From: a virus
Direction: 5' to 3' (one strand)
IMG/VR virus record: IMGVR_UViG_3300017917_003732
Span: 1-64,000 of that record
DNA length: 64,000 bases
Shown: piece after piece, positions 1-64,000 of the stretch
Numbering within the stretch: position 1 is the first letter of the stretch
Layout: each line of letters begins with the position of its first letter
Notes under the pieces: generated by a model
The model's database searches: none
Told to the model about the DNA's origin: nothing
What the model saw: only the letters and a program-made list of their open reading frames with translations
Position numbers and translations under genes: made by a program

Positions 1-484
1 CCTGTTCCCGATGGAACGGATCAACGACCGCCTCACGAGGGAGAATGGCTGTTTGAGCGCCTAATCGATGGGGGTGACAGTAGTAAGGGTCCGTAACTGA
101 GTAATAGACGCGGCAAATGAGAGGCCGGGAGGGGTACGCTATACATTCCTTAGTTTCGCTCAACAATGGGCACGGGATCATCGATAGAAGCCATACCTCA
201 TAAGTAGTCCCAAATTGCTGGTCAGCCGTACTTCTCAGCTTTTCACGCAAGGAAAGTGTCCACTTACCATTGCGAACAAGCCATCGAAAAATGAGGAGTC
301 CCTCGAAGATAGAGATCGAAATAGGGTGGTGACAGCACCAGGCGCATCCGACAGTGCAGGTGATCCGTCGCCCTACCCGAGGAACCTCGACCTGAACTCG
401 TCGCTCGAAATCGGCTGCAAGGTCATGCCGCAATACCCGCACCTGGCCGATTGAGGATTCAACCAACACTGAGAGCTTATTCAC
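1..484 (-). CDS. YkgJ-like zinc/iron-chelating Cys-cluster protein, 3' end outside window
   Basis: The minus strand is open from a GTG at 484 to the window edge (161 codons, no stop seen), so the C-terminus is missing. The protein has a dense cysteine arrangement: C43-x3-C47-x2-C50-C51, then C105 in IPCPLL, C114, C124 in RPLICR, and C136 in YYCHPH. CxxxCxxCC followed by CP(L/F)L...C...RP..CR is the hallmark of the YkgJ/UPF0153 family, described as zinc- or iron-chelating and of unknown biochemical role. The GTG overlaps the end of the upstream gene, and AGGCG seven bases before it could serve as ribosome binding site. TTG and GTG codons slightly downstream are alternative starts. The family call is fairly safe; metal identity and function are unknown. 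Confidence 0.72.
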   Translation of the reverse strand, partial: MNKLSVLVESSIGQVRVLRHDLAADFERRVQVEVPRVGRRITCTVGCAWCCHHPISISIFEGLLIFRWLVRNGKWTLSLREKLRSTADQQFGTTYEVWLLSMIPCPLLSETKECIAYPSRPLICRVYYSVTDPYYCHPHRLGAQTAILPREAVVDPFHREQ

Positions 485-1001
485 TGTCATCGCCTAAAAG
501 CCGGGTAAACCGATTTTTTTCTGCTGGCTCCAGCGGCTTACGAGAATTGGCGAGAATTTTGCGCTGTTGAACGGTCCCAAATGTTTTGGGCACCACGATA
601 CGGACTAAGGCTCCGTTTTTATGAGTAGCTATTAAAAGCATACCGGGCAGAAGGCCCACTTCAGGGCTCACAAAAAATGAGCCTCCTTCCCGAGCACAGT
701 CACTAGGTACCCAGTCCACCCAGGGGACAAGAACTCGCTCGGACCCTCTCCCCGGTGGTGGAGGTACCATCAGCTGAACGAACGGACCCGCCCCACTTCG
801 TGTCGGGGCCGTGAGCATAGGCCATTTCGTGGGCGGGTGAGTAACGATCTGAAGTTCGGATGAGTGAATTCGGTCATACTCTCGAGGGAGTTCGATTTTT
901 TCTCCTTCTGAGGTATGCAGAATCATGAGACGTGCCACGCGATCGTAACTTGTGACCGACCATGACTTGTCCTGATATCGTACGAGATCACCTAAGTCCA
1001 T
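477..1001 (-). CDS. hypothetical protein, 174 aa
   Basis: No family recognised. The start is taken at the ATG at 1001, which has AGGGAG about ten bases upstream and sits two bases after the stop of the preceding gene; a GTG at 1028 would add nine residues but overlap that gene by 25 bases. The sequence is mixed alpha/beta with a proline-rich patch (VPPPPGRG) in the middle and short beta-like segments at both ends (GDLVRYQDKSWSV, and LPGMLLIATHKNGALVRIVV), suggesting a small barrel-like fold rather than an all-helical protein. It is translationally coupled to its neighbours on both sides. No cysteine cluster or membrane segment is apparent. Confidence 0.6.
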   Translation of the reverse strand: MDLGDLVRYQDKSWSVTSYDRVARLMILHTSEGEKIELPREYDRIHSSELQIVTHPPTKWPMLTAPTRSGAGPFVQLMVPPPPGRGSERVLVPWVDWVPSDCAREGGSFFVSPEVGLLPGMLLIATHKNGALVRIVVPKTFGTVQQRKILANSRKPLEPAEKNRFTRLLGDDSE

Positions 1002-1003
1002 TC

Positions 1004-1366
1004 TCAGTTGCTCCCTAGAGGAGAACACCGCCCAGAGGCTACGAACTCGTCCAAAAGCGTCGCAACCTCCGGAACTTTCCCCTCTAGAAACTGAATAACT
1101 TCCAATCTCGCTTCCTTTACCCCCTGAAGTAAAAGGTACTCTAATTCCTGCCTTTCCTTCTTATCCTGAAGATTCCACATCTTGAGTAAATCGGTCCACT
1201 CTTTCTGCGATCCCACGAGAAAATCTTGCTCAACTAAAAGTAGGGATTTCCACGAATCGCTAACACCCTCTTCCAAGCTTTTGCGCTCATATACATACAA
1301 ACGCATCTTTGACTTTGCAAAGCGCGTAATAGCCAACAATGTGTGATGCGGATTCACGTTACCCAA
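1004..1366 (-). CDS. hypothetical helical protein, 120 aa
   Basis: No family recognised. The protein is rich in Lys, Glu and Leu and should be mostly alpha-helical (for example KKERQELEYLLLQGVKE around the middle). The assigned start is a TTG at 1366 with AGGTG five bases before it; a GTG at 1357 or the ATG of MRLYVYERKS are alternatives. The upstream sequence GGTGTATCAT also matches the GGTG-TAnnnT motif seen at other gene starts, so the AGGTG may be either a ribosome binding site or part of a promoter. The gene ends two bases before the start of the next one, implying co-translation. Confidence 0.55.
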   Translation of the reverse strand: MGNVNPHHTLLAITRFAKSKMRLYVYERKSLEEGVSDSWKSLLLVEQDFLVGSQKEWTDLLKMWNLQDKKERQELEYLLLQGVKEARLEVIQFLEGKVPEVATLLDEFVASGRCSPLGSN

Positions 1367-1412
1367 TGATACACCTAGTTCCTAGGGGGATTCGGCAACG
1401 TATACTATAAGG

Positions 1413-2213
1413 TCAGGAAAATGCCGCAGCTACTGTCTGCGAGAGAATTGAGTCTACGATCGCTTCTGGGGATTCCGGGCCCAAGGAGGTGGTCGTTACT
1501 GCTTCCGCCGGTGGAGCAGTTTTTGGTTCTACCCTCACCGCCACCTTGGCAGCCCTGGGTGTCCTAACCGCCTTAGGTTTTGCTACCGGTGCAGGCGTAC
1601 CCTCAGGCTCCGGAACAGGTTCAGCCGCTTTCTTAACCTCCGGTTTGGCCTTCGGGGTTTCTGATTTGGCCTCATCGTGCGACGACTTCTTACAATTTGA
1701 ATTGGTGTCATCCAGATAGTAGTGCCCTCGCTGCCCCTCGACCCGCAGGAAAATATCCTTATTTGCAGACAACGTATATCGAATATACCCTAGTGGATCA
1801 TCCGAGTTAGGAAGCCAATGTCGTTTCTTCAGCTCCGTGTGTACTTCAGTTGCAGTAACTGTAGACGACCCCATCACAATTTGAATGGCGTCGATTAATC
1901 TCGGCACCTGCTTAGTTTTCGGGCCACGCTTAGGCGCCTTGGCCTGCATCTTCTTGGGCGCAGCTTTGGCTTTCCTACCAGGCTTTTTCCTGGCCTTCGG
2001 GGCTGACGATTTTGAGGCAGGGAGCATTAGACCGGAATCCGACAGATCCTCGACCGTTGTATCCATACCCAAAATTGCTCGCAGACTCCTAATCTGCTCT
2101 GCTAGAGTATTGTAGTCCTCGATGATCTTGTGGTATTGCTCCGCCAAAGAAGCTAACTTAGCCTCTTTCTTCTCCAATAGCTCCTTTTCGAGATCCGAGT
2201 CAGACTTATTCAT
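1413..2213 (-). CDS. coiled-coil, basic-linker, winged-helix nucleoid-type protein
   Basis: The 266-aa protein has four visible parts: an N-terminal coiled coil (about residues 5-50), a Lys/Pro/Ala linker (67-102) with AT-hook-like KKPGRKAK and KRGPKTK stretches, a folded segment (103-168) with the pattern of a winged helix (PRLIDAIQIVM, TATEVHTELKKR, then RVEGQRGHYYL as the wing), and a long Ala/Pro/Lys/Glu tail resembling histone H1-type tails. Coiled coil plus basic linker plus winged helix suggests a dimeric DNA-binding, possibly DNA-compacting, protein; this is inference from composition. The start at 2213 is chosen because AAAGGA lies nine bases upstream, whereas an ATG at 2234 has no ribosome binding site. 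A GTACCC-AAAA-GGGTAC inverted repeat lies just upstream. Confidence 0.6.
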   Translation of the reverse strand: MNKSDSDLEKELLEKKEAKLASLAEQYHKIIEDYNTLAEQIRSLRAILGMDTTVEDLSDSGLMLPASKSSAPKARKKPGRKAKAAPKKMQAKAPKRGPKTKQVPRLIDAIQIVMGSSTVTATEVHTELKKRHWLPNSDDPLGYIRYTLSANKDIFLRVEGQRGHYYLDDTNSNCKKSSHDEAKSETPKAKPEVKKAAEPVPEPEGTPAPVAKPKAVRTPRAAKVAVRVEPKTAPPAEAVTTTSLGPESPEAIVDSILSQTVAAAFS

Positions 2214-2240
2214 CTGGGTTAATCCTTTCTCCATCTATTA

Positions 2241-2256
2241 GTACCCAAAAGGGTAC
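2241..2256. repeat. perfect inverted repeat upstream of the winged-helix gene
   Basis: GTACCC AAAA GGGTAC is a 6-bp perfect inverted repeat with a four-base centre, located about 28 bases before the start of the putative DNA-binding protein. It is not followed by a T-run, so it does not look like a terminator. An operator, perhaps autoregulatory, is possible but not shown. Confidence 0.4.
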
Positions 2257-2294
2257 CATAATTCAAACATCCGCACCACTGATTAAGTGTGGGG

Positions 2295-2594
2295 TCATCT
2301 TTGTTGCGTGAGCCGATCGATGACCTCAGACCTTTTAGCGTCCTCTTCGCCCGCCTTCAAGCTTTTAAATTCGCACCTCTCAATTTGATAACACGTCGCG
2401 ACGACCCCTGGTCCCGCCCTTAGTCCATCACATCTCTGACAGACTTGAGTGCCGAAGTTTAACTTGAAATTTAGCCTAGAAATCTCGAGCATAGCCTCGT
2501 GATAGGCTTTCTGGAGTTCCAGTGCGGACGTGTACGCAACCTCAAAATCCCCCTCTTTGAAGGCCGTAAGGAGAGTTTCTGCGGGGTCTCTCAA
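2295..2594 (-). CDS. small protein with four-cysteine zinc-ribbon-like motif
   Basis: 99 aa. A helical N-terminal half (ETLLTAFKEGDFEVAYTSAL) is followed by C52-x2-C55, C68 and C74, a spacing compatible with a zinc site. A longer open frame continues upstream to 3047, but its first part is out-of-frame sequence of two other coding genes, so I start at the TTG at 2594, which overlaps the preceding gene's TGA (TTGA) in the same style as other junctions here. A GAGAG sequence about eight bases before the TTG may act as ribosome binding site. No family recognised. Confidence 0.5.
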   Translation of the reverse strand: MRDPAETLLTAFKEGDFEVAYTSALELQKAYHEAMLEISRLNFKLNFGTQVCQRCDGLRAGPGVVATCYQIERCEFKSLKAGEEDAKRSEVIDRLTQQR

Positions 2595-2812
2595 GTGGGA
2601 AACTCTCGTTCTAGATCCCTGTCGGAAATTATCCCAAACTTCCTTAGGGTTATCTCGGATTTCCCCTGTCGAATCGCGCGACGAAGCGCTTCCAAACGAG
2701 GGTCTCCCGTAGTCTCGGCTCGCTTGATGGCTCGGGACATCAGGGCATCCCACGCTAGTGGACCCACCGGTGTTATCTGTTTTATCGGCTCGTGTGTGCG
2801 TGCGGTCTTCAT
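2591..2812 (-). CDS. hypothetical protein, 73 aa
   Basis: A small basic protein, probably helical (DPRLEALRRAIRQGKSE). Its ATG overlaps the stop of the preceding gene by four bases (ATGA), and its own stop overlaps the TTG of the next gene, so the three appear translationally coupled. A competing longer frame covers the same bases but has an unlikely low-complexity Ser/Thr/Arg composition here. No recognised family. Confidence 0.5.
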   Translation of the reverse strand: MKTARTHEPIKQITPVGPLAWDALMSRAIKRAETTGDPRLEALRRAIRQGKSEITLRKFGIISDRDLEREFPT

Positions 2813-3192
2813 TCTGACTCATCTGCCTTATGGGTAAGCTCAGCTTCCAAAACTCCCAACTCGGAAGAAATAGAAGAGCTTTCAGTAAAGAACTGCTTGA
2901 AGTAGTAGAGTATCCGAATGAGTACTCTTTGATGAATCTCTTGGCGCAACCCCAAGTGGAGTAGGCTTGTTTGGACTGACTCAACCGCTTCCTGAGCTTG
3001 CTTCGCCACCTGCATGATCTCACCAGATTCATCGATTTTCTCGGCAAGGTTTTGCATTTGTTGCACCGCCGACAAAAACTGATCGATCTTTGAGGTCAGG
3101 TCCCCGACTTGAGCTAGTCCCTGAAATGCGGTAGAAGTAAGAGACTTGGTGTCCTCGATCCTTCTAAGTTTTCGTAGCTGCCGAGCGCTCAT
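2809..3192 (-). CDS. coiled-coil hypothetical protein, 127 aa
   Basis: Almost entirely alpha-helical, with heptad-like stretches (IDQFLSAVQQMQNLAEKIDES; AKQAQEAVESVQTSLLHLG). It starts with a basic helix (ARQLRKLRRIED) and ends acidic. The ATG overlaps the upstream stop (ATGA) and the stop overlaps the downstream start. No enzymatic motif or membrane segment is seen; a structural or scaffolding role would be a guess. Confidence 0.58.
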   Translation of the reverse strand: MSARQLRKLRRIEDTKSLTSTAFQGLAQVGDLTSKIDQFLSAVQQMQNLAEKIDESGEIMQVAKQAQEAVESVQTSLLHLGLRQEIHQRVLIRILYYFKQFFTESSSISSELGVLEAELTHKADESE

Positions 3193-3518
3193 CGATCGCT
3201 ACAATTCCCGCGAAATACATTGTAGAATGGAAGACAGTCTGTCTGGTTCATACGCTTTTGCGCTTCGTCATCCTCTTGAACCGTAGGAAGAAGCGGGACT
3301 TTATCCAACAAGTCATGGAGTTCGTCACACGTTGTTACGCGTCTCAGATCGTCTCTTGCTTTCGGGTTATGTTGGATCGCGTAGATTACCTGATCCTTGG
3401 TCATAGTATCTAGGAGGCAAACCCCCTCACCAAACCACTCGTTGTTTGTGATGTCCCCGTCACAAAGAGTTGGTTCGAACCCAGTCCCGTGTGGTGCGTC
3501 ATCGTAACAATCGCTCAT
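3189..3518 (-). CDS. hypothetical acidic protein, 109 aa
   Basis: No family recognised. An acidic N-terminus with several Cys (SDCYDDAPHGTG, TLCDGDIT) precedes a helical segment (TKDQVIYAIQHNPKARDDL). The start is set at the ATG at 3518 because it overlaps the preceding stop as TAATG and follows AGGA at a good distance; a longer reading from 3578 would overlap the upstream gene by 61 bases. Both ends are coupled to neighbours. Confidence 0.52.
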   Translation of the reverse strand: MSDCYDDAPHGTGFEPTLCDGDITNNEWFGEGVCLLDTMTKDQVIYAIQHNPKARDDLRRVTTCDELHDLLDKVPLLPTVQEDDEAQKRMNQTDCLPFYNVFRGNCSDR

Positions 3519-3787
3519 TATTTCCTCAACCATTCCATTCGAAATAGAGTCTTTTTCCCCCCAAGGGTTACACAACAAAAGAGCACTCCGCCTCTTCGTC
3601 GCAGCTTGAACAGCGGAGTCTTCGTAGGGGCACGAAGAACAATAGTCTTAACCTGTGTCACGAAGTCTTCCTGCGATGAGGTCTCCACCGCTTTGCGAAC
3701 ATCTTCACTCGTGATATCAGGCGAGTCTTCCTCCAGGTCGATACCTAGGTCCTCTGGAGCCAAAAATGGACTGGGTACAAACTTCAT
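3518..3787 (-). CDS. hypothetical protein, 89 aa
   Basis: An acidic N-terminal half (EDLGIDLEEDSPDITSEDV) is followed by a basic C-terminal half (FKLRRRGGVLFCC, GGKKTLFRMEWLRK). It starts at an ATG overlapping the stop of the DUF1848-family gene (ATGA) and ends at TAATG with the next gene. No recognised domain. Confidence 0.52.
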   Translation of the reverse strand: MKFVPSPFLAPEDLGIDLEEDSPDITSEDVRKAVETSSQEDFVTQVKTIVLRAPTKTPLFKLRRRGGVLFCCVTLGGKKTLFRMEWLRK

Positions 3788-4638
3788 AGGATCACCGGAA
3801 GTTTTCGGGTAGTCCGCCGCTCAGGACTTAAATTCTTGTCCGCCGCATAGCAGTACTTACATCCGAGTTTGCAAGTCTCATTGACCGTGAAGGGATCTAC
3901 CATCAGAGCACAACCACATCCCTCAGAAGGACTCAGGTCTCTGCCCGGTATCGAAAAATCTTCTGGTGGCGCGCAAACCCCACTACTGAGATTTGGGTGA
4001 GGTTGCGCGATCCCCCAAAGAAATCGATCCTCATTACAGAGGTATACTCTAACCCCCCTCCGTTCCGCTAGCTCAGCAATTTGAACAAGTACGTTCATCT
4101 TGTCGGTATCCGTACGGGTTTCCGGCATGAGGTCGTTCCTATGAAGGAACGACAGATAGACTCGGTTTAGTCCGTGCTCGGCTGCCATAGCCAGGATCTG
4201 GTCAAATCGAGGCACTACATCTGATACCATGGGGACCGGACTGAACCTCCAATAGATGTTCTCCGGTTTGAATACATCCGCTGCCATCGCTAGGGTAGCA
4301 ATCCCCTGACGTAAACTCGGAACCCGATCCTCCACCTCTTCCCAGCCAGTGAGGGTAAAGTGAACCTTAACCCTATATCCTCGCTCGAGGGGGTTCCAAT
4401 CCCAGATTAGGTTAGTTGGATCTTTCGTCCAGAACACAAGACCAAGAGTATCGTCGGGTCTCAACGACCATCTGGCAGGCATCCCATTTTTAGGGTCAAA
4501 CCCAATCATCATGCCAGACTTTATCGCAGATTTGAACCATTCCCACTTACTCTCGTCCCCACAAACGTCCGTCCATCGAGATAGGGAGTACGGAAAACCA
4601 GCTTCTCTACCGCTTTTTATGACTTTTTTGTTGAGCAC
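3784..4638 (-). CDS. DUF1848-family protein with C-terminal CxxxCxxC motif
   Basis: About 284 aa. Matches the DUF1848 pattern along its length: LGLVFWTKDP and VKVHFTLTGW in the N-terminal half, ENIYWRFSPVPM (the family's WR.DP segment), and at the C-terminus CGCALMVDPFTV followed by CKLGCKYCYA. The C-x3-C-x2-C with adjacent YCYA resembles the radical-SAM iron-sulphur motif, but in this family it lies at the C-terminus, and no enzymatic activity is established to my knowledge. I start at GTG 4638, which lies five bases after a GGTG-TAAACT element and has no Shine-Dalgarno sequence; a TTG two codons upstream is possible. The gene diverges from the plus-strand island. Confidence 0.75.
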   Translation of the reverse strand: MLNKKVIKSGREAGFPYSLSRWTDVCGDESKWEWFKSAIKSGMMIGFDPKNGMPARWSLRPDDTLGLVFWTKDPTNLIWDWNPLERGYRVKVHFTLTGWEEVEDRVPSLRQGIATLAMAADVFKPENIYWRFSPVPMVSDVVPRFDQILAMAAEHGLNRVYLSFLHRNDLMPETRTDTDKMNVLVQIAELAERRGVRVYLCNEDRFLWGIAQPHPNLSSGVCAPPEDFSIPGRDLSPSEGCGCALMVDPFTVNETCKLGCKYCYAADKNLSPERRTTRKLPVIL

Positions 4639-4643
4639 AATCA

Positions 4644-4653
4644 AGTTTACACC
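4644..4653 (-). promoter_or_regulatory. GGTG-TAnnnT element, candidate leaderless promoter
   Basis: Minus strand reads GGTG TAAACT, then five bases, then the GTG start of the DUF1848-family gene. One of five copies at this exact 5-6 base distance from a start codon. No recognisable -35 box. Confidence 0.5.
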
Positions 4654-4702
4654 AAAAATGGTTTCAAGTTGAAAAAATCTTAGGGTCAGCCGTTGTTAAG
4701 TC

Positions 4703-5122
4703 ATGAAGGCTCACACGGTTTGCCCTCGGTGCCTAGGAAACGGTTATCTTGGTCAGTACAGCCATGTACAAGATGGGATATGCTTTCGCTGCAAAGGATC
4801 TGGAGAGATCCAAGTTCAGATCAATTTTTGGGAAAGAAGTATCCAAGTAGGAGCACAGACTATCCCGATAGAACCCTACCAGAGGATGAACCGAAAAGAG
4901 TTGGTGCAGGAAGCCGCTCAAATTCTGAACGGCCCGCCATCGCAATGCAACCAGGCAAGGTCTATTGCGATCCTAGGTCTCGTACTAGGCCTGGCCGACC
5001 TTAAGGTACGTGACCGAGGCCTGGCCGCCTTTGATACCCGGTGCGAAGTCCCAGAAGACCGGAACACCCTCAGAGCACTTGTGGCTAAGGTTTCCTCGTT
5101 GCGCAAGCAAAAGGCTGCTTAG
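4703..5122 (+). CDS. DnaJ-type half zinc finger protein, 139 aa
   Basis: The N-terminus holds two CxxCxGxG-like repeats, C7-x2-C10-LGNG and C27-x2-C30-KGSG, the pattern of one zinc centre of the DnaJ cysteine-rich domain; there is no J domain. The remainder is helical and of unknown function. First gene of the plus-strand island, divergent from the DUF1848-family gene, with only about 64 bases between the two starts. A clear ribosome binding site is not visible. Similar stand-alone zinc modules are common in phage genomes; partner and role are unknown. Confidence 0.6.
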   Translation: MKAHTVCPRCLGNGYLGQYSHVQDGICFRCKGSGEIQVQINFWERSIQVGAQTIPIEPYQRMNRKELVQEAAQILNGPPSQCNQARSIAILGLVLGLADLKVRDRGLAAFDTRCEVPEDRNTLRALVAKVSSLRKQKAA

Positions 5123-5126
5123 CTCC

Positions 5127-5136
5127 GGTGTAGCTT
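5127..5136 (+). promoter_or_regulatory. GGTG-TAnnnT element, candidate leaderless promoter
   Basis: GGTG TAGCTT on the plus strand, five bases before the ATG of the MazG-like gene. This is the only plus-strand copy of the start-proximal set, and it has the same geometry as the minus-strand copies. Confidence 0.5.
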
Positions 5137-5141
5137 CGCAC

Positions 5142-5714
5142 ATGCTAACTGACTCGGTAACCGAACTCTCCAAGATTTCTAACCAAATAGCCCACGAAAA
5201 AGGATGGTGGGACACACCTAGGTCCAAAGCGGCCATCAGTCTTTTAGTACAGACTGAAATATCTGAAATAATAGAAGAGTACAGAAAAAATCACGAAGTG
5301 AATGAGGTCTGGTACGAAAAAACCTACTCTAAGGAGGGGGTTGAGTATACTACCGTAGGAGAGAAAGGCGATAAACCATGTGGAATTCCCATCGAATTGG
5401 CCGATGTGGTGATTCGGATTGCAGATTACTCCGCTGAACAGGGGTACGATCTGGACCAGGCTTTAGGGCGATTGCCCGCACTAGAGAACTATGATTCACT
5501 AGAAGAGTACTTAGTCCGAATAAGCTGGGCCATCTCTATGGCGTGGAACGCGGACTCACATGGGGTCCTAACTGAGGACTTTTTCCTAGCTATAGCCATC
5601 AGGTATGCGTTTCGATTAGCTTATGACTTCAACATCGATATATGGAGCGCGATTGCCGAAAAAACCGGCTACAACCAAAGAAGGCCCTACCGGCATGGAA
5701 ATAAGCGAATCTGA
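5142..5714 (+). CDS. MazG-like nucleotide pyrophosphohydrolase
   Basis: 190 aa. The first hundred residues match the all-alpha MazG/NTP-PPase pattern: HEKGWWD (19-24), E39-x2-E42 and EE45-46 within TEISEIIEEYR, and E85-x2-D88 in IELADVVIRI. The ExxE...ExxD carboxylates bind Mg2+ in this superfamily, which hydrolyses (d)NTPs to NMP and pyrophosphate. Phage members are thought to shape nucleotide pools or lower the host alarmone level. The residues between the two helix pairs (WYEKTYSKEGVEYTTVG) are a beta-hairpin-like insertion. The C-terminal 70 residues are helical. The start is ATG 5142; earlier in-frame codons fall inside the preceding gene. The end overlaps the RNase HII gene by 20 bases. 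Confidence 0.8.
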   Translation: MLTDSVTELSKISNQIAHEKGWWDTPRSKAAISLLVQTEISEIIEEYRKNHEVNEVWYEKTYSKEGVEYTTVGEKGDKPCGIPIELADVVIRIADYSAEQGYDLDQALGRLPALENYDSLEEYLVRISWAISMAWNADSHGVLTEDFFLAIAIRYAFRLAYDFNIDIWSAIAEKTGYNQRRPYRHGNKRI

Positions 5715-6381
5715 TACTTGTCGGGACGACAGGGAAAAGTACGAAAAGCTTCGCCTAACCTGCCCATATGTCATCGGAGCGGACGAATGCGGATTTGGGA
5801 CATGGGCAGGGCCTCTTGTCGTCTGTGCTGTGGGCGTTCGAACCAATTGGGTTCCGCCACTTGGGGTAGACGACTCAAAAAAGGTGAGGCCAAAAAAACG
5901 TGAGGCCTTATTTGAGCTACTTTCACCCAAAATCACACATGCAATAGAGCTAGCCCATGCGGACGAAATCGACCGGGATGGTGTCATGTCCGCACTTCAC
6001 AGGTGCTACCTCGCCACGATTACAAGGGTCCAAGAGAAGTACCCAGACGCTTTTGTTGTCATCGATGGTACCGTCAAAATCCATGACCTCAATCATCTTC
6101 GTTTCCCGAAAGCGGACGGAATAGTTCCGGCTGTTTCCACCGCGAGCATTTTAGGTAAGGTCACCCACGATCGTTATATGTGGAAATTGGCCGAACAATA
6201 TCCTGGGTACGGCCTCTACAAGCATCAAGGCTACGGGACCGCAGAACACAGAGCAGCCATCGCCAGACTCGGCATGACCCCCATTCATCGAAAAAGTTAT
6301 GTCCCGGTACTCAAGGAAGATCGATACAAGGAAGCAGAAGGAATCAGCTTAGACTCGGAGGGTCCAATCAAGTCCTTGTAG
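5695..6381 (+). CDS. rnhB: ribonuclease HII
   Basis: 228 aa, close to the normal length. All family landmarks are present: IGADECGFGTWAGP with D30/E31 as the first two catalytic carboxylates, DDSKKVRPKKRE, VVIDGT (third Asp), KAD...VSTASILGKVTHDRYM (fourth Asp and the Lys helix), and YPGYGLYKHQGYGT with PIHRKSY near the end. The enzyme cleaves the RNA strand of RNA-DNA hybrids and single ribonucleotides in DNA; here it probably removes replication primers, complementing the phage polymerase. ATG 5695 is preceded by AGAAGG; an upstream in-frame start would overlap the MazG-like gene by 92 bases. Confidence 0.92.
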   Translation: MEISESDTCRDDREKYEKLRLTCPYVIGADECGFGTWAGPLVVCAVGVRTNWVPPLGVDDSKKVRPKKREALFELLSPKITHAIELAHADEIDRDGVMSALHRCYLATITRVQEKYPDAFVVIDGTVKIHDLNHLRFPKADGIVPAVSTASILGKVTHDRYMWKLAEQYPGYGLYKHQGYGTAEHRAAIARLGMTPIHRKSYVPVLKEDRYKEAEGISLDSEGPIKSL

Positions 6382-6394
6382 CCAGAGATCCTGC

Positions 6395-6604
6395 ATGATC
6401 CTAAAAATCGTCGGGACCGAAGAAGCTCGCCCCATCTATTCGAAGATGGACAAAAAAGACCCATCCAAGTATGCTAACCTTATACCAGGAAGGATTAGAC
6501 ACTCACTCGTCCTTGAACACCCGGACGGCACCCAGGTCAAAGTGCAAGTGCCTTCTGCATTTTTCGAGAAGTGCCTAATCAGATGCAGTTCTGATTGCAT
6601 CTAG
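6395..6604 (+). CDS. hypothetical protein, 69 aa
   Basis: Last gene of the plus-strand island, 13 bases after RNase HII. Predicted beta-rich (RHSLVLEHPDGTQVKVQVPSAFF) with two Cys near the C-terminus. No family recognised. Its last 30 bases overlap, on the opposite strand, the end of the convergent minus-strand gene; no terminator hairpin is visible between them. Confidence 0.45.
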   Translation: MILKIVGTEEARPIYSKMDKKDPSKYANLIPGRIRHSLVLEHPDGTQVKVQVPSAFFEKCLIRCSSDCI

Positions 6605-7036
6605 GGACAGAGTCCCTGCTGGACCTTCGATGAGGTCTCCCTCCAAAGGCCACCCTTTTTGAAGAGCGAGACGCGCAAGCTCGCGTCCACGAACGAAAGC
6701 ATCCGCGATAGCCTCAGAGATCCCTTTCGATAGTCCCGTAGCTTCCCGGATCTTTTTCGCAATTTTCTCGGCCTTGTGCTCTTTGGTTTCCTTCGGGTCA
6801 TACTTGAAGGATTCCCTAAACCGAGTCGCGATCTTTCGGGCTATCACAACATCCTGAAAGTCTCGGAGCGCCGATTTCGTTCTCAGGTACTCAGAAGGAT
6901 CCTTATGGCAGTGGGGTGACCCCGGATTCTTGTGTTTACAGTAGATAGACCAGGCGGTGGCCCAAGCCTGCTCCTCACTGTAAGAAGGGTTCTGCTCTTT
7001 AACTTGCTTGTAGTACTTATCTACAGGGCTAGGCAT
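6575..7036 (-). CDS. conserved phage protein with AWATAWSIYCKHKNPGS motif
   Basis: 153 aa, helical. The N-terminus carries YYKQVKEQNPSYSEEQAWA and WSIYCKHKNPGSPHC, a motif I recognise from many large-phage proteins of otherwise different architecture (…NPxYSxExAWATAWSIxCKYKNPGSxHC), whose function is not known to me. A second segment reads VIARKIATRFRES, resembling the [KR]-[VI]-x-x-R-[FY] tag seen in three other proteins of this window. AGGG lies eight bases before the ATG. It follows the upstream gene by two bases and overlaps the convergent gene by 30. Confidence 0.62.
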   Translation of the reverse strand: MPSPVDKYYKQVKEQNPSYSEEQAWATAWSIYCKHKNPGSPHCHKDPSEYLRTKSALRDFQDVVIARKIATRFRESFKYDPKETKEHKAEKIAKKIREATGLSKGISEAIADAFVRGRELARLALQKGWPLEGDLIEGPAGTLSLDAIRTASD

Positions 7037-7038
7037 GA

Positions 7039-7707
7039 TCAGACCCTATGCTTTTTGTCCCAAAGGCGCTCAGCCATGAGCATTAACTTCTTCATGTCAT
7101 CAAGACTTCGGTACTTGCGCTCTAACTCAACTTCCCCATAGCTCCCCTCATAATCGGCACCCTGCGAAAAGTGAATCCTCGCCTCTTGGGGTCTGTTAAG
7201 TTGCAGGGCCTCCCGAACGTTCTCGAAATCGACTGTCATTTGTGCATCATCGTATTTGTCAGAATTTCGATAAGAAGCGACAGCAGAACCAAAATCCTCG
7301 CTGAAGTCTACTTCCCACTTTGCGTTCTGGAGGCTCTTGACCTGAACTTCCAAGTCCTTCGCGGCTTCTCGAGAGGCTTTCGCAATCTCACCCTCTATTT
7401 GCTTTAGAATACGCTCCACATCGTGTGGATCTTTCCAGTCACCACGAATAGGCTTGTTCGCAATCTCACCTTCGTACTGTCCTGGAGGTCCATCACCCTT
7501 AAACCAAAAGTAAATGGAGGCCGGGATGAGAAGGTCATACTGCCCTTCGTAAGAGTACTCGACTTTATAGGCATCTTGGAATACGTCGAGTTTTTCTGGC
7601 GTCAGCCTAAAGTTTCGGACTTCCGGCCAGCTTTCACTATGCGTCATCGGAAGGCCTATACTGGCCTGAAATCTACGAACAACTCTTGATACTATAGACA
7701 GGTTCAT
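7039..7707 (-). CDS. hypothetical protein, 222 aa
   Basis: No family recognised. The N-terminus (LSIVSRVVRRFQAS) is a short amphipathic basic helix like those of other proteins here; the remainder is mixed alpha/beta with a Lys/Glu-rich helix in the middle (ERILKQIEGEIAKASREAAKDL). A strong ribosome binding site, AAGGAG, sits eight bases before the ATG. The 35-base gap upstream separates it from clpX. Confidence 0.58.
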   Translation of the reverse strand: MNLSIVSRVVRRFQASIGLPMTHSESWPEVRNFRLTPEKLDVFQDAYKVEYSYEGQYDLLIPASIYFWFKGDGPPGQYEGEIANKPIRGDWKDPHDVERILKQIEGEIAKASREAAKDLEVQVKSLQNAKWEVDFSEDFGSAVASYRNSDKYDDAQMTVDFENVREALQLNRPQEARIHFSQGADYEGSYGEVELERKYRSLDDMKKLMLMAERLWDKKHRV

Positions 7708-7742
7708 GAGAAAGCTCCTTCCCCACTAAACCTATCAAAAGA

Positions 7743-9005
7743 TCAGGCTTCGGCTTTTTGCTGCCCCCGAAGGGTGATAACGCCCTGGCCTCCCTGCACG
7801 GTCTCTTCAGTCACAAGGATGCGCTCAATATCAGCATTACTCGGGGAATCGTACGCAAAAGTCTTCAACGTCTTCTCTACGATACTCCTGAGAGCACGAG
7901 CGCCTGTGGGGCGTTTTTTAGCCTCTCTAGCGATAGCCCGGAGGGCTTCTTCCGTGAAATCTAGCACGATATGATCCATCCGAAATAAGCTCTTGACCTG
8001 CTTGACAATGCTGTTTTTAGGCTCCGTAAGAACCTGAACCATTTCGTCTTCGCTTAGCTCGACTGTCGTGGTGAGGACCGGAAGTCTTCCCATCATTTCC
8101 GGAATTACTCCAAATTCCATAATGTCGTCTTCGGTAGCCTCAAGATATGAAGTCGAAGTATCCAGCTTACGTTTTTCTGAGGAGGCGCCGAAGCCAAGAC
8201 GAACAGCCCCTTTGTTTAAGCGGCTCTCAACTATGGGCTCGATTCCAGAAAAGGACCCCGCGCAAATGAACAAAATGTTCGCAGTATCGATGGTATCGTA
8301 AGCGGTCATCATTCCCGCCTTACCGCCACGAGGGACATTAACCTTGGACCCCTCCAAAAGTTTTAGTAGGGCTTGTTGAACCCCCTCACCCGAAACGTCT
8401 CGATATCCAGCGCGTTCGCGTCCAGACCCACGAGCGATCTTGTCCACCTCGTCCAAAAAAATAATCCCCCATTGCGCCCGCTCGATATCCCCGCCTGCAT
8501 CCAGGATGAGCCCCTGAAGTAGGGTTTCCACGTCATCTCCCACATACCCGGCCTGAGTCAGTCGGGTAGCATCCCCGACGTGAAACGGGACCTGAAGCAT
8601 CCTTGCAATGGTCCTGGCTAAGTGGGTCTTGCCAGTGCCTGATGGACCGAGAAGCAAAATATTGCTCTTTTCGATTTCGACCCGCTCTGAACCGTCCTCA
8701 ATCTTGGTAGTCCGAAGCTGCCGTCGTTTGAAGTGGTTGTAGACTGCAATGGAAATGTCCACTTTGGCTTGATCCTGACCGATCACGAATTGGTCTAGGT
8801 AAGCCCGAATTTCCCGAGGTTTCCTCAGGGGCTCCTCTTTGGGTACCTCAAATCCTCCCCTTTTTGCCCCGGCTTTAATCTCACTTGCAGCCGTATCGAC
8901 GCACCTGTTGCAGATAAATGGCCCATCTTCCGGATGGGCTGCGATTATATTCTTGACTTCGTTGCGCGGACGTCCACAAAAAGAACACCTAATCGGGTTG
9001 GGCAT
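7743..9005 (-). CDS. clpX: ATP-dependent unfoldase ClpX (phage-encoded)
   Basis: 420 aa, full length for ClpX. Seen in order: zinc-binding domain with C7, C10, C32, C35; Walker A GPSGTGKT (120-127); pore-1 loop GYVG (153-156); Walker B IIFLDEVDK (181-189); GRLPV; sensor-2 region GARALRS. The ClpP-docking tripeptide is LGF (270-272) rather than the IGF of E. coli, a conservative change. The RKH loop that lines the E. coli entry pore is absent: after VNVP the phage has RGGKAGMMTAYDT. ClpX unfolds substrates and feeds ClpP; no clpP is in the window, so use of host ClpP or independent unfoldase activity is inferred. The ATG has no Shine-Dalgarno sequence but lies five bases after GGTG-TAAGAT. Confidence 0.95.
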   Translation of the reverse strand: MPNPIRCSFCGRPRNEVKNIIAAHPEDGPFICNRCVDTAASEIKAGAKRGGFEVPKEEPLRKPREIRAYLDQFVIGQDQAKVDISIAVYNHFKRRQLRTTKIEDGSERVEIEKSNILLLGPSGTGKTHLARTIARMLQVPFHVGDATRLTQAGYVGDDVETLLQGLILDAGGDIERAQWGIIFLDEVDKIARGSGRERAGYRDVSGEGVQQALLKLLEGSKVNVPRGGKAGMMTAYDTIDTANILFICAGSFSGIEPIVESRLNKGAVRLGFGASSEKRKLDTSTSYLEATEDDIMEFGVIPEMMGRLPVLTTTVELSEDEMVQVLTEPKNSIVKQVKSLFRMDHIVLDFTEEALRAIAREAKKRPTGARALRSIVEKTLKTFAYDSPSNADIERILVTEETVQGGQGVITLRGQQKAEA

Positions 9006-9010
9006 GATCG

Positions 9011-9020
9011 ATCTTACACC
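9011..9020 (-). promoter_or_regulatory. GGTG-TAnnnT element upstream of clpX
   Basis: Minus strand GGTG TAAGAT, then CGATC, then ATG of clpX. A -10-like hexamer this close would place the transcription start at or next to the A of the ATG. The rest of the roughly 110-base gap to the next gene (9021-9116) shows nothing I can name. Confidence 0.55.
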
Positions 9021-9116
9021 GAAAGGCTGAAAAACTAAAGGACTTTTGAGGGTCCAGGATTCTTCGGAGGTGCAGGGCTGGGTTTACACTGATTCGCACT
9101 CGGGCTCTGGGACCCC

Positions 9117-9374
9117 TTAGAACCGAAATCTCTTCATCATCTCACGAAGTTGGTTGGTTGCAGCACGAGCGTCGCCGATCTTGTCCAGGGCCTTCATGCA
9201 CTGACGGTAAAGGGGCTGTAGGTCCGCCGGGATCGCTTCCATCTTGTCAAGGCCGAACTTGAACGAGTGTAGAGCCAAGTAGGCTTTGACAACTGCCTCA
9301 TCTGCCTCAGCGGGCTTACCTACTACCTGACTAAAATCCATCGCCGTCTTAGTGCGTTCATAGTCGTAACTCAT
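9117..9374 (-). CDS. hypothetical helical protein, 85 aa
   Basis: Predicted all-helical (EAVVKAYLALHSFKFGLDKM; KALDKIGDARAATNQLREMMKRF). The start is set at ATG 9374, five bases after GAGGTG; the GTG two codons earlier forms part of that ribosome binding site and of the upstream gene's end. It directly follows the nitrilase gene (two bases between stop and ATG), so the two are probably co-translated. No family recognised. Confidence 0.55.
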   Translation of the reverse strand: MSYDYERTKTAMDFSQVVGKPAEADEAVVKAYLALHSFKFGLDKMEAIPADLQPLYRQCMKALDKIGDARAATNQLREMMKRFRF

Positions 9375-9376
9375 TT

Positions 9377-10132
9377 TCACACCTCAGCGTATACGATACA
9401 ATCTTGACTCCAAACCAAGCCCTCACACAGGACAGCACCCTCTTGAGTGATAACACAGACCCCACCCTCACCGAAGTCATTGGGACCCTCTTGCCCGTAA
9501 CGGTTCGAGACGATGAGTCCAGTCCGGTTCTCGGACACAAAGTCCATCCAAGAGACTGCTGGGAACCCTCCGTCGCCCCAATTTGTGGATAAACACACTA
9601 TATCTGCATCACCGGGGGAATAAAATTCTCGCCATTTGTCATCACGCTTATCCCGGACATCACGACAAATAAGCATGCCAATACGAGGACCAAACTGACT
9701 GTGAATCACTGGTGGGTTGGAAATCCCAGGCTTACACCAGAGAAAATCCGAACCCCATCGATTGACTTTCGCATAAGACGCATAAAACCCACTAGGTTCT
9801 ATATATAACTGGGAATTATGAAGTTGCTTCGTGCCCAAATCGATTTCTACGTAACCAAATACTATGGCAATTTCGAGCTTTTGGCAAAGAGAGTAGAAAA
9901 CTGCCATCGAGGAACTTGGATGCTTTCTGGGGTCCTCGAGCCAGGTGTAGCTCTCAGCAAGTAGGGACGCCTCCCGAGAGGACATGAAGCTATATCCTGT
10001 AGTGCATAGCTCGGGCAACACTACAAGTTTAGCCCCGTTTTGTGCCGCCTCCATAACCAGCCGAGCTAGCCTCTGAAGATTCCCTAATTTATCCTTGAAA
10101 GTTGGACAAAACTGAACGGTTGCAACTCGCAT
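9377..10132 (-). CDS. nitrilase-superfamily carbon-nitrogen hydrolase
   Basis: 251 aa, one complete nitrilase domain. The catalytic triad is intact: E41 in LPELCTTGY, K122 in YAKVNRW, C156 in LICRDVRD. Members cleave C-N bonds of amides or carbamoyl groups (for example N-carbamoylputrescine, omega-amides, or glutamine as the glutaminase part of NAD synthetase). The substrate cannot be read from the sequence; the stand-alone domain and length fit small amidases better than NAD synthetase, which would carry a second domain. GGGAG lies seven bases before the ATG. An uncommon phage gene, lying between an unknown zinc-motif protein and a small helical protein. Confidence 0.82.
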   Translation of the reverse strand: MRVATVQFCPTFKDKLGNLQRLARLVMEAAQNGAKLVVLPELCTTGYSFMSSREASLLAESYTWLEDPRKHPSSSMAVFYSLCQKLEIAIVFGYVEIDLGTKQLHNSQLYIEPSGFYASYAKVNRWGSDFLWCKPGISNPPVIHSQFGPRIGMLICRDVRDKRDDKWREFYSPGDADIVCLSTNWGDGGFPAVSWMDFVSENRTGLIVSNRYGQEGPNDFGEGGVCVITQEGAVLCEGLVWSQDCIVYAEV

Positions 10133-10177
10133 ATGAGTACTCCCACAGGTGAAAGTTCAGAGGCTTACTCTGTGAGA

Positions 10178-11935
10178 TCACCGAAATGTGGACTTGAGTT
10201 TCGCCATGAGACGACTATGCAACTTCTCCCACATGGAATCTTGAACTTCCTTTATCCGTGCCTTACGTACAAGTTGCGTCTTTATATTGCTCATACGTCC
10301 TGGGCTAAGAGAGTTCAGGTGCCCGGACTCCCATTGGGTGAGGATATCCGAACAGAAGCTGTTTTCGAACTCATTCAAAGCCGAGTAGAGCTTGTAGACA
10401 CGCTCCACATCAAATTCAAGCTGCTCACTCATGGCCTCAAAGACGCGTTGATTTCCAGTTCTCTTGACTAGCTCCGCAAGGTCCTTCACTTTTTTCTGAA
10501 CGATTTCTAGAACCTTTGGGTCTTTGGCCTCAACCCTCTTAGCAAAATCCGTGATGGCATCATCACCCATTATATCTACATCGAGGACCCCATCATCTCC
10601 AGCTGTAAGGAGCGCAACCTTGATTCCAGCCAAGTCCTTGATTGAACCACCTACGTTATAGGTTTTCTCTAAAGAAGCGGATACCAAGTCGATAACGTTC
10701 CGGCCACGATTTATGGCACGAACGAACTCTATCGTCTTCCAGGCATTGCGCTCCACAACACTGTCAGAGCTTGCAAGGTTGGGATAGAAACTCAAGGACA
10801 GAATTTTCGCAACTGCCCCCGATTGCCGTTGAATCTTGTCAATAAATTCTGGGTCCTCTACGGTCTCTCGCACCTGACGCAACTGATCATCGAAGGTTTT
10901 TCGGACCCCTTCAAGCCCCTGATCAATCATGAAGTTCAGGTGTTCATACTGAGTCGTAGCATCCAGCTCATAACGATAGTCACTTAAGACCATGGCCTTA
11001 CCCTGGTCACACTTCTTCGCTACTTTTTCGATCAGCTGTACCTTGCCCTGTGCAATAGAATCCCAGCCACGGGAAATAACATCGTTTGGCAGACCGGCGT
11101 CGAACAAACGGCTAATTCCCGATAGTAGAGTTTCGAGAGCTGCAAGCTTAACTTCCGGCTTTCGCTTCGCCATTACTACTGTGGTCAACGCACTAAGTCC
11201 ATATCCATCAAACTTTTGTGCCTTACGGGTCTTTTCCATAAAGCTTTGGACTGGCTTAATGAATTTTAACACGGATTCCGCAGCAGAAATCGCCGGGTCC
11301 TTCAAGCTCAAGTGGTTCCCCACAACGACGATACTGTTTACAGACTCGGCATACTCCCTAAGGTCAAAGTCTTTTGCCCCTTTAGTAATGAGTCCAAGCC
11401 TCCGCCGAATTTGATGCTCGACGTCATAAACCTTGGTCCCCGCTACTAGCTCCTCTTCCGAGGCTTCCCCCTTCTCCTTTTTTTTCAGCAAGTTGAGTTG
11501 AGAGGTCAAAAGCTTCTTGAGCGCCTCAGGGGCCTCGTACCCGCTGATCACCAAGTAATTATGAATACACTCGCATCCGACGATTAGGCGGTTTCCAGCT
11601 ACGCGATTTTTTATTGGGAAACAGAATTTGATCGGGTTTTTCCCGCAGAGCTGACAGACCTCGCGAGAAATATAGGGAAGCCCATCCCTATCCCATTCCT
11701 TGATCGCTTCATCTATGTCTTGAGACGACGAATTCTGTAGCAAAGTTTCACGAATTTTTGGCCAATACGGACCGCTTCGAGGGTTCTTTTCTCGCTTTAG
11801 GGCTTCTTCAATGTCTTCGAGTCCTTCTTCAATTTCACTCACCTCATCCATCGAGGGACTGATTTTGATGTCGTCGGAGAGAGAAGCTGTCAGGTGCCCG
11901 AATCGTTTACCGCAAGCCGCAAGCAACAAAAACAT
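10178..11935 (-). CDS. hypothetical zinc-motif helical protein, 585 aa
   Basis: An acidic helical N-terminus is followed by a cysteine module at about residues 94-123: C94-x2-C97-GKNPIKF, then VGC121-x-C123-IHNYL. This CxxCGK...F.I.N......VGxEC(I/V)xxYL arrangement occurs in many uncharacterised phage and bacterial proteins and probably binds zinc. The remaining 450 residues are helical with Lys/Glu-rich stretches and no recognisable catalytic motif. GGGAG is eight bases before the ATG. The 90-base upstream gap contains two small inverted repeats. Confidence 0.62.
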   Translation of the reverse strand: MFLLLAACGKRFGHLTASLSDDIKISPSMDEVSEIEEGLEDIEEALKREKNPRSGPYWPKIRETLLQNSSSQDIDEAIKEWDRDGLPYISREVCQLCGKNPIKFCFPIKNRVAGNRLIVGCECIHNYLVISGYEAPEALKKLLTSQLNLLKKKEKGEASEEELVAGTKVYDVEHQIRRRLGLITKGAKDFDLREYAESVNSIVVVGNHLSLKDPAISAAESVLKFIKPVQSFMEKTRKAQKFDGYGLSALTTVVMAKRKPEVKLAALETLLSGISRLFDAGLPNDVISRGWDSIAQGKVQLIEKVAKKCDQGKAMVLSDYRYELDATTQYEHLNFMIDQGLEGVRKTFDDQLRQVRETVEDPEFIDKIQRQSGAVAKILSLSFYPNLASSDSVVERNAWKTIEFVRAINRGRNVIDLVSASLEKTYNVGGSIKDLAGIKVALLTAGDDGVLDVDIMGDDAITDFAKRVEAKDPKVLEIVQKKVKDLAELVKRTGNQRVFEAMSEQLEFDVERVYKLYSALNEFENSFCSDILTQWESGHLNSLSPGRMSNIKTQLVRKARIKEVQDSMWEKLHSRLMAKLKSTFR

Positions 11936-11964
11936 GGGGAAGTCTCCCTTGGCGCCATAGTCGT

Positions 11965-12019
11965 CTCCCTGCGAGGGAGCTATTCACCAAGGTAAGATGA
12001 TAGAAACCTTCTCAAGGTT
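11965..12019. repeat. two short inverted repeats in an intergenic gap
   Basis: The 90-base gap between two minus-strand genes holds CTCCCT-GCG-AGGGAG (11965-11979) and AACCTT-CTC-AAGGTT (12005-12019). On the minus strand the second is followed by TCTATC, a weak T-run, so it might be a poor terminator for the gene ending at 12026; the first lies in the leader of the 585-aa gene. Functions are inferred only. Confidence 0.35.
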
Positions 12020-12025
12020 ACATTA

Positions 12026-12370
12026 CTACTCGAACTGGGACTTCCAATGAGGGTCCCCAGGACCTCGGTAGATTTGATGCTCTTTGGAGGCGGTTAAAAG
12101 AGTACTAACAGGAACTTTGCCGATACGACCCTTTAGCTTGGCTGACCCATCGGGGAAAATGACAGCCCTTCCAGACAAAGACAACTCGACCAAAATCTTG
12201 GAGGGGTCTTCGAGTATGCGAAACCTCTGAAATTCAAACGCACCTACCGTTACCCGGTCCAAACACTCGATTTTTTTGAATGTACAACCAACAGAAAAAG
12301 CAGCCCTAACTACCTCTCCGGTCACTTTTCGCGAAGTATCGCCAAAGGTTTCAACTGCAAAGTACTTCAT
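12026..12370 (-). CDS. hypothetical protein, 114 aa
   Basis: Beta-rich sequence (KILVELSLSGRAVIFPDGSAKLKG) without a recognised family. Its ATG overlaps the DHFR stop (ATGA), so it is translated with the nucleotide-metabolism genes; whether it acts with them is unknown. Confidence 0.5.
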   Translation of the reverse strand: MKYFAVETFGDTSRKVTGEVVRAAFSVGCTFKKIECLDRVTVGAFEFQRFRILEDPSKILVELSLSGRAVIFPDGSAKLKGRIGKVPVSTLLTASKEHQIYRGPGDPHWKSQFE

Positions 12371-12912
12371 AGGCGCTGATACTTACAGTGAGTCAGGGTA
12401 GAGTCTACCGGGTTCGTCACACTCTCGACAATCTCAAACATCCCATCAAAATTATAGGTGAACGACCTGAAGTGCAGTACATTCTTCTGCCCGGTGGGGG
12501 TTACCCAATCTTTCACAAGTGTGAGATCGATTTCGCCTACAAGAGGCACAGCGAGTTCATAAACTTCGGCCCCTCCAATGACCCACACGTCCTTCCCGGA
12601 CCAGGTTAACCCCTCCCCCGACCCGTTCACCCAAGTACTGTCGTTTGCTATCTCAATAGCCTGCTCCAACGAGTTGGCAGTCTTCACGTCAGGTTGTGTG
12701 GTCCGGCTAAGAACTACGGTTCTCCTTCCAGGGAGAAATCTTCTCCCCATCGACTCCCATGTCTTTCTCCCCATGATTAGGGTACCGCCCATCGTTGTCT
12801 TTTTGAATCGTTTCATGTCCTCAGACTTACGCCATGGGATTTGACCACTTACCGCTATCACACCCTCAGGATTGACAGCAACAATCAGTTTAGGTGAAGA
12901 ATTACTCAGCAT
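12367..12912 (-). CDS. folA: dihydrofolate reductase
   Basis: 181 aa, slightly longer than chromosomal DHFR (about 160). Visible family features: IVAVNPEGVIAVSGQIPW (N-terminal strand and Trp27), the active-site acid D32 in KSEDMKRFKK, MGRKTWESMG, VVLSR, and VIGGAEVY, the NADPH-binding Gly-Gly turn. It reduces dihydrofolate to tetrahydrofolate with NADPH, regenerating the cofactor oxidised by the adjacent thymidylate synthase. AAGGAG lies ten bases before the ATG. It follows thyA by 20 bases and overlaps the next gene by four, so thyA-folA form an operon. Confidence 0.93.
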   Translation of the reverse strand: MLSNSSPKLIVAVNPEGVIAVSGQIPWRKSEDMKRFKKTTMGGTLIMGRKTWESMGRRFLPGRRTVVLSRTTQPDVKTANSLEQAIEIANDSTWVNGSGEGLTWSGKDVWVIGGAEVYELAVPLVGEIDLTLVKDWVTPTGQKNVLHFRSFTYNFDGMFEIVESVTNPVDSTLTHCKYQRL

Positions 12913-12932
12913 CTAATAGGCTCCTTAGGAAG

Positions 12933-14120
12933 TTATACCGCCACTTTGAACGGAATGTTTGGGTGCGGATCATAACCCTGAAGAATAAAGTGGCTCATAA
13001 CTTCATCGGTCGTAACTTTGGGGTCCATCAAAGCCTCTATATCCTTTAGGTCTTTGATGGCTGGATCAATGATTAGCTCGGGGAGCTTTCGGGTCTCCCG
13101 TTGGACCTGTTGCCGAAGACCAGGGACATGATCAAACTCATTCTTAGTCCCATCGGGTTTGGCTGTGTAAATGTGCGCATCAATAAGAGTGTGTCCGAAT
13201 AGCCCAACTTCGATCCCACTCATGTGAGCAAAGAGGTGGAGTAAAAAGGAGTACCCGGCTAGGTTATAGGGTACCCCAAGGGCGACGTCCGCACTCCTTT
13301 GAGTCAAGTGGAGACAGAGCTTTTTGACGGCTTTTTTGGGCATATCCCCACGAATCTTGCGGAATTCCTCCTCCAAGTACTTAATGGGTCTCCTAACCTC
13401 CAAGGCTTCGACGGTTGACCCATCAGGCATCTCCTCTGGCTGGGGTCCGTATTTCATTAGAGCCTTCTCATAGGCTTCAGTCTCAGATTTAGCCCAGACC
13501 ACCCCGAGGCGCTCCGTTCCGCAATGGCAGGAAGCCACTGCCTCCCAGGGATCCTTTCCGTAGTCAGACTCTTCCACCTGAACGTTGAAGACGAACATAC
13601 AGTGACAGGGCGGGAGCTTCGAGTTCTGTGCATTCCCAGGCGCCCAAGCAGAGACTACCAGTCGTCGGCTCATAGGGTTTTGACGAAGCTCCTCCAAAAC
13701 CCAACGAATCTGGTCATTAAACACGCCTAGCTTCACCGGAATTAACTTCTCGTCACCTCCGTACACCCCAGTCAATTCATCTCTAAGATGTGCTAGATTC
13801 GTATCTGCATGGATCGGGAAGTGCCTCCAGAAGTTTCCGTAAGCGCTTGGGACTTTTCCGTTTTCATCCGCCCAGGGGTCCCAAAATCTACAATTATGCC
13901 GCCTGAGAATGGAAATATCTGTTTGCCCCGACAAAAACCACAGGGTTTCAATAACAATGTTTTTCCACGAAATAGCCTTCGTGGTGAGGAGTGGGAAACC
14001 CTCTCTTAGGTCGTGCTCGTAATAATAGCCAAAAGTGGAGAGGGTATCAACCCCAGTCCTATTCTCTTTTCGCGTTCCCGTCTCAAGTACGTGCCTTACC
14101 AATTCAAGATACTGTATCAT
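12933..14120 (-). CDS. thyA: thymidylate synthase with a roughly 85-residue insertion after the catalytic loop
   Basis: 395 aa against about 264 for E. coli ThyA. Core motifs: ENRTGVDTLSTFG, FPLLTTK, WFLSGQTDI, the dUMP-phosphate Arg in RRLVVSAW, catalytic C172 in LPPCHCMF, QRSADVALGVPYNLA (275-288) and DAHIY. In other ThyA proteins about ten residues separate PPCH..FQFYV from QRSAD; here about 90 do (roughly 183-270), including SCHCGTERLG and a helical basic stretch. A smaller insertion follows FWRHFP. The reading frame is continuous, so this is peptide rather than an intron. It makes dTMP from dUMP and methylene-tetrahydrofolate. GAGAGG precedes the ATG. Confidence 0.94.
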   Translation of the reverse strand: MIQYLELVRHVLETGTRKENRTGVDTLSTFGYYYEHDLREGFPLLTTKAISWKNIVIETLWFLSGQTDISILRRHNCRFWDPWADENGKVPSAYGNFWRHFPIHADTNLAHLRDELTGVYGGDEKLIPVKLGVFNDQIRWVLEELRQNPMSRRLVVSAWAPGNAQNSKLPPCHCMFVFNVQVEESDYGKDPWEAVASCHCGTERLGVVWAKSETEAYEKALMKYGPQPEEMPDGSTVEALEVRRPIKYLEEEFRKIRGDMPKKAVKKLCLHLTQRSADVALGVPYNLAGYSFLLHLFAHMSGIEVGLFGHTLIDAHIYTAKPDGTKNEFDHVPGLRQQVQRETRKLPELIIDPAIKDLKDIEALMDPKVTTDEVMSHFILQGYDPHPNIPFKVAV

Positions 14121-14199
14121 ACAGGGCCCTCTCGATTAAAACGGGTGGGAATCTCGGTTTGATTTACGGAGAATACCCCCGGAAAGTTATCAATTGACA

Positions 14200-14745
14200 T
14201 TAGGAGACCCTCTCCAGAACTTGATCCCAAGAAAAGACCCTAAGATGGTCGAGCCCAAGGGTTCTGGTATTAGGGGTGTGCCAGAGCATCGAACACTTAT
14301 CTGGGTTCTCCGCAGCCCAGGAAGAGACATAATTCGGGTTATCGTCTAAGAAGTAATCACCTCGGACTAGGTACTTAGCCGATGTGTAGATGATCTGTCC
14401 TCGAGAAAAACCAAAGTCCCTTTTCAGACTATTGCTTCTTTCATATACCCATGAAGGACTAGGGTACGGATTGGTGACCGCAATTACTTCAGCGTGCCTT
14501 CTGATTTGATCAAGAGCTACTACTGCTTCGGGGAACGGTCGAAGAGCGGAGCAGAATCCAGGCGCATTCATGTACTCAAAGACTTGAGTCCTCTCCTCCT
14601 CACCGAGAACAGAAAAGAGATCCCAAACCTTGATTTCTTCGATTTGATGCCGACGCCCAGTCACTTTCGCCATTAAGGCTAAGACTGGATCATGTAGGTC
14701 ATACAAAACTTCGTCAACATCCACCAAAAAATAGGGCTTTAGCAT
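14200..14745 (-). CDS. HAD-family 5'-nucleotidase (NT5C/deoxyribonucleotidase-like)
   Basis: 181 aa. HAD motifs are all present: nucleophile and acid D9 and D11 in FLVDVDEVL, T91 in AVTNPY (motif II), K124 in SAKYL (motif III), and D134/D135 in YFLDDNP (motif IV). The small helical cap and length match the 5'(3')-deoxyribonucleotidase group common in phages, which dephosphorylates (d)NMPs. Next to thymidylate synthase and DHFR it probably adjusts nucleotide pools, perhaps by removing dUMP or host nucleotides; substrate is inferred. The ATG has no Shine-Dalgarno sequence and lies five bases after GGTG-TACTAT. Confidence 0.8.
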   Translation of the reverse strand: MLKPYFLVDVDEVLYDLHDPVLALMAKVTGRRHQIEEIKVWDLFSVLGEEERTQVFEYMNAPGFCSALRPFPEAVVALDQIRRHAEVIAVTNPYPSPSWVYERSNSLKRDFGFSRGQIIYTSAKYLVRGDYFLDDNPNYVSSWAAENPDKCSMLWHTPNTRTLGLDHLRVFSWDQVLERVS

Positions 14746-14750
14746 GCCCT

Positions 14751-14760
14751 ATAGTACACC
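14751..14760 (-). promoter_or_regulatory. GGTG-TAnnnT element upstream of the nucleotidase gene
   Basis: Minus strand GGTG TACTAT, AGGGC, ATG. Same geometry as at clpX. It would also drive thyA and folA if no terminator intervenes; none is seen between them. Confidence 0.5.
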
Positions 14761-14779
14761 GAGCTGATCCTAAACGGTC

Positions 14780-15025
14780 CTACACAGTCTTTTTTGTATA
14801 ACCTTGAAGATACCCCTTTTCCTTCAATTCACCTGAGGTCATTCGCCTAATAACGCCCTCATCCACAAGTCGCTCTAAGGCGTTTTCAGCCTCAACCAAA
14901 GAACAATGCAGGTGGAGAGCAACGGGACCGACCAAAACCGCCTTTGGCTCAAGGAAGAAGGTGCGGACTAGGTCCTCTCTCTTCTGCTCCCACGAGGGTT
15001 TCTTCTTGGGGTTGCGCCAGTCCAT
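14780..15025 (-). CDS. winged-helix-like protein, 81 aa
   Basis: Residues 20-65 have a helix-turn-helix rhythm (VGPVALHLHCSLVEAENALERLVDEGVIRRM), with the AExxLxxLVxxGxI pattern of winged-helix recognition helix and wing. The start is set at ATG 15025, with GGAG seven bases before it; a TTG at 15055 would lengthen it by ten residues. The gene overlaps the preceding one by 77 bases, unusual here. It may be a small DNA-binding regulator; targets unknown. Confidence 0.5.
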   Translation of the reverse strand: MDWRNPKKKPSWEQKREDLVRTFFLEPKAVLVGPVALHLHCSLVEAENALERLVDEGVIRRMTSGELKEKGYLQGYTKKTV

Positions 15026-15305
15026 GTGCCTGCTCCATGAAAGAGGTATAACCAAGAGACATGAGCTCGGGAGAGGATCCTCCCAATAGCGCCGAGGTAA
15101 TCTCCGGGTCTGGAGTTATGGCCTCCAAGCCATCCAACTGATGTACCTCCAAAATCTCAACATTTTCGGTCCTTAAAAATCCCAAGAACTCTTCAAGGTT
15201 GGGTACCGTAGCATTAAACACATCAATGCCCGCACCCAGTACCACAAAACACGACGGGATAAGTACCTCTTCAGAGGACCGAACCTTGAAAGAATAATAG
15301 GGCAT
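14949..15305 (-). CDS. hypothetical protein, 118 aa
   Basis: An N-terminal beta-rich half (YYSFKVRSSEEVLIPSCFVV) is followed by a flexible acidic C-terminal part, which is the stretch overlapping the next gene. The start ATG overlaps the preceding stop as TGATG. No family recognised. Because the C-terminal third has low sequence constraint, the exact extent matters less than the coupling to the preceding gene. Confidence 0.48.
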   Translation of the reverse strand: MPYYSFKVRSSEEVLIPSCFVVLGAGIDVFNATVPNLEEFLGFLRTENVEILEVHQLDGLEAITPDPEITSALLGGSSPELMSLGYTSFMEQAHGLAQPQEETLVGAEERGPSPHLLP

Positions 15306-15895
15306 CAGTAGACCGGCGGTGAAATTGGGATATCCCAAAGCTGTTGCTGCTGTAGCATCTGTCTGACAGGCGACGCAATAAGTACTAGGTTAGTTTCAGA
15401 GTAAGTGTCCCACATGGTACCTAGCCAAGAATATCCTTCCTCATACGGCCTAGGGACACGTTCTAAAAATGACACCTGGTGTTGCCCCACTGTTGGATCA
15501 TTAGGTGAAATTATACTACCCAACGATCCATATGCCTCTGAATACAAAGACGGGGCCGTTGCACCTTGGACTAGAACTTTGACTCCTGCTCCAAAGCCAT
15601 GAACTGCCTCATCACTGTCATGTTTGAATAAGCGTAAAGCGTAACTAACAGAGAGTCCAGAGTCTATGACCACGAGCTGTGCTAAGGTCCCAGACGATTC
15701 GACGTAAAAGCTTGGGATATTTCCAGTAATTGAGCTAGCATTCGCGGAGTACCCTACAACAGAAAGGGTCAACTGTTCCGAGAAGACAAATACACTGGAT
15801 ACAGAAGTGAATGACCCAGACACAGAAAAGGGCGAATCGGATACCAGAGTGTCGATTCCTGCCAAACTATTGACTGCGGTAATCGTAGGAGCCAT
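15305..15895 (-). CDS. hypothetical beta-rich protein, 196 aa
   Basis: Residues 1-80 are Ser/Thr/Val-rich with alternating hydrophobicity (DSPFSVSGSFTSVSSVFVF), resembling a beta-sandwich such as those in phage structural proteins. The second half includes an aromatic segment (YEEGYSWLGTMWDTY) and a Gln run near the end. It may be a minor virion component encoded away from the tail cluster, but this is inferred from composition only. Followed by a coupled gene at a TGATG junction. Confidence 0.5.
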   Translation of the reverse strand: MAPTITAVNSLAGIDTLVSDSPFSVSGSFTSVSSVFVFSEQLTLSVVGYSANASSITGNIPSFYVESSGTLAQLVVIDSGLSVSYALRLFKHDSDEAVHGFGAGVKVLVQGATAPSLYSEAYGSLGSIISPNDPTVGQHQVSFLERVPRPYEEGYSWLGTMWDTYSETNLVLIASPVRQMLQQQQLWDIPISPPVY

Positions 15896-15918
15896 ACCCT
15901 AAGCACGCAATCAAAGGC

Positions 15919-17073
15919 TTAGATAACCTCCACACTTAGTCCTGACTCATCAATCCCCTGAACCGAAAAAACCTCAATTCTACTAAAGTCCACCCATAGT
16001 ACCGCGTCGGTCATAGCTTCAAAAAACCATCGATCGTGAACTTCTCGACTCCCAAACGCCGGTTCCTTACGCTGAAGCTCCAAAAACCCTGCTGGACCTC
16101 GCAAATAGAGGGCAATCTGCCTTGGCCCTTGTGTAGGCAAGACACGACACCCACAATGCTGGAGCTCGATTGCAGAATTTGGCTCCGCGACCCAAAGGCC
16201 TCCACTCCGATCACTAACCACCGTTTTCAAGGGAAGAGACTGGAGGCTTGCACTTGGAATGTTTCCGAGAAGCTGCCCCGCTATATCCCGAATCCACCCT
16301 GTCACAACAGAGGCCAAGGTTGCGGTCAAGAGATCATACTTCAGGTTCAGTGTGAGCTGATCCTGAATCGAATTTCTGACCCTACTCTTGGCCCCCACCT
16401 GAAGGGCAGTAAGTCCGGATTCCTCAGGGGGTTTACCCATCGCAAAAAAAGACAAGAAGTCTCCAGCGATTCCCGTAGCCTCTTGAAACAGAGTTGGTAA
16501 TAACCCCTGTATACCGGCAACAAGGTTCCTTCTACCTGCACGAGAAAGCGCTAAGATACGCCTATCTCCATCTTCTCGGAGTAATTCAGTTTGCGGGATT
16601 CGAGAAAGCATACGATCTCGAACAAGGCACTCCCGATGTGTCTCGTGTTGCCATTGAATGACGAAACCTTCAATCTCAGGACGAATCTTTGGTCCTAGTT
16701 GGACCATACTTCCACTTTCCCTTGGCACTGGGGCTGGTAGGTAGAAATCCTCCTCCGAAAGCTTGGCGATAGCCTTACCGGTCTGAGTAGAGATGAGAAG
16801 AATCCCATCACCGATCTGCTCATATTCGTCGGCAAGATACTGTGCTATTTCCGTAATTCCCTCGTCAAAGGGGAAGTGCTGCCTCAATACTGACGTCAGA
16901 CGATCCCGATCTACAGGAACTTGCATGAAGACAGCACGCACCTCTGGGGATCGCTGCACGACCAGACGAGCCAATCGAAGTATCGATGGGTTAGGATCAG
17001 CCTGAGAGAGAACTTCGACATTGACCTTACGAACGAGAGCGTTTGATTGGGCTCTGACAAGATCCGACGGCAT
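15919..17073 (-). CDS. hypothetical protein, 384 aa
   Basis: No family recognised. The N-terminal third is helical (ILRLARLVVQRSPEVRAVF; GITEIAQYLADEYEQI), the centre has Arg-rich helices (RRILALSRAGRRNLVAGIQG), and the C-terminal third is beta-rich with an isolated CGC. No signal peptide or membrane segment. It lies three bases after a zinc-motif gene, with AAGG seven bases before the ATG, in the transcription unit that begins with the Ycf46-like ATPase. Confidence 0.55.
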   Translation of the reverse strand: MPSDLVRAQSNALVRKVNVEVLSQADPNPSILRLARLVVQRSPEVRAVFMQVPVDRDRLTSVLRQHFPFDEGITEIAQYLADEYEQIGDGILLISTQTGKAIAKLSEEDFYLPAPVPRESGSMVQLGPKIRPEIEGFVIQWQHETHRECLVRDRMLSRIPQTELLREDGDRRILALSRAGRRNLVAGIQGLLPTLFQEATGIAGDFLSFFAMGKPPEESGLTALQVGAKSRVRNSIQDQLTLNLKYDLLTATLASVVTGWIRDIAGQLLGNIPSASLQSLPLKTVVSDRSGGLWVAEPNSAIELQHCGCRVLPTQGPRQIALYLRGPAGFLELQRKEPAFGSREVHDRWFFEAMTDAVLWVDFSRIEVFSVQGIDESGLSVEVI

Positions 17074-17076
17074 AAG

Positions 17077-17334
17077 TCAACCTTTTTTTGGAAAGTGCCG
17101 GAGAATTCGACTACAGGCTAGGCAGTAAACAATAGTATCACCCTTACGAATTAACCCTCTGTTCTTAGTCTCGACAGTCTGATTAACAGCGACCACTTTT
17201 TTTTGCTCATCCGGGTGCTCACACTGTTGCTGGGACTGCTCAACCAACTCCGACAAGTGAGCTACTTGCTCATTTCTTCCAGCTCTCCTAGCGGTCTCAA
17301 GGTCCCGAATTATCTGCCAATTTCGTGATCCCAT
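17077..17334 (-). CDS. small protein with a possible zinc site, 85 aa
   Basis: An N-terminal helix with repeated Gln and Glu (VEQSQQQCEHPDE) leads to C38-EHP and a second pair C71-x2-C74 (YCLACSRIL). The C...H...CxxC set could form a zinc-ribbon-like site. It lies between the Ycf46-like ATPase and the 384-aa protein, with short gaps on both sides, so it is probably part of that operon. No family recognised. Confidence 0.5.
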   Translation of the reverse strand: MGSRNWQIIRDLETARRAGRNEQVAHLSELVEQSQQQCEHPDEQKKVVAVNQTVETKNRGLIRKGDTIVYCLACSRILRHFPKKG

Positions 17335-17357
17335 ATCCAGACCCTTCGAAAAGTAAC

Positions 17358-18935
17358 TTAGACAGACTCACCAGAAATCATTTGGAATGATTCGGACCGG
17401 TTCTTGGAGGCCAACCGAGCACGAATCCCATCGTCCACCTCTGGATCATACCCAACCCAAGCAACGATTTCTCGAATTTCATCAGCCATTGTCTTGATTA
17501 TCCGTGGTTTCCGAGTCAACTCCGTACCCAAAATAGATTCGTCTAGCGAAAGTTTCTTCGCGTTAAAACTCCGGGTCATCGCTGACGCGACGGCTTGTTC
17601 AATCTCTCGACCAACTAAGAGCCGGGCCTTTTCCGCAAGGTCCGCGAGATTGAAATGGGAAACATCTTGACCCACGGCTTTAGCTTGAATTTTGAGTATG
17701 TCAATACGAGCTTCTTCATCTGGGATATCAAAGAAAAATCGTTCTGGCATCCGGTTAACCATTTCAGCCGGAAGAGTTTTCAACGAGTTGGCCGTCATTA
17801 CGAGACAAGTTGGGGACTTGGACTCCTGAGCCCACGTTGAGAGGATTCCAAGGAGTCTAGACGTGGTACCTGCGTCGGACTGAGCTGAGGATTGCCCCCC
17901 GGATAGGCTTTTCTCAGCCTCATCTATCCAAACCACGCAAGGAGATACTGACTCAACAATTCGAAGCGCTCGGTAAAGATTGGCTTCCGAGTCTCCCACG
18001 CCAGAAGAACGGAGCTTTCCCATTTCAAATTGAACGAGGGGGAGTTTCCATTCGGCCGCAAGAGCCTTTGCAGACAACGACTTGCCGCACCCATAAACTC
18101 CAACAAGGAGAACGCCCTTTGGGGGTCTTAGGCCGAATTTCTGGCCCTCCTCAGTCCAACATGACTGAGTCTCCCTTGCCCAATCCTTGAAGCGGTCCGC
18201 ACCTCCGATAGAACCAAAAGTAGTGCCTTCCGTTTCGATCATCTGGACCAAATCAGTCTTCCGAATCTGGTTACGCTTATACTCCGAGATAAAAACTGGG
18301 TCCACCCTCCTGGGTGAAATAGGGTCTTTTTTGGTTTTTATGACAGACTGGCTGATGACCTGCTCTATCTCATAGCTTGTCATCCCACGGAAAAGGACTT
18401 CAGAATTTTCCGGCACCTTGGTCTGAAGTTGGTCACAAAAGGTCCTCACAAGTTCTAAGGTCTCGTCCTTCGACAACCCAGAACATTGGACGACCTCAAA
18501 ATACCGAGATAGCTTCTCAGGTATAACTCTCCTAGGACCCACGAAGATCAGACACTTTACTACCTGAAGTTCTTGATGCAGTTGATGAATAACATTCAGC
18601 ACTCGCCGAACCGCATGCTCGTCCTTGAAGATCCGTTCCGGGTCAGTGAATAGGTAAAAGTGTTCCTTATCTTTTGGGTTGTCCTGATACACGCGAATCA
18701 ACGCCTCGTTGATCCCTAACACTCTTTGTTCCACAGCATGCGCCAAACTACGCCAATCCTTTACTAGATCACCAATGTTTTTCAACCCAAGCGCAAAATT
18801 AAAAACCCACGTGCGCTCCTCATGCTTTTTCATCTGGTTGTGAAAATCAACGATGAATCGGTCCTCCTCGTCGGTCACGACGAAAACTAGGCGAGTAAGG
18901 GCCCGAAGATGGTGAATCATTTCAGGGGTCAACAT
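17358..18935 (-). CDS. Ycf46-like AAA+ ATPase
   Basis: 525 aa. An N-terminal domain of about 230 residues, which looks like a degenerate nucleotide-binding fold, is followed by a complete AAA+ module: Walker A GVYGCGKS (279-286), Walker B VVWIDEAEK (334-342), sensor-1 TANS around 383, arginines in NRMPERFFFD (395-399), then the small helical domain. The sequence RPPKGVLLVG...AKALAAEWKLPL is characteristic of the Ycf46 branch (plastid and cyanobacterial ATPases related to FtsH/spastin but without a protease). Its biochemical role is not established. A rho-independent terminator and a promoter-like sequence lie directly upstream, so it starts its own unit. GGAG lies 13 bases before the ATG. Confidence 0.8.
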   Translation of the reverse strand: MLTPEMIHHLRALTRLVFVVTDEEDRFIVDFHNQMKKHEERTWVFNFALGLKNIGDLVKDWRSLAHAVEQRVLGINEALIRVYQDNPKDKEHFYLFTDPERIFKDEHAVRRVLNVIHQLHQELQVVKCLIFVGPRRVIPEKLSRYFEVVQCSGLSKDETLELVRTFCDQLQTKVPENSEVLFRGMTSYEIEQVISQSVIKTKKDPISPRRVDPVFISEYKRNQIRKTDLVQMIETEGTTFGSIGGADRFKDWARETQSCWTEEGQKFGLRPPKGVLLVGVYGCGKSLSAKALAAEWKLPLVQFEMGKLRSSGVGDSEANLYRALRIVESVSPCVVWIDEAEKSLSGGQSSAQSDAGTTSRLLGILSTWAQESKSPTCLVMTANSLKTLPAEMVNRMPERFFFDIPDEEARIDILKIQAKAVGQDVSHFNLADLAEKARLLVGREIEQAVASAMTRSFNAKKLSLDESILGTELTRKPRIIKTMADEIREIVAWVGYDPEVDDGIRARLASKNRSESFQMISGESV

Positions 18936-18960
18936 GATCTAGCAAGTCTCCATTCCCAAG

Positions 18961-18970
18961 AGTATACACC
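18961..18970 (-). promoter_or_regulatory. GGTG-TAnnnT element upstream of the AAA+ gene
   Basis: Minus strand GGTG TATACT, 25 bases before the ATG, so the mRNA would have a short leader containing GGAG. A second -10-like TATAAT (minus strand of 18973-18978) lies just upstream. Both sit immediately downstream of a terminator, where a promoter is expected. Confidence 0.5.
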
Positions 18971-18993
18971 AAATTATAGACACTAGAAAGCAG

Positions 18994-19023
18994 AAAACCC
19001 GCCTTTCTGCAAAGAAAGGCGGG
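18994..19023 (-). terminator. rho-independent terminator
   Basis: A perfect 10-bp stem, CCCGCCTTTC / GAAAGGCGGG, with a 6-base loop, followed on the minus strand by TTTTC. It ends the unit containing the DUF1257-like gene (stop 26 bases upstream) and separates it from the AAA+ ATPase gene. It is the clearest terminator in the window. Confidence 0.88.
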
Positions 19024-19048
19024 CCCCTGATTACAGAAACTGCGTAGA

Positions 19049-19402
19049 CTAGGGCATTCGGCAGTAGAGAACTACACACTGTTCGTTGTTAATAGTCTCA
19101 ACCGTGCGATTCTGAATTTCATGCCCCTCAAGTGCACATCGATTTCGTTGGAGAGCTTCTGCATAATGCTGTCGCAAGAGGCCTAATTCCGAGTCCAGTT
19201 CGACAGTCGAGACACTGATACGATCAGTGTCCTCAGAGGTCACGGTACCCGTCTGGGTGTCGATGCTAGTTCCCTTGTAAATCCCCGAAGTCAAGTAGAT
19301 GTGATTTCCTTGCTCTGTATAAGTGACTCCAAGATTCTTGAGTACACTCTTGACAAGTTCCTTATCTTTGATCTCGCTGCTAATTCTGATTCGATGTGAC
19401 AT
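19049..19402 (-). CDS. DUF1257/Ycf35-like protein
   Basis: 117 aa. The N-terminus MSHRIRISSEIKDKELVKSV followed by LKNLGV matches the start of DUF1257 (Ycf35) proteins, which begin MSHF..I.T.I.D...L..AL..LG; the C-terminal part LLRQHYAEAL...C.LEGHEI also fits. The middle is shorter than in chromosomal members. DUF1257 has no known activity. Its position beside a Ycf46-like ATPase supports the call, since the two families occur together in some bacterial genomes, but the similarity is judged by eye. GAGGG precedes the ATG. Followed by a strong terminator. Confidence 0.55.
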   Translation of the reverse strand: MSHRIRISSEIKDKELVKSVLKNLGVTYTEQGNHIYLTSGIYKGTSIDTQTGTVTSEDTDRISVSTVELDSELGLLRQHYAEALQRNRCALEGHEIQNRTVETINNEQCVVLYCRMP

Positions 19403-19433
19403 AATACCCTCTTCCCTTGATTACTACACCGAG

Positions 19434-19610
19434 TCAGGAATTGACCGTTTCATGCACTGGTTGTGTATCATCGTCGATCCGTTCGTCCGATAACACAGTC
19501 CCCAATGCCCTCGCATGCGTAACCATTTTCTCACAATCTCCGTCACTGTGAAGTCCCTCTGATATCATCTCACCATTCGGCCGAATGATAATTTTGTACT
19601 CTACTGCCAT
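19434..19610 (-). CDS. DUF2997-like small protein, 58 aa
   Basis: A short gene with an excellent ribosome binding site (AAGGGAG seven bases before ATG). It reads MAVEYKIIIRPNGEMISEG, then a segment with a single Cys (GDCEKMV), then ALGTVLSDERIDDDTQPVHE. This is the layout of DUF2997: an N-terminal strand I.I.P.G, EG..G..C, a helix with LG, then an acidic tail. DUF2997 members are small proteins of unknown function found next to DUF1257 and Ycf46-type ATPases. The gene is clearly coding; the family assignment is moderately secure. Confidence 0.6.
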   Translation of the reverse strand: MAVEYKIIIRPNGEMISEGLHSDGDCEKMVTHARALGTVLSDERIDDDTQPVHETVNS

Positions 19611-19643
19611 TTTAATCTCCCTTAGATTTTCCCAGGTCGCCCT

Positions 19644-20243
19644 CTACTTTACACCAGAACCAGAACCAAGTCGAACCGTCGCCCCTTTTTGTACGACCAC
19701 TTCGCTTGTACCCTGAGGTTCAGTAGCCGCCCACGGGTCTTTTTTCGGTTTTCCCATCAACCTTGTCGCCCCCGGAAGATACATTTCACCATTGTTCTTG
19801 GTATTCATAGTGAGAACTTCTCGAGGAAGAGCTGACGAAGTCCTGGGCCGCGCCCGAGGTGCCTTCAGTTCCACAAGGGCCTCGGGCGTTGGAATCTCTT
19901 GGTTTTCGTGCGGTTCTATAAATGCGGAGGGTACCGAGATGATTTTTGCTTTCGGCGCATCCCGAGGATCCACCCACTCCGATCCCTGGGAAGGAATCTC
20001 AGGGTCCATTGGGGAGAAACCCTGAGATGCTATCAGATCGAACCTAGGGTCTTTCGGGTCCATTCTTGGGACCTCGGTAAAGAGCCTTTGAACCCAGGTC
20101 TGCGTCCGTTGGTCAAACTTCGAGGTCCCGTAAGTGCTACGAGTGCATTCCGGCTGTAGGCATCGATCACAAAAAGTCAGCCTAAAGTCCTCTAGCGGAA
20201 CCCCCTGGTTGTTACATTCGCGCAAGTAGTCGTGACGACTCAT
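19644..20243 (-). CDS. Cys-motif protein, 199 aa
   Basis: The N-terminal 75 residues carry C10, C25-x2-C28 and C33 (TFCDRCLQPECTRS), likely a metal site, followed by WVQRLFTEVPRMDPKDPRFD. The rest is Pro/Glu/Lys-rich and probably disordered. The ATG overlaps the DNA polymerase stop (ATGA), so it is translated after the polymerase and before the DUF2997-like gene. A link to the DUF2997/DUF1257/Ycf46 set is inferred from position only. Confidence 0.55.
   Translation of the reverse strand: MSRHDYLRECNNQGVPLEDFRLTFCDRCLQPECTRSTYGTSKFDQRTQTWVQRLFTEVPRMDPKDPRFDLIASQGFSPMDPEIPSQGSEWVDPRDAPKAKIISVPSAFIEPHENQEIPTPEALVELKAPRARPRTSSALPREVLTMNTKNNGEMYLPGATRLMGKPKKDPWAATEPQGTSEVVVQKGATVRLGSGSGVK
19646..19655 (-). 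promoter_or_regulatory. GGTG-TAnnnT element before the DUF2997-like gene
   Basis: Minus strand GGTG TAAAGT, overlapping the stop codon region of the Cys-motif gene and 35 bases before the DUF2997-like ATG, which has its own ribosome binding site. Could start a short transcript covering the DUF2997-like and DUF1257-like genes up to the terminator. It may also be coincidental, because it lies in coding sequence. Confidence 0.35.
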
Positions 20244-23200
20244 AAATTTTTGTCCCGCATGAGTATAGAAAAAGCTTTCGGATCGACCCTTACCCCCAAC
20301 GACTCGTCAATCAAAATTTCGTTGTCATTTTGGTGAAACAACCTGAGCACCATACCAGCAGGGTCAAAGCATTGTATGCATATTCCGTACACCTGTAAGA
20401 CAGTATTTGCGGTGAGTACATTCAATCCATACATAAACACCTCCTCGGCAGGGGCTTTTGGAGGGAGTTGCGTCAACCTTGTCTCGAGAGTTACTCTTGG
20501 TTGTGAAGGAGGAGGAGGCGGTATCTCCAAAGTCAAATGATGGGGCTCCTGAGTGGTTACCGGAGTCGTATGAGAGGCCTCCGGTAAACTAGACTTCTGA
20601 CTCTGGGGCTGCTGCCCTTTATTCAGGTAGTCTGGGATGAGGTGACCCCTAAGCCACTCTGGGATCGGTTGGTACCATCGGTCACCGACCTGAATATCAT
20701 CTTTTCCAGGGTTCTTGCCTTTTTCGGGAATGTAACCATGCATGACCTTGTGATAATCATACTTAGGGTCCCAATGTAAGTCTATTAGGGGTTCAACTTC
20801 GAGTTGCACATCCCACTTCGGCCTAGCCATCCTTCCAGGCTCAGTCATAGCATGCTCGAGAACCGGCATAACCTGCATGAGTGCCTCATGCTTAACCTCG
20901 AACACAATCTCGTCATGAACGGTAAGCATGAACCGGGCGGTCGCATCCTGCATCCAACCGCGTCGATAGAACTCCTTGTAAAGTAAAACCATCGCGATCT
21001 TCATTACATCAGCACCAGAGTTCTTTGTAATCACTCCATCAGCGTCGAACCGGTGCAACGGATCATCTACAGAAAGCGTATAAGTCACTTCTTTTTCAGG
21101 AAGAATCTCGATAGACTTGATCTCCTTATAAGCATAAATAGGGTAACTTAGGGTTACTCCGAGCTGATTACAAAGATCCTGCAAAATATACAATGAGGTT
21201 TGTTCACCACGCGCTAATTCACAGAACCGATGGTAGTTCGAACAGTCTCTGAATGCCGAAGGCCTCCACGGCCCTCGTCGAACTAAGTCTTTCGCTAAAA
21301 ATCTAGGCGAGCCCATCTCAGAGCGCCTAACTCCCTCAGGTTTGGACAGAATACGACTAGAGAACATCCAGACTACAGCATCCAAGAAGTATACTAGAGT
21401 ACCATAGTGATTATGGACCCTCAATTTTGACTCTACTCCAACCGTCCTGAGAAGAAGCTTGAAGTCCTCTAAGATTGGACGTTGGTAGGAGTAAGCAGAA
21501 TAAACTCTTGTATTGAAAACACGCTCCTCGACCTTGTACTTATTGCCGTCCCAAATGCCCTGAATACACTTCTTTCGATGATCCAGAGTTTCCCGAAACG
21601 CTCTATCAAAAACTCGCTTTATCGTATTTGAAGTTTCGTCCTGTAACCCAAGAGAATAGAGAAACTTGGCTAACCCTTCTGACCTAACAATAACAGCCAA
21701 TCGAAGTGGGACTGATAGACCATGATACGTTTTCGTCGCGCATTGATCAACCTTGGCTCCACAAGCGGTCCAGAAAGAAATGCACTCACTTACTTGAGCC
21801 TTGTTGGACCTAAAGTTGAATTCATACCAAAGTGCCCCATCCTTAAAAGAACCATTCCCAAGGTAGTATCCAATCCAGTACCAAAAGGAGTTCTCCAGAT
21901 CTGGAGTTAGCTTGAAGTCTATAAAATCTACTACAGGCAACGCGATGGGTTCGAACTCTAATGGCACTACCATTGAGGTAGCCGACTTCATTCCTGGCTT
22001 CAAGTCAGCAAAGTCTACCCAAAAGTAACCATCTTCTCTAACAATGAGTTGCTTATGTCTGGTATCACATCGAACAATAGTACCATCACTAAGGGTGATC
22101 TCAGCTAGTTGGCATTCCCCCATAGGGTGAGCAGTTGCCGTAGCCCATTTGTCCCCGGTCCAAACAGTGAAGCTACCTAAGCCTAGAAGGTCACTTATTC
22201 GACGGTATCCCGAAGAAGTCAATACGCGACTCGAAGACTGAAGGCAACCTTGGATCGGATAATTGAGACTGTAGCGCTCACAAGCACCAGCAATGGCCTT
22301 GTCGGGACTGTTGGCGTTGGGAATCGACATCCAACGTCCAAAAGCAGTAGCGACCCCAAGATCCTTCTTGACTCTCTGTTTCTGAGTCTTGACCCACTCT
22401 GCAAACCTTGGAAGGCTCTTGTCAAAGTTTTGCTTCCGCCTGGCCGCCTCTTGCTCACTACACTTGGTCGCCCGCATGATAGCCCTAGAGCCGCCCCCGT
22501 AAACAAGAGAGAAATTAGCAGAGTTATGAGAAATGAATCCATTAGCCTGATATTGATGAACTTCAGTACCCATCGTAACATCCATACAGGGATGGGCTTC
22601 ACTGGTTGAGACAATCTTGAGTACCCTACCTCCTATATTTCTTACCTCCTTTCTTCTAACCTTGAGCCTGACCAAACTTAACCTCCGTGTAAAACCTTTC
22701 AGTTCCGCACTAGCCACAACACTTAAGGTGATTCTAATGTAATCTACATTCCTCTTCAGGTTCAAGTGACTAACAGTGAACGGCAACCCTCTTCCCTTCA
22801 AAAGGGTTGCAACCTGCCCAGCAAATACAAGATTCTTCGTTGACCAAGTAAGATTTTTTTTCAGCCTCTTCCCATGGATGTCAAATAATCCAGCTATAAA
22901 ATTCAGCGCGGTTTCCCTAAACTCGAACACCTGCTCAGGGACCCTATCCCCAGTACTACCAATCAGATAAGACCACCGAACTAATTTCGTGTCTTCTGTG
23001 GACTTCGTAATCGGTGGGACTGAGCTAGGAGCAAGCATGGTTCTAGGTGTAAGGTCCTTGACTTTGACCCATTCTCCAGATTGTGTCAAAAGACGATGAT
23101 CTTCAGTACACGTGAGAATTCCATCGGTAACGATGACATGACATAGGGTCTTGACGCCACCGTAATAAAGGTGAGTCGTCGGCTGCTCTGCCTCCCCGTC

Positions 23201-25333
23201 ATATAGCGTGCAAGCATGCTCAACGAAACCCTCCTCACTAGGGAAAGAGCCTAAGCTCTGTAGGGTTTTATACTGACCACCAGAAAATACGATTGTATCC
23301 GGGTGAACGCACTTTCCCATCTGTCTCTGTTGTTTGGTGATCTCAGGACCAAAAAATGCCTTCGCTGTAATCGTGTGCAAGTCACCAGTGCCTTCGTTGA
23401 ATTCCTTGATCCAGACGGGTTCCCGGGAAAGGTTGGTGACGATGCGGAGCTCCTCTCCCGCAAAGTCAATCTTCACCATTGTGTACCCCTCACGAGCAAC
23501 GAATGCCCTTCGAAGGGCCGTAGCTACCTTAGGCTTTTTTGCATCATACGTCGCCGGGATCCCATGAATTGGAATCCCCCCGTACCCATGCTTTGGTTTT
23601 CCAGCAGGGGCCGTAAATCTGCCCGTTGGTGCCCCCGTTTGCTTGAACTGGTACCGGAGTTCGTGGTTATGATCGCAGTTGTTCAGCATCCCCTCAAGAT
23701 AAGTACCAATGACCTTTTCGACCTGACGATACTTGACGATTACCAAAAGAATTGGATTGATGTTGGGATGCTCTTCAACCAACTTCTCCAGTGTATCCGC
23801 GTCAGTCTTGTATTGATTACTCTTCTCGTTCTTCTCAGGCTTAGGTTCGATGTTTAGAAAAGCCGGATTCCCAAAGAGGAACTCCGAAAGCTGCTGCGTC
23901 GAGTTCGGATCGAAATCAGGCCATCCTAAGCTAGCGGCGAGGGACACAATCTGGTTCCGATATTCAGTAGCTTCATTACGAGCTTCAGTGAACAGGGACC
24001 GCACATACTCCTGATCAATCTTAATTCGATTTCGTTCCATCCACCGAAGAACCTGTGCCACTTGCTTTTCCAAACGGTAGGTATTGGAATACTTCCTGTC
24101 CTGAGCAAGCGTCTTTAGTAAGGGACTTTCACAATGCAGGTAGGTACAAATGGCATCCGAGCAAGCATAACGTCTAGCTTCCTCAGGGTACAGACTAGCA
24201 AAGTCAATTTCCCGTCCCTTAAGAAACAGATCTTCCAACTCAATCATCTTATAGGGGATAGGAGAACCCTTCGGGTCCTCCTTTACGATCTCATGTGAAG
24301 GATTACTTGGATCTTTGAGGATATATCCCAAAATCGGCTTACCCTCTTTATCTAGTACGACCAAGTTAGACTCACTTTTGGCCTTCAATCCAAGGTCCTT
24401 ATCTCCAGTATAGTGACAGTAATACAAGAGCAAAGAATCCTCAAATGACTCCGGATGCCAGTAGTCTATGCCCGTAACTGGGTATAGGAATTCCTGATCG
24501 AACTTCGCGTGATGGAAGTAAATCTTTACTCGAGGTGGGGTAGCGAAACAAGGTCCCCCCAAGGGATCTACCTTGAATGATTCCGGGGTTAAAACCGGCT
24601 GAGCAGCCAAACACAACCGCTTGATTGCCTTACCTGCCCCTACTACATCAACATTGTCCTTTGTTTCCTTGCGATGCCGAACCGGGACATAGTAACCAGT
24701 ATGGCCGTCATACGAGAGACAATAGCCAACAATCTTGTGTTTGGTTTGAGGGATCAAAGCCGGAGAAGGTCCTTCCCAATATACCTCAAAAGGGTAATCC
24801 AGCTCTTCTGGATTGCACATATAAATTCGGTTATCCAGCCCTTCGGTTTCCAAGTCCAAGGCACACCGGCCCGACAAGAGTGCCTTATCCACGATATCCT
24901 CTAGTTGCTCCACACTGGTAACAATCACAAATTCGTGGTAGTGCATCCACGCTCGAACAATATCGGCCGCATCGGCCTCTTGTCGAACGCCGCTTGCTGC
25001 CAGAATGCCCTCTGGGGTACCAGGTTGCTCTTCGTCCTCCTCGCTGACAGTACTTAGACTCGGAGGGGGTTCAGAAATAGGAGGGAGCGGAAGGTCCTCC
25101 GTCATGCCGTCCTCTAGTTCTAACTGACTAGAGTCCTCCGACGTGAAACTCCCCACTTGGTTCAAAAGTTCTGCCAACCCATCATCTTCTTCGACTATAG
25201 GAGGAGGTACCTGTTCTGTGACGGAAACTTTCTCAAGCACAAGAGACAGGCCCAAAGGCACAATTTCGTTGCCACGAAGCCACTCGGAAATTCCAAGGAC
25301 TTCACCAACCGAAAAAAATTTATTCATTGGCAT
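20240..25333 (-). CDS. polA: family-A DNA polymerase precursor with two inteins
   Basis: 1697 aa; 1025 aa after removal of two inteins. Residues 1-130 are an acidic, Pro-rich extension. The 3'-5' exonuclease domain has D160 and E162 in ALDLETEGL, KFD (277-279) in Exo II, and Y389...D393 in Exo III. The polymerase domain has motif A (KIDFAGEELR, 621-630), motif B split by intein 1 (R670-QMGK674 / SANFSLVYGG) and motif C (VHDEIVFEV, 1472-1480). Intein 2 interrupts NYPIQG/SGADVMK. There is no 5'-nuclease domain. A Pro-rich C-terminal extension of about 170 residues follows. This is the likely replicative enzyme; both catalytic motifs and proofreading residues are intact once spliced. GGTG precedes the ATG, which overlaps the upstream gene by 14 bases. 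Confidence 0.95.
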   Translation of the reverse strand: MPMNKFFSVGEVLGISEWLRGNEIVPLGLSLVLEKVSVTEQVPPPIVEEDDGLAELLNQVGSFTSEDSSQLELEDGMTEDLPLPPISEPPPSLSTVSEEDEEQPGTPEGILAASGVRQEADAADIVRAWMHYHEFVIVTSVEQLEDIVDKALLSGRCALDLETEGLDNRIYMCNPEELDYPFEVYWEGPSPALIPQTKHKIVGYCLSYDGHTGYYVPVRHRKETKDNVDVVGAGKAIKRLCLAAQPVLTPESFKVDPLGGPCFATPPRVKIYFHHAKFDQEFLYPVTGIDYWHPESFEDSLLLYYCHYTGDKDLGLKAKSESNLVVLDKEGKPILGYILKDPSNPSHEIVKEDPKGSPIPYKMIELEDLFLKGREIDFASLYPEEARRYACSDAICTYLHCESPLLKTLAQDRKYSNTYRLEKQVAQVLRWMERNRIKIDQEYVRSLFTEARNEATEYRNQIVSLAASLGWPDFDPNSTQQLSEFLFGNPAFLNIEPKPEKNEKSNQYKTDADTLEKLVEEHPNINPILLVIVKYRQVEKVIGTYLEGMLNNCDHNHELRYQFKQTGAPTGRFTAPAGKPKHGYGGIPIHGIPATYDAKKPKVATALRRAFVAREGYTMVKIDFAGEELRIVTNLSREPVWIKEFNEGTGDLHTITAKAFFGPEITKQQRQMGKCVHPDTIVFSGGQYKTLQSLGSFPSEEGFVEHACTLYDGEAEQPTTHLYYGGVKTLCHVIVTDGILTCTEDHRLLTQSGEWVKVKDLTPRTMLAPSSVPPITKSTEDTKLVRWSYLIGSTGDRVPEQVFEFRETALNFIAGLFDIHGKRLKKNLTWSTKNLVFAGQVATLLKGRGLPFTVSHLNLKRNVDYIRITLSVVASAELKGFTRRLSLVRLKVRRKEVRNIGGRVLKIVSTSEAHPCMDVTMGTEVHQYQANGFISHNSANFSLVYGGGSRAIMRATKCSEQEAARRKQNFDKSLPRFAEWVKTQKQRVKKDLGVATAFGRWMSIPNANSPDKAIAGACERYSLNYPIQGCLQSSSRVLTSSGYRRISDLLGLGSFTVWTGDKWATATAHPMGECQLAEITLSDGTIVRCDTRHKQLIVREDGYFWVDFADLKPGMKSATSMVVPLEFEPIALPVVDFIDFKLTPDLENSFWYWIGYYLGNGSFKDGALWYEFNFRSNKAQVSECISFWTACGAKVDQCATKTYHGLSVPLRLAVIVRSEGLAKFLYSLGLQDETSNTIKRVFDRAFRETLDHRKKCIQGIWDGNKYKVEERVFNTRVYSAYSYQRPILEDFKLLLRTVGVESKLRVHNHYGTLVYFLDAVVWMFSSRILSKPEGVRRSEMGSPRFLAKDLVRRGPWRPSAFRDCSNYHRFCELARGEQTSLYILQDLCNQLGVTLSYPIYAYKEIKSIEILPEKEVTYTLSVDDPLHRFDADGVITKNSGADVMKIAMVLLYKEFYRRGWMQDATARFMLTVHDEIVFEVKHEALMQVMPVLEHAMTEPGRMARPKWDVQLEVEPLIDLHWDPKYDYHKVMHGYIPEKGKNPGKDDIQVGDRWYQPIPEWLRGHLIPDYLNKGQQPQSQKSSLPEASHTTPVTTQEPHHLTLEIPPPPPSQPRVTLETRLTQLPPKAPAEEVFMYGLNVLTANTVLQVYGICIQCFDPAGMVLRLFHQNDNEILIDESLGVRVDPKAFSILMRDKNL
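21020..22246 (-). other. intein 2 in DNA polymerase, with LAGLIDADG-type endonuclease domain
   Basis: Residues 1030-1438 of the precursor (409 aa). It begins with Cys (CLQSSSRVLT, splicing block A), has TRHKQLI as the block B-like segment, and ends with GVITKN before Ser+1 (block G, Asn last, though the penultimate residue is Lys instead of His). Two LAGLIDADG-like motifs are visible: WIGYYLGNGSF near 1153 and CIQGIWDGNKY near 1256, so a homing endonuclease domain is likely present. The insertion lies between Gly and Ser of YPIQG/SGADVMK, a conserved active-site region. Confidence 0.88.
22523..23311 (-). other. intein 1 in DNA polymerase motif B
   Basis: Residues 675-937 of the precursor (263 aa). 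It begins CVHPDTIV (block A), contains TCTEDHRLLT (block B with the conserved T..H), an incomplete endonuclease region with one LAGLIDADG-like motif (FIAGLFDIHG near 812), then VHQYQANGFISHN (blocks F and G) before Ser+1. It sits directly after K674, the lysine equivalent to the catalytic O-helix lysine of Pol I, so the precursor must be inactive until splicing. With only one motif visible, the endonuclease is probably degenerate. Confidence 0.9.
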
Positions 25334-25748
25334 GAGTCACCACTAAAACATACACCCCTTGTCTCCATAATCGGACGAGCTCAGCCGCAAGTTGTCGGGG
25401 CTCTGCCTCCTCAATGAATGCAGGCTCGAAGCACCAAGGCATCTTCGGGCTTGTTGGAGCACAAGACTTTTTATCGTAAAATGGGCACACCAGAAGACGA
25501 TAACAAAGAGGGTTGGTTAGCTTGCGTATAGCGCCTTCTGGGGGTATCCCTAGTACCTTAACAAGTGGACTAGTCCAGCCTCGAAGAGCGTGATCCATCA
25601 AGTCCTGAGAAACTACCGTGAGTAAGGTAGTAATATGCTCTCGTTGCAGCGGTCTCCACTCTTCTTCCCAAACTTCCCCATACTGATAAATGAGGTACAG
25701 GTCTAAGTCTCCAAGTTCCATCGTTTTTAATGTCAGTCCCCTAGCCAC
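25320..25748 (-). CDS. hypothetical Cys-motif protein, 142 aa
   Basis: Starts at GTG 25748, with AGAAGG six bases upstream, overlapping the primase-like gene by eight bases; ends within the first codons of the polymerase gene. A cysteine cluster, CPFYDKKSC then WCFEP, lies in the middle of the second half and may bind metal. A C-terminal segment is helical then hydrophobic (LVRLWRQGVYVLVV). No family recognised; its position between primase-like and polymerase genes suggests a replication role, by context only. Confidence 0.5.
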   Translation of the reverse strand: MARGLTLKTMELGDLDLYLIYQYGEVWEEEWRPLQREHITTLLTVVSQDLMDHALRGWTSPLVKVLGIPPEGAIRKLTNPLCYRLLVCPFYDKKSCAPTSPKMPWCFEPAFIEEAEPRQLAAELVRLWRQGVYVLVVTHANE

Positions 25749-26370
25749 CTCGAGCCTTCTCTCCGATCTTATCCAAGATCAATTGCGCATTCTTAGCAGC
25801 CAATTCAATATCAATAAGCTTGTTTTTTACTTGATAATGAAGGTTATCGAGAAGATGGCCCACGATCAAGAATCCCCTCAACTGAAAGTACGCCTTATTA
25901 GCCCTTAGTCTTTTCTCACAGACCTGCAACTTATCGAGGACCTCTTGTTCCTCCTCCGTAGGCCCCGTCTGGATAGTGCCCCGGGTCATATCGGGGGCTT
26001 CCGGAGTTGCGATATTGAAAGCTTTTTCTAGGCCAAAAAGAACAGCTGTGAACTTCAGATCTGGGTCCCCTTGGAACTCCTTCCAGAGTCCGAAGATGTC
26101 CCACCGCTTGCGGCACACCCAGCAATAAACCCCCGAAGGACTATTTCCTATGGAAGGATAAATTCGTGCAGAAGGGGTCTTATCGCCATGAAAAGGACAG
26201 CAGATTTGCTCTTCATGATCCCCAGAGGACTTCAGGTCAGTTCCGAAGTAACGAAGAACGTCATGCGCTGAGATCTTAGACTTAAGCGTCTCTTTCCGTT
26301 GATTGAGCCACAAAAGAAAGGCAGAATTCTGCTGGCCTTCCTTCATAGCCGTACGAACGGACTCTCGCAT
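25741..26370 (-). CDS. CHC2 zinc-finger primase-like protein (no TOPRIM domain)
   Basis: 209 aa. Residues 30-100 match the DnaG-type CHC2 zinc domain: SAHDVLRYFG, ICCPFHGDKTPSARIYPS with C58 and H61, and YCWVCRKRWD with C83 and C86. In DnaG this domain recognises the priming site. The rest is helical, with no TOPRIM or RNA-polymerase motifs, so it cannot be a complete primase alone. It probably acts with another priming subunit, phage- or host-encoded, or as a DNA-binding accessory to the adjacent helicase. AGGTG is five bases before the ATG. Confidence 0.75.
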   Translation of the reverse strand: MRESVRTAMKEGQQNSAFLLWLNQRKETLKSKISAHDVLRYFGTDLKSSGDHEEQICCPFHGDKTPSARIYPSIGNSPSGVYCWVCRKRWDIFGLWKEFQGDPDLKFTAVLFGLEKAFNIATPEAPDMTRGTIQTGPTEEEQEVLDKLQVCEKRLRANKAYFQLRGFLIVGHLLDNLHYQVKNKLIDIELAAKNAQLILDKIGEKARGG

Positions 26371-26372
26371 AG

Positions 26373-27839
26373 TTACACCTGGATTTGAAACATCATGTTC
26401 TCGATTACTCGGCTATCGTCCATAGAAAGGCCTTTATCGTTAGCCCCATGGAACGTTTCATGATTCAGAATACGCTGGGTAGGCCAGTGCACTTGTGCCA
26501 AAAATGGAGGAAAATGAGGCCCATCACGACGCTTTAGGCAGTCGAACAAAGTCGTTCCCGCCTTTCGATGGTCATCGTTCAGGTAGCTAGTTGTAACAAC
26601 GTCGGCTGACCTCTCGCACTCATTTGAGTAAGAAAGAGCACGAAGTTTATACCTCCCTTCGTTCTTATCTGCATAGTCTTTTCCATCACGATTTATCTGA
26701 AACAGGACCAAGACTGGAATCTTTTCCCCATGATTGAAGTGAAGAGCGAGCTTTTTTGCGTCTCTAAGAACTGAGTTTAGCTCAATGACGTAATCCTTAC
26801 TCCTCTTACGACGCCTAGGTTCGACAAGGCCTCCGTGGTCAATAACCAAGAGGTGCACCTCCTCTTGCTGATGCCGAAGCTCTGCCTGCATCTTGATGTC
26901 ATCAGAGGTGATGTCTTCATCCGGACCCCATACCTCAAAAGACCCATAGTCTTCGTCAGTGCAAAAGTCCTTGATCACTACCTGATAAAATGCCTCTTCT
27001 TCAGGAGTCAGAGTGCCTGCACAAACTTTGTCGTAGTCAAGAGGCTTATAGCCCATAGCCATGAACTTCGGGTTCTCCGAATGCATGACATAGATCTTTT
27101 TCCGCACTTGCTCGTAAGGCATCTCCAGAGTCACGTAGAAGACATTCGAGCGATACCTTGTGATTAGGTTATAGCTCCAGTTTAAGGCAAAGGTTGTTTT
27201 GAGCTCACCTACGAATGCTGCATGCACCCAGAGCTCACCCCTTTTTATGCCACGAACCACCTTATCTATGTTATTTAGCCCACAGAACTTGCCCCAGGCT
27301 AATGCCTTATTCGTCTTTGCCTCAACATACTCATCCCACACTTCTTGCCCATCTTCACGAATGTTCCCTTGAATTCGTGAGTTATGGTCTTGCACAAGAA
27401 GGCTATGAGCTGATCGGTTGAAGTGAAGAATCCCATCGCGGAGACCTTGTTTCTTCTCCTCATCGATGACTAGGCCCTTAGTGATTATTTCCTGGGCCTC
27501 TTTCAGAAGGGCAATAGCCTTATAGCGATTCTGTTCTTCAACCGTGTTCGAGATCAGGTAAGCGTAGTTTGATCGAATGTACGCGGGAACCCCATCGAAG
27601 TCTTTCAGCCTCTCAATTGCTTCGTAGTCCTTACGAGCCTCGAAGTAATCCATCACCGTCTGGCGAGAAGGAAGCTCAAGCCGTTGATGAAAGTAGGTTT
27701 TCGCAAAGGTAAAGATCCGATTATCCGCTGGCTGAGTCCATTCAATCTTCGATGCCAAAAGCTTCTGGAAGTTGAAGATCAGATTCTCTTGACTAATCCC
27801 CCCATTGATGTCAATGACACTCCGAAGAAGACCCTTCAT
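26373..27839 (-). CDS. DnaB-type replicative helicase with atypical P-loop
   Basis: 488 aa. After a helical N-terminal region, a RecA-like domain begins near 197: GIKRGELWVHAAFVGELKTT, then FYVTLEMPYEQVRKKI (DnaB-like SLEM segment), HLLVIDHGG (Walker B) and a Gln-containing motif in VLVLFQINRDG. The layout equals DnaB/gp41 helicases. The Walker A segment reads AAFVGELKTT: lysine and threonine are kept, but the glycine normally preceding the lysine is Leu. It should unwind the fork for the downstream polymerase. ATG 27839 is chosen (GGGGAG eight bases upstream); GTG 27848 is an alternative. Confidence 0.82.
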   Translation of the reverse strand: MKGLLRSVIDINGGISQENLIFNFQKLLASKIEWTQPADNRIFTFAKTYFHQRLELPSRQTVMDYFEARKDYEAIERLKDFDGVPAYIRSNYAYLISNTVEEQNRYKAIALLKEAQEIITKGLVIDEEKKQGLRDGILHFNRSAHSLLVQDHNSRIQGNIREDGQEVWDEYVEAKTNKALAWGKFCGLNNIDKVVRGIKRGELWVHAAFVGELKTTFALNWSYNLITRYRSNVFYVTLEMPYEQVRKKIYVMHSENPKFMAMGYKPLDYDKVCAGTLTPEEEAFYQVVIKDFCTDEDYGSFEVWGPDEDITSDDIKMQAELRHQQEEVHLLVIDHGGLVEPRRRKRSKDYVIELNSVLRDAKKLALHFNHGEKIPVLVLFQINRDGKDYADKNEGRYKLRALSYSNECERSADVVTTSYLNDDHRKAGTTLFDCLKRRDGPHFPPFLAQVHWPTQRILNHETFHGANDKGLSMDDSRVIENMMFQIQV

Positions 27840-27840
27840 G

Positions 27841-28746
27841 TCACTCACTCCCCTTGAATCGACTCTTCTTGTACTTCTTAGTACCCTCTCTGCATATGAC
27901 CGGGTCGTTCTCCATTGCGTAAGGCTGACTCAATTTAGCAGAAGGCCTTGGATTTGACTTCGGTTCGGGCTTTGATGCTGACTTATGATCATCATCCAAA
28001 GCCAGACCATGGTCATCAGGCTGAAGATAAAGACTTGTCCCACCTGCACCTTGCCTCTTGGTATTACTCTCGCCCCTCGGCAAATCTACTTCGTCAAACC
28101 AGATCTTGATGTACTCCGCTAACTCAGCAGAGTATGCCTCATGCCCTATCTCAAATGGCTTCCCAGGGTCATCCAGAATCCAAGTTGGCTTATTCAATAC
28201 TTCACGTATTCTCAAAGATTCCTTTAGCGCCCCGGGCATTGCCACGTTTTTATAGGAAATGATGCCCAACCTGATAATCACCAAGTCCCAAGATTCGCCA
28301 ATGAGATCCCCGAGAGAGTTGAATGAGATAACTTCATCTCGTTTTTTCTTTGGCTTAGCCGCATACGCCTCCGAGCCGACAAAAACAGTCTTGATTTGTT
28401 CGTCAGTAACAAACCGAAAGTGCCATTGAAAACTATGCCGCTCCAAAAGAAACTGAGCAATCAGTCTGAAATGAGGGCGAAAATCTTCCCAGCTGCACTT
28501 AATAAAGAGGTTATCCCCAGACCGATCCACTTCGGGTTCCTCACCCCCATGCTTCGGCGGCACGAATAACGGAGAGGAATGCAGGTATGGCCTGCATAGG
28601 GCGATATCTTCCCCTAACCTCTTCCGCAAGGTCTTCACGAAAACACAAACGCATTGCTTCGTGTCGTCGTCCTTTCGGATAAAACCGATACCTTGACAGT
28701 AGGGACAACTCGGATCCCCTATTGTTGTAACAGGCTCGTTCAGCAT
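27841..28746 (-). CDS. zinc-motif protein, possible degenerate helicase loader
   Basis: 301 aa. The N-terminal CPYCQGIGFI...CVC resembles the zinc module of DnaC-like helicase loaders. Downstream, DLVIIRLGIISYKNVAMPGAL followed by KPTWILDDP resembles the Walker-B/sensor part of such AAA+ loaders, but no P-loop is visible. The C-terminus is basic and low-complexity. Position directly before the DnaB-type helicase supports a loader or accessory role; this is inference and the protein may be unrelated. The leader has GGTG-TAGCGG 13 bases before the ATG and no Shine-Dalgarno sequence. Confidence 0.45.
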   Translation of the reverse strand: MLNEPVTTIGDPSCPYCQGIGFIRKDDDTKQCVCVFVKTLRKRLGEDIALCRPYLHSSPLFVPPKHGGEEPEVDRSGDNLFIKCSWEDFRPHFRLIAQFLLERHSFQWHFRFVTDEQIKTVFVGSEAYAAKPKKKRDEVISFNSLGDLIGESWDLVIIRLGIISYKNVAMPGALKESLRIREVLNKPTWILDDPGKPFEIGHEAYSAELAEYIKIWFDEVDLPRGESNTKRQGAGGTSLYLQPDDHGLALDDDHKSASKPEPKSNPRPSAKLSQPYAMENDPVICREGTKKYKKSRFKGSE

Positions 28747-28769
28747 GGGCTTAACCCGCTACACCGAAA

Positions 28770-30503
28770 TCAACCCTTCGCGTCTTCACGCAAAGAATGC
28801 AGCAAATCCTTGATGTCACTCTCGCCACGGTCAAATTTCAAGGCTCCAACCGCTGCCTCGCCGATGATCTGATCGATTAACCCCTTTTTCTTGCGAAGTT
28901 TCTGAATAACCTTGTGGTCGATAGTCTCACCCTTTTTGCCCTTCTCTCCGGGGCGCTTGGCAATTAAGTGAACAGCCAACACATTTTGATGTGGACTACC
29001 GATACGGATCATTCTCCCCAAAAGTTGTATGTAATTTCCCCAGCTCCAAGGGGTATCAAAGAAAATCATGGCCGAGGCAGCCTGAAGATTGATTGCCTCG
29101 CTTCCCGCATCGGTGATAAAGATGACCGATACCTTCGAGCCGAGGTCCTGGAACTGATCCTGGGCTTTCTTTCGGTCGGCAGCCTTGTTGATCTTGCCAG
29201 TGATGGCAACACTCTTTATTCCCTCTTTTGCGAGGATTTTTTGCAAACGAACGACTAGCTTTTCGAACCGAGTGTAAACAATTACTTTCTCATCGTCGAA
29301 CTCCTCTGTGAGGAGTTCAACCAAAGCCGACTCCTTCGAACTACGGCCCTCGAAGGCATGATCCCCGATTTCGTCACCTTCCTTGAACTTGAGAAGACCC
29401 ATCGAATCACAGACTTCTTGCGCATAAATTAACCCAGTCATCTGCCGAGTCTCCTCATAATTTTTCAGCTCCCCGTCCCCCATTTCCAGGAGCCCCGCAA
29501 GAGCCTCAGCATACTTCCGATCCTCGGCTGGAGTAAGCTCACAGGTGACCTCTCTAGTAGTTAGAGCCGGAAGCTCTGTGGACACCAAGTGCTTGGGGCG
29601 CCCATAAAAAAATGGATCGATTGTCCTACGAAAATGATCAAGGTTACGGTACCCCACCACAATCGGGATTTTGCCGCCCCCTTTCACCCTCTGAAGCTCT
29701 GTGATACAGTAGGTGTCTAAGAAGGCAGTCTTGGTTGAGAAAGTCTCGGGTCGGATTACCTTGTAGATCCCAAAACCTTCCATGAGGTTGTTCTTCAGCA
29801 ATGTAGCGGTAAGCCCCCAAACCCTCTTGGATCGTTGGGAGAGAAACTTACATGTTTGATGGGTCTTGGTACTCGGATTCTTGAAGGCACTGGCTTCGTC
29901 AAAAATCACAGCAAGACTAGCAAACTTCAACGTCAACCCGTCAAGAAATCCACGTCCCGTGACCGGCTGGGTACCAGGTTTAGCGCCAGGGGCAGGTGCC
30001 TCTTTTTTAATTCCATAATCCCAGTCTCGCACCATTCCATGGTAATTGACGATTAGAACACTTGGGCCCGTTTGCTTTTCCCATCGTGAGTACGCCGCCA
30101 TTCTTTGCTGAGGAGACCCGGAGGCAATGAACCATTTGATCCCTATCGTGAATTTGTCGATTTCAGAAGCCCACTGACCCATCGCCGACTTCGGGCAAAC
30201 CACCATCGCCTTGAGTTCCGAGTCTCTCTCCCAAAGGTAACAAAGTGCTCCAATGGATTGTATTGTCTTACCTAGTCCCGTCCCATCCCCAAGAACCATA
30301 CGATTCACTACCAGGAGATGGTAAATGCCCTGAGCTTGGTAGTACCGTAGCTTAAACGGTTGAAGGGTTCCGTCAAACCCTAGGATGTTATCTCGGAACA
30401 TCTTAGTAGGGTTCAACGAAACCGTCTTACTCTCTCGTACTCTTTTAAGCTGTTCGTAGATTTGTTGAAATCGATCAGAAGTGGGATTTTTGGCCTCTGG
30501 CAT
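28770..30503 (-). CDS. SNF2-family helicase/translocase
   Basis: 577 aa. Motif I GDGTGLGKTIQ (residues 72-82), motif II FDEAS (201-205), motif III LTATLLKN (231), and in the second RecA domain VIVYTRFEKLVVRL, SVIFITDAGSEAINLQAA and QLLGRMIRIGS (motif VI). This is the SNF2/Swi2-like pattern found in many phage helicases near replication genes (functionally compared with UvsW), acting on branched DNA or as a translocase. DEAS replaces DEAH. ATG 30503 is chosen because it lies six bases after GGTG-TATCCT; a GTG at 30518 is possible. No Shine-Dalgarno sequence. Confidence 0.85.
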   Translation of the reverse strand: MPEAKNPTSDRFQQIYEQLKRVRESKTVSLNPTKMFRDNILGFDGTLQPFKLRYYQAQGIYHLLVVNRMVLGDGTGLGKTIQSIGALCYLWERDSELKAMVVCPKSAMGQWASEIDKFTIGIKWFIASGSPQQRMAAYSRWEKQTGPSVLIVNYHGMVRDWDYGIKKEAPAPGAKPGTQPVTGRGFLDGLTLKFASLAVIFDEASAFKNPSTKTHQTCKFLSQRSKRVWGLTATLLKNNLMEGFGIYKVIRPETFSTKTAFLDTYCITELQRVKGGGKIPIVVGYRNLDHFRRTIDPFFYGRPKHLVSTELPALTTREVTCELTPAEDRKYAEALAGLLEMGDGELKNYEETRQMTGLIYAQEVCDSMGLLKFKEGDEIGDHAFEGRSSKESALVELLTEEFDDEKVIVYTRFEKLVVRLQKILAKEGIKSVAITGKINKAADRKKAQDQFQDLGSKVSVIFITDAGSEAINLQAASAMIFFDTPWSWGNYIQLLGRMIRIGSPHQNVLAVHLIAKRPGEKGKKGETIDHKVIQKLRKKKGLIDQIIGEAAVGALKFDRGESDIKDLLHSLREDAKG

Positions 30504-30509
30504 GGTGAC

Positions 30510-30519
30510 AGGATACACC
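30510..30519 (-). promoter_or_regulatory. GGTG-TAnnnT element upstream of the SNF2 helicase gene
   Basis: Minus strand GGTG TATCCT, GTCACC, ATG. It would start the replication operon as a leaderless message. The spacer is six bases here, five at the other four copies. Confidence 0.48.
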
Positions 30520-30538
30520 AGTCATCTGGTATAGCCCG

Positions 30539-31141
30539 TCACCAAAAAGCAAAGTAGAACCCTACTTGAGGATTATGGGCAAAAATCCACCATGAAAATC
30601 CATAACCACCATAGAATCCAAAATTGCGAGTCAGATCAAGGCCAACTCCAAACCCAATTGACCTAAACCCTGTGGCTAGGTTGAGATTTAGAGGCTTCCA
30701 GTAGATGAAGTCCCATAGGATACCAAACTCCAATCCTTCAGCCGCCACCGAACTCTCCAAGGCATCGACGAACAAGAAACTCCCAGCAAACTTGGGGCGA
30801 AATCGAAGACCCCAAACGGAAGGCTCCTTTTCCGCAACAACGAGAGATACCTTGCCTTCGGCGGTAACCTCATAATTGCACCACGACATCTTCAGCGCAT
30901 AGGGGTGTGGATCCGCCCCGGAATAATAGACCCTCCCCTCTTGATCCACCACGATTGTCACTGGATCTAACTGAAACTTCGGCTTCGTACTCTGTTGACA
31001 CTGCTTGTCTTGGAGTAGGCGTAGAAAGACCCTCATGTCTTCCGCAGGGACACAAGTTGACCCGGTCGTACAGGCTTCCTGAGCACTTACTGTTTTTGAC
31101 AGAAAGAGCCCAAAGAAGACAAAAAGAAACCAGAATCGCAT
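30539..31141 (-). CDS. exported protein, probable small outer-membrane beta-barrel
   Basis: 200 aa. A classical signal peptide (MRFWFLFVFFGLFLSKTVSA) with probable cleavage before QEACT. The mature part has two Cys near the start (C24, C30), a short helix, then VTIVVDQEGRVYYSGADPHPY, and finishes with aromatic, Gly-rich amphipathic strands ending in FYFAFW, a terminal Phe/Trp pattern typical of outer-membrane barrels. It may alter the host envelope (exclusion, lysis) after export by the host Sec system. It directly precedes the replication block; no lipobox is seen. Confidence 0.6.
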   Translation of the reverse strand: MRFWFLFVFFGLFLSKTVSAQEACTTGSTCVPAEDMRVFLRLLQDKQCQQSTKPKFQLDPVTIVVDQEGRVYYSGADPHPYALKMSWCNYEVTAEGKVSLVVAEKEPSVWGLRFRPKFAGSFLFVDALESSVAAEGLEFGILWDFIYWKPLNLNLATGFRSIGFGVGLDLTRNFGFYGGYGFSWWIFAHNPQVGFYFAFW

Positions 31142-31145
31142 TGAC

Positions 31146-31535
31146 TTAGACCAAAGAGGGTTTTTTCTTCTTTGTCAGCCACTTATCAATCTGACCAAGA
31201 ATGTTCTTCGCCGGTGGGAAGTTAGCCTCAAAGTTCTTGCCGATAGCCTTTTTCAAGGCATCCATAGCTTCTGGGCTATCATCTTTGAGGTGCGCAGCTA
31301 CTTCGTGCTCGACTTTTTCCTTTGCCTCTAGAAGAAGACCAAGTCGGTAAATATTACCCCCTCCGCCCCGACGAGACTCCTTTTCATACTCTTTCCTATC
31401 GTACTGGGTGATTTTACTTGCCAGTGCCATGAGGAAGGATTCCACAGTTGCATTCGGAAGAGCCGCTGTGATTGTAGACGCATAGCGCTCTTTGACTCGA
31501 CACGCAATGAACTGATCTAAACGATTGAGTTTCAG
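31146..31535 (-). CDS. conserved phage protein, probably starting at CTG, 129 aa
   Basis: From a GTG at 31445 only 99 residues would be made and 86 bases would be left uncovered. The same frame stays open upstream to a stop and encodes LNRLDQFIACRVKERYAS, which looks like genuine protein and carries the [KR]-[VI]-x-x-R-[YF] tag seen in other proteins here. A CTG at 31535 overlaps the preceding TGA as CTGA, mimicking the usual ATGA coupling, so I use it. The rest is helical, with GGGGNIYRLGLLLEAKEKVE and a C-terminal KKKK patch. Function unknown. Confidence 0.55.
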   Translation of the reverse strand: MKLNRLDQFIACRVKERYASTITAALPNATVESFLMALASKITQYDRKEYEKESRRGGGGNIYRLGLLLEAKEKVEHEVAAHLKDDSPEAMDALKKAIGKNFEANFPPAKNILGQIDKWLTKKKKPSLV

Positions 31536-32095
31536 TTCTCACCATACTTTCTTAAAAGGGTGTCAATCTCTTGGGTAGGAATACCTGAGCTATCCTTAAC
31601 TGTGACCACTACCACGCTAGGCGTTACTACGATGACCTGATCAACATCCCTATTGGTCACCCCATCCGGAAGGATCACTTCTGTTGGTTTATCTTCCCCA
31701 GGGGGTGTGAAAACAACAGTTTTGGGGTTAGAGAATAATCCGGGCTCTCGAATAGGCACCACTACTGCCTGAGTATCACCCTTGGAGTCCGGCTGCCCAA
31801 TAGGGATAATCCTTCCGTTCTTGTCTACTCTATTCGGATCCACCGAATTGGAGATATCGATAGTTTTTCTCCCATCCGATTTTCTCCCAAGAAGCTTGCT
31901 GAGAAGGCCCCCAACCTGAAGCTCCTTGAACCCCATCGAAACCAATAAAACGGCGCCGAGAACTACCACCAAGGCGAAGATAAGCTTCAGGACATCAGGA
32001 GTTGCCCAACAAAGGAAGCCCCATAGCCTGGACACGGTCGCCTTGCAGGCTTCCCATGCTCGCTTACCACAGGACTTACCGAAAAGATCAGGCAT
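31532..32095 (-). CDS. single-pass membrane protein, 187 aa
   Basis: One hydrophobic segment at about residues 35-56 (LKLIFALVVVLGAVLLVSMG), preceded by a short N-terminal part and followed by a 130-residue soluble, beta-rich domain. This topology is compatible with a spanin-like or virion membrane protein, but no lipobox or proline-rich region is evident. The start is ATG 32095, with AGGA seven bases upstream and an eight-base overlap with the J-domain gene; an ATG at 32131 is less likely. Near two other membrane or exported genes, hence a possible lysis region. Confidence 0.55.
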   Translation of the reverse strand: MPDLFGKSCGKRAWEACKATVSRLWGFLCWATPDVLKLIFALVVVLGAVLLVSMGFKELQVGGLLSKLLGRKSDGRKTIDISNSVDPNRVDKNGRIIPIGQPDSKGDTQAVVVPIREPGLFSNPKTVVFTPPGEDKPTEVILPDGVTNRDVDQVIVVTPSVVVVTVKDSSGIPTQEIDTLLRKYGEN

Positions 32096-33404
32096 GAATC
32101 GTCCTAAATAAGTCGTACATTGACATTCCAAGAACCTCAGCCGCTTGCCTTAAAGTCATTTCGGAAGCAACAGACAAGAGACTCGATGTCTTCGACTCAG
32201 GAAGGTACTCCTCAGCAGCCTTTTCCAAAGCAAGATGAAGCCATGAAGGTTCAGAGGTTAGGCAGTCAGTCAGATGAGTGATTGCCGTAGCGGCATCAAA
32301 CTTGAGGCTAAAACCCCCCCGACTCCCTCGAAGACGGCTGAGATTAAAGGGACGACCTTCGGATATCTCCCAATTCATGACATAGGGGATGAAAGATTTC
32401 TTGAGATTCTCCACTGTAGCATCTGTCAATTGACAGTCCTTACCGTTCACTCGAACGAAAAATTCGTATGAGTCGGCATTATCCATTCTCTTTTTCTCCG
32501 CCTTCATACGACTAATCTTCTCACGACTATACTTTGTATAAACCTCAACCACACTCTTTCGTCCGACTACCGAAGGGTCCTCGTCGTTGAGAAGACCACA
32601 TCCAACAAGGATGTCCTTTAGCGCCGCCCCTCCAGAGCGAGGAATTTTTTTAATGACCTCTTCCGTGGGTCGGTCCCATTGCCAAGCAACAAACTTCTTG
32701 GCGGGTTTAGGGGTTGCCCCGTCAGCCCATTGAGTCCCAATTAGCTTGATGTATTTAGTAGCAATCTTGGCAACGTTCTGAGACAAGGGGGCATCAACCC
32801 AAGAAACTTGCCAATCCTCCATGACCTTGGTACGCTGCCCCATGTCAGTCGGGATTGTCCCCCCACTCTCACCTCTCTCCTTGATAGCAAGGAATATGTG
32901 CTTTGATTCGGTACGACCATAAAGAGTCCAAACTCGATGCCCAGGATAGTAAGATTTTTCCCAATACCACTCAGGAATCGATACGAATTTCCACTCAACC
33001 CCTGAGGGGGGTGTATTTGAGGACCAAGCTTTCGAAAAGTTTTGACCCTCCATAACCGAATCTGGCCCAGTCGGAGGCTTTTGACGACTCCACTCGTAAT
33101 TCTTGTCCTGAGGGCGACCAGGTTCGTTAGTCGGCCGACTCTTTCCTGTTAGGATATCCTTTGCTACGTTTACCTCCACCATCTTCGCAGGGTCACCGCC
33201 CCGATCGGGATGGTTTTCAAATGCCTTGCTGCGATAAGCCTTCATGATCTCTTCCGGACTCGGGGAAGAAAGGGGAGGAAATCCCAAGACCTGCTTGGCT
33301 TGCTCCATCGACATCGCAAGCAAAAGACGCGCGTACCGAGCTTCGAATTCGACTTGAGCGTATCGATTCGCTATTTTGTTGATTAGTGTCAAATCAGTGT
33401 GCAC
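32088..33404 (-). CDS. J-domain (DnaJ-like) protein, 438 aa
   Basis: Residues about 33-87 form a J domain: MEQAKQVLGFPP, PEEIMKAYRSKAFENHPDRGGD with the essential HPD at 65-67, and VEVNVAKDILTG. The first 30 residues include LINKIANRYAQ, a tag-like helix. No Gly/Phe region or zinc domain follows; the remaining 340 residues are unknown, with a terminal helical segment (LRQAAEVLGMSMYDLFRTI). J domains stimulate Hsp70 ATPase, so this protein probably redirects host DnaK, perhaps for assembly of the very large tail proteins. GTG start with GAGGA five bases upstream. Confidence 0.75.
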   Translation of the reverse strand: MHTDLTLINKIANRYAQVEFEARYARLLLAMSMEQAKQVLGFPPLSSPSPEEIMKAYRSKAFENHPDRGGDPAKMVEVNVAKDILTGKSRPTNEPGRPQDKNYEWSRQKPPTGPDSVMEGQNFSKAWSSNTPPSGVEWKFVSIPEWYWEKSYYPGHRVWTLYGRTESKHIFLAIKERGESGGTIPTDMGQRTKVMEDWQVSWVDAPLSQNVAKIATKYIKLIGTQWADGATPKPAKKFVAWQWDRPTEEVIKKIPRSGGAALKDILVGCGLLNDEDPSVVGRKSVVEVYTKYSREKISRMKAEKKRMDNADSYEFFVRVNGKDCQLTDATVENLKKSFIPYVMNWEISEGRPFNLSRLRGSRGGFSLKFDAATAITHLTDCLTSEPSWLHLALEKAAEEYLPESKTSSLLSVASEMTLRQAAEVLGMSMYDLFRTIHA

Positions 33405-33420
33405 GATATCCTCATAAACT

Positions 33421-33885
33421 TTAGGACTTGTCTTTTTTCCCCTCAGCTACAACAAGCGTTGGGCGAGTCTCATCCGCTGGGGGTGGCTCCGTAGCAACAG
33501 GAGGGAGCCCATTATCTTCCTCCGCCTTTGCGGGATTACTCTTGATCCAAGCTCGGATACGATTGTAAATGAAAGCAGAGAATAGGCCGCACACCGCACC
33601 AAACATGATGCGACCACTTCGGGTGCCATTGGTCAATTCCGGCCAAACAAAAGTTTTTGCCATAAGACCCATGAGGCCTCCGACAAAAATCGTGAGGACT
33701 GGCAAACACACCTCATTCCATAGACGAAAAGCAAGGGTTGTCTGCCGTACCCGCCCAGTTTCTACAAGGACCTTCCAAGTCCCTTCAATCAATCGCCTGA
33801 CGAAATATGTGACAACATATACCGCCAGACAAATGTAGATAAACTGTTGACTGACTATGGCGTTAACTAGGGAGTCAAGGTCCAT
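33421..33885 (-). CDS. multi-pass membrane protein, holin candidate
   Basis: 154 aa with three probable membrane segments (about residues 10-32, 58-78 and 90-108; for example FIYICLAVYVVTYFV and VLTIFVGGLMGLMA), then a charged, Pro-rich C-terminal tail ending KKDKS. Size, segment number and tail fit a holin, but no endolysin lies beside it in the window, so the call is tentative. ATG 33885 is preceded by GGAG at ten bases. An inverted repeat lies in its leader. Confidence 0.5.
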   Translation of the reverse strand: MDLDSLVNAIVSQQFIYICLAVYVVTYFVRRLIEGTWKVLVETGRVRQTTLAFRLWNEVCLPVLTIFVGGLMGLMAKTFVWPELTNGTRSGRIMFGAVCGLFSAFIYNRIRAWIKSNPAKAEEDNGLPPVATEPPPADETRPTLVVAEGKKDKS

Positions 33886-33899
33886 TATGAGAGATCTCC

Positions 33900-33935
33900 A
33901 ACGAGGCACAGCTATAAAACGAACCGCACCTCGTT
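33900..33935. repeat. inverted repeat in the leader of the membrane-protein gene
   Basis: AACGAGG (33900-33906) pairs with CCTCGTT (33929-33935) around a 22-base loop containing TATAAA. It sits just before the ribosome binding site of the membrane protein gene and after the stop of the preceding gene. It could fold over the translation start or bind a regulator. Confidence 0.35.
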
Positions 33936-33949
33936 AGAGTCCAGGACCC

Positions 33950-34246
33950 TTAGTCCTCGTCTACCGAGAGGCTCTCAACGACTTCTACCGTATGATGTTG
34001 AGGCTTTCTCTGTGCCTCATTTTTGGAAGGATTCGGATTGGCCTTTGACTTAGAAGGCACTAAGTTCCCAATATCCAAGCTCTCCCACTTTCCAGCCCAT
34101 TTTAGCTGTTCCTGAAGTTCCATCCTCTGAACCGGAGTGAGGTGCGGATTACGGAGGAGAAGTTGAATTTGCCGCCTTGCATTCGCAGCCCCAACTGCCC
34201 GAACTTCTTTTGGCACTTCATGCAGGGTCAGAGTTCGAATCGCCAT
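33950..34246 (-). CDS. hypothetical protein, 98 aa
   Basis: An N-terminal helical part (VPKEVRAVGAANARRQIQLL; TPVQRMELQEQLKWAG) is followed by a Lys/Asn/Pro-rich disordered tail ending in acidic residues. The start at ATG 34246 lies one base after the stop of the 1541-aa tail gene, with a GGGGGG run about nine bases upstream. Last gene of the tail transcript order. No family recognised. Confidence 0.5.
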   Translation of the reverse strand: MAIRTLTLHEVPKEVRAVGAANARRQIQLLLRNPHLTPVQRMELQEQLKWAGKWESLDIGNLVPSKSKANPNPSKNEAQRKPQHHTVEVVESLSVDED

Positions 34247-34247
34247 T

Positions 34248-37200
34248 TCAGAAACCCCCCATCCTATTGGGTAGCGAAATCGAAGCTGGGTCAACCTCAT
34301 ACTTGGTACGGTTCTTCAAAAGAGGGTGGCCTTCGATTCGATACAGATCCGCCGCTGAACTACCCTCACTCGTGCCATTAGTCCCAATGATGACAGTTGC
34401 TCCTGCCGACGTCACATCCAATGTCATAACGCGTGTCACCACTGCCAACAATAGCTCGTCACCCGCACTAGCCTGATTGACTCCGACACTAGTAGGAGAG
34501 TTACGAACAAGGTAAGCACGTCCAATAATCGCCTTGGTGCCTCGACCAGAGCCATTGATGTTACTGTATATCGCACCGATCTCGCCCCCAGGGCGGTCAC
34601 CGGAACCAAGAAACATGGAACCGCCTCGGGTCACTCGGAAGTTCGTCAAAAGTTCATACAGGCCTGGCTCACCGTCCACGTGAACTAAGATATCCCCGGG
34701 CACTCCAGTCGAAATAGAGGCGGGCATAAGAGAGATTTCTTCCTGCTCCAAGGTATTCGTTCGACCGAGGCTAGCAGAGATAGAGCCGATTCCGATATCT
34801 TCCAGATACTGAAGAGGGCAAGCGTTTACATTCGTGAAACGACCACCGTGAAAATCCTTGTCCCGATAGAGAGACCCAAGCGGTAGTCTTTCGGTGCACC
34901 CCAGATACTCAGGATTTGATCCTGGATCAAAGAAATCCCCTCCAGGGTTGAGTGCTCCAATCTTGAGACTTGGGCGATCCTCGACTGAGGAAACCGGTGG
35001 GAAAGAACCGGGGTCCTCATAACCAACATTCCTAAAGTCATAGACGTTTGGCGAAACCAAGTCACCAGATAGTCGGCCCGTCCCAAGTGTGGTGATGAAA
35101 CCAGTCGAAGCCAAAACCTCTAGTGGCTTCTGATTGGGCCTAGTCAAGTTCGAAATATCTAGGAATGACGAGCTAAGCTGATATGCAGTATAACTCGTCA
35201 GAGGTCCCGGAGTGAATCCAAGATCCAAGTAATTGGATTGCGAGCCCCAGGGGTCCCCCTGATAAGGCGTTCGGCTGTAATTGATCAATGCAGTGTCGAA
35301 ACTCGTGAGAGGCCCAGGAAGAATAGTTGTAGGACCATGAATAACAGGAGAGGAAATGTTCGCTTCCCGAGTCGCCTCCTTTAGCTCTGTACGAGTCCTA
35401 GACAGAAGAAGCTTGAATGGTTTCCCTAGGTCGAAAGAACCGCGATCAAAGCCAAAGATACTCGCTGTGATCACATAATGCTTCGAGCGGAAACTACCGA
35501 TCGGTACCGGACTCTTGGATAAGTCTAGGGCCTCAGCGTTGAGAACGAAGTATGAGTCGCCATCATCATCAACTTCAATCCACAAGATAGGGCCATCAAA
35601 ATTCTGGCGAAGAAGGTTTTTGGCTCCGGAGCCAGTATACTCTCTCGTGCTAGGATTGTAACTTGGCCCATTGGTCTTGTAGTCAACTGCCTCGTAAACC
35701 GCCCAAAGACGAGCAACCCCATAAAATGGGGGAAGCTGGAGCCCCTGACGGCCAAGACCTCTTGAATCATCAAAGAACTTTATCCCAGCAAACGTGACAC
35801 CACTATAAGAGAACGCTGCATTGTATGTTGCATCAACAATTGTGGACCCTGACAGGTTTCCTGTAGAAAATGCAGCATAAGAAGCCGATCCTTCATTGGT
35901 ATAGCTTATATACTGCTTATTATGGTCGGTATCTGTGAGGCTTGTTGAAGATCCCTCATGCGATTGCAGCATGAAGTTGATACCACGGTGAAAGGTGGCA
36001 TTGTTTTCAGCAAGGATTGGGAGACGGACCTCCCCCCAACCCGGTACTAGATGCCTCGGCAGAGTAACATAGAAGTTCTTTTCATTTGCTTCTGTTTGAG
36101 TAGACCCCGAAAACAAGTTGAGAGGGTCTGTTGTGGCCCACTTGGCAGTGACACCGTCTGCCTTCTTCAAGGGCATTAACCCTTGCGCATGATAGACCGC
36201 ATATTGAGTGGTCGAAATATCCGGGACAATGGGAATAGGATTTCCGTAAACGGTCAAAGAATTAGAGGTATGTGACTGTATTACGTATTGCCCCTTAGCC
36301 GGACCCGAGAGGATCACCAAAACATCACTTTCGTCAAGTACCGAAGTGAAGTCTACCGCTGGAATTCCCTCATCTGTGAGGGTACTAACTGTTAACCCTG
36401 TAGGAGTCCTAGGCTCTACGATCGGGGTACCGAAGATATTCTCCCCTGCCCCGTTGAGGGCTGAAACCGAGATCGGGAATCCGATTCTCTGGTACGGAGT
36501 CAAGATCACAGTTTTTGAACCCAGATCCGCATAAGCCTCAGAAGTTACTGGAAGCATACCCTTATAGGACTGGTTCCGGTACTTACTCCAAAGCATTGCC
36601 CATGATGTCCGAAGAGGAAAGTTAGTTTGTGGCACACCAGATGGCTGAGTCAAAAGTTCGGCATAGGGGTGATAGAGCGTAATGTTATGAATTGAGTCCG
36701 GACGACGGGATAACCCACGACCCCCACCGTACTGCACATTAACCGTAACATAGAGGTTAGGGTTGCTATTTTTGCTAATTGGGAAAGGTGCCCCATTTCC
36801 AACGATCTGAATCTCTAGGTCAGAGGAAGATGTCGGAGTAGTTGGGACCGAACGAACAATGAACCTATGCTGAGGAAGAGATTCGGGATACCCATCGATA
36901 CGAACTTGCACTGACCCCAAACCTTTACGCACTTCATAGAATGACCCATCCGTTGCCGGAATAGTCCCCTCCACAGTGAGCTCATCCGAAGCGACACTAG
37001 TGATAAGATAGGTCCCCTTGGAGTTGCCATAGAAGATGACGAGTGTGTCCGCTGCTTCTACTCCAGCTGTGACGAAGTTGATAGTATCCGTAAAGTGCGA
37101 GTTCCCAGTTGACACGCCCCCGCTTTTCGAAATAACCACCTCATTGAGTAACCGCACCTGGTCTGCGTCTGCTCCCGGAGTCGTGGTCTTGAAAGGAGCC

Positions 37201-38873
37201 ACGGGGATGACAATTTTATCCCCTACCGTTCTCTCTGCGGGATCCACATTCGAAAGAGGTTCGGACGAGTCGGCTGTCCAGGTATCACCGACAGCCTGTC
37301 TGGTAGTGACAGCACTGATTACGTTAAGGGCCCAGCTAGAAGCAACCGGCTGTGCACCACTTGAAACCGCCCCGGTATACGGAGTACAAAGAATCTCGAC
37401 AGGTTGTTGAACCGACGCATCTGAGAAGATCATTCGAATGCGGTCAGGCGCATCAAGCTTGGTTATGCCAAGACTATTTGCCTGAGAAGAGCTGATCTTG
37501 TCTTCGTAAAAAACATAAGTCCCTTGGGTGCCAGACCCAGACCGTTTCCAGTTGGCTCTGAGCTGTCCTCGAAGGAGACGATCAAGGTTGCTCTTCAATA
37601 TCGTGTTATAGCCCACCCCATTGGGCGTAACTACATGCCGAAGGTCTAAGATATCCGTTTGGGTGATCTGGTCTGAGAACAAACCATCAGGGCGACCGGA
37701 GAGAATTTTGACGGATGAGCCAGAGGGATGAGCTTCCGCTTTAGTGCCATTTCTCCCACGAACAACACCACCAATAGTGTTTCCCGTAACCGTGTTATAG
37801 GTCATAATCTCGTCGCCGATCTGAATCAAAGCCGACGACCCGGGGTTTGCTGGAAGTGGGATATCTGTGGACGACATCAGGGTAATCGAAGTCGCCGAAT
37901 CCGTAATAGAAGCGGCCAAAGTAGGTGCCGCAGCAAAAGTCTTTACCCCAGACCTATCCGTAGCCGTTGGGTTGCGATTGAATCCACCATTGAGGTTCTG
38001 AGACGGATCTCCGGCCCAAGCTACTGAGTTACGACGAAAGACAACACAAACCGGAACGGCGTACACATATCCATCTACCGTTCCGAGATCATTTACTGTT
38101 CCATCTCCAGCACGCCAAAGCCCAGGGTCCCCAAGTTCCTCTCGCATATTTACGAATGGGTAGCCACCTGCCGAAGGGGGAGCTGCCATCGTCCCCTGAG
38201 CCTTTACCGCAGTAGCATCAAATCCGTCAGGACAACTTGCCAAACCAATGAGGCCCTTGACCACCCGAAGGCGATACTGAAGTTGAGTTCGTTGAGAGGT
38301 CTCGAAACCGATAGCAGGATCTTGGATGTCATCAGCAAGGTAACTTGCACCACCCTCCACATTCCCGTAACGATATATGGCCGAAGAGCTAGGTTTGTTC
38401 AAGGCTGAAGGTCCCGGTGGAACGCGAGCTTTCCAAACTTCCAAAAACACAAAGTCCGCTCGGAAGTCACCGCTATTCGATGGGGGTGGGTCCAGTGTTA
38501 TCTTATTCCAGGTATCAGTATTATTCGGAGATCCAGGAGGGGTTCCAACCTTGGTCCCCACCACAGGGATAAGCCAGCCATTTACCACAGCCCAAGTAAT
38601 GGACCTCTTCTCGCCAGCACGCTGGCGACCAAACCGAAACCAATTGGACCAGCTGGCATTGGTCACGAATTCCTTCGATGGGTTGGTATCATTCCCAAGC
38701 CACCCAGAAGGGGTATTGTGCAAAACGAGCTGTTGTCTCCAATCAGCTTCGATCTGCTGCATCAAGTTCAATTCTGAGTCAAGCGGGCACTTTCCCTGTT
38801 GCCAAATTACCTCCACAAAGGCAGAATTCTTGGGATCAAGGACCCTACTCACGCCGCCGCCAAAGTTATCCAT
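34248..38873 (-). CDS. large tail/fibre protein, paralogue of the 881-aa protein
   Basis: 1541 aa. Residues about 1-430 align by eye with the 881-aa protein at 49674-52319: WQQGKCPLDSELNL, TPSGWL, DFVFLEVW, YRYGNVEGG, QLQYRLRVVKG, DPGLWRAGDG, LGTVDGYVYAVP, RPDGLFSD, DILDLRHVV. Within this part is an inserted module SALIQIGDEIMTYNTVTG...VVRGRNGT that recurs in the 2620-aa protein. The centre has copies of a small beta module (TDTINFVTAGVEAADTLVI...GTYLITSV). The C-terminal 80 residues again resemble the 881-aa protein. A virion role is inferred from composition (Ser/Thr/Gly/Pro-rich, beta) and cluster position; the exact structure is unknown. Confidence 0.7.
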   Translation of the reverse strand: MDNFGGGVSRVLDPKNSAFVEVIWQQGKCPLDSELNLMQQIEADWRQQLVLHNTPSGWLGNDTNPSKEFVTNASWSNWFRFGRQRAGEKRSITWAVVNGWLIPVVGTKVGTPPGSPNNTDTWNKITLDPPPSNSGDFRADFVFLEVWKARVPPGPSALNKPSSSAIYRYGNVEGGASYLADDIQDPAIGFETSQRTQLQYRLRVVKGLIGLASCPDGFDATAVKAQGTMAAPPSAGGYPFVNMREELGDPGLWRAGDGTVNDLGTVDGYVYAVPVCVVFRRNSVAWAGDPSQNLNGGFNRNPTATDRSGVKTFAAAPTLAASITDSATSITLMSSTDIPLPANPGSSALIQIGDEIMTYNTVTGNTIGGVVRGRNGTKAEAHPSGSSVKILSGRPDGLFSDQITQTDILDLRHVVTPNGVGYNTILKSNLDRLLRGQLRANWKRSGSGTQGTYVFYEDKISSSQANSLGITKLDAPDRIRMIFSDASVQQPVEILCTPYTGAVSSGAQPVASSWALNVISAVTTRQAVGDTWTADSSEPLSNVDPAERTVGDKIVIPVAPFKTTTPGADADQVRLLNEVVISKSGGVSTGNSHFTDTINFVTAGVEAADTLVIFYGNSKGTYLITSVASDELTVEGTIPATDGSFYEVRKGLGSVQVRIDGYPESLPQHRFIVRSVPTTPTSSSDLEIQIVGNGAPFPISKNSNPNLYVTVNVQYGGGRGLSRRPDSIHNITLYHPYAELLTQPSGVPQTNFPLRTSWAMLWSKYRNQSYKGMLPVTSEAYADLGSKTVILTPYQRIGFPISVSALNGAGENIFGTPIVEPRTPTGLTVSTLTDEGIPAVDFTSVLDESDVLVILSGPAKGQYVIQSHTSNSLTVYGNPIPIVPDISTTQYAVYHAQGLMPLKKADGVTAKWATTDPLNLFSGSTQTEANEKNFYVTLPRHLVPGWGEVRLPILAENNATFHRGINFMLQSHEGSSTSLTDTDHNKQYISYTNEGSASYAAFSTGNLSGSTIVDATYNAAFSYSGVTFAGIKFFDDSRGLGRQGLQLPPFYGVARLWAVYEAVDYKTNGPSYNPSTREYTGSGAKNLLRQNFDGPILWIEVDDDGDSYFVLNAEALDLSKSPVPIGSFRSKHYVITASIFGFDRGSFDLGKPFKLLLSRTRTELKEATREANISSPVIHGPTTILPGPLTSFDTALINYSRTPYQGDPWGSQSNYLDLGFTPGPLTSYTAYQLSSSFLDISNLTRPNQKPLEVLASTGFITTLGTGRLSGDLVSPNVYDFRNVGYEDPGSFPPVSSVEDRPSLKIGALNPGGDFFDPGSNPEYLGCTERLPLGSLYRDKDFHGGRFTNVNACPLQYLEDIGIGSISASLGRTNTLEQEEISLMPASISTGVPGDILVHVDGEPGLYELLTNFRVTRGGSMFLGSGDRPGGEIGAIYSNINGSGRGTKAIIGRAYLVRNSPTSVGVNQASAGDELLLAVVTRVMTLDVTSAGATVIIGTNGTSEGSSAADLYRIEGHPLLKNRTKYEVDPASISLPNRMGGF

Positions 38874-38918
38874 TAGGCATTTCTCCGATTTGCATCCGTT
38901 CTCGTTAGCTTGCGGCCA

Positions 38919-39578
38919 TTAGTATAGCACCGCCCAAGAACCTAGGAACACCCGAGCAACAGAACTAACATCTGTACTTCGAGTAAATCTAAGGATCACC
39001 TGAGTACCCCTTGCAGAAATCGGAATCGAAACCAAAGATTTATCAGTTGCACTCAAGAACGTGACCCCGTTGTCGAAACTGATCTCAACCGTGACATGCA
39101 CATCAGGGGAGAGCTCCTGGTAATAACGCTGAAATGAACCGTCAGCGTCGTCTACGTCAACATAAGTGAACAACTCATAGGTCACAATTGCCTGCGCAGG
39201 GCCCGCACCACCTCCAGACCACGAGATACTGAAGGCATCCGTTTGTAGAAACGGAGTCGGATTGACGAGATCAGTTGGGTACAATCCGATAAGACCTCTT
39301 TCCCCGGAGAATACACCTTGACTTTGAGGCAAATTGACGTTGGCTGCGTCCAAAAGAGCATCATAGGTGATTTGGGTAAATAGTCCATGAGACCCTAAAA
39401 TACCTTGATACTTCTTGGTCAAGAGATCCGCCAAGTCTACCGGATCTTGCACTGAAACATCATCCGGTACTCGCACTACATAATTCCCCGTGACCCTGGT
39501 CTGTGGGGGGTAGGTCGTAGTAGTTACGACATCATTAATGACATCCGTGAACAGATCAATCAGATAGTGGGTGCTCAC
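38919..39578 (-). CDS. virion-associated protein, 219 aa
   Basis: Starts with a helical stretch (YLIDLFTDVINDVV), then a mainly beta domain with a glycine turn (SWSGGGAGPAQAIVTYELF) and VTVEISFDNGVTFLSATDK, an Ig-like pattern. GTG start with GGGAG eight bases upstream. It lies three bases after the giant 2620-aa gene and before its 1541-aa neighbour, so a baseplate or fibre-attachment role is plausible. No family recognised. Confidence 0.55.
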   Translation of the reverse strand: MSTHYLIDLFTDVINDVVTTTTYPPQTRVTGNYVVRVPDDVSVQDPVDLADLLTKKYQGILGSHGLFTQITYDALLDAANVNLPQSQGVFSGERGLIGLYPTDLVNPTPFLQTDAFSISWSGGGAGPAQAIVTYELFTYVDVDDADGSFQRYYQELSPDVHVTVEISFDNGVTFLSATDKSLVSIPISARGTQVILRFTRSTDVSSVARVFLGSWAVLY

Positions 39579-39581
39579 GGA

Positions 39582-42500
39582 TTAGGCTCCCTTCTTAGCC
39601 GCTGTGATAAGGTCATATCCGTACCTGCCCCTAGTCTTAGACCGAACATTACTGAATCGCACAAGCTCAACCTTTCCGAGCGGAGTGGCCGTAACCGGAG
39701 CCACATGAGGTTTTTGACCCATCTGCGCACTAGCGAGAGTATTACCTAGCTTACCTACACACGGACTCCCCGTCTTCCAAAAGGGCCGACCCATTCTCGG
39801 ATAGTACTCACACACGTCGGTAGTACCGCTTTGAAATTCGACATTTTCGATACTCACCCCGTCAGCATCAACAACTTCAACCGTAGGGTAAGGGTCTCCA
39901 AACGTGTAGAGCACGATATCTTCCCTCTGAAGGGCAAATACCCGAGAGTTTGTAAGATAATCGTTCCAGTCATCCGGAGTACTGTACACCTCACTCGCAT
40001 CGGTGGACGTCACGATAATCGTATCCGAGCTCCCCATTACATGAAACAAATACCTCTTGTCCAAACGCAATACACGTATGTCCTCTAGGTACCCCCAGCC
40101 TATAACAGGGGTGAATGTAAGGGGGTGAATTGCTCCATTAAGAGGCACGTAGTCCACATCGCTATAATCGGTACCCCCGAATGAAACCAATCCTGCCCCG
40201 GGCCAAATAAGAGTATAAGCTGACTTTGCAACCTCAGCGACAACCCTATCAGATCCCTCTGCCGCAGGCATTTCAAGAACATCCCCCTCATTCGCCAGTC
40301 CAACATACGGACCACTGCTCCCACTGGCAAGATAAGAGCCTCCCAGATAACCAAGGTTTCCACTAAATTCAGGAAGTAGGTAAGCCGTAGTTCCTATCAA
40401 GTGTTCAGCTGCTACGGTATTTTGAGCCCCACGGTAAATAGAAAGAGTAGTGGCTCCACCGCTGACCCCATGTACCAATACAATTTCATCATCTATCTTT
40501 AGGTAGTACTTTCTTGCCTCTGCATCAGGCAAGTAAGTAGCACTGGAAACTGACATCGTACTATCAGTAGCTAACATAGGGGCCGTGATCTCTACGGATG
40601 TCTCATAAAGATCTAACGTCGGACCGTTACCAAGAACCGTATAGGGGTAGCGAACAGGCGGCTCATAAGTCAATGTAGTGTCACAATAGTCTGAGTAGAT
40701 ATTGGCGTAAACACCAACCAATGCACGAATACCGGGCTGAAGTACCGCACCCGAAACTGACCTTGAGAGCACCACATTTGTGTAAGAAGAGATATCGAAA
40801 CTCGGACCAAAGGACAGAGAATTGTAACGACTCCTATCTGTATCCTCATTCCACCAGCCAATCGAAAAGGCAACTTGCCACTTATTGAGCTTAGAACTCC
40901 AAACTACCGAACAAGCTTGAAACTTGTAGGTGGGAGTATACATGGTATTGGGAGAGCTGTATCCTGGCCCAGGGACATCATTAGTTCCATTTCCGATATG
41001 CTCGTTCGCGTAACAAAGATGGCCGCAAGACTGAAGTCCCAAGTCTTTTGAAAGAAGCCAGTAGTAGGCTGAGGACCCTACATTATTCAACGCACACACG
41101 AAGAAGTCCTGCCCGTTCCAACCAACCGACGCATGTGCATAATCGGAGGAAAGACCCAAGCCAAAGTTGAATTCTGCCGTTGCTTGCCCATCTGAACTGA
41201 TAGCACGAGCCATTAAGTACGCCCCTCGATTATAGAAGAGTACATACTTATCTTGACTCTCGACATAGATCGAAGCCCAGAGATCACTAACCTCCGTTCC
41301 AACTCCCGAAGGGATTCCGTAGACCGACTTCACGATCATACCAGTACCAACAGTTCCAGAAGTCGGACCATCTGACATCCTGGCATCTTTTGCCAAAGGA
41401 GTGACCCCATCCCCAGACAGAATCATGCCATAGACGAGATCCCCTATGTTCACCCCTGGCCGAAGCGGGCTCACCCCTAGCTGCACCTGCCCGTTAGAGG
41501 AGTCATAGGCCACGACGGGGTAAACCCCAGCCAAGTTAGAGCTTGTGGCACTGTTGTACTGGAGCGACAACGCCTCTGCGGATTCCTTAGTTACATCAGC
41601 TGACGCGCTCGTCTTGGTGACCAGAATAAGGTCTCCAGGCTTGACCACGTATGTTTCTCTGGTGAGGGTAAGACATAACTTACCGTCATTGTTGATCCAT
41701 CCAATAGCCTGGCTGTCACTGGCAGCCTCAGAACTCTCTGCACTATAGGTTCCGTGTGCAGCAACAACTTGGAAGTTTGACCTCAGTCCTTCTTTCGGGA
41801 AGGTGAAGAACTTTAGGTCATAATCAGTCGAAATGCCACTGTCTTGGAACTTATAGATATAGGTGACAGTGAATCCAGAACCATTCCAAGTGATCTTTGG
41901 ATCCTTGATTGAGCCATTCCTTGCAGTCTCACCAGGCCACTTATCAATGATATAGCTTGTTGCATTGAAGGCAGAATTACTCCTACCAGAATCAAAGGAC
42001 AAGGTGCCTCCCTGCCCCCGACGAAACAGAGTCACTCCAAGAATAGGCCTACCCAACTCGCTATTCATCTGATTTTCATCAGTAAAGGCCTGGACTGTCT
42101 TATTGAGCCCCGCTAACCAAACTACAGCCAAAACACCCTCGGCATAACAAGCGTCTACCTCAACCATGTCCACGATCTCTAGAGATCGTGTATCCGCATT
42201 ACAGGCGTTTTTGTAGAAAGGTACGTTCTTGTTTGGCCCCGGTGGGTTACCACCCCCGTTTCCGATATAAGCGAATGCCTTGATCTTCGGGACCTCAAAC
42301 ATTTGATAAACCGTGGAATCCCTAACAACAGCCCCTCCAGCCACGGCCTCGTCAAGAATCAAGTCCTCTTCATCAGTTCCCAAGTCGAACAAAAGAAGGC
42401 CCCTCGGGACAATAAGTAGACCTAAGAAGGTTTTTCCGGTCCAAATGGCCCGAGCTCCATAAGTTGGCTTACGTTTTGCGTTAGTAGCGTAAGCTGAAGC

Positions 42501-45500
42501 CAACATATCCTGAGGTAAAGTTCCAATCAAGTAGTCTCTCTGCCACTCGGGAATTCCAACGTTGTACGTTGCCGTGGCATTAACAGTCGTCTGACTCGGA
42601 TACAGGCGAGAGATGTTTGGGAAAGTGAAGACTCTTTTACGAAGGGTATACTTACCCGAGATATCGGTGAAAACAGCGTCAAGGCACATGTTGTAGCCCC
42701 CCGCCATCCTTGGGTCACGTCCGATAAACTTCTGAGCGGATAGGGCTCCGTTCTCTTCCCACTGATGACCGTAAGACCATACTCCAATGTGTAGGAATAC
42801 GTTTCGATAGCCATCCGTGGCGAAGTACGGATTTGGGCAACCATTAGTCCCATGGCGAGTGTAGACAACATTGTGCCAGAGGACCTGTTGAAGAGTTGAC
42901 TCAGTGCTTTGAATCGAAAGATTTCGAATCCCTGAATTATATGGACCAAAACTCTGACGGAACGCACGAACCTTGACGTTCTGCCCTTCCACTCGCTCTC
43001 GGTCCAAAAATCCATACAGATTGTCACCCCATGAGAGCGCAACCGAATAGACTTCGCTTGTGCCTCCTTTATGCCCATATCGGGAAGCCCCAACAACAAC
43101 ACCGCGATAACCGAGATCGGCTTCCAGTCTTGCCCCTTCTACCAGGTCGTTCCAGGTAATGCCATACTGACCATACTTCGTATCTGCAAATGCACCCTTT
43201 GGAGGGATCGCATCCCAAAGATTGGAGAAGGTCAGACTCGAGTCACCAACGATATCACTGGGGGGAGCGTTAGTTACTCGCCAAACAGTGCCTCCGTAGG
43301 TAGACCCAGAGGAAATGTAGATGTCTGTCCCAGCTACATGGGTCCCACTGGAAAACTCCGCCGCTCGTGCCCAATTTAGTTCACTTGCCACCCATATTCC
43401 AGACAACCATCCCCACCCTGTAACGAGAATTCTATCACCAGATTTGATGACAACACCGTCAATGGTGATTCCCAAACCAACACGCCCGTTAGGGATCTCA
43501 ACCCCAGGGTTCGTGGAAACACATCGGGCTGTGACTCTATGAAAAATGGTGTTTCCGAAAAGACCTCGATCCAGGACCTCTTGCTTAGGGCGATCACCAA
43601 CCGATAGGTCATACTCATCCGCAAACGTGGAGTAGGATGAACTGACAATTATCTTTCCCTCGGGGCTCACGCGGAACCCAGGAGACTTCATGCAGGCCTT
43701 CTCACTAGGAGGTTCGAATGAATATACAGGAGGATTCTTAACAAGAACCCAATTGACATCTTGACCGGTGTAACCCCCGTTCACTGCTTGATCCAAGGTA
43801 ACTACGTGTTCCGAATTGACGGCACTAACCGTTCGGAATTCCCCGAAGTCGGGGAAGTAGATCGTGTCATTTGGGACAACTGTGTTTCGATAGCTACGCC
43901 CATTTGGATCTTGATTCCACGAAACATTTGAGAATAGGAAAGTGCCATCCATTAGGTATTGAGTTCCGCCAGAGTAACTCAAGTACCCCGTATCCGACTT
44001 GATAACGTCCACCGTGGGGCTAACTATTACCCAATCAGATCCGTTCCACGTAACGTCGGGAATGAACGAGGGAACATAGGTAGTGATAGGCAATGAGTAG
44101 TTTCGGAGTGAGACATCATCCCAATTATGACTCAGACTCCAAGCCGAATTTGGATAAACATCAAGAGGATCTCTACCCCCAAGAGACCGACGAATCAACT
44201 CAACATCATTTGACCTGCGAAGCTCGGTCACCGATGTCTCCTTTGACTCATATGCACTTGTAACTGAAGGGGCTTGAACTGCCCAAGACCGGCGTTCCGC
44301 CGAACCTGTCTGACGCAGTGCAAAGTAAGAAGCGATAACGAAATTCGTCGAGAGGTGAACTCTCACAGGATAAGGACTTTGAGCCGGGATACCGCTCCCA
44401 TCATCCAAATAGTTACTGTCACGTCCGTTATCGAAGTTTAGAATATGAGGACGGCTGGCCGACGCCCTAGTATCGAAATTCTGATAGACCGCAATCACCC
44501 TGTCATTAGGTCCAGCAGAAAGCCTAACGAAGTCTGGCTCCCGTTCTTGTAGGTAATACGTGGTTGCAGTCAAGCTTTCATCAGGACCTGAAACGAGGGT
44601 ACTAGAACATATAGTAGAACCTTCAATTGCAGTACAGAAGATTCGACTCATTGGGATGATAGCATACCTAAGATTAGACTGACTGGTTATGACCTCCGCG
44701 TCAGAACCTTCGACACCTTCCCATTGAATGTTCAAAGTTGACGTACTCTTTGCACGAACGATCCCTGTTCTTCCATTCGTCCAAACGAAGGTACTGTTAG
44801 TCTGCCTCAACAAAAGAAAGCGGTCGCCAACCTCGACACCCACAGTGTCCCAAGAAGGGTAAGCCACATCAGAGAAGTTTCCACTGCCATCGAATGCACC
44901 AGTAGTACCCGTAAGGACTGCATGACCCCTTCGGGTAGTTGCCGTTACAAACTTATCCTTATTGACCCAAACACAATCAGTGGAACTATATATTGCCGCC
45001 GCCTTAGTGTCGCCAGACTGTACCACTACGGTTCCACCACCCAGTGAATATATGGATGTATCGAAGATACTAGTAGAAGAGGAAGCCAGATTCTCTTTGC
45101 AGAAGCAAGTTGTACAGACTACTGGATCTGACGGCCACTCACTCGGTGCAACCGAGATACTTGGGTGCATAGAATAAGCATAGTAACCCGATGCATACGC
45201 TACAGGGGGGTAGAGCAGAGAGTAACGCTTATGCTGTTCCGTTCTCGGAGAATCGGAGTAGCGCAGAGCCGCATAATAACTTCGAGGCCCTAGGATAGTG
45301 GAATCAGTATATTCCTCAGTCCAACAGAATACATAAGTATCAGTGAACGGGTCATGATCCACCCTTGGGTAATGCCCTGGGGTGTAGTACCCTTCAGCAT
45401 TGACATTACTCACAGACTCAAGAGTAAAGAACTTTTCAGAAGAGTCCTTCACATTGATCCCAAGGCCCGGAAGCACCTTAGTTCCGTCTGTTCGCATCTC

Positions 45501-47444
45501 GTTGAACCAGATCGAATTCGTTGTAGACTCTGCAACGAAAATTCCCCAAACTCGACGCGACTTGTTCCAAACAACATCATATCCTTCGATCTTGAAGCTC
45601 TCTGGGAGCTCGAATATCGTAGGCAATGGGTAAGAACTCATGAGGTTAGTGATGGTAGGGGATGTCACCGAGGCATCATAAGTCCCCCAAACTGTGTTAG
45701 GTCCGATCCTGATTTGACTCTCATTCTGATACAGAATCGTCCCCGAGCCCTCTCCCTCTAGTGTTACGCCAGGGGGAATAAGAAGGTTTCGAGCATAACT
45801 ATCACCAGGAAGGCGATAAACAGAGCGACGGAGATGGACCGTAGAGTATTGACCAGAAAAGGCGGCTTCATTAAGGGCGGCTTGAATGGCATTAGGTGCC
45901 CTCCGCAACCCAGAAGGCTCACCGTAGTATGAATCCCATGCAGGATTGAAGTCCCCACCAGGATGGGTATGCGTTCCAACAACCAAACGAGTCTTATCCT
46001 CAATTCGAGTTTCCTCCGGAGGAGTAGAATCATTCGCTGTCTGGATCATCCGGATCTTGCCGTCACCTCGAATCCGAAATCCTCTGAAAGCATCCCGACC
46101 AATGTCAAATTGGTCATCACTAAAGACGCCGAAATCAGTCTTCCAAGTGGTATCTTCCCAGAGGCTACCCTCACGACCAGACTCATTGGCACTAAGGGCC
46201 CTTACTGCGAAGTCGTTACCTTCGCCCGTTGCCCCAATTCGGATAAAGTCTTTCCTCCACTTCCCGTATAGGGTATGGCCCTGTTCAAGGTAAACCCTAG
46301 CTGGGTTCTTATAGGTCGCTACAGTGCTCCGGCTAGTATATATATGGGTTGAGGCTCCCTCAGTCATGAGAGAATCCACAGCCCAGTAGACGGCCCAAAG
46401 CTGAAGGCGACCCGTCGTCGCATTGGTCCCACCGTTACCGCCAGCAGGCTTTACCTCTGACCCCGCTGCTGGAGGGGTAGAAAACCGAAAAACCCCAGCC
46501 TTGTAGTCTATCGTCATTCGCTGGTCCGCGTCCGGAACAGAGGCATCAATTCTAGGATTCTTTGGAAGAGGTGCAGTAAAGTCCGGTCCACTGCCATTCG
46601 GCAACGAGCGATATAGGATGGGACGGTAACCAACAAGATCCAAGGAACTCCCAGGTCCTGCCGGGGGCTGGAAGATTGCATCCGCACGGTCCACAGCCTC
46701 CCCCGCAGAGAAGGATGGAGGGACCAGATTACGGATACGCTTTGCATTCACTTGGTCAAGGGAGGGACTTTGGATTGAGTGGTCCATATCAGGCCACGTC
46801 GCGAGAAACGTCTGCTCCCTCCCGAGTGGCCCTGACCCTGGTACTGCCCAAAGCTGAACCGCCGTAGCGCGAACAACAGCATATGTATATTGAGTGGTGT
46901 CAACTTGCAGTTGATTACTCGGACTAGAGCTTGGGTTCACCACAGACGATAGGGTAACTGTCCAAGTTGGAAGTGAACCACCAGACGAGGATACGTTACT
47001 TACGACACCGACCGCATTTGCGTTATCGTCTGGGGATTCCCCTCGTGATTTGATAATCAGAAGGTCCCCGGCCTGAACCCCAGTGAAGTTTGCTTCTGGA
47101 CTGTCATCCTTCCAAGTAAGAACCCCAGAAGCATATCCTGCTACCCCAGTCGTAAGGAACGTTGGACCATACCAACGGACTGACTCAGAACTAAGGTTGC
47201 TGGGTTGAGTCCTAGAAAGAACATAAGTGGCAGGGTTTTGTGGGGGTCGGACAGCCCAAACGTCACCACCGTAAACAGTGGGGCCGGTATAGAACCTCTC
47301 ATCATTTATCGAGCCCGCGTTGGACTCATCGCCTACGGTCAGCGCTTTGCCACCCGCAAAAAAGTCAGCCTTTCGCAGCTGCTCCAACTCTCGGCGAGTC
47401 AGGTTCGAATAAGTAGCCCCGGTCGCAATGTGGTTAGTAGCCAT
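39582..47444 (-). CDS. giant tail fibre/adhesin, pectate-lyase-like, 2620 aa
   Basis: Largest gene of the window. Residues about 500-580 carry a pectate-lyase-type entry (GLRRAPNAIQAALNEA...LLIPPGVTLEGEGSGTILY), the start of a right-handed beta-helix as in phage tailspikes. Many segments then repeat a pattern V.WN(G/K)...(W/F).V (DVTWNGSDWVIVS, KITWNGSGFTVTY, ASVGWNGQDFFVC, SVVWSSKLNKWQVAF), suggesting beta-propeller blades. A DDEIVLVHGVSGG...YRGAQNT module matches the 1541-aa protein, and GVQAGDLLIIKSRG and GVEVGDRFLLLR belong to the small module found in other tail genes. Presumably a host-binding or enzymatic spike; substrate unknown. GAGGA precedes the ATG. Confidence 0.72.
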   Translation of the reverse strand: MATNHIATGATYSNLTRRELEQLRKADFFAGGKALTVGDESNAGSINDERFYTGPTVYGGDVWAVRPPQNPATYVLSRTQPSNLSSESVRWYGPTFLTTGVAGYASGVLTWKDDSPEANFTGVQAGDLLIIKSRGESPDDNANAVGVVSNVSSSGGSLPTWTVTLSSVVNPSSSPSNQLQVDTTQYTYAVVRATAVQLWAVPGSGPLGREQTFLATWPDMDHSIQSPSLDQVNAKRIRNLVPPSFSAGEAVDRADAIFQPPAGPGSSLDLVGYRPILYRSLPNGSGPDFTAPLPKNPRIDASVPDADQRMTIDYKAGVFRFSTPPAAGSEVKPAGGNGGTNATTGRLQLWAVYWAVDSLMTEGASTHIYTSRSTVATYKNPARVYLEQGHTLYGKWRKDFIRIGATGEGNDFAVRALSANESGREGSLWEDTTWKTDFGVFSDDQFDIGRDAFRGFRIRGDGKIRMIQTANDSTPPEETRIEDKTRLVVGTHTHPGGDFNPAWDSYYGEPSGLRRAPNAIQAALNEAAFSGQYSTVHLRRSVYRLPGDSYARNLLIPPGVTLEGEGSGTILYQNESQIRIGPNTVWGTYDASVTSPTITNLMSSYPLPTIFELPESFKIEGYDVVWNKSRRVWGIFVAESTTNSIWFNEMRTDGTKVLPGLGINVKDSSEKFFTLESVSNVNAEGYYTPGHYPRVDHDPFTDTYVFCWTEEYTDSTILGPRSYYAALRYSDSPRTEQHKRYSLLYPPVAYASGYYAYSMHPSISVAPSEWPSDPVVCTTCFCKENLASSSTSIFDTSIYSLGGGTVVVQSGDTKAAAIYSSTDCVWVNKDKFVTATTRRGHAVLTGTTGAFDGSGNFSDVAYPSWDTVGVEVGDRFLLLRQTNSTFVWTNGRTGIVRAKSTSTLNIQWEGVEGSDAEVITSQSNLRYAIIPMSRIFCTAIEGSTICSSTLVSGPDESLTATTYYLQEREPDFVRLSAGPNDRVIAVYQNFDTRASASRPHILNFDNGRDSNYLDDGSGIPAQSPYPVRVHLSTNFVIASYFALRQTGSAERRSWAVQAPSVTSAYESKETSVTELRRSNDVELIRRSLGGRDPLDVYPNSAWSLSHNWDDVSLRNYSLPITTYVPSFIPDVTWNGSDWVIVSPTVDVIKSDTGYLSYSGGTQYLMDGTFLFSNVSWNQDPNGRSYRNTVVPNDTIYFPDFGEFRTVSAVNSEHVVTLDQAVNGGYTGQDVNWVLVKNPPVYSFEPPSEKACMKSPGFRVSPEGKIIVSSSYSTFADEYDLSVGDRPKQEVLDRGLFGNTIFHRVTARCVSTNPGVEIPNGRVGLGITIDGVVIKSGDRILVTGWGWLSGIWVASELNWARAAEFSSGTHVAGTDIYISSGSTYGGTVWRVTNAPPSDIVGDSSLTFSNLWDAIPPKGAFADTKYGQYGITWNDLVEGARLEADLGYRGVVVGASRYGHKGGTSEVYSVALSWGDNLYGFLDRERVEGQNVKVRAFRQSFGPYNSGIRNLSIQSTESTLQQVLWHNVVYTRHGTNGCPNPYFATDGYRNVFLHIGVWSYGHQWEENGALSAQKFIGRDPRMAGGYNMCLDAVFTDISGKYTLRKRVFTFPNISRLYPSQTTVNATATYNVGIPEWQRDYLIGTLPQDMLASAYATNAKRKPTYGARAIWTGKTFLGLLIVPRGLLLFDLGTDEEDLILDEAVAGGAVVRDSTVYQMFEVPKIKAFAYIGNGGGNPPGPNKNVPFYKNACNADTRSLEIVDMVEVDACYAEGVLAVVWLAGLNKTVQAFTDENQMNSELGRPILGVTLFRRGQGGTLSFDSGRSNSAFNATSYIIDKWPGETARNGSIKDPKITWNGSGFTVTYIYKFQDSGISTDYDLKFFTFPKEGLRSNFQVVAAHGTYSAESSEAASDSQAIGWINNDGKLCLTLTRETYVVKPGDLILVTKTSASADVTKESAEALSLQYNSATSSNLAGVYPVVAYDSSNGQVQLGVSPLRPGVNIGDLVYGMILSGDGVTPLAKDARMSDGPTSGTVGTGMIVKSVYGIPSGVGTEVSDLWASIYVESQDKYVLFYNRGAYLMARAISSDGQATAEFNFGLGLSSDYAHASVGWNGQDFFVCALNNVGSSAYYWLLSKDLGLQSCGHLCYANEHIGNGTNDVPGPGYSSPNTMYTPTYKFQACSVVWSSKLNKWQVAFSIGWWNEDTDRSRYNSLSFGPSFDISSYTNVVLSRSVSGAVLQPGIRALVGVYANIYSDYCDTTLTYEPPVRYPYTVLGNGPTLDLYETSVEITAPMLATDSTMSVSSATYLPDAEARKYYLKIDDEIVLVHGVSGGATTLSIYRGAQNTVAAEHLIGTTAYLLPEFSGNLGYLGGSYLASGSSGPYVGLANEGDVLEMPAAEGSDRVVAEVAKSAYTLIWPGAGLVSFGGTDYSDVDYVPLNGAIHPLTFTPVIGWGYLEDIRVLRLDKRYLFHVMGSSDTIIVTSTDASEVYSTPDDWNDYLTNSRVFALQREDIVLYTFGDPYPTVEVVDADGVSIENVEFQSGTTDVCEYYPRMGRPFWKTGSPCVGKLGNTLASAQMGQKPHVAPVTATPLGKVELVRFSNVRSKTRGRYGYDLITAAKKGA

Positions 47445-47501
47445 GCAGTCTTAGTCCTCGCGATAGGCCGTACCGATAAAAAGTTCACGGAAGAATATGA
47501 A

Positions 47502-49670
47502 TCAGGTTGGCGGCAACCAATCAACCGCTTGCACACTAAGGGTTTCTCCTGTTCCATTTTTGATCAGGGTGACCCTGACGAACAGAATGAACTTACCCTC
47601 TGAATTCGGTTGCGTCATTGCGCTACCCGTGCTGTAAGTAACAGTTGTAACGCCACCAGCCTCTACTACCCCAACCTTGCAACCACGGAAGTTCTGGGTT
47701 TTGTCGTTATCCGGAACGCCATCAGACCTTCCAAGGTCAAGCCAACCAGTTACACCAGGAACCTTAATTTGAACAATCGCACCACCCGCATGGTCAGTAA
47801 GTTCATTAGGGTCAATAGCAATTGTCGCAGTAAAAGCCGCCGCTGTTAATCCTGTAAGCTGGATCTTTCCGGCGTTCCTCGCGATCCCTGTATTGAAAGC
47901 TCGAACATACCGTCGTTTAGTTCCAGAGGGGTCTCCGGCATAAGTAGCAGAATAATCCCTGCTTGCATCCTGCACCGGACGAATAGAGGAGGCATTGAAG
48001 TTCACTGTTGGGTACACCAATCGGCCCGAATACAGCTGTAGATCAGCAGAGCTAACAGCATAAGTTGAGCCAAAGACATCTGCACCTTGAGGAATGATTG
48101 GTGCGGAAGCGAGCGAGGCAGTATAAGAACTGACGTACCGATAGTTTTCCTTGACAAAGGAATCTTTAGTCTCAGTGGTTAGGGTCGCCTCAGCATAAGC
48201 GGGATCAACCAAGTACCGCTCGGTGCTCGTAGCGTCCACGTAGTTCGAAAAAGAACCCCTCCAACGAACAACGACCTGAGCGTAAGGGTAAACAGGCTTT
48301 GGCAGGGGGCTAACGACTGTGAGTGCCGTTTGGGTTGCGTTGCTAAAAAGAGCTACTGCCGAAGTATCTGGAGGATTAACCAGAGTAAAGGGTGAACCTC
48401 CAGAGTTATTAACAACATTGGAGCCATCAAACAATGGGAAAGACTGAGTTGCCCCATTGAATCCAGACATTACAGCTTGAACAATCGGAAGCGCCGATTC
48501 AAAACCAGCTGGAACAGAGGCAGAAGCCACCGTATTCGTCAAAAAGGAGTTACTAAAAACGTTTCCCGCCGTCGAAGATACATTCACTCTAAACGTAGTC
48601 GAAGTGTAGTATTGAATTCCGGAGAGGTAATTCGTAACTGTATCCCCTGCTGGAGCCGTAGTAATCGTCAGTCCAGTAGGACCAGACCCACTCAGAGCAT
48701 CGGCAAAAACGTTAGTCCTGACCACGTTTTCGTATGCCGCCGAGTCAGCAGGTACTGCGGAATAACACTTTGAGGCAATGAGGTTTCCATTGGTCAGGTT
48801 AATAGGCTCAATTGCCGAAAGGGTCGTGGCGTGCGTTTCCTTCCAATGAACAAAGAGGTAGCTCCCCGTGTTTCCAGAGGAAATAGAAACAGGGAAGTTA
48901 TACTTACCAAGTTGATAGGCATAAAAATTCGAACTAAATGCCGTGTATTGCCCTCCAGGATAACTATTCAAGTAGGGCAAACGAGCCGTCAAATTGACGT
49001 AATCCAGGGAGGTGTTGGATGCTACATAATCAGGTTGACCTGTTGCCCTTGTAGCCTCAACAAAGCTAGCACTTGGAATGCCAGCAGGAGCCGAGGCAGC
49101 GCTTCCAAGCCAGAGAGCATAAAGAAGCGTGGTATCCGGGACACCAAAACTACCACTCGTGCTCTTATATACCGCCAAAACACCACGATCTGCTGGGAAA
49201 ACCATACCCCCAACCGTCTGATTTCCAACGCTTCCCGCCGGGGTCAAGTACTTCGTCACAATGGCAGCGGTACCAGACTTGAATCCACCGTGAATCGCCG
49301 TTCCCGAGCCTCCAACAGTCAAAGAATTTGACCAATTAGTGAGCCCAGAATTTGGGATCCCGCCAACATCGTACCCAATTCGATCCGGCTTCACCGGAAG
49401 CAGGTCTGACAGGGCGGTGAGCGCATCCATTACGCTTTCACCATCGTACGGACCCCCAGCAGACGAAAGAAGGGGTTGACCTGTTATGGGGTTAAGCTCT
49501 GGCAGGCCAACCGCCCACGACATGTGAGCGTCAACAGGGTCTTGGATGTGTGTTTCCAAATCTCCAGAACCCCCACCGATGGGAAAAGAAAGCGCCGAAG
49601 ACGGGACCATGCCAGCCGCAAGTCTTCCAGGGCCAGAATTGACTACAGTCGGGGACTTGTTGGACGGCAT
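47502..49670 (-). CDS. tail fibre/structural protein, 722 aa
   Basis: Ser/Thr/Gly/Val-rich throughout, almost certainly beta-structured, without Cys-rich or enzymatic motifs. The N-terminal region (SKSPTVVN, GDLETHIQDPVDAHMSWAVG) looks like an attachment segment; DLETHI..PVDAH resembles the start of other phage fibre proteins. AGGAG seven bases before the ATG; it follows its 881-aa neighbour by three bases. Role inferred from position and composition. Confidence 0.6.
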   Translation of the reverse strand: MPSNKSPTVVNSGPGRLAAGMVPSSALSFPIGGGSGDLETHIQDPVDAHMSWAVGLPELNPITGQPLLSSAGGPYDGESVMDALTALSDLLPVKPDRIGYDVGGIPNSGLTNWSNSLTVGGSGTAIHGGFKSGTAAIVTKYLTPAGSVGNQTVGGMVFPADRGVLAVYKSTSGSFGVPDTTLLYALWLGSAASAPAGIPSASFVEATRATGQPDYVASNTSLDYVNLTARLPYLNSYPGGQYTAFSSNFYAYQLGKYNFPVSISSGNTGSYLFVHWKETHATTLSAIEPINLTNGNLIASKCYSAVPADSAAYENVVRTNVFADALSGSGPTGLTITTAPAGDTVTNYLSGIQYYTSTTFRVNVSSTAGNVFSNSFLTNTVASASVPAGFESALPIVQAVMSGFNGATQSFPLFDGSNVVNNSGGSPFTLVNPPDTSAVALFSNATQTALTVVSPLPKPVYPYAQVVVRWRGSFSNYVDATSTERYLVDPAYAEATLTTETKDSFVKENYRYVSSYTASLASAPIIPQGADVFGSTYAVSSADLQLYSGRLVYPTVNFNASSIRPVQDASRDYSATYAGDPSGTKRRYVRAFNTGIARNAGKIQLTGLTAAAFTATIAIDPNELTDHAGGAIVQIKVPGVTGWLDLGRSDGVPDNDKTQNFRGCKVGVVEAGGVTTVTYSTGSAMTQPNSEGKFILFVRVTLIKNGTGETLSVQAVDWLPPT

Positions 49671-49673
49671 CGA

Positions 49674-52319
49674 TCAACTCCTCCGATTCAAAATATTTCC
49701 AGAAACCCGGTACACACTAGCGATAGTGGTATTATTCGTATCGAGGGCTTTGACGCTATTTTCTGCATCAAATTCCGCCCAGCGAACTAAATTAACAAGA
49801 AGCAAGGTACCTTTTTTTCCTACCGTACCGTCTTCCGCAGTTTCCATCAAGCTTGGGAGAACGACCTTGTGAACCCGAGCGTCAGAAAGCGGTGGGCCGA
49901 ACGCATTAGGTTGATACCCTGCCAGAAATCCAGAAAAGAATGTCCGGTCCTCTACATCTGCATCAGACGGACTTCGTGTAAATTCAACCATCTCAGGATC
50001 TGGAACATATGGGATATAAGCAGGTACCTTCAGGAAGCCAGTTGATGCGTTAAAGGTCGAAGTGTAGATTTGTTCAGAACCATCCAGCTCATACTCACCA
50101 CCGAAGGATCCCACACTTTTAATTATCCCGCCAATTTGCACATAGGCCTGAGGGTAGGGATACCCCTCTCCTTGAGACCCAGACCCCGTGGTAATGGTAT
50201 AAAGATAAGGAGAAATCCACCTTGGAATAAGCTTCAAAGAGGTTCCAAGGATACTGGTACGGATAGTTTGTGGCGCCCGACTCTGATAAAATATCGAGAA
50301 CTGAACCCCTGGTTGCCCTATTCCAAGAGCCTGAGGCATCGGCCGGAGTGCGAAGTAATCGACTTCGATCACGTCACCAGCAGAAGCTGGTGACGAAAGA
50401 CGGACGGCCCTTCTTCTCACCGCGTCTAACAATACTGCTCCCGCGTCTGTGAGCCCATTCACCCGAACCTCAACTAAATCCGCAATCCTCTCAGGGACGA
50501 AGAAATCGGTTTCGGTGGTCGAAGATTCAGCAGAAGTCACGAAAGTTAGTAGACCCGTACGATACTGAAGCTGGACCTCTCGGTGAGTAAAATCGATGTC
50601 CTCTGTCTCCATCGAGGCAAAAGACACCGGAGCCGTAGCAGGCAGGGCAGCGGGATTGTTAATCACAAAAGAGGCACTTCCAAAATCTCCTACAGGAGTC
50701 CTAGTCAAACCCTGCCCGGGAGGGTAAGCCACCAAAAGGTCAAGGTACATCGGCTCGGTACTGATCAATTCAGGGGGAGCCCCTAGGGAAATGACAATGT
50801 TCCCCGGTGGGTAGCTACCGAGGCCCCAAATAGATTGCACAGGAACCGGAACCGCAGCAACATTCCCAGTAGAGGAGTAACCAACATCAAGGGCCTTTTC
50901 CGGTCCAATAGTCCCTTGGATTCTCGCTCGTAAAACATCCACAATACGAGTGCCCGAAGGCGCCCGAGACATGAACGCAATCGCAGACGGGTAAGGCCAT
51001 TGTGCAATGAGAGAAGGACTTATGGTTACCTGAGTTCCTTCTTGCCAGGTCGGAGTAGAGATATTTGGGTCACCCGGAGTGATCTTGAATGTCAATACTT
51101 CATAGTTCGGACGATCCGTAAAAAACCGACGAGTACAGTCAAACTGCCCGATAAACTCAGCACCAGGGGTGTCCCCTGTAGTGGTACCATCTCCAGGAAG
51201 TGTCCCAATCTCATCCGCCCAAAGTTGAGTATGGCCTGAAACACCACCCCCATTCGGAGTCGTAGTCCATTCAGTTTTTAACTTATTGTCAAGCAAAAAA
51301 CCGAAGTTTTTTTCCAAAACTTCCCGATAATCCCACCCATTAACAGAAACCGCTTGCCGAAGGTCAGCAATGTCATCCGCCACGAATATATCACTGAGTA
51401 ACCCATCTGGGCGGTCAGATGGTCCCGGACTGGCTACTCCACCATTATGGTTAAGGTTCTTACTAAAAGCAGTTAGATTTCGTCGAAACACGGCACACAA
51501 CGGGATGGCATACATATAACCATCCACTGTACCCAGAGAATTACTAGGAATTCCATCCCCAGCAACCCAAAGACCTGGATCCCCAGCGGTACTTTGATTT
51601 GAATAGCCAAACGTCGAGGCAACCCCATCTGGGCTTGCCGGACTCGTAGGGATTGAGTGAGCAACAACAACTGGGTCATCTATCCCATAAGGATAAGTCA
51701 AGAGGTTAATCCCTTGGATGACACGAAGACGATACTGAACTTGCACTCGTTTTGTTGTTTCGGCCCCAACGATCGCATCAAGCATCTGGTCCTCATAGTT
51801 GAGGATCGCATCACTCCCGGATGGGACTTTGACGTTCCCATTCCGCCAAATGCGCCCAGATGGACTCTTTCCGTCCGCTGACGTTGGACCTATGAGACGA
51901 CGCCAAACTTCTAGAACTACAAGGTCCGTCCTCTTTGCTCCGTTTCCAGTAGGCCCACTAGGCAAGATCAACTGGTTTGCAGAATCGCTACCAGTATATT
52001 CGACCCAGATAAACCACCCATTTACAAGAGCTCTGAGACTGTTCGACAAGACCAATGTATTTGAAAGGATACTAGGAGTAAAAAACCCTCCCCCTACTGG
52101 GTCAGATGAGTTGACAGGCTCATCAGTGACCCACCCAGACGGTGCCACGGTCCGTGAAAGATCCAAGGCAAAGCCGCTATCAATACCCTGAGCAAGGTTC
52201 AACTCCTTGTCAAGAACAGGCTTCCCAGCTTGAAATACCGTGGTTTCAAACGCCCTACCCTCAGGAATGAGGTAGCCGCTAACCGCCGGTCCAAAATTTC
52301 TATCACTCCCTGAAGGCAT
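49674..52319 (-). CDS. tail/fibre protein, 881 aa, paralogue of the 1541-aa protein
   Basis: Shares the N-terminal block with the 1541-aa protein: GKPVLDKELNLAQGI, APSGWV, RTDLVVLEVW, IWRNGNVKV, VQVQYRLRVIQG, DPGLWVAGDG, LGTVDGYMYAIP, RPDGLLSD, DIADLRQAV. It lacks the middle modules present there. The C-terminal LLLVNLVRWAEFD...SVYRVSGN also matches. This pair looks like an ancient duplication with module gain in one copy. GGAG eight bases before the ATG. Confidence 0.68.
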   Translation of the reverse strand: MPSGSDRNFGPAVSGYLIPEGRAFETTVFQAGKPVLDKELNLAQGIDSGFALDLSRTVAPSGWVTDEPVNSSDPVGGGFFTPSILSNTLVLSNSLRALVNGWFIWVEYTGSDSANQLILPSGPTGNGAKRTDLVVLEVWRRLIGPTSADGKSPSGRIWRNGNVKVPSGSDAILNYEDQMLDAIVGAETTKRVQVQYRLRVIQGINLLTYPYGIDDPVVVAHSIPTSPASPDGVASTFGYSNQSTAGDPGLWVAGDGIPSNSLGTVDGYMYAIPLCAVFRRNLTAFSKNLNHNGGVASPGPSDRPDGLLSDIFVADDIADLRQAVSVNGWDYREVLEKNFGFLLDNKLKTEWTTTPNGGGVSGHTQLWADEIGTLPGDGTTTGDTPGAEFIGQFDCTRRFFTDRPNYEVLTFKITPGDPNISTPTWQEGTQVTISPSLIAQWPYPSAIAFMSRAPSGTRIVDVLRARIQGTIGPEKALDVGYSSTGNVAAVPVPVQSIWGLGSYPPGNIVISLGAPPELISTEPMYLDLLVAYPPGQGLTRTPVGDFGSASFVINNPAALPATAPVSFASMETEDIDFTHREVQLQYRTGLLTFVTSAESSTTETDFFVPERIADLVEVRVNGLTDAGAVLLDAVRRRAVRLSSPASAGDVIEVDYFALRPMPQALGIGQPGVQFSIFYQSRAPQTIRTSILGTSLKLIPRWISPYLYTITTGSGSQGEGYPYPQAYVQIGGIIKSVGSFGGEYELDGSEQIYTSTFNASTGFLKVPAYIPYVPDPEMVEFTRSPSDADVEDRTFFSGFLAGYQPNAFGPPLSDARVHKVVLPSLMETAEDGTVGKKGTLLLVNLVRWAEFDAENSVKALDTNNTTIASVYRVSGNILNRRS

Positions 52320-52386
52320 CAGGAAATCTCCATGACTGAGGTGTTAGCTCGTAGGGGCTTCACGACTCCCTTGATAACTTTCATGA

Positions 52387-53025
52387 CTAGAAAGAAAGTC
52401 GCCAAGTAATCTCTAAAGTGGACGTGGCAGGCTTATTAATCACAGGGAATGTCAAATAATTGATCATCGTCTCGCGAGTAGTGAGATCCACGAGAGGACT
52501 ATAAGGTCCGTTCGGAGGTGTGACTGGATTTCGAACCGAAAGGTTAGTCGATATGTTCCCTCCAAGCAAACCCATTTCTACAAGAGGCCCGACCGCTTCA
52601 GACTCAGTAAATATCGCAGAGAAATCCACGACATTTGTCGGAATAGCAGTGGGGATCCCCCCTGCATCGATAAACTGAGTTTGAGAAAAAGTCTTTCGAG
52701 TTAGTTCCGAGTAGAGAGCCCGCTGCGTATTCGTCGGGGCAGGGGGGGAAAGAGGATTCCATCCAGAGTCCCCTGTTCCAACAGCCAAGACAAACAGACT
52801 TTTAGAAGGTTCTTGACTATCCTTCATCAATCGTGCAACTAAAATACTAGCGTCAAGAACAATCAAATTTCGATGCGCTCTTTTTTCCAACACCTCACCC
52901 GAACCATCCCGGAGTGTAAGAAACACCTCTCCACGGATGATGCAGCCAACTCTGTCTTCGTACTTGGGTTTTAGGGCGCTGGAAAAGACAGACCCCATTC
53001 GTGAGAGCGCATCTCTAAGCTGCAT
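52387..53025 (-). CDS. tail-associated protein, 212 aa
   Basis: An N-terminal helix (LRDALSRMGSVFSSALK) precedes a beta-rich domain: RAHRNLIVLDASILVARLM, LFVLAVGTGDSGW, RALYSELTRKTF, EMGLLGGNIS, LTFPVINKPATSTLEITW. I recognise this order (N.IV..A..L.A.L, L.VGTG...W, L..EL.RK, E.GL, INYLTF..I.K.....L...W) from uncharacterised proteins in large-phage tail clusters. GGAG lies nine bases before ATG 53025 and three before ATG 53031; the former is used. An 86-base gap separates it from the 611-aa gene upstream. Confidence 0.58.
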   Translation of the reverse strand: MQLRDALSRMGSVFSSALKPKYEDRVGCIIRGEVFLTLRDGSGEVLEKRAHRNLIVLDASILVARLMKDSQEPSKSLFVLAVGTGDSGWNPLSPPAPTNTQRALYSELTRKTFSQTQFIDAGGIPTAIPTNVVDFSAIFTESEAVGPLVEMGLLGGNISTNLSVRNPVTPPNGPYSPLVDLTTRETMINYLTFPVINKPATSTLEITWRLSF

Positions 53026-53117
53026 GTGCATCTACTCCGGTCGGTTTGACTCGCCCACCTAGCGAAGAGCGAGTGCACTTCAAACGGCCAGAGATATAAG
53101 AAAAACCACCAAGCCCA

Positions 53118-54953
53118 TTACATGGACAGAGACAGACCCTCTGCCACGACCATTGACTCACTGAGACGAATTCCAAGGGCTGTCACCACACTCTCCAAAT
53201 GGGTCACTGTCTCAGAAACGTTGACTTGAATCACTCTCTCTCCTGGTGCAAGATCAAAGTCCTCTTGACAAGTAAAGTTGTCTCCTACCCCTAGGAAAAG
53301 TGTCAGATTTGGCGAAAGTGATTCATGAAGCCCCAAAATCTCACGTGGATTAACAAAATGCTTAGTCGGCTGAGACGACGGTACTAAGGGGCTCAAGTTA
53401 TCCACAGTAATAAATGGGTAAGCCAGGTGCACAGAAGCTAGATAATCGTCCCAAATAGGGTCCCCAGGAGTGTAAGCCGGAACAAAATCCGTAACCGGCG
53501 GCATGGGATTTTTGAAAGTCACCCACCCTGGGCCATTTAGCTTGGAGATTCTAACTGGAGTGGCATCTTCACGAAGGTCTACCTCTGAACTAGAGTCCTC
53601 TGGTGACAATAGCACATCTTCTGGGCAGTCCCTTAAGTTGAGCTTAGCCTCTCCGAGGCGATAAAATTCAACGAATAAACTCGCCTGATTTAAAAATGTA
53701 ACGATGGGAGTAGGTGTCACTCCAGCCCCATGTGTATACAAGGGCTTAGGATCAATTGCCTGAGGGAACTTGTAGATGTCTTGAGCTTCAGTACACGTTC
53801 GAACCTGATCCACTTGGAGAATAGAATTCGCTGCACCCCCGGGAGTAAGCGAAGGGCTGAAAAAAACAAGGCCCTGAGGGTTTCCAAAAAGGTTTGCCAG
53901 CCCCGGATCAACTGTTTTTTCGACAGCTGGGAGAACTTGTAGTGACTCACGCAAGCAAACTCGGTCAGTCAAACTCAACTCAACTGTCGAGCGCGTATCA
54001 GGTCTCCTTGCAGTGTTACTAACTTCCTGAATAGAACCCGGTACACTAAGGGTTATGAGATGATAGCATTCCGGAAATCGACTACCAGATATGGTGAGGT
54101 TTTCGGAAAGACTCAAGATCTCCTTAAGTATCTCAGAAGAAGGTTCAACCCGGTAGGGCACCAGCTCTACCGCGAGAGTCTCCTCTAATCGTAGAACCTC
54201 AGATACACCTTGATTCGATTCAGGCCCAGGAGACCTTAACTCACCGCTGAACCTTGAGATTGGGATTCGAAGTGTCTTTTTTTCGCTGCAAGGATCTATT
54301 TTTGTGGTACTCGGAACAACCTTCAACCCTAACGTAGTGCTAATAGTACTTGAGATCTCGATCGAATAGAATCGACCAGAAGTCAAGTCAGCACCAAGTT
54401 GAAGCGTAACCCGGGTAGGATTGACTAAGAGGTTTGGGGTAACACCCGCAACCGAAACCAAAACCCCATCGGAGTCAAAAACCCTGTAACTACCTGAAGC
54501 TAAAAGAGCCGAATCCAGCCGCATCTCTTGATTAAAAAGAACCAAAACCCGATCAGCTCGAATTGCTCGGGCTCGTAGTCTCCCCACCGATGGAAAACCA
54601 GTAAAATCCGCCGAGTTCACACTAGGATCAAGACTAGACCCGAAAACACTCTCAAGTACCTCGTTTACCCTAACGTGATATAGGGTATACTTCTGTGTAT
54701 CAGTAATTAAACGTAACTCATTGAGTTCGGACCCAGCAATGATCTTCCTAACAGGCAGAACTTCATAGTTCCCCAGTATTCGCTCAATGAAAAAGTTAGC
54801 AGGGTCTGTAGTACTGGATGATTCTAGGTTAGGAGCTTCAGAAAAAGTAAGAGCTAGCGTGCAAGGGCTGATAGCGGTAGCATCGACCAATTGGAATAGA
54901 GCAGCTCCTCCGCCAAATGGCGTCATACCGTAAGGCTGATTACCGTAGGACAT
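53118..54953 (-). CDS. modular virion protein, 611 aa
   Basis: The N-terminus MSYGNQPYGMTPFGG closely matches that of the next gene upstream. Two Ig-like (SwmB/Big-type) segments follow: LALTFSEAPNL...DPANFFIE and VLVLFNQEMRLDSALLASGSY. The second half has short repeats of the form L.E.L/V (VLRLEETLAVEL, ILSLSENLTIS, VCLRESLQV, LGLHESLSPNL, IRLSESMVV). Probably a fibre or tail-tip component. GGAGGA precedes the ATG. Confidence 0.62.
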   Translation of the reverse strand: MSYGNQPYGMTPFGGGAALFQLVDATAISPCTLALTFSEAPNLESSSTTDPANFFIERILGNYEVLPVRKIIAGSELNELRLITDTQKYTLYHVRVNEVLESVFGSSLDPSVNSADFTGFPSVGRLRARAIRADRVLVLFNQEMRLDSALLASGSYRVFDSDGVLVSVAGVTPNLLVNPTRVTLQLGADLTSGRFYSIEISSTISTTLGLKVVPSTTKIDPCSEKKTLRIPISRFSGELRSPGPESNQGVSEVLRLEETLAVELVPYRVEPSSEILKEILSLSENLTISGSRFPECYHLITLSVPGSIQEVSNTARRPDTRSTVELSLTDRVCLRESLQVLPAVEKTVDPGLANLFGNPQGLVFFSPSLTPGGAANSILQVDQVRTCTEAQDIYKFPQAIDPKPLYTHGAGVTPTPIVTFLNQASLFVEFYRLGEAKLNLRDCPEDVLLSPEDSSSEVDLREDATPVRISKLNGPGWVTFKNPMPPVTDFVPAYTPGDPIWDDYLASVHLAYPFITVDNLSPLVPSSQPTKHFVNPREILGLHESLSPNLTLFLGVGDNFTCQEDFDLAPGERVIQVNVSETVTHLESVVTALGIRLSESMVVAEGLSLSM

Positions 54954-54964
54954 GCTCTCCTCCG

Positions 54965-57900
54965 TCAGGGATCGACAAGGAAGTCTATGGCTCCCTCGCT
55001 CACATTCTTGACAAGACGATACGTATGGTAGTCCCCGTCAAGATAATCGAACGAGATTGACCCTAATACTTCGTTACTGTTGAGATCGATCAACTGCACC
55101 TCCCTATCTCCGAGAGGCGTAGCGACAAATGCCAGGGCCGCAGTTAGGCCAAGTGCAGAGAATCCAAACCGAACCCCAGAGTCACCCATCCCAAGGGTTG
55201 AATCACTTAGGAGCCGAAGTCGAAAGTCCACCCTTGTTGTGAGTCCAATTGGATCAGTAAGTGGTGTGGCGTTCCGATAAATCGTTCTAGTCGGATTAGA
55301 ACCTACCGCATAAGTGAGGATTCCTCCAAAAACGGTCGTACTAACCTGGGCTGGATCCTCAGACTGAATCACCCAGGGTGTCCCATAACTAAGATCCTGT
55401 TCCGGAAGTACATCACCCTGGTAACCGACACAAATCGTATTTTGCCAGGAAAGCTTTCCTAGTTTGACAAGCCCAACCTCATCTGAGATAGGAGAGATTA
55501 GGTCTCGATCCCCAGAAGACTTTTCCAAAACTTGTAGGGAGTTATAGAGTACATCATCTGGCACAACAATAGTCACCTCGTACGTTGCGTCATTCAACCT
55601 GAAGCTTTTCGAGTTAAGTTGATTCGTCGGCTGGTTAAGAATCGACAAGTAACTTACTTCTGGCAAAGGTCTCCTGATCTCGTAAGTTTGAGTTTGCGGA
55701 ACCAATGGCGTGCCTTCATTTAGCCTAGTAAAGGCAACAAGTTCCGGGGTCAGGGAGTACTCTTCCCAAGGATACGGAATACCCGTAGACGAACATGCAA
55801 AATTCGTATGATTGTGCCTAATCGTTCCAAACAAGTGTTCGGGAGACGACATAATGTTGCGTTGATTGAGGACTTGATGCGCTGGAACAATTCTCACTTC
55901 ACTTGGAGGCCTAGTTACTCCGTATCGAACAAAGTCCCAGGCTGTCTGGGAAATATTTTCCGAATCAAAGGCACCCCACGAGACTGACGGAAGACCTCGA
56001 TTGATCAAGTATGGGATACCCACAGAACTAGGAGGGAGGTTCACCTCGCTATAGTCAATAGAAATCAAAGGCTCAGGATTCAAGTCCTGAAAAAGAGACA
56101 CGAATCCAGAAGGACTTCGAATCAACTTGTAATGGTGGGAATTCCAGATCTCGTGCAAGACAACCAAGTACGAAACTTCCAGGGGAGCAGTAAAGCTACC
56201 GAGGATTGTCAGGTCGGTCGAAGTCACGGAGGAGATTGGAAAGGTCCCAGCATTGGGCCCGCTCTCGATGACAAGATCATCTCCAGTGCGGACCCCTAGA
56301 GAAACGAAATCCTTACTGGAGTCACTCAATACTGTCAAAGAAGTCGTCCCTATGCCCGTCGTTCTAATCGGAACCTGACTCGTAGCCCTCCAATCAGTCT
56401 GCGCGGGAATCCTATAGCTCACGCTGGTTAATCCCGTTTGGGGAAAGCTATCAGAAAAAGTCAATACCGTTGGGTCAACCGAAAGAATCGAATAAACCCC
56501 TCGATTCACACCGTGATCGATCACCAAGTCATCGCCCACTTGAACGCCAAGCGCGACAAAATCCGTTAAGGAGTTTGTTAGGGTGTTACCAGCCGTCATA
56601 GCCTGACCACTAGTCCGAAGGGGCAAATGATACCCAATCAAAGAGTTAGGGTCAGACCCTTTCCAAATACCTACATAGTGCCGAACTCCAGATAACGATT
56701 GCGCTCTCCAAACGTTAGCATAGTGCCACTCGACCACCGAACATGCCGCCATGCTCGAGAGAGTAGATGACCCAAATGAATAAGTGGGATTCCCATGAGT
56801 CGAGTCAAATAAGTCATATGACAGGGAGCCCTTGTATTGGTTGTCGATGAATAGGCTTACAAGATTACCAGAAGTGCTCTTTACAACACGATAAATATGA
56901 ACCTTACCGTCAAACCAATCGAATGGGATGATCGCAGAAGCGGAGGACCTCACCTGACCATCTGAATGCCAAGCGATTTGACGCTCCCCGGTATCGGGAT
57001 CCACTCTAGTCAGAATACCGACTGTATGAGTCCCGTCAAAAATATCTATGGTGGCCCCGGCAAAGTTTTCTGAGGACCCATCCGGAGTGTACGAGAAAAC
57101 TTGAAACTTGGCCTCAGCAAACCAATCAAGGGAAGTTTCAATGATTCGAGTATCCGAACCTATTGGCTCTAGGTCATTGATAGCAAATACACGCCCATCC
57201 AGCACTGAGGTATCTTCGATCCGCAAGATACGCCCAACCATATACGCAGTCGCCGTTCCCAGAGAAGTCCAAGGCTTGGGGGAAGCCTCCTGAGGCAAAG
57301 AACGCCCAGGGTAGCTCAGCTTCGGTTGCGGTTTCGAGGGGAAAAAACAAACCTGAACTAATCTCGCTCCATCATCTATCGCCGCCATAACAGCGTTAGG
57401 AGCCACCCCATGTGTATAGGTCCTGAGACAAACCCCTAAGTCAAGAGTCACATCAGAAGACATACCCAATAGTGGCTCGATTCTAGTGAACCCCTTGAAG
57501 TCACCCCCTACAAGCCCTATTTCACTTGCATTTGTGGAAGAAGTGGAATCTAGGTAAAGCTCTCCATCGACCAAAGACTCGTTCCCATGGTAGCCGACAG
57601 GCGTCCACGGAACCATCGCATTTTCGGGATAGGTATCCCCCTCATAAGAAACAAAAACTGATGGAGCACTCTGCTCAGGATTTATCGGTACAGTCACATA
57701 ACGTACAAAATCCCAGGTACTTAGGTTCGTAGCCTGGCGACCAAGAGATCCGAAGTAAACATTCTGGACTTCATTAAAGGGAGCATCCAGCTCATCGAGG
57801 TAAGGGAGCTCATTTTCGGTAATACGAAGATTTTCGACTATCTCCCCGTCCACATAAAACCGGACAACACCATCACGGTCCCTAAAAAATCGGTACGAGT

Positions 57901-60640
57901 GAAGGATAGACCAATCAAGTTCAAATGGAAGTCCAGTAGGATTTCCCTCAAAACTTACCCCTCCAGTCCATGCGTCAGGATTTGCCTGGCGATTGCCATA
58001 CCCCTGCTTCAAAAAACCAACTTTCCTAACTCCATTGTCCAAAAGGTACCCGAGAACCACCACACGGTTCTCGTCCGAAAATCCCACTGCCACCCCGGTA
58101 TTGACCCCATCCGGAGAAGTGGAGTTGATCCTCATGCGCCACGTAGCCGCGTAGACACTCGGAAAAGTTAAGTCCACCGTCCGGGTCCAGAAGATACCTT
58201 GCCCCTCTGGGTACGGACCAGACTTGTTATCTTCTACCACCAAGCTCCCAAGTACCACTGAGGCCAGTCCTGCGCCTCGGCGGGACCAAGGTGCCGTCGG
58301 GTCAACCTCAGGTAATACATCCGCAGGGTACGAAACTGTGACTTCCTGCACCTGCCTGGAGAGCGGTGGATAGGCAATTCGGTGAAATGGGGTATTAAGG
58401 ACAAAAAGAGCCGGGTCATTCAGGGCAACAGAGTAAGCCCTTTCGTATGCCCGATAGTGCATGTCACGAAGCAACGGCTGGGCCTGCTCAGCCAGTACAT
58501 CATCAGTTCTGTACAACGCTGGAGACACCAAAACACTGCGATATCTATAGATATGCTGGGTAGTCGTATTCACCCCTGCATCATGTAACCACGAATTAAG
58601 CCTAAACTCTTTTGAGTTCAACCTTCGAAGTTCAACTGTTGGGTCAGGGATCCAGTCATAGTCCACCACCACATCATCTTCAGGAGCGGGCACAGTATCA
58701 ACAATAACCTGCCCTAAAAGTCCGGAAACCGCTAATACAGCCACACGATGCCCGTTAATCCTAACTGTGACATCTTCCGGACTATCCGCAATCTCTCCTG
58801 TCCTAGGGTCAAATAGCCTCCAAGGTAAAGTCCCGTTCTCAGGGTCAGGAAGATGAAAACTCGCCTGTACTTTCAAACGATCAGGACCCACCACACCCCT
58901 AACCAAAAAACTCCCCCCATTTAGCGAACCACTCAACTCAAGAAAAAGTCCAACATAATCTGTGGTAAAATTACCGCCAGAAAGAACCACTTCATCCGAA
59001 GTCAAAGTCCCAAAGTAAGTTGACGCAGAAACCTGGATTGTAGCCCCCGTACCACTTTGGACAGTCAGGGCCGGTTTTGCAATTGGCCCATGATCCGTAA
59101 AGATGGACCTAGTACCGATCGGAACAGAACCTACAAAAGAGACCTCACAGTGCAGAGGATCAATGGTATTCCCAACCTCATCCAAAGGTCCAACGGTGCT
59201 AACCCGAACCGAGCACAACCCATCGAGCATTCCGGCCGTGAGGAGGAAAACAGTCCTTACATCAATAGCGCGAACCTCTCTAACTCTTATGACTTCCGAG
59301 TGTGGTCCGGTAATAGCGTAGTTAGCGGAGTCAATAAGATCAGAGTCAATCCTCATGTCCTTGTCAAACGACACAATGAGGGACCCGTCATCTGCTACAC
59401 AGTTTGCTGCTAAAACTCGCGGGGCTACCCCGAAAGCGATGAACTCAACAGAACCTGAATAAGGTGTCTGGGATGCCTGCTTGATGAGCCCCTCAACAGA
59501 GCCCATATAAGACTTCCCAAGAGTCGTCTCAGAAACCTTGAGGATAGCTTCTTTTGCTCCCGCCTTCTGTGTCCAATGAAGTGAGCCAGTTCCAGGGACA
59601 AATGACCCAGGGTCCCAAGGAGACAAGGGCGGAACATAGACCCCATTCGCCGGATCTGTATAGGAAACCTCACGGTCTAACGTGACTACAGATCCTAAGT
59701 AAGAACGAATGCGATAGGGTATAGTAGTAGTTAGGTGAGTACCTTGAATGAACAGGTAATGTCCTACGTGTTCTGGAAGAAAGCTACCAGTTACTGTATC
59801 AAAAGTAAAAGAGGTGAAGTTGACTGGTCTCCCGGACAAAGGAGGAATAACCTGCCCACCAGTGCCTTCTTGCACAACCTCTTGCACAGGCGTTGCGCTG
59901 AAAATGAGAACGGGATATGCCCCTGATTGTTTGGGGGTCACATCAAAATGTTCAGGGTCAGAAACCTGCTCGGCTTCCATTACCTCGGGAAACTCGACCC
60001 CAATAGTCGTTTCATCAATGCTGTAAAACCGAAGTGACCCGATCTGAACGCTCTCGAATAAGGAAACATTCTCGTTCGCTTCGAGCGAGATATTGAAGTC
60101 TGTGCTAACTCCTACCGTTTGAGTAAGGGCTTCGGTAGCATTTGCAATAAAAGGGGAAATTCCCTCCTCAAGCACGAACTCTTCTTCTGGTCTTACATGG
60201 AACCCGAACTGAAGCTCCTCTACAAGAGTGACGGTTTCGACGCCATCGAGGTGAGCCCCGGCAACATTGAATACATAGCTAAAAGTGGCAGTGGACCCGG
60301 CTAAGGTAACGACCGAGATGTCCACCTGAATCGGATTTCCATCCGGAAAATCAGGGTGTGAAGAAACATCAACCGTTAGGTTAGGACCATCAAAAACTAC
60401 AGTCCCACCAAAAGGAGTGACAAACTCTGAGTCCAAAAGGACACGAGCGCCATTTAGGAAAAGCTGGAGTGTGTAGGACTCAAACTCAGATAAGCAGTAT
60501 AAGGTGAATTGGACAGGGGTGTCTACCGGAGAGCCAGAGCTATCAATCGCTGGGTTCGCAGACTCAAGCGATACACCCCCGGACTCGAGAGACAACCCTC
60601 CATATGGGGTTGTCCCGAATGGGTTAATGCCGTAAGTCAC
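54965..60640 (-). CDS. giant modular virion protein with repeated lectin-like domains, 1891 aa
   Basis: N-terminus MTYGINPFGTTPYGG as in the 611-aa protein. Residues about 130-230 contain L.E-type short repeats. An Ig-like segment (IVSFDKDMRIDSDLI) and small beta modules follow. From about 770 to the end there are at least four concanavalin/LamG-like units, each marked by H-x-Y-R/K (LHSYRFFRD, VHIYRVVKS, SHHYKLIRS, YHTYRLVKN) and by Y.G/A D.LPE...PW linkers. Two adjacent copies of DFV(A/S)LGVx(V/T)GDDLVI lie near 1340-1480. Likely glycan-binding tail decoration. GTG start with GAGGTG four bases upstream. Confidence 0.68.
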   Translation of the reverse strand: MTYGINPFGTTPYGGLSLESGGVSLESANPAIDSSGSPVDTPVQFTLYCLSEFESYTLQLFLNGARVLLDSEFVTPFGGTVVFDGPNLTVDVSSHPDFPDGNPIQVDISVVTLAGSTATFSYVFNVAGAHLDGVETVTLVEELQFGFHVRPEEEFVLEEGISPFIANATEALTQTVGVSTDFNISLEANENVSLFESVQIGSLRFYSIDETTIGVEFPEVMEAEQVSDPEHFDVTPKQSGAYPVLIFSATPVQEVVQEGTGGQVIPPLSGRPVNFTSFTFDTVTGSFLPEHVGHYLFIQGTHLTTTIPYRIRSYLGSVVTLDREVSYTDPANGVYVPPLSPWDPGSFVPGTGSLHWTQKAGAKEAILKVSETTLGKSYMGSVEGLIKQASQTPYSGSVEFIAFGVAPRVLAANCVADDGSLIVSFDKDMRIDSDLIDSANYAITGPHSEVIRVREVRAIDVRTVFLLTAGMLDGLCSVRVSTVGPLDEVGNTIDPLHCEVSFVGSVPIGTRSIFTDHGPIAKPALTVQSGTGATIQVSASTYFGTLTSDEVVLSGGNFTTDYVGLFLELSGSLNGGSFLVRGVVGPDRLKVQASFHLPDPENGTLPWRLFDPRTGEIADSPEDVTVRINGHRVAVLAVSGLLGQVIVDTVPAPEDDVVVDYDWIPDPTVELRRLNSKEFRLNSWLHDAGVNTTTQHIYRYRSVLVSPALYRTDDVLAEQAQPLLRDMHYRAYERAYSVALNDPALFVLNTPFHRIAYPPLSRQVQEVTVSYPADVLPEVDPTAPWSRRGAGLASVVLGSLVVEDNKSGPYPEGQGIFWTRTVDLTFPSVYAATWRMRINSTSPDGVNTGVAVGFSDENRVVVLGYLLDNGVRKVGFLKQGYGNRQANPDAWTGGVSFEGNPTGLPFELDWSILHSYRFFRDRDGVVRFYVDGEIVENLRITENELPYLDELDAPFNEVQNVYFGSLGRQATNLSTWDFVRYVTVPINPEQSAPSVFVSYEGDTYPENAMVPWTPVGYHGNESLVDGELYLDSTSSTNASEIGLVGGDFKGFTRIEPLLGMSSDVTLDLGVCLRTYTHGVAPNAVMAAIDDGARLVQVCFFPSKPQPKLSYPGRSLPQEASPKPWTSLGTATAYMVGRILRIEDTSVLDGRVFAINDLEPIGSDTRIIETSLDWFAEAKFQVFSYTPDGSSENFAGATIDIFDGTHTVGILTRVDPDTGERQIAWHSDGQVRSSASAIIPFDWFDGKVHIYRVVKSTSGNLVSLFIDNQYKGSLSYDLFDSTHGNPTYSFGSSTLSSMAACSVVEWHYANVWRAQSLSGVRHYVGIWKGSDPNSLIGYHLPLRTSGQAMTAGNTLTNSLTDFVALGVQVGDDLVIDHGVNRGVYSILSVDPTVLTFSDSFPQTGLTSVSYRIPAQTDWRATSQVPIRTTGIGTTSLTVLSDSSKDFVSLGVRTGDDLVIESGPNAGTFPISSVTSTDLTILGSFTAPLEVSYLVVLHEIWNSHHYKLIRSPSGFVSLFQDLNPEPLISIDYSEVNLPPSSVGIPYLINRGLPSVSWGAFDSENISQTAWDFVRYGVTRPPSEVRIVPAHQVLNQRNIMSSPEHLFGTIRHNHTNFACSSTGIPYPWEEYSLTPELVAFTRLNEGTPLVPQTQTYEIRRPLPEVSYLSILNQPTNQLNSKSFRLNDATYEVTIVVPDDVLYNSLQVLEKSSGDRDLISPISDEVGLVKLGKLSWQNTICVGYQGDVLPEQDLSYGTPWVIQSEDPAQVSTTVFGGILTYAVGSNPTRTIYRNATPLTDPIGLTTRVDFRLRLLSDSTLGMGDSGVRFGFSALGLTAALAFVATPLGDREVQLIDLNSNEVLGSISFDYLDGDYHTYRLVKNVSEGAIDFLVDP

Positions 60641-60648
60641 GTGTCACC

Positions 60649-61125
60649 TCACACTTGCCAAAGCTCTGCAATTATGATATCCACAAGAGGGCCACCGTAA
60701 GGGGGAGGATAGGGGTAGGGCTGACTTACGACATTCGTGACCCAAGTGACATAAATAGGACCAGGAGCCCCGGAGTCCCTAGCTCTCTTTTTGACATAGG
60801 TGATCATCCCCCCACCAGTGGCATATGCCGTGCCAGCCGTATAGATTGGATGTTGAATACCGATCCTGTTGATTGTTCGATCAACAGCTTCTTCTTTGGT
60901 AATCTGAACATCGGTAGGGTAATTCGATACCATCCGAGGAAGCATCAAGCTTTCAGTATGTGCCGAGGCAAGTATATCATCGAATGGATATTCGGATACC
61001 TCACGAACTATGTTGACATACCAAGTGGAAGAAGAGATGGAACTCAAAGCTCTGATAGCAACTTGACGGAGAATATCTGTGTACCACCTGGAAGCGGCCA
61101 ATTGACTATCGATGACAATTGTCAT
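60649..61125 (-). CDS. virion-cluster hypothetical protein, 158 aa
   Basis: A helical N-terminal half (WYTDILRQVAIRALSSISS; NIVREVSEYPF) and a C-terminal half with a Gly/Pro/Tyr-rich loop (YPYPPPYGGPLVDI). AGGTG five bases before the ATG. Tightly packed between the 1891-aa gene and the tandem paralogues, hence probably part of the tail assembly. No family recognised. Confidence 0.52.
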   Translation of the reverse strand: MTIVIDSQLAASRWYTDILRQVAIRALSSISSSTWYVNIVREVSEYPFDDILASAHTESLMLPRMVSNYPTDVQITKEEAVDRTINRIGIQHPIYTAGTAYATGGGMITYVKKRARDSGAPGPIYVTWVTNVVSQPYPYPPPYGGPLVDIIIAELWQV

Positions 61126-61133
61126 GTCTCACC

Positions 61134-62366
61134 TCACCCGCATAGTCCGGTCACCCCAAGCCTATTTGGGAAAGAAAGAGGATTAAGGCCTACTATCCAA
61201 GGGATAAGCATCTTGTAGTTGGTGACAGTCGGAGTACCAATCACCAATTTAGTGCCATCAGAGTTGAAACTCAGGTTAGATATGTTTTGCACTACCTGGA
61301 AAAACTCAATACTCCCAGCATAACCATCATAGTACTCAGATGCGCAGACCAAACAAGGTAGAGCATCATAGGTAGACGGGTAGAAGCTAAATAACCTGTT
61401 AGGTGAGCACTGATTCCCACTGAGACCTAGTACTTCAGACAGCATTGAAATCTTGACATTTCTAACCTCATACTGCCCATAGGTATTGAAAGCGATCCCA
61501 CCACTATCTGTAGAAGTACCGGTGATTCCCCCAAAAACTGTACCCGCAGCTGGAAAAGAGACAGTTAGACCACCAATCATGATATAAGGGTCAGTCAAAA
61601 CAGGAAGATTCTCTCGCCGAACATAGACACCGGTATAAGTAAAGTGATAGTTCACATCAAATGAGTTATCATGCAGAATAAGCAACCCATCATGATCTGC
61701 CAAAAAACTATAACGAGTAAGGCTAGCTGTAGGCCCCGTATTGAAAACAAGATTCAAGCTCTGCTTCGATGTTAAATGAGCCCCTCCAGGCTCCGAGTTG
61801 CTCCTAGGGAATACATAGAGACCCAGACCACCTGTTGGCACCTTCCAAACCGGATTTCCCTTTGCTTGGTTACCAAAAGAATTAGGGTCCCCGTAGGTCC
61901 CTAGAGTCCCATTCCACGGGTTTTTATCACCACCGATACCGACCCCCATCTGAATGGCAACCCAATGATCATTTGACCCGTTATTGGCCGACCCATTCGC
62001 CAACGCCGGACCAGACCCAGGAGCAGCACCCCAAGTATCATTGTACTTCACATACTGAGCCAAAATGTAAAAAGGCTCGTTGCGAATCCCAGCATAGCTT
62101 GAATTTGCCGGAGTCGTGGTTCCAGTTCTCCACTCGAACAAGTACCAAGCATTAGAGGTAAAAGGGTTCGTTTCATCCCAATAACCTATTGAATCGGCAG
62201 AAGCCGATAGTCCTGCAAACCTAGCCCGAAGAGTCACGACCCCCTGGCTTTCCAAGTACATAAGGAAGTCATAGAGTCCCTTAAAAAACTCCTGTGCATT
62301 CTGGTAAACATTAGTGCCAGTGTACCAAGAGTAACAATCCAACTTCCCAAAGACTTGACCAGCCAT
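61134..62366 (-). CDS. tandem tail paralogue 1, 410 aa
   Basis: Begins MAGQVFGKLDCYS and shares nearly every landmark with its neighbour: NAQEFFKGLYDFL, TLRARFAG, AWYLFEWRTG, PFYILAQ, VAIQMGVGIGGD, NPWNGTLGTYGD, KGNPVWKVP, GLYVFPRSN, FLADHDGL, DPYIMIGG, YAGSIEFFQVVQN, GTKLVIGTPTV. Beta-rich with an N-terminal helix. Both copies are 410 aa. The structural family is not recognised; a fibre or tube component present in related forms is plausible. Confidence 0.62.
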   Translation of the reverse strand: MAGQVFGKLDCYSWYTGTNVYQNAQEFFKGLYDFLMYLESQGVVTLRARFAGLSASADSIGYWDETNPFTSNAWYLFEWRTGTTTPANSSYAGIRNEPFYILAQYVKYNDTWGAAPGSGPALANGSANNGSNDHWVAIQMGVGIGGDKNPWNGTLGTYGDPNSFGNQAKGNPVWKVPTGGLGLYVFPRSNSEPGGAHLTSKQSLNLVFNTGPTASLTRYSFLADHDGLLILHDNSFDVNYHFTYTGVYVRRENLPVLTDPYIMIGGLTVSFPAAGTVFGGITGTSTDSGGIAFNTYGQYEVRNVKISMLSEVLGLSGNQCSPNRLFSFYPSTYDALPCLVCASEYYDGYAGSIEFFQVVQNISNLSFNSDGTKLVIGTPTVTNYKMLIPWIVGLNPLSFPNRLGVTGLCG

Positions 62367-62385
62367 GATTAGACCCTCAAGATGA

Positions 62386-63618
62386 TCAGAGAAGCGCTCC
62401 AGTCGTACCCAAACGATTCACACCAGAAAGTGGAGCAACAGAAGAGTTCCAAGGTATGACTGCCTTGTAAGCTGATACGGTCGGGGAGCCGATAACAAGC
62501 TTTGTACCAGCTGCATTTCGTTCCAAGTTGGCCGAGTTTTGAATTACCTTGAAAAACTCTATACTCCCGGCAAACCCAGCCACTGTTTCATAAGGCTGAA
62601 CAAGATATGGCATCTCATCATAGGTTGGAGTTGCAAATAAACGATTAGGCTGTGTTAGATTCGTGCTCCAACCAAGAGCCTCGTTAAGATTTGAAACTTG
62701 AATGTTGCGAACATCATAGAAATCGGTGCCAAGAGATGTCCTATTAGCGATCCCTCCTTGATCACCACTAGCACCCGTGAGATCCCCCCAAGTGGCAGGT
62801 GAAGTCGGAAGAGATACTGTCCTGCCTCCGATCATGAGATAAGGGTCCTGAATACCAGCAAGACCACTCCTCAAGGAATGAACCCCGGTATACAAAAAAT
62901 GGTAGTTTGCGTCATTCGAATCATCGAACAACAACATTAGCCCATCATGATCAGCAAGAAAATGATATCGTGCTTGCACTCCGCTACTGGGCCCGATGAA
63001 TGTTGCAGCTAAGTTCTGTTTGTTTGTAACGAATGATCCCCCACTATTGTTGCAACGAGGGAAAACGTAGAGCCCTTGCCCACCACTCGGAACTTTCCAA
63101 ACAGGTGCTCCCTTAGCTTGGCTACCAAACGAACCCGAATCACCATATGTCCCAAGGGTTCCATTCCAAGGATTATTATCCCCTCCGATGCCTACTCCCA
63201 TTTGTATACTTACCCAAGCTTCAGAATTGGTAATAGTAAGTTGCCCAAAGCTCGCAGAGGGACTCGCCGGTCCAGTTTGTGCCCAATCACTCGCATCTGT
63301 AGCCCATTGCACAAGAATGTAAAATGGCTCACTCCTACTTCCGGCATAACTTGGATTCGACGGGCTCGTGCTACCTGTACGCCACTCAAACAGGTACCAA
63401 GCATTGGCTGTAAATGGGGCCGCCTGATTCCAATAATCAATTGCCGCAGCAGATGAAGCACCCGTACCTGCATATCTTGCTCGAAGAGTCACGATCCCAA
63501 GTGTCTCAAGGTACACAAGGAAGTCGTATAAACCCTTGAAGAACTCCTGGGCATTGACAAATGCAGTACCAGGGTTAGCTGAGACACACTCGATTTTCCC
63601 ATAAGCCTGACCTGCCAT
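62386..63618 (-). CDS. tandem tail paralogue 2, 410 aa
   Basis: Same length and architecture as the adjacent copy (NAQEFFKGLYDFL, VSIQMGVGIGGDN, NPWNGTLGTYGD, FLADHDGLML, DPYLMIGG, GTKLVIGSPTV). The start is ATG 63618, which has AGGAGG five bases upstream; the frame remains open for about 49 codons further, but that sequence is out-of-frame DNA of the next paralogue. Follows that gene by eight bases. Confidence 0.65.
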   Translation of the reverse strand: MAGQAYGKIECVSANPGTAFVNAQEFFKGLYDFLVYLETLGIVTLRARYAGTGASSAAAIDYWNQAAPFTANAWYLFEWRTGSTSPSNPSYAGSRSEPFYILVQWATDASDWAQTGPASPSASFGQLTITNSEAWVSIQMGVGIGGDNNPWNGTLGTYGDSGSFGSQAKGAPVWKVPSGGQGLYVFPRCNNSGGSFVTNKQNLAATFIGPSSGVQARYHFLADHDGLMLLFDDSNDANYHFLYTGVHSLRSGLAGIQDPYLMIGGRTVSLPTSPATWGDLTGASGDQGGIANRTSLGTDFYDVRNIQVSNLNEALGWSTNLTQPNRLFATPTYDEMPYLVQPYETVAGFAGSIEFFKVIQNSANLERNAAGTKLVIGSPTVSAYKAVIPWNSSVAPLSGVNRLGTTGALL

Positions 63619-63626
63619 ACTGCCTC

Positions 63627-64000
63627 CTAGAAGACGAGCCCCTCTCGGGTCAAACCGATACCTGGATTCACATTGGGGGGCCAAGGGACCGAAAGCTTGA
63701 CAACATTGGGGATGGCCGTAGACCCACCCACGACCAGACGAGTACCATTGCCGGTTGTGCGGCACCGAGCTTCAGCACCGGCTACCTCGCGAATAAAATC
63801 AATTTGCCCAGCATACCCATACCAATTCGGGGCCTCCCACATAGCAAGAGGGATAGGGAAGTCGTCTAAGACAGGAATAGAAAAGTACTTGTTAGGCAAT
63901 CCTAAAACATAGGGTGATAGCGAGTCAAAAAAAGTCTGATAGCGATCAATGAGCAAGCCCTTGACACCATTTACTGCTGGGTCTGGACCAGGGATCCCCC
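63627..64000 (-). CDS. tandem tail paralogue 3, C-terminal part, 5' end outside window
   Basis: The frame is open to the right edge, so the N-terminus is missing; about 123 residues are visible. The end resembles the C-termini of the two neighbouring 410-aa proteins: YGYAGQIDFIREVAG, GNGTRLVVGGST, VKLSVPW. More diverged than the other two are from each other. Confidence 0.6.
   Translation of the reverse strand, partial: GIPGPDPAVNGVKGLLIDRYQTFFDSLSPYVLGLPNKYFSIPVLDDFPIPLAMWEAPNWYGYAGQIDFIREVAGAEARCRTTGNGTRLVVGGSTAIPNVVKLSVPWPPNVNPGIGLTREGLVF

Follow-up and report, generated by a model that had tools for sequence, protein, structure and literature searches.

The window analysed here is a stretch of 64,000 nucleotides that forms part of an 86,995-base IMG/VR virus record. 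Its minus strand carries at 7743-9005 an intact reading frame, which begins with ATG and encodes 420 amino acids followed by a stop, and which is a complete phage ClpX gene. A search of PDB sequences matches the protein to ClpX over its full length (best E-value of 6e-109, residues 5-408), and Pfam recognizes the zf-C4_ClpX, AAA_2 and ClpB_D2-small domains in it. An earlier note, made from the sequence alone, had claimed a full-length phage ClpX at this place, and this is borne out. The AlphaFold2 model of the protein, built with 38 sequences, has pLDDT of 89 and pTM of 0.83. The structure search with this model gives ClpX structures at the top, for example 6vfs_E of N. meningitidis with Z of 38.0 and rmsd of 2.5 over 333 aligned residues; the bacterial ClpX rows of the structure alignment are 44-48% identical to the window protein.

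With ClpX of E. coli K-12 (L117) as the motif reference, the alignment places all the elements of the motor in the window protein. The four cysteines of the N-terminal zinc-binding domain (residues 5-41, 8883..8993, minus strand; 43 bits to Pfam zf-C4_ClpX), the Walker A motif GPSGTGKT (residues 120-127, 8625..8648, minus strand), the unchanged pore-1 loop AGYVG (residues 152-156, 8538..8552, minus strand), the Walker B motif FLDE (residues 183-186, 8448..8459, minus strand), the arginine finger R307 and the sensor-2 arginine R370 are present. The zinc domain, the Walker motifs and the GYVG loop are hence kept, as had been stated earlier.

Two of the loops that in E. coli ClpX contact the ssrA tag are different. 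The window protein has no RKH: the stretch opposite 20 residues of the E. coli protein reads NVPRGGKAGMMTAYDTIDT, and the replacement itself, RGGKAGMMTAYDT (residues 226-238, 8292..8330, minus strand), forms in the AlphaFold2 model the tip of a hairpin between the predicted strands 221-225 and 236-240. The pore-2 loop is remodelled to SGRERAGYRDV (residues 194-204, 8394..8426, minus strand). Here RAGYRDV stands opposite PSITRDV of E. coli, with Thr199 replaced by Tyr, Ile198 replaced by Gly and one residue added; the loop 196-202 is the only stretch of the model with pLDDT below 50. The putative ClpP-docking loop LGFGASS (residues 270-276, 8178..8198, minus strand) has LGF in place of the IGF of E. 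coli, so that the G-F pair is kept, with Leu at position 268 and Ser at position 274 of the E. coli numbering.

The earlier note had called phage-encoded ClpX uncommon. This stands for deposited phages, where 297 of 50,697 records match and 60 are covered to at least 80%, at least one of the fetched matches being a bacterial contig. It does not stand for huge phages, since a relative is encoded in at least 584 of the 600 IMG/VR stretches examined. Scans of IMG/VR found 30 contigs of up to 529 kb, the window included, that carry one group of ClpX among the matches listed. The other members of this clade are 50-72% identical to the window protein; three pairs are identical, which leaves 27 distinct proteins (24 from the first 27 members and 3 from the later ones). 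In a tree of 78 rows the 23 clade rows are monophyletic with support of 100/100, and their stem measures 1.18 changes per column. For the later members L187, L189 and L190, which are off the tree, the assignment to the clade rests on motif and identity. The ClpX subfamily is found only in phage contigs among the matches listed. The deposited record CAKLQH020000005.1 (L127), labelled as an Acinetobacter phage, contains tig-clpP-clpX and therefore looks like a stretch of bacterial chromosome.

The catalytic and pore-1 residues are intact across the clade. The Cys4 zinc domain is found in 26 of 27 aligned clade rows, and the exception, L004, has Cys4 upstream of its own intein. Judged by eye, an intein interrupts Walker A at one and the same site in the clade ClpX genes L004:6561-8891 and L190:546-2930, and the ClpX of Lak-A2 (L126:2953-5166) has one at Walker B. 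Ten clade pairs were tried for dN/dS, of which three are identical and two have saturated synonymous sites; the five measurable pairs give 0.022, 0.086, 0.032, 0.09 and 0.115. This range of 0.02-0.12 is that of purifying selection, and thus the clade genes are functional.

Alignment with bacterial and phage ClpX proteins confirms the loss of RKH, which the earlier note had described, and adds to it the change of pore-2, a second ssrA-contact element that the note did not mention and that is replaced throughout the clade. RKH is present in 0/30 clade members, and exact RKH is present in 81/82 bacterial ClpX. These 82 proteins are the best 80 of 591 together with E. coli and the Acinetobacter contig deposited as phage, and the sample is thus biased towards ClpX similar to the query. 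Thr199 is likewise absent from all 30 clade members (Tyr in 25, Phe in 3, Met in 2), whereas the bacterial proteins have Thr199 in 82/82, Arg228 in 82/82 and His230 in 81/82. From the ssrA-contact residues Thr199, Val202, Arg228 and His230 the clade keeps only Val202, which is Ile in one member. The new pore-2 motif is itself strongly conserved, with Gly198 in 22/22 and Arg200 in 21/22 counted rows, and hence looks refitted rather than decayed. The segment that replaces RKH is variable, with 18-30 residues over positions 221-240 versus 20 in 81/82 bacteria; where E. coli has Pro224, an arginine recurs in 18/22 clade rows. Pore-2 and RKH were replaced once, in the ancestor of the subfamily, and stayed so. 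Since the RKH motif has been described as conserved across the ClpX family (PMC7112952), we file the clade as a variant ClpX subfamily; it is a well-delimited variant of a known machine. Both the sequence facts and the descent of clade ClpX we regard as nearly certain. A literature search combining ClpX, bacteriophage and RKH gave no paper on a phage ClpX by title; few subscription papers were covered, so the subfamily may already be reported.

What these replacements would do can be judged from mutants of the same residues. In the recognition complex of E. coli ClpX, as described in PMC7652416, the ssrA end is held by Tyr153 and Val154 of pore-1, Thr199 and Val202 of pore-2, and Arg228 and His230 of the RKH loop. 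The same source reports that KM for ssrA substrates rises at least 50-fold in Y153A, V154F and R228A, and that human ClpX, which has Leu at both 199 and 230, gives no degradation of ssrA substrates. Once RKH is replaced by AAA, an ssrA substrate is reportedly no longer degraded by ClpP (PMC7112951). Given these data, it is unlikely that the phage ClpX recognizes ssrA tags in the way of its E. coli counterpart. We consider the loss of host-type ssrA reading in clade ClpX probable, and by analogy with the same mutants its substrate choice would be redirected.

The docking tripeptide had been called conserved. LGF is real and Gly269-Phe270 is invariant in 30/30 members, but residues 268 and 274 and the length of the loop differ from bacteria. 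Ile268 is found in 3/30 clade members versus 50/82 bacteria. A hydrophobic residue at 274 is found in 4/30 versus 70/82 bacteria and 57/78 other phage ClpX. The distance from the docking motif to the next landmark is 24 residues in 25/30 clade members and 26 or 27 in 67/82 bacteria, that is about two residues shorter in the clade. In E. coli ClpX the substitutions I268L, F270L and V274A are reported to cause severe defects of ClpP binding, and changes of loop length to lower the affinity for ClpP (PMC7112951). With these differences, the conservation of IGF is no proof of ClpP docking. Leu268 occurs naturally in 12/82 bacteria, and thus the change at 268 need not matter by itself. Gly271 is commoner in the clade (29/30) than in bacteria (50/82), so that the loop seems to be constrained, but differently. 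We read this as a docking loop adapted anew, either to one particular ClpP or to some other partner. Given the changes at 268, 274 and in length together with the defects of the E. coli mutants, it is only plausible that clade ClpX plugs into the host ClpP.

The earlier note had raised the case of a host ClpX with the same loop, which would make the gene simply host-derived. Among the matches listed from 84,980 species genomes, the closest bacterial ClpX shares 50% identity with the window protein. A degenerate DNA pattern of the phage pore-2 motif is found in 0/12, 0/377 and 0/398 bacterial genomes (sets dominated by two phyla), whereas the host-type pore-2 pattern occurs in 382 genomes of the last set. 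On these matches and genome sets, recent acquisition of clpX from a host is rejected, and an ordinary host gene captured recently from a bacterium that shares the loop is hardly credible.

Partner genes are scarce in the clade records, which are fragments, so the absences of ClpP, SmpB and tmRNA in them are weak. A ClpP-like gene is found in 4/30 (0/1 for the window record and 0/4, 4/22 and 0/3 for the other groups searched), namely in L155, L156, L157 and G008. The four proteins are divergent members of S14 that score 75-95 bits; in 8 of 9 named phage records searched, with LR756511 as the exception, the best ClpP match scores 202-268 bits. PHROGs labels the divergent proteins as head maturation or ATP-dependent proteases, and a profile made of them retrieves no further ClpP-like genes over 29 records. 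In L155, L156 and L157 the gene adjoins an apparent metallophosphoesterase gene, as judged by eye. On these counts we reject the idea that the phages generally encode their own ClpP partner. With no ClpP-like gene in 26/30 records, any protease partner would have to be that of the host. The window's 86,995-base record has no match to ClpP (PF00574) and no Rfam match at gathering scores.

SmpB is found in 0/27 clade records, and tmRNA scores above the Rfam cut-off in 8/27. A laxer search adds two, G007 with 78.8 bits and G008, whose tag reads the same, which gives about 10/27; in 17/27, the window's own record included, tmRNA is not found. Both of the added tmRNAs (L149:709-1236 of G007 and L150 of G008) contain an insert and have a length of about 530 nt, and their tag frame reads ANDNFAASPALAA, followed by several codons without a stop. 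The tags read by ARAGORN end in -AA in 7/8 and in -VA in 1/8. Since the tags keep the -AA ends, the simple explanation by an orthogonal ssrA tag of the phage is unsupported. The presence of tmRNA and SmpB in huge phages has already been reported (PMC7162821). No tRNA is found within the 64-kb window; the phage most closely related to that of the window has 41 tRNA genes within a stretch of 18 kb (L151, G001:188000-206000).

The neighbourhood of clpX is conserved over the 23 loci compared. A carbon-nitrogen hydrolase gene (PF00795; 9377..10132, minus strand) lies upstream of clpX in the window, with a small reading frame at 9117-9380 between them. Further upstream, within the same neighbourhood, are the genes of DHFR, thymidylate synthase (ThyA) and the NT5C nucleotidase (12367..14745, minus strand). 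The carbon-nitrogen hydrolase family and the DUF1848 family are found in 19/23 loci each, and DHFR, ThyA and NT5C are upstream of clpX in several. ClpX is scored in 18/23, because the simple picker of reading frames chose antisense frames in some loci. The genes of a MazG-like pyrophosphatase and RNase HII, which share about 90 bases, lie at 5010-6381 on the plus strand and run against the genes around them. A protein with a J-domain-like stretch, judged by eye, is encoded at 32088-33404 (minus strand), and its relative directly follows clpX in L001 (9329-10684). An N-terminal motif like [RK]VVAR[FY] occurs near clpX in different families (7039-7707 in the window; L001:9329-10684; L009:9938-10639; L030:7267-7845). 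Among 433 reading frames it stands 17 times in the first 40 residues versus 17 times elsewhere, and it is rare genome-wide, with 6 cases in 422 reading frames of G000 and G001. That this motif is a degron for clade ClpX is speculation.

We tentatively propose, at somewhat less than an even chance, that the phage ClpX is an active unfoldase, taken off host-style ssrA reading, which feeds phage-chosen substrates to the host ClpP via the refitted docking loop. The unchanged Walker motifs, arginine finger, sensor 2 and GYVG translocation loop would make it an active AAA+ unfoldase, presumably assembled as its own hexamer. Host-type ssrA tags would no longer be read efficiently, as mutants of the same residues suggest, and different substrates, chosen by the phage, may be pulled into the host ClpP. 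The protein would act in the phase when the surrounding nucleotide-metabolism genes are used. Against this proposal stand the docking loop, altered in the same respects as in the E. coli mutants with defective ClpP binding, and the tmRNA of about 10/27 records with mostly -AA tags, which is odd if the phage shuns such tags. The same loop changes count for a rival reading, in which the unfoldase works independently of ClpP and remodels phage or host complexes, in replication, virion assembly or host regulators, with no degradation, the loop being kept for another partner or for the structure. The lack of a ClpP-like gene in 26/30 records and the nucleotide-metabolism neighbours of clpX fit this, and related roles have been proposed: a translocase or assembly aid in a review on jumbo phages (PMC7824862) and DNA replication in a paper on a Sinorhizobium jumbo phage (PMC11242549). 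However, G269-F270 is invariant in the clade and Gly271 is more conserved than in bacteria, and most bacteria supply a host ClpP, so that its absence from the phage alone is uninformative. We regard the ClpP-independent role as possible but rather unlikely, and lean modestly towards phage ClpX working with the host ClpP rather than alone.

The tmRNA genes would find another meaning if they wrote tags that the new loops of phage ClpX read, with SmpB and ClpP provided by the host. The tmRNA of 8/27 records and the two found by laxer search, the absence of SmpB from 27 records and of ClpP-like genes from all but 4/30, and the pore-2 motif conserved clade-wide are consistent with such a pair. Still, seven of eight tags end in -AA as host tags do, 17/27 records, among them that of the window, have no detected tmRNA, and phages outside the clade with bacterial-type ClpX (phage G, Lak) have tmRNA too, which makes the pair improbable. 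The protein might also serve as a decoy or a poison, which occupies ClpP or mixes into hexamers of host ClpX and thus blunts the host ClpXP. Its identity of 44-48% to bacterial ClpX might permit mixed rings and its ssrA-reading parts are lost; a decoy, however, would not need the ATPase and pore-1 residues, which are all kept under purifying selection, and we think this role very improbable. Our preferred reading is that of the redirected unfoldase that uses the host ClpP.

Which loops of ClpX set its specificity is known from mutagenesis of the E. coli protein. In the phage lineage, evolution has exchanged pore-2, RKH and a portion of the docking loop jointly, in a single event, and kept the motor. 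The roughly 27 distinct natural ClpX proteins of the clade can be used to explore which other signals ClpX is able to recognize, whether ClpP still docks when the loop is altered, and by what means huge phages gain control of proteolysis in the host. The shared rebuilding suggests that ClpX of these very large phages directs destruction or remodelling towards other proteins. It is a long shot that huge phages possess a private degron code, bringing only the two components that set specificity, a tmRNA writer and a rebuilt ClpX reader of tags or substrates, and borrowing the generic SmpB and ClpP of the host; if it were true, phage-directed proteolysis would run in the same cell beside the host ClpXP and partly separate from it.

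Last, we compare the clade with known ClpX systems. It shares with bacterial ClpX (E. coli K-12; N. meningitidis 6vfs) the domain order, the zinc domain, the Walker motifs, GYVG, the arginine finger, sensor 2, the docking G-F and the fold. Unlike bacterial ClpX, it has RKH and Thr199 replaced, pore-2 longer by one residue and the docking loop changed at 268, at 274 and in length. Bacillus phage G (gp258), Lak-B2 and LR756511 also encode full-length phage ClpX, but keep RKH and ITRDV, and in phage G clpP adjoins clpX. Exact RKH together with Thr199 is found in 55/78 ClpX of phages or viral contigs outside the clade (5/12 and 50/66), short contigs among which may be bacterial. ClpX of PA5oct, SCTP-2 and LR756504 are likewise without RKH and the pore-2 Thr, but lie outside the clade on long branches of the tree; each of these records has a strong ClpP match (202-261 bits), and in PA5oct and SCTP-2 ClpS is annotated near clpX. 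A few further IMG/VR contigs lack RKH and Thr199 and are outside the clade by identity, and similar changes thus arose more than once. Human mitochondrial ClpX is changed at 199 and 230, and PMC7652416 reports no degradation of ssrA substrates by it. Its RKL, however, keeps Arg and Lys (PMC7112952), whereas in the phage clade the entire segment is replaced.
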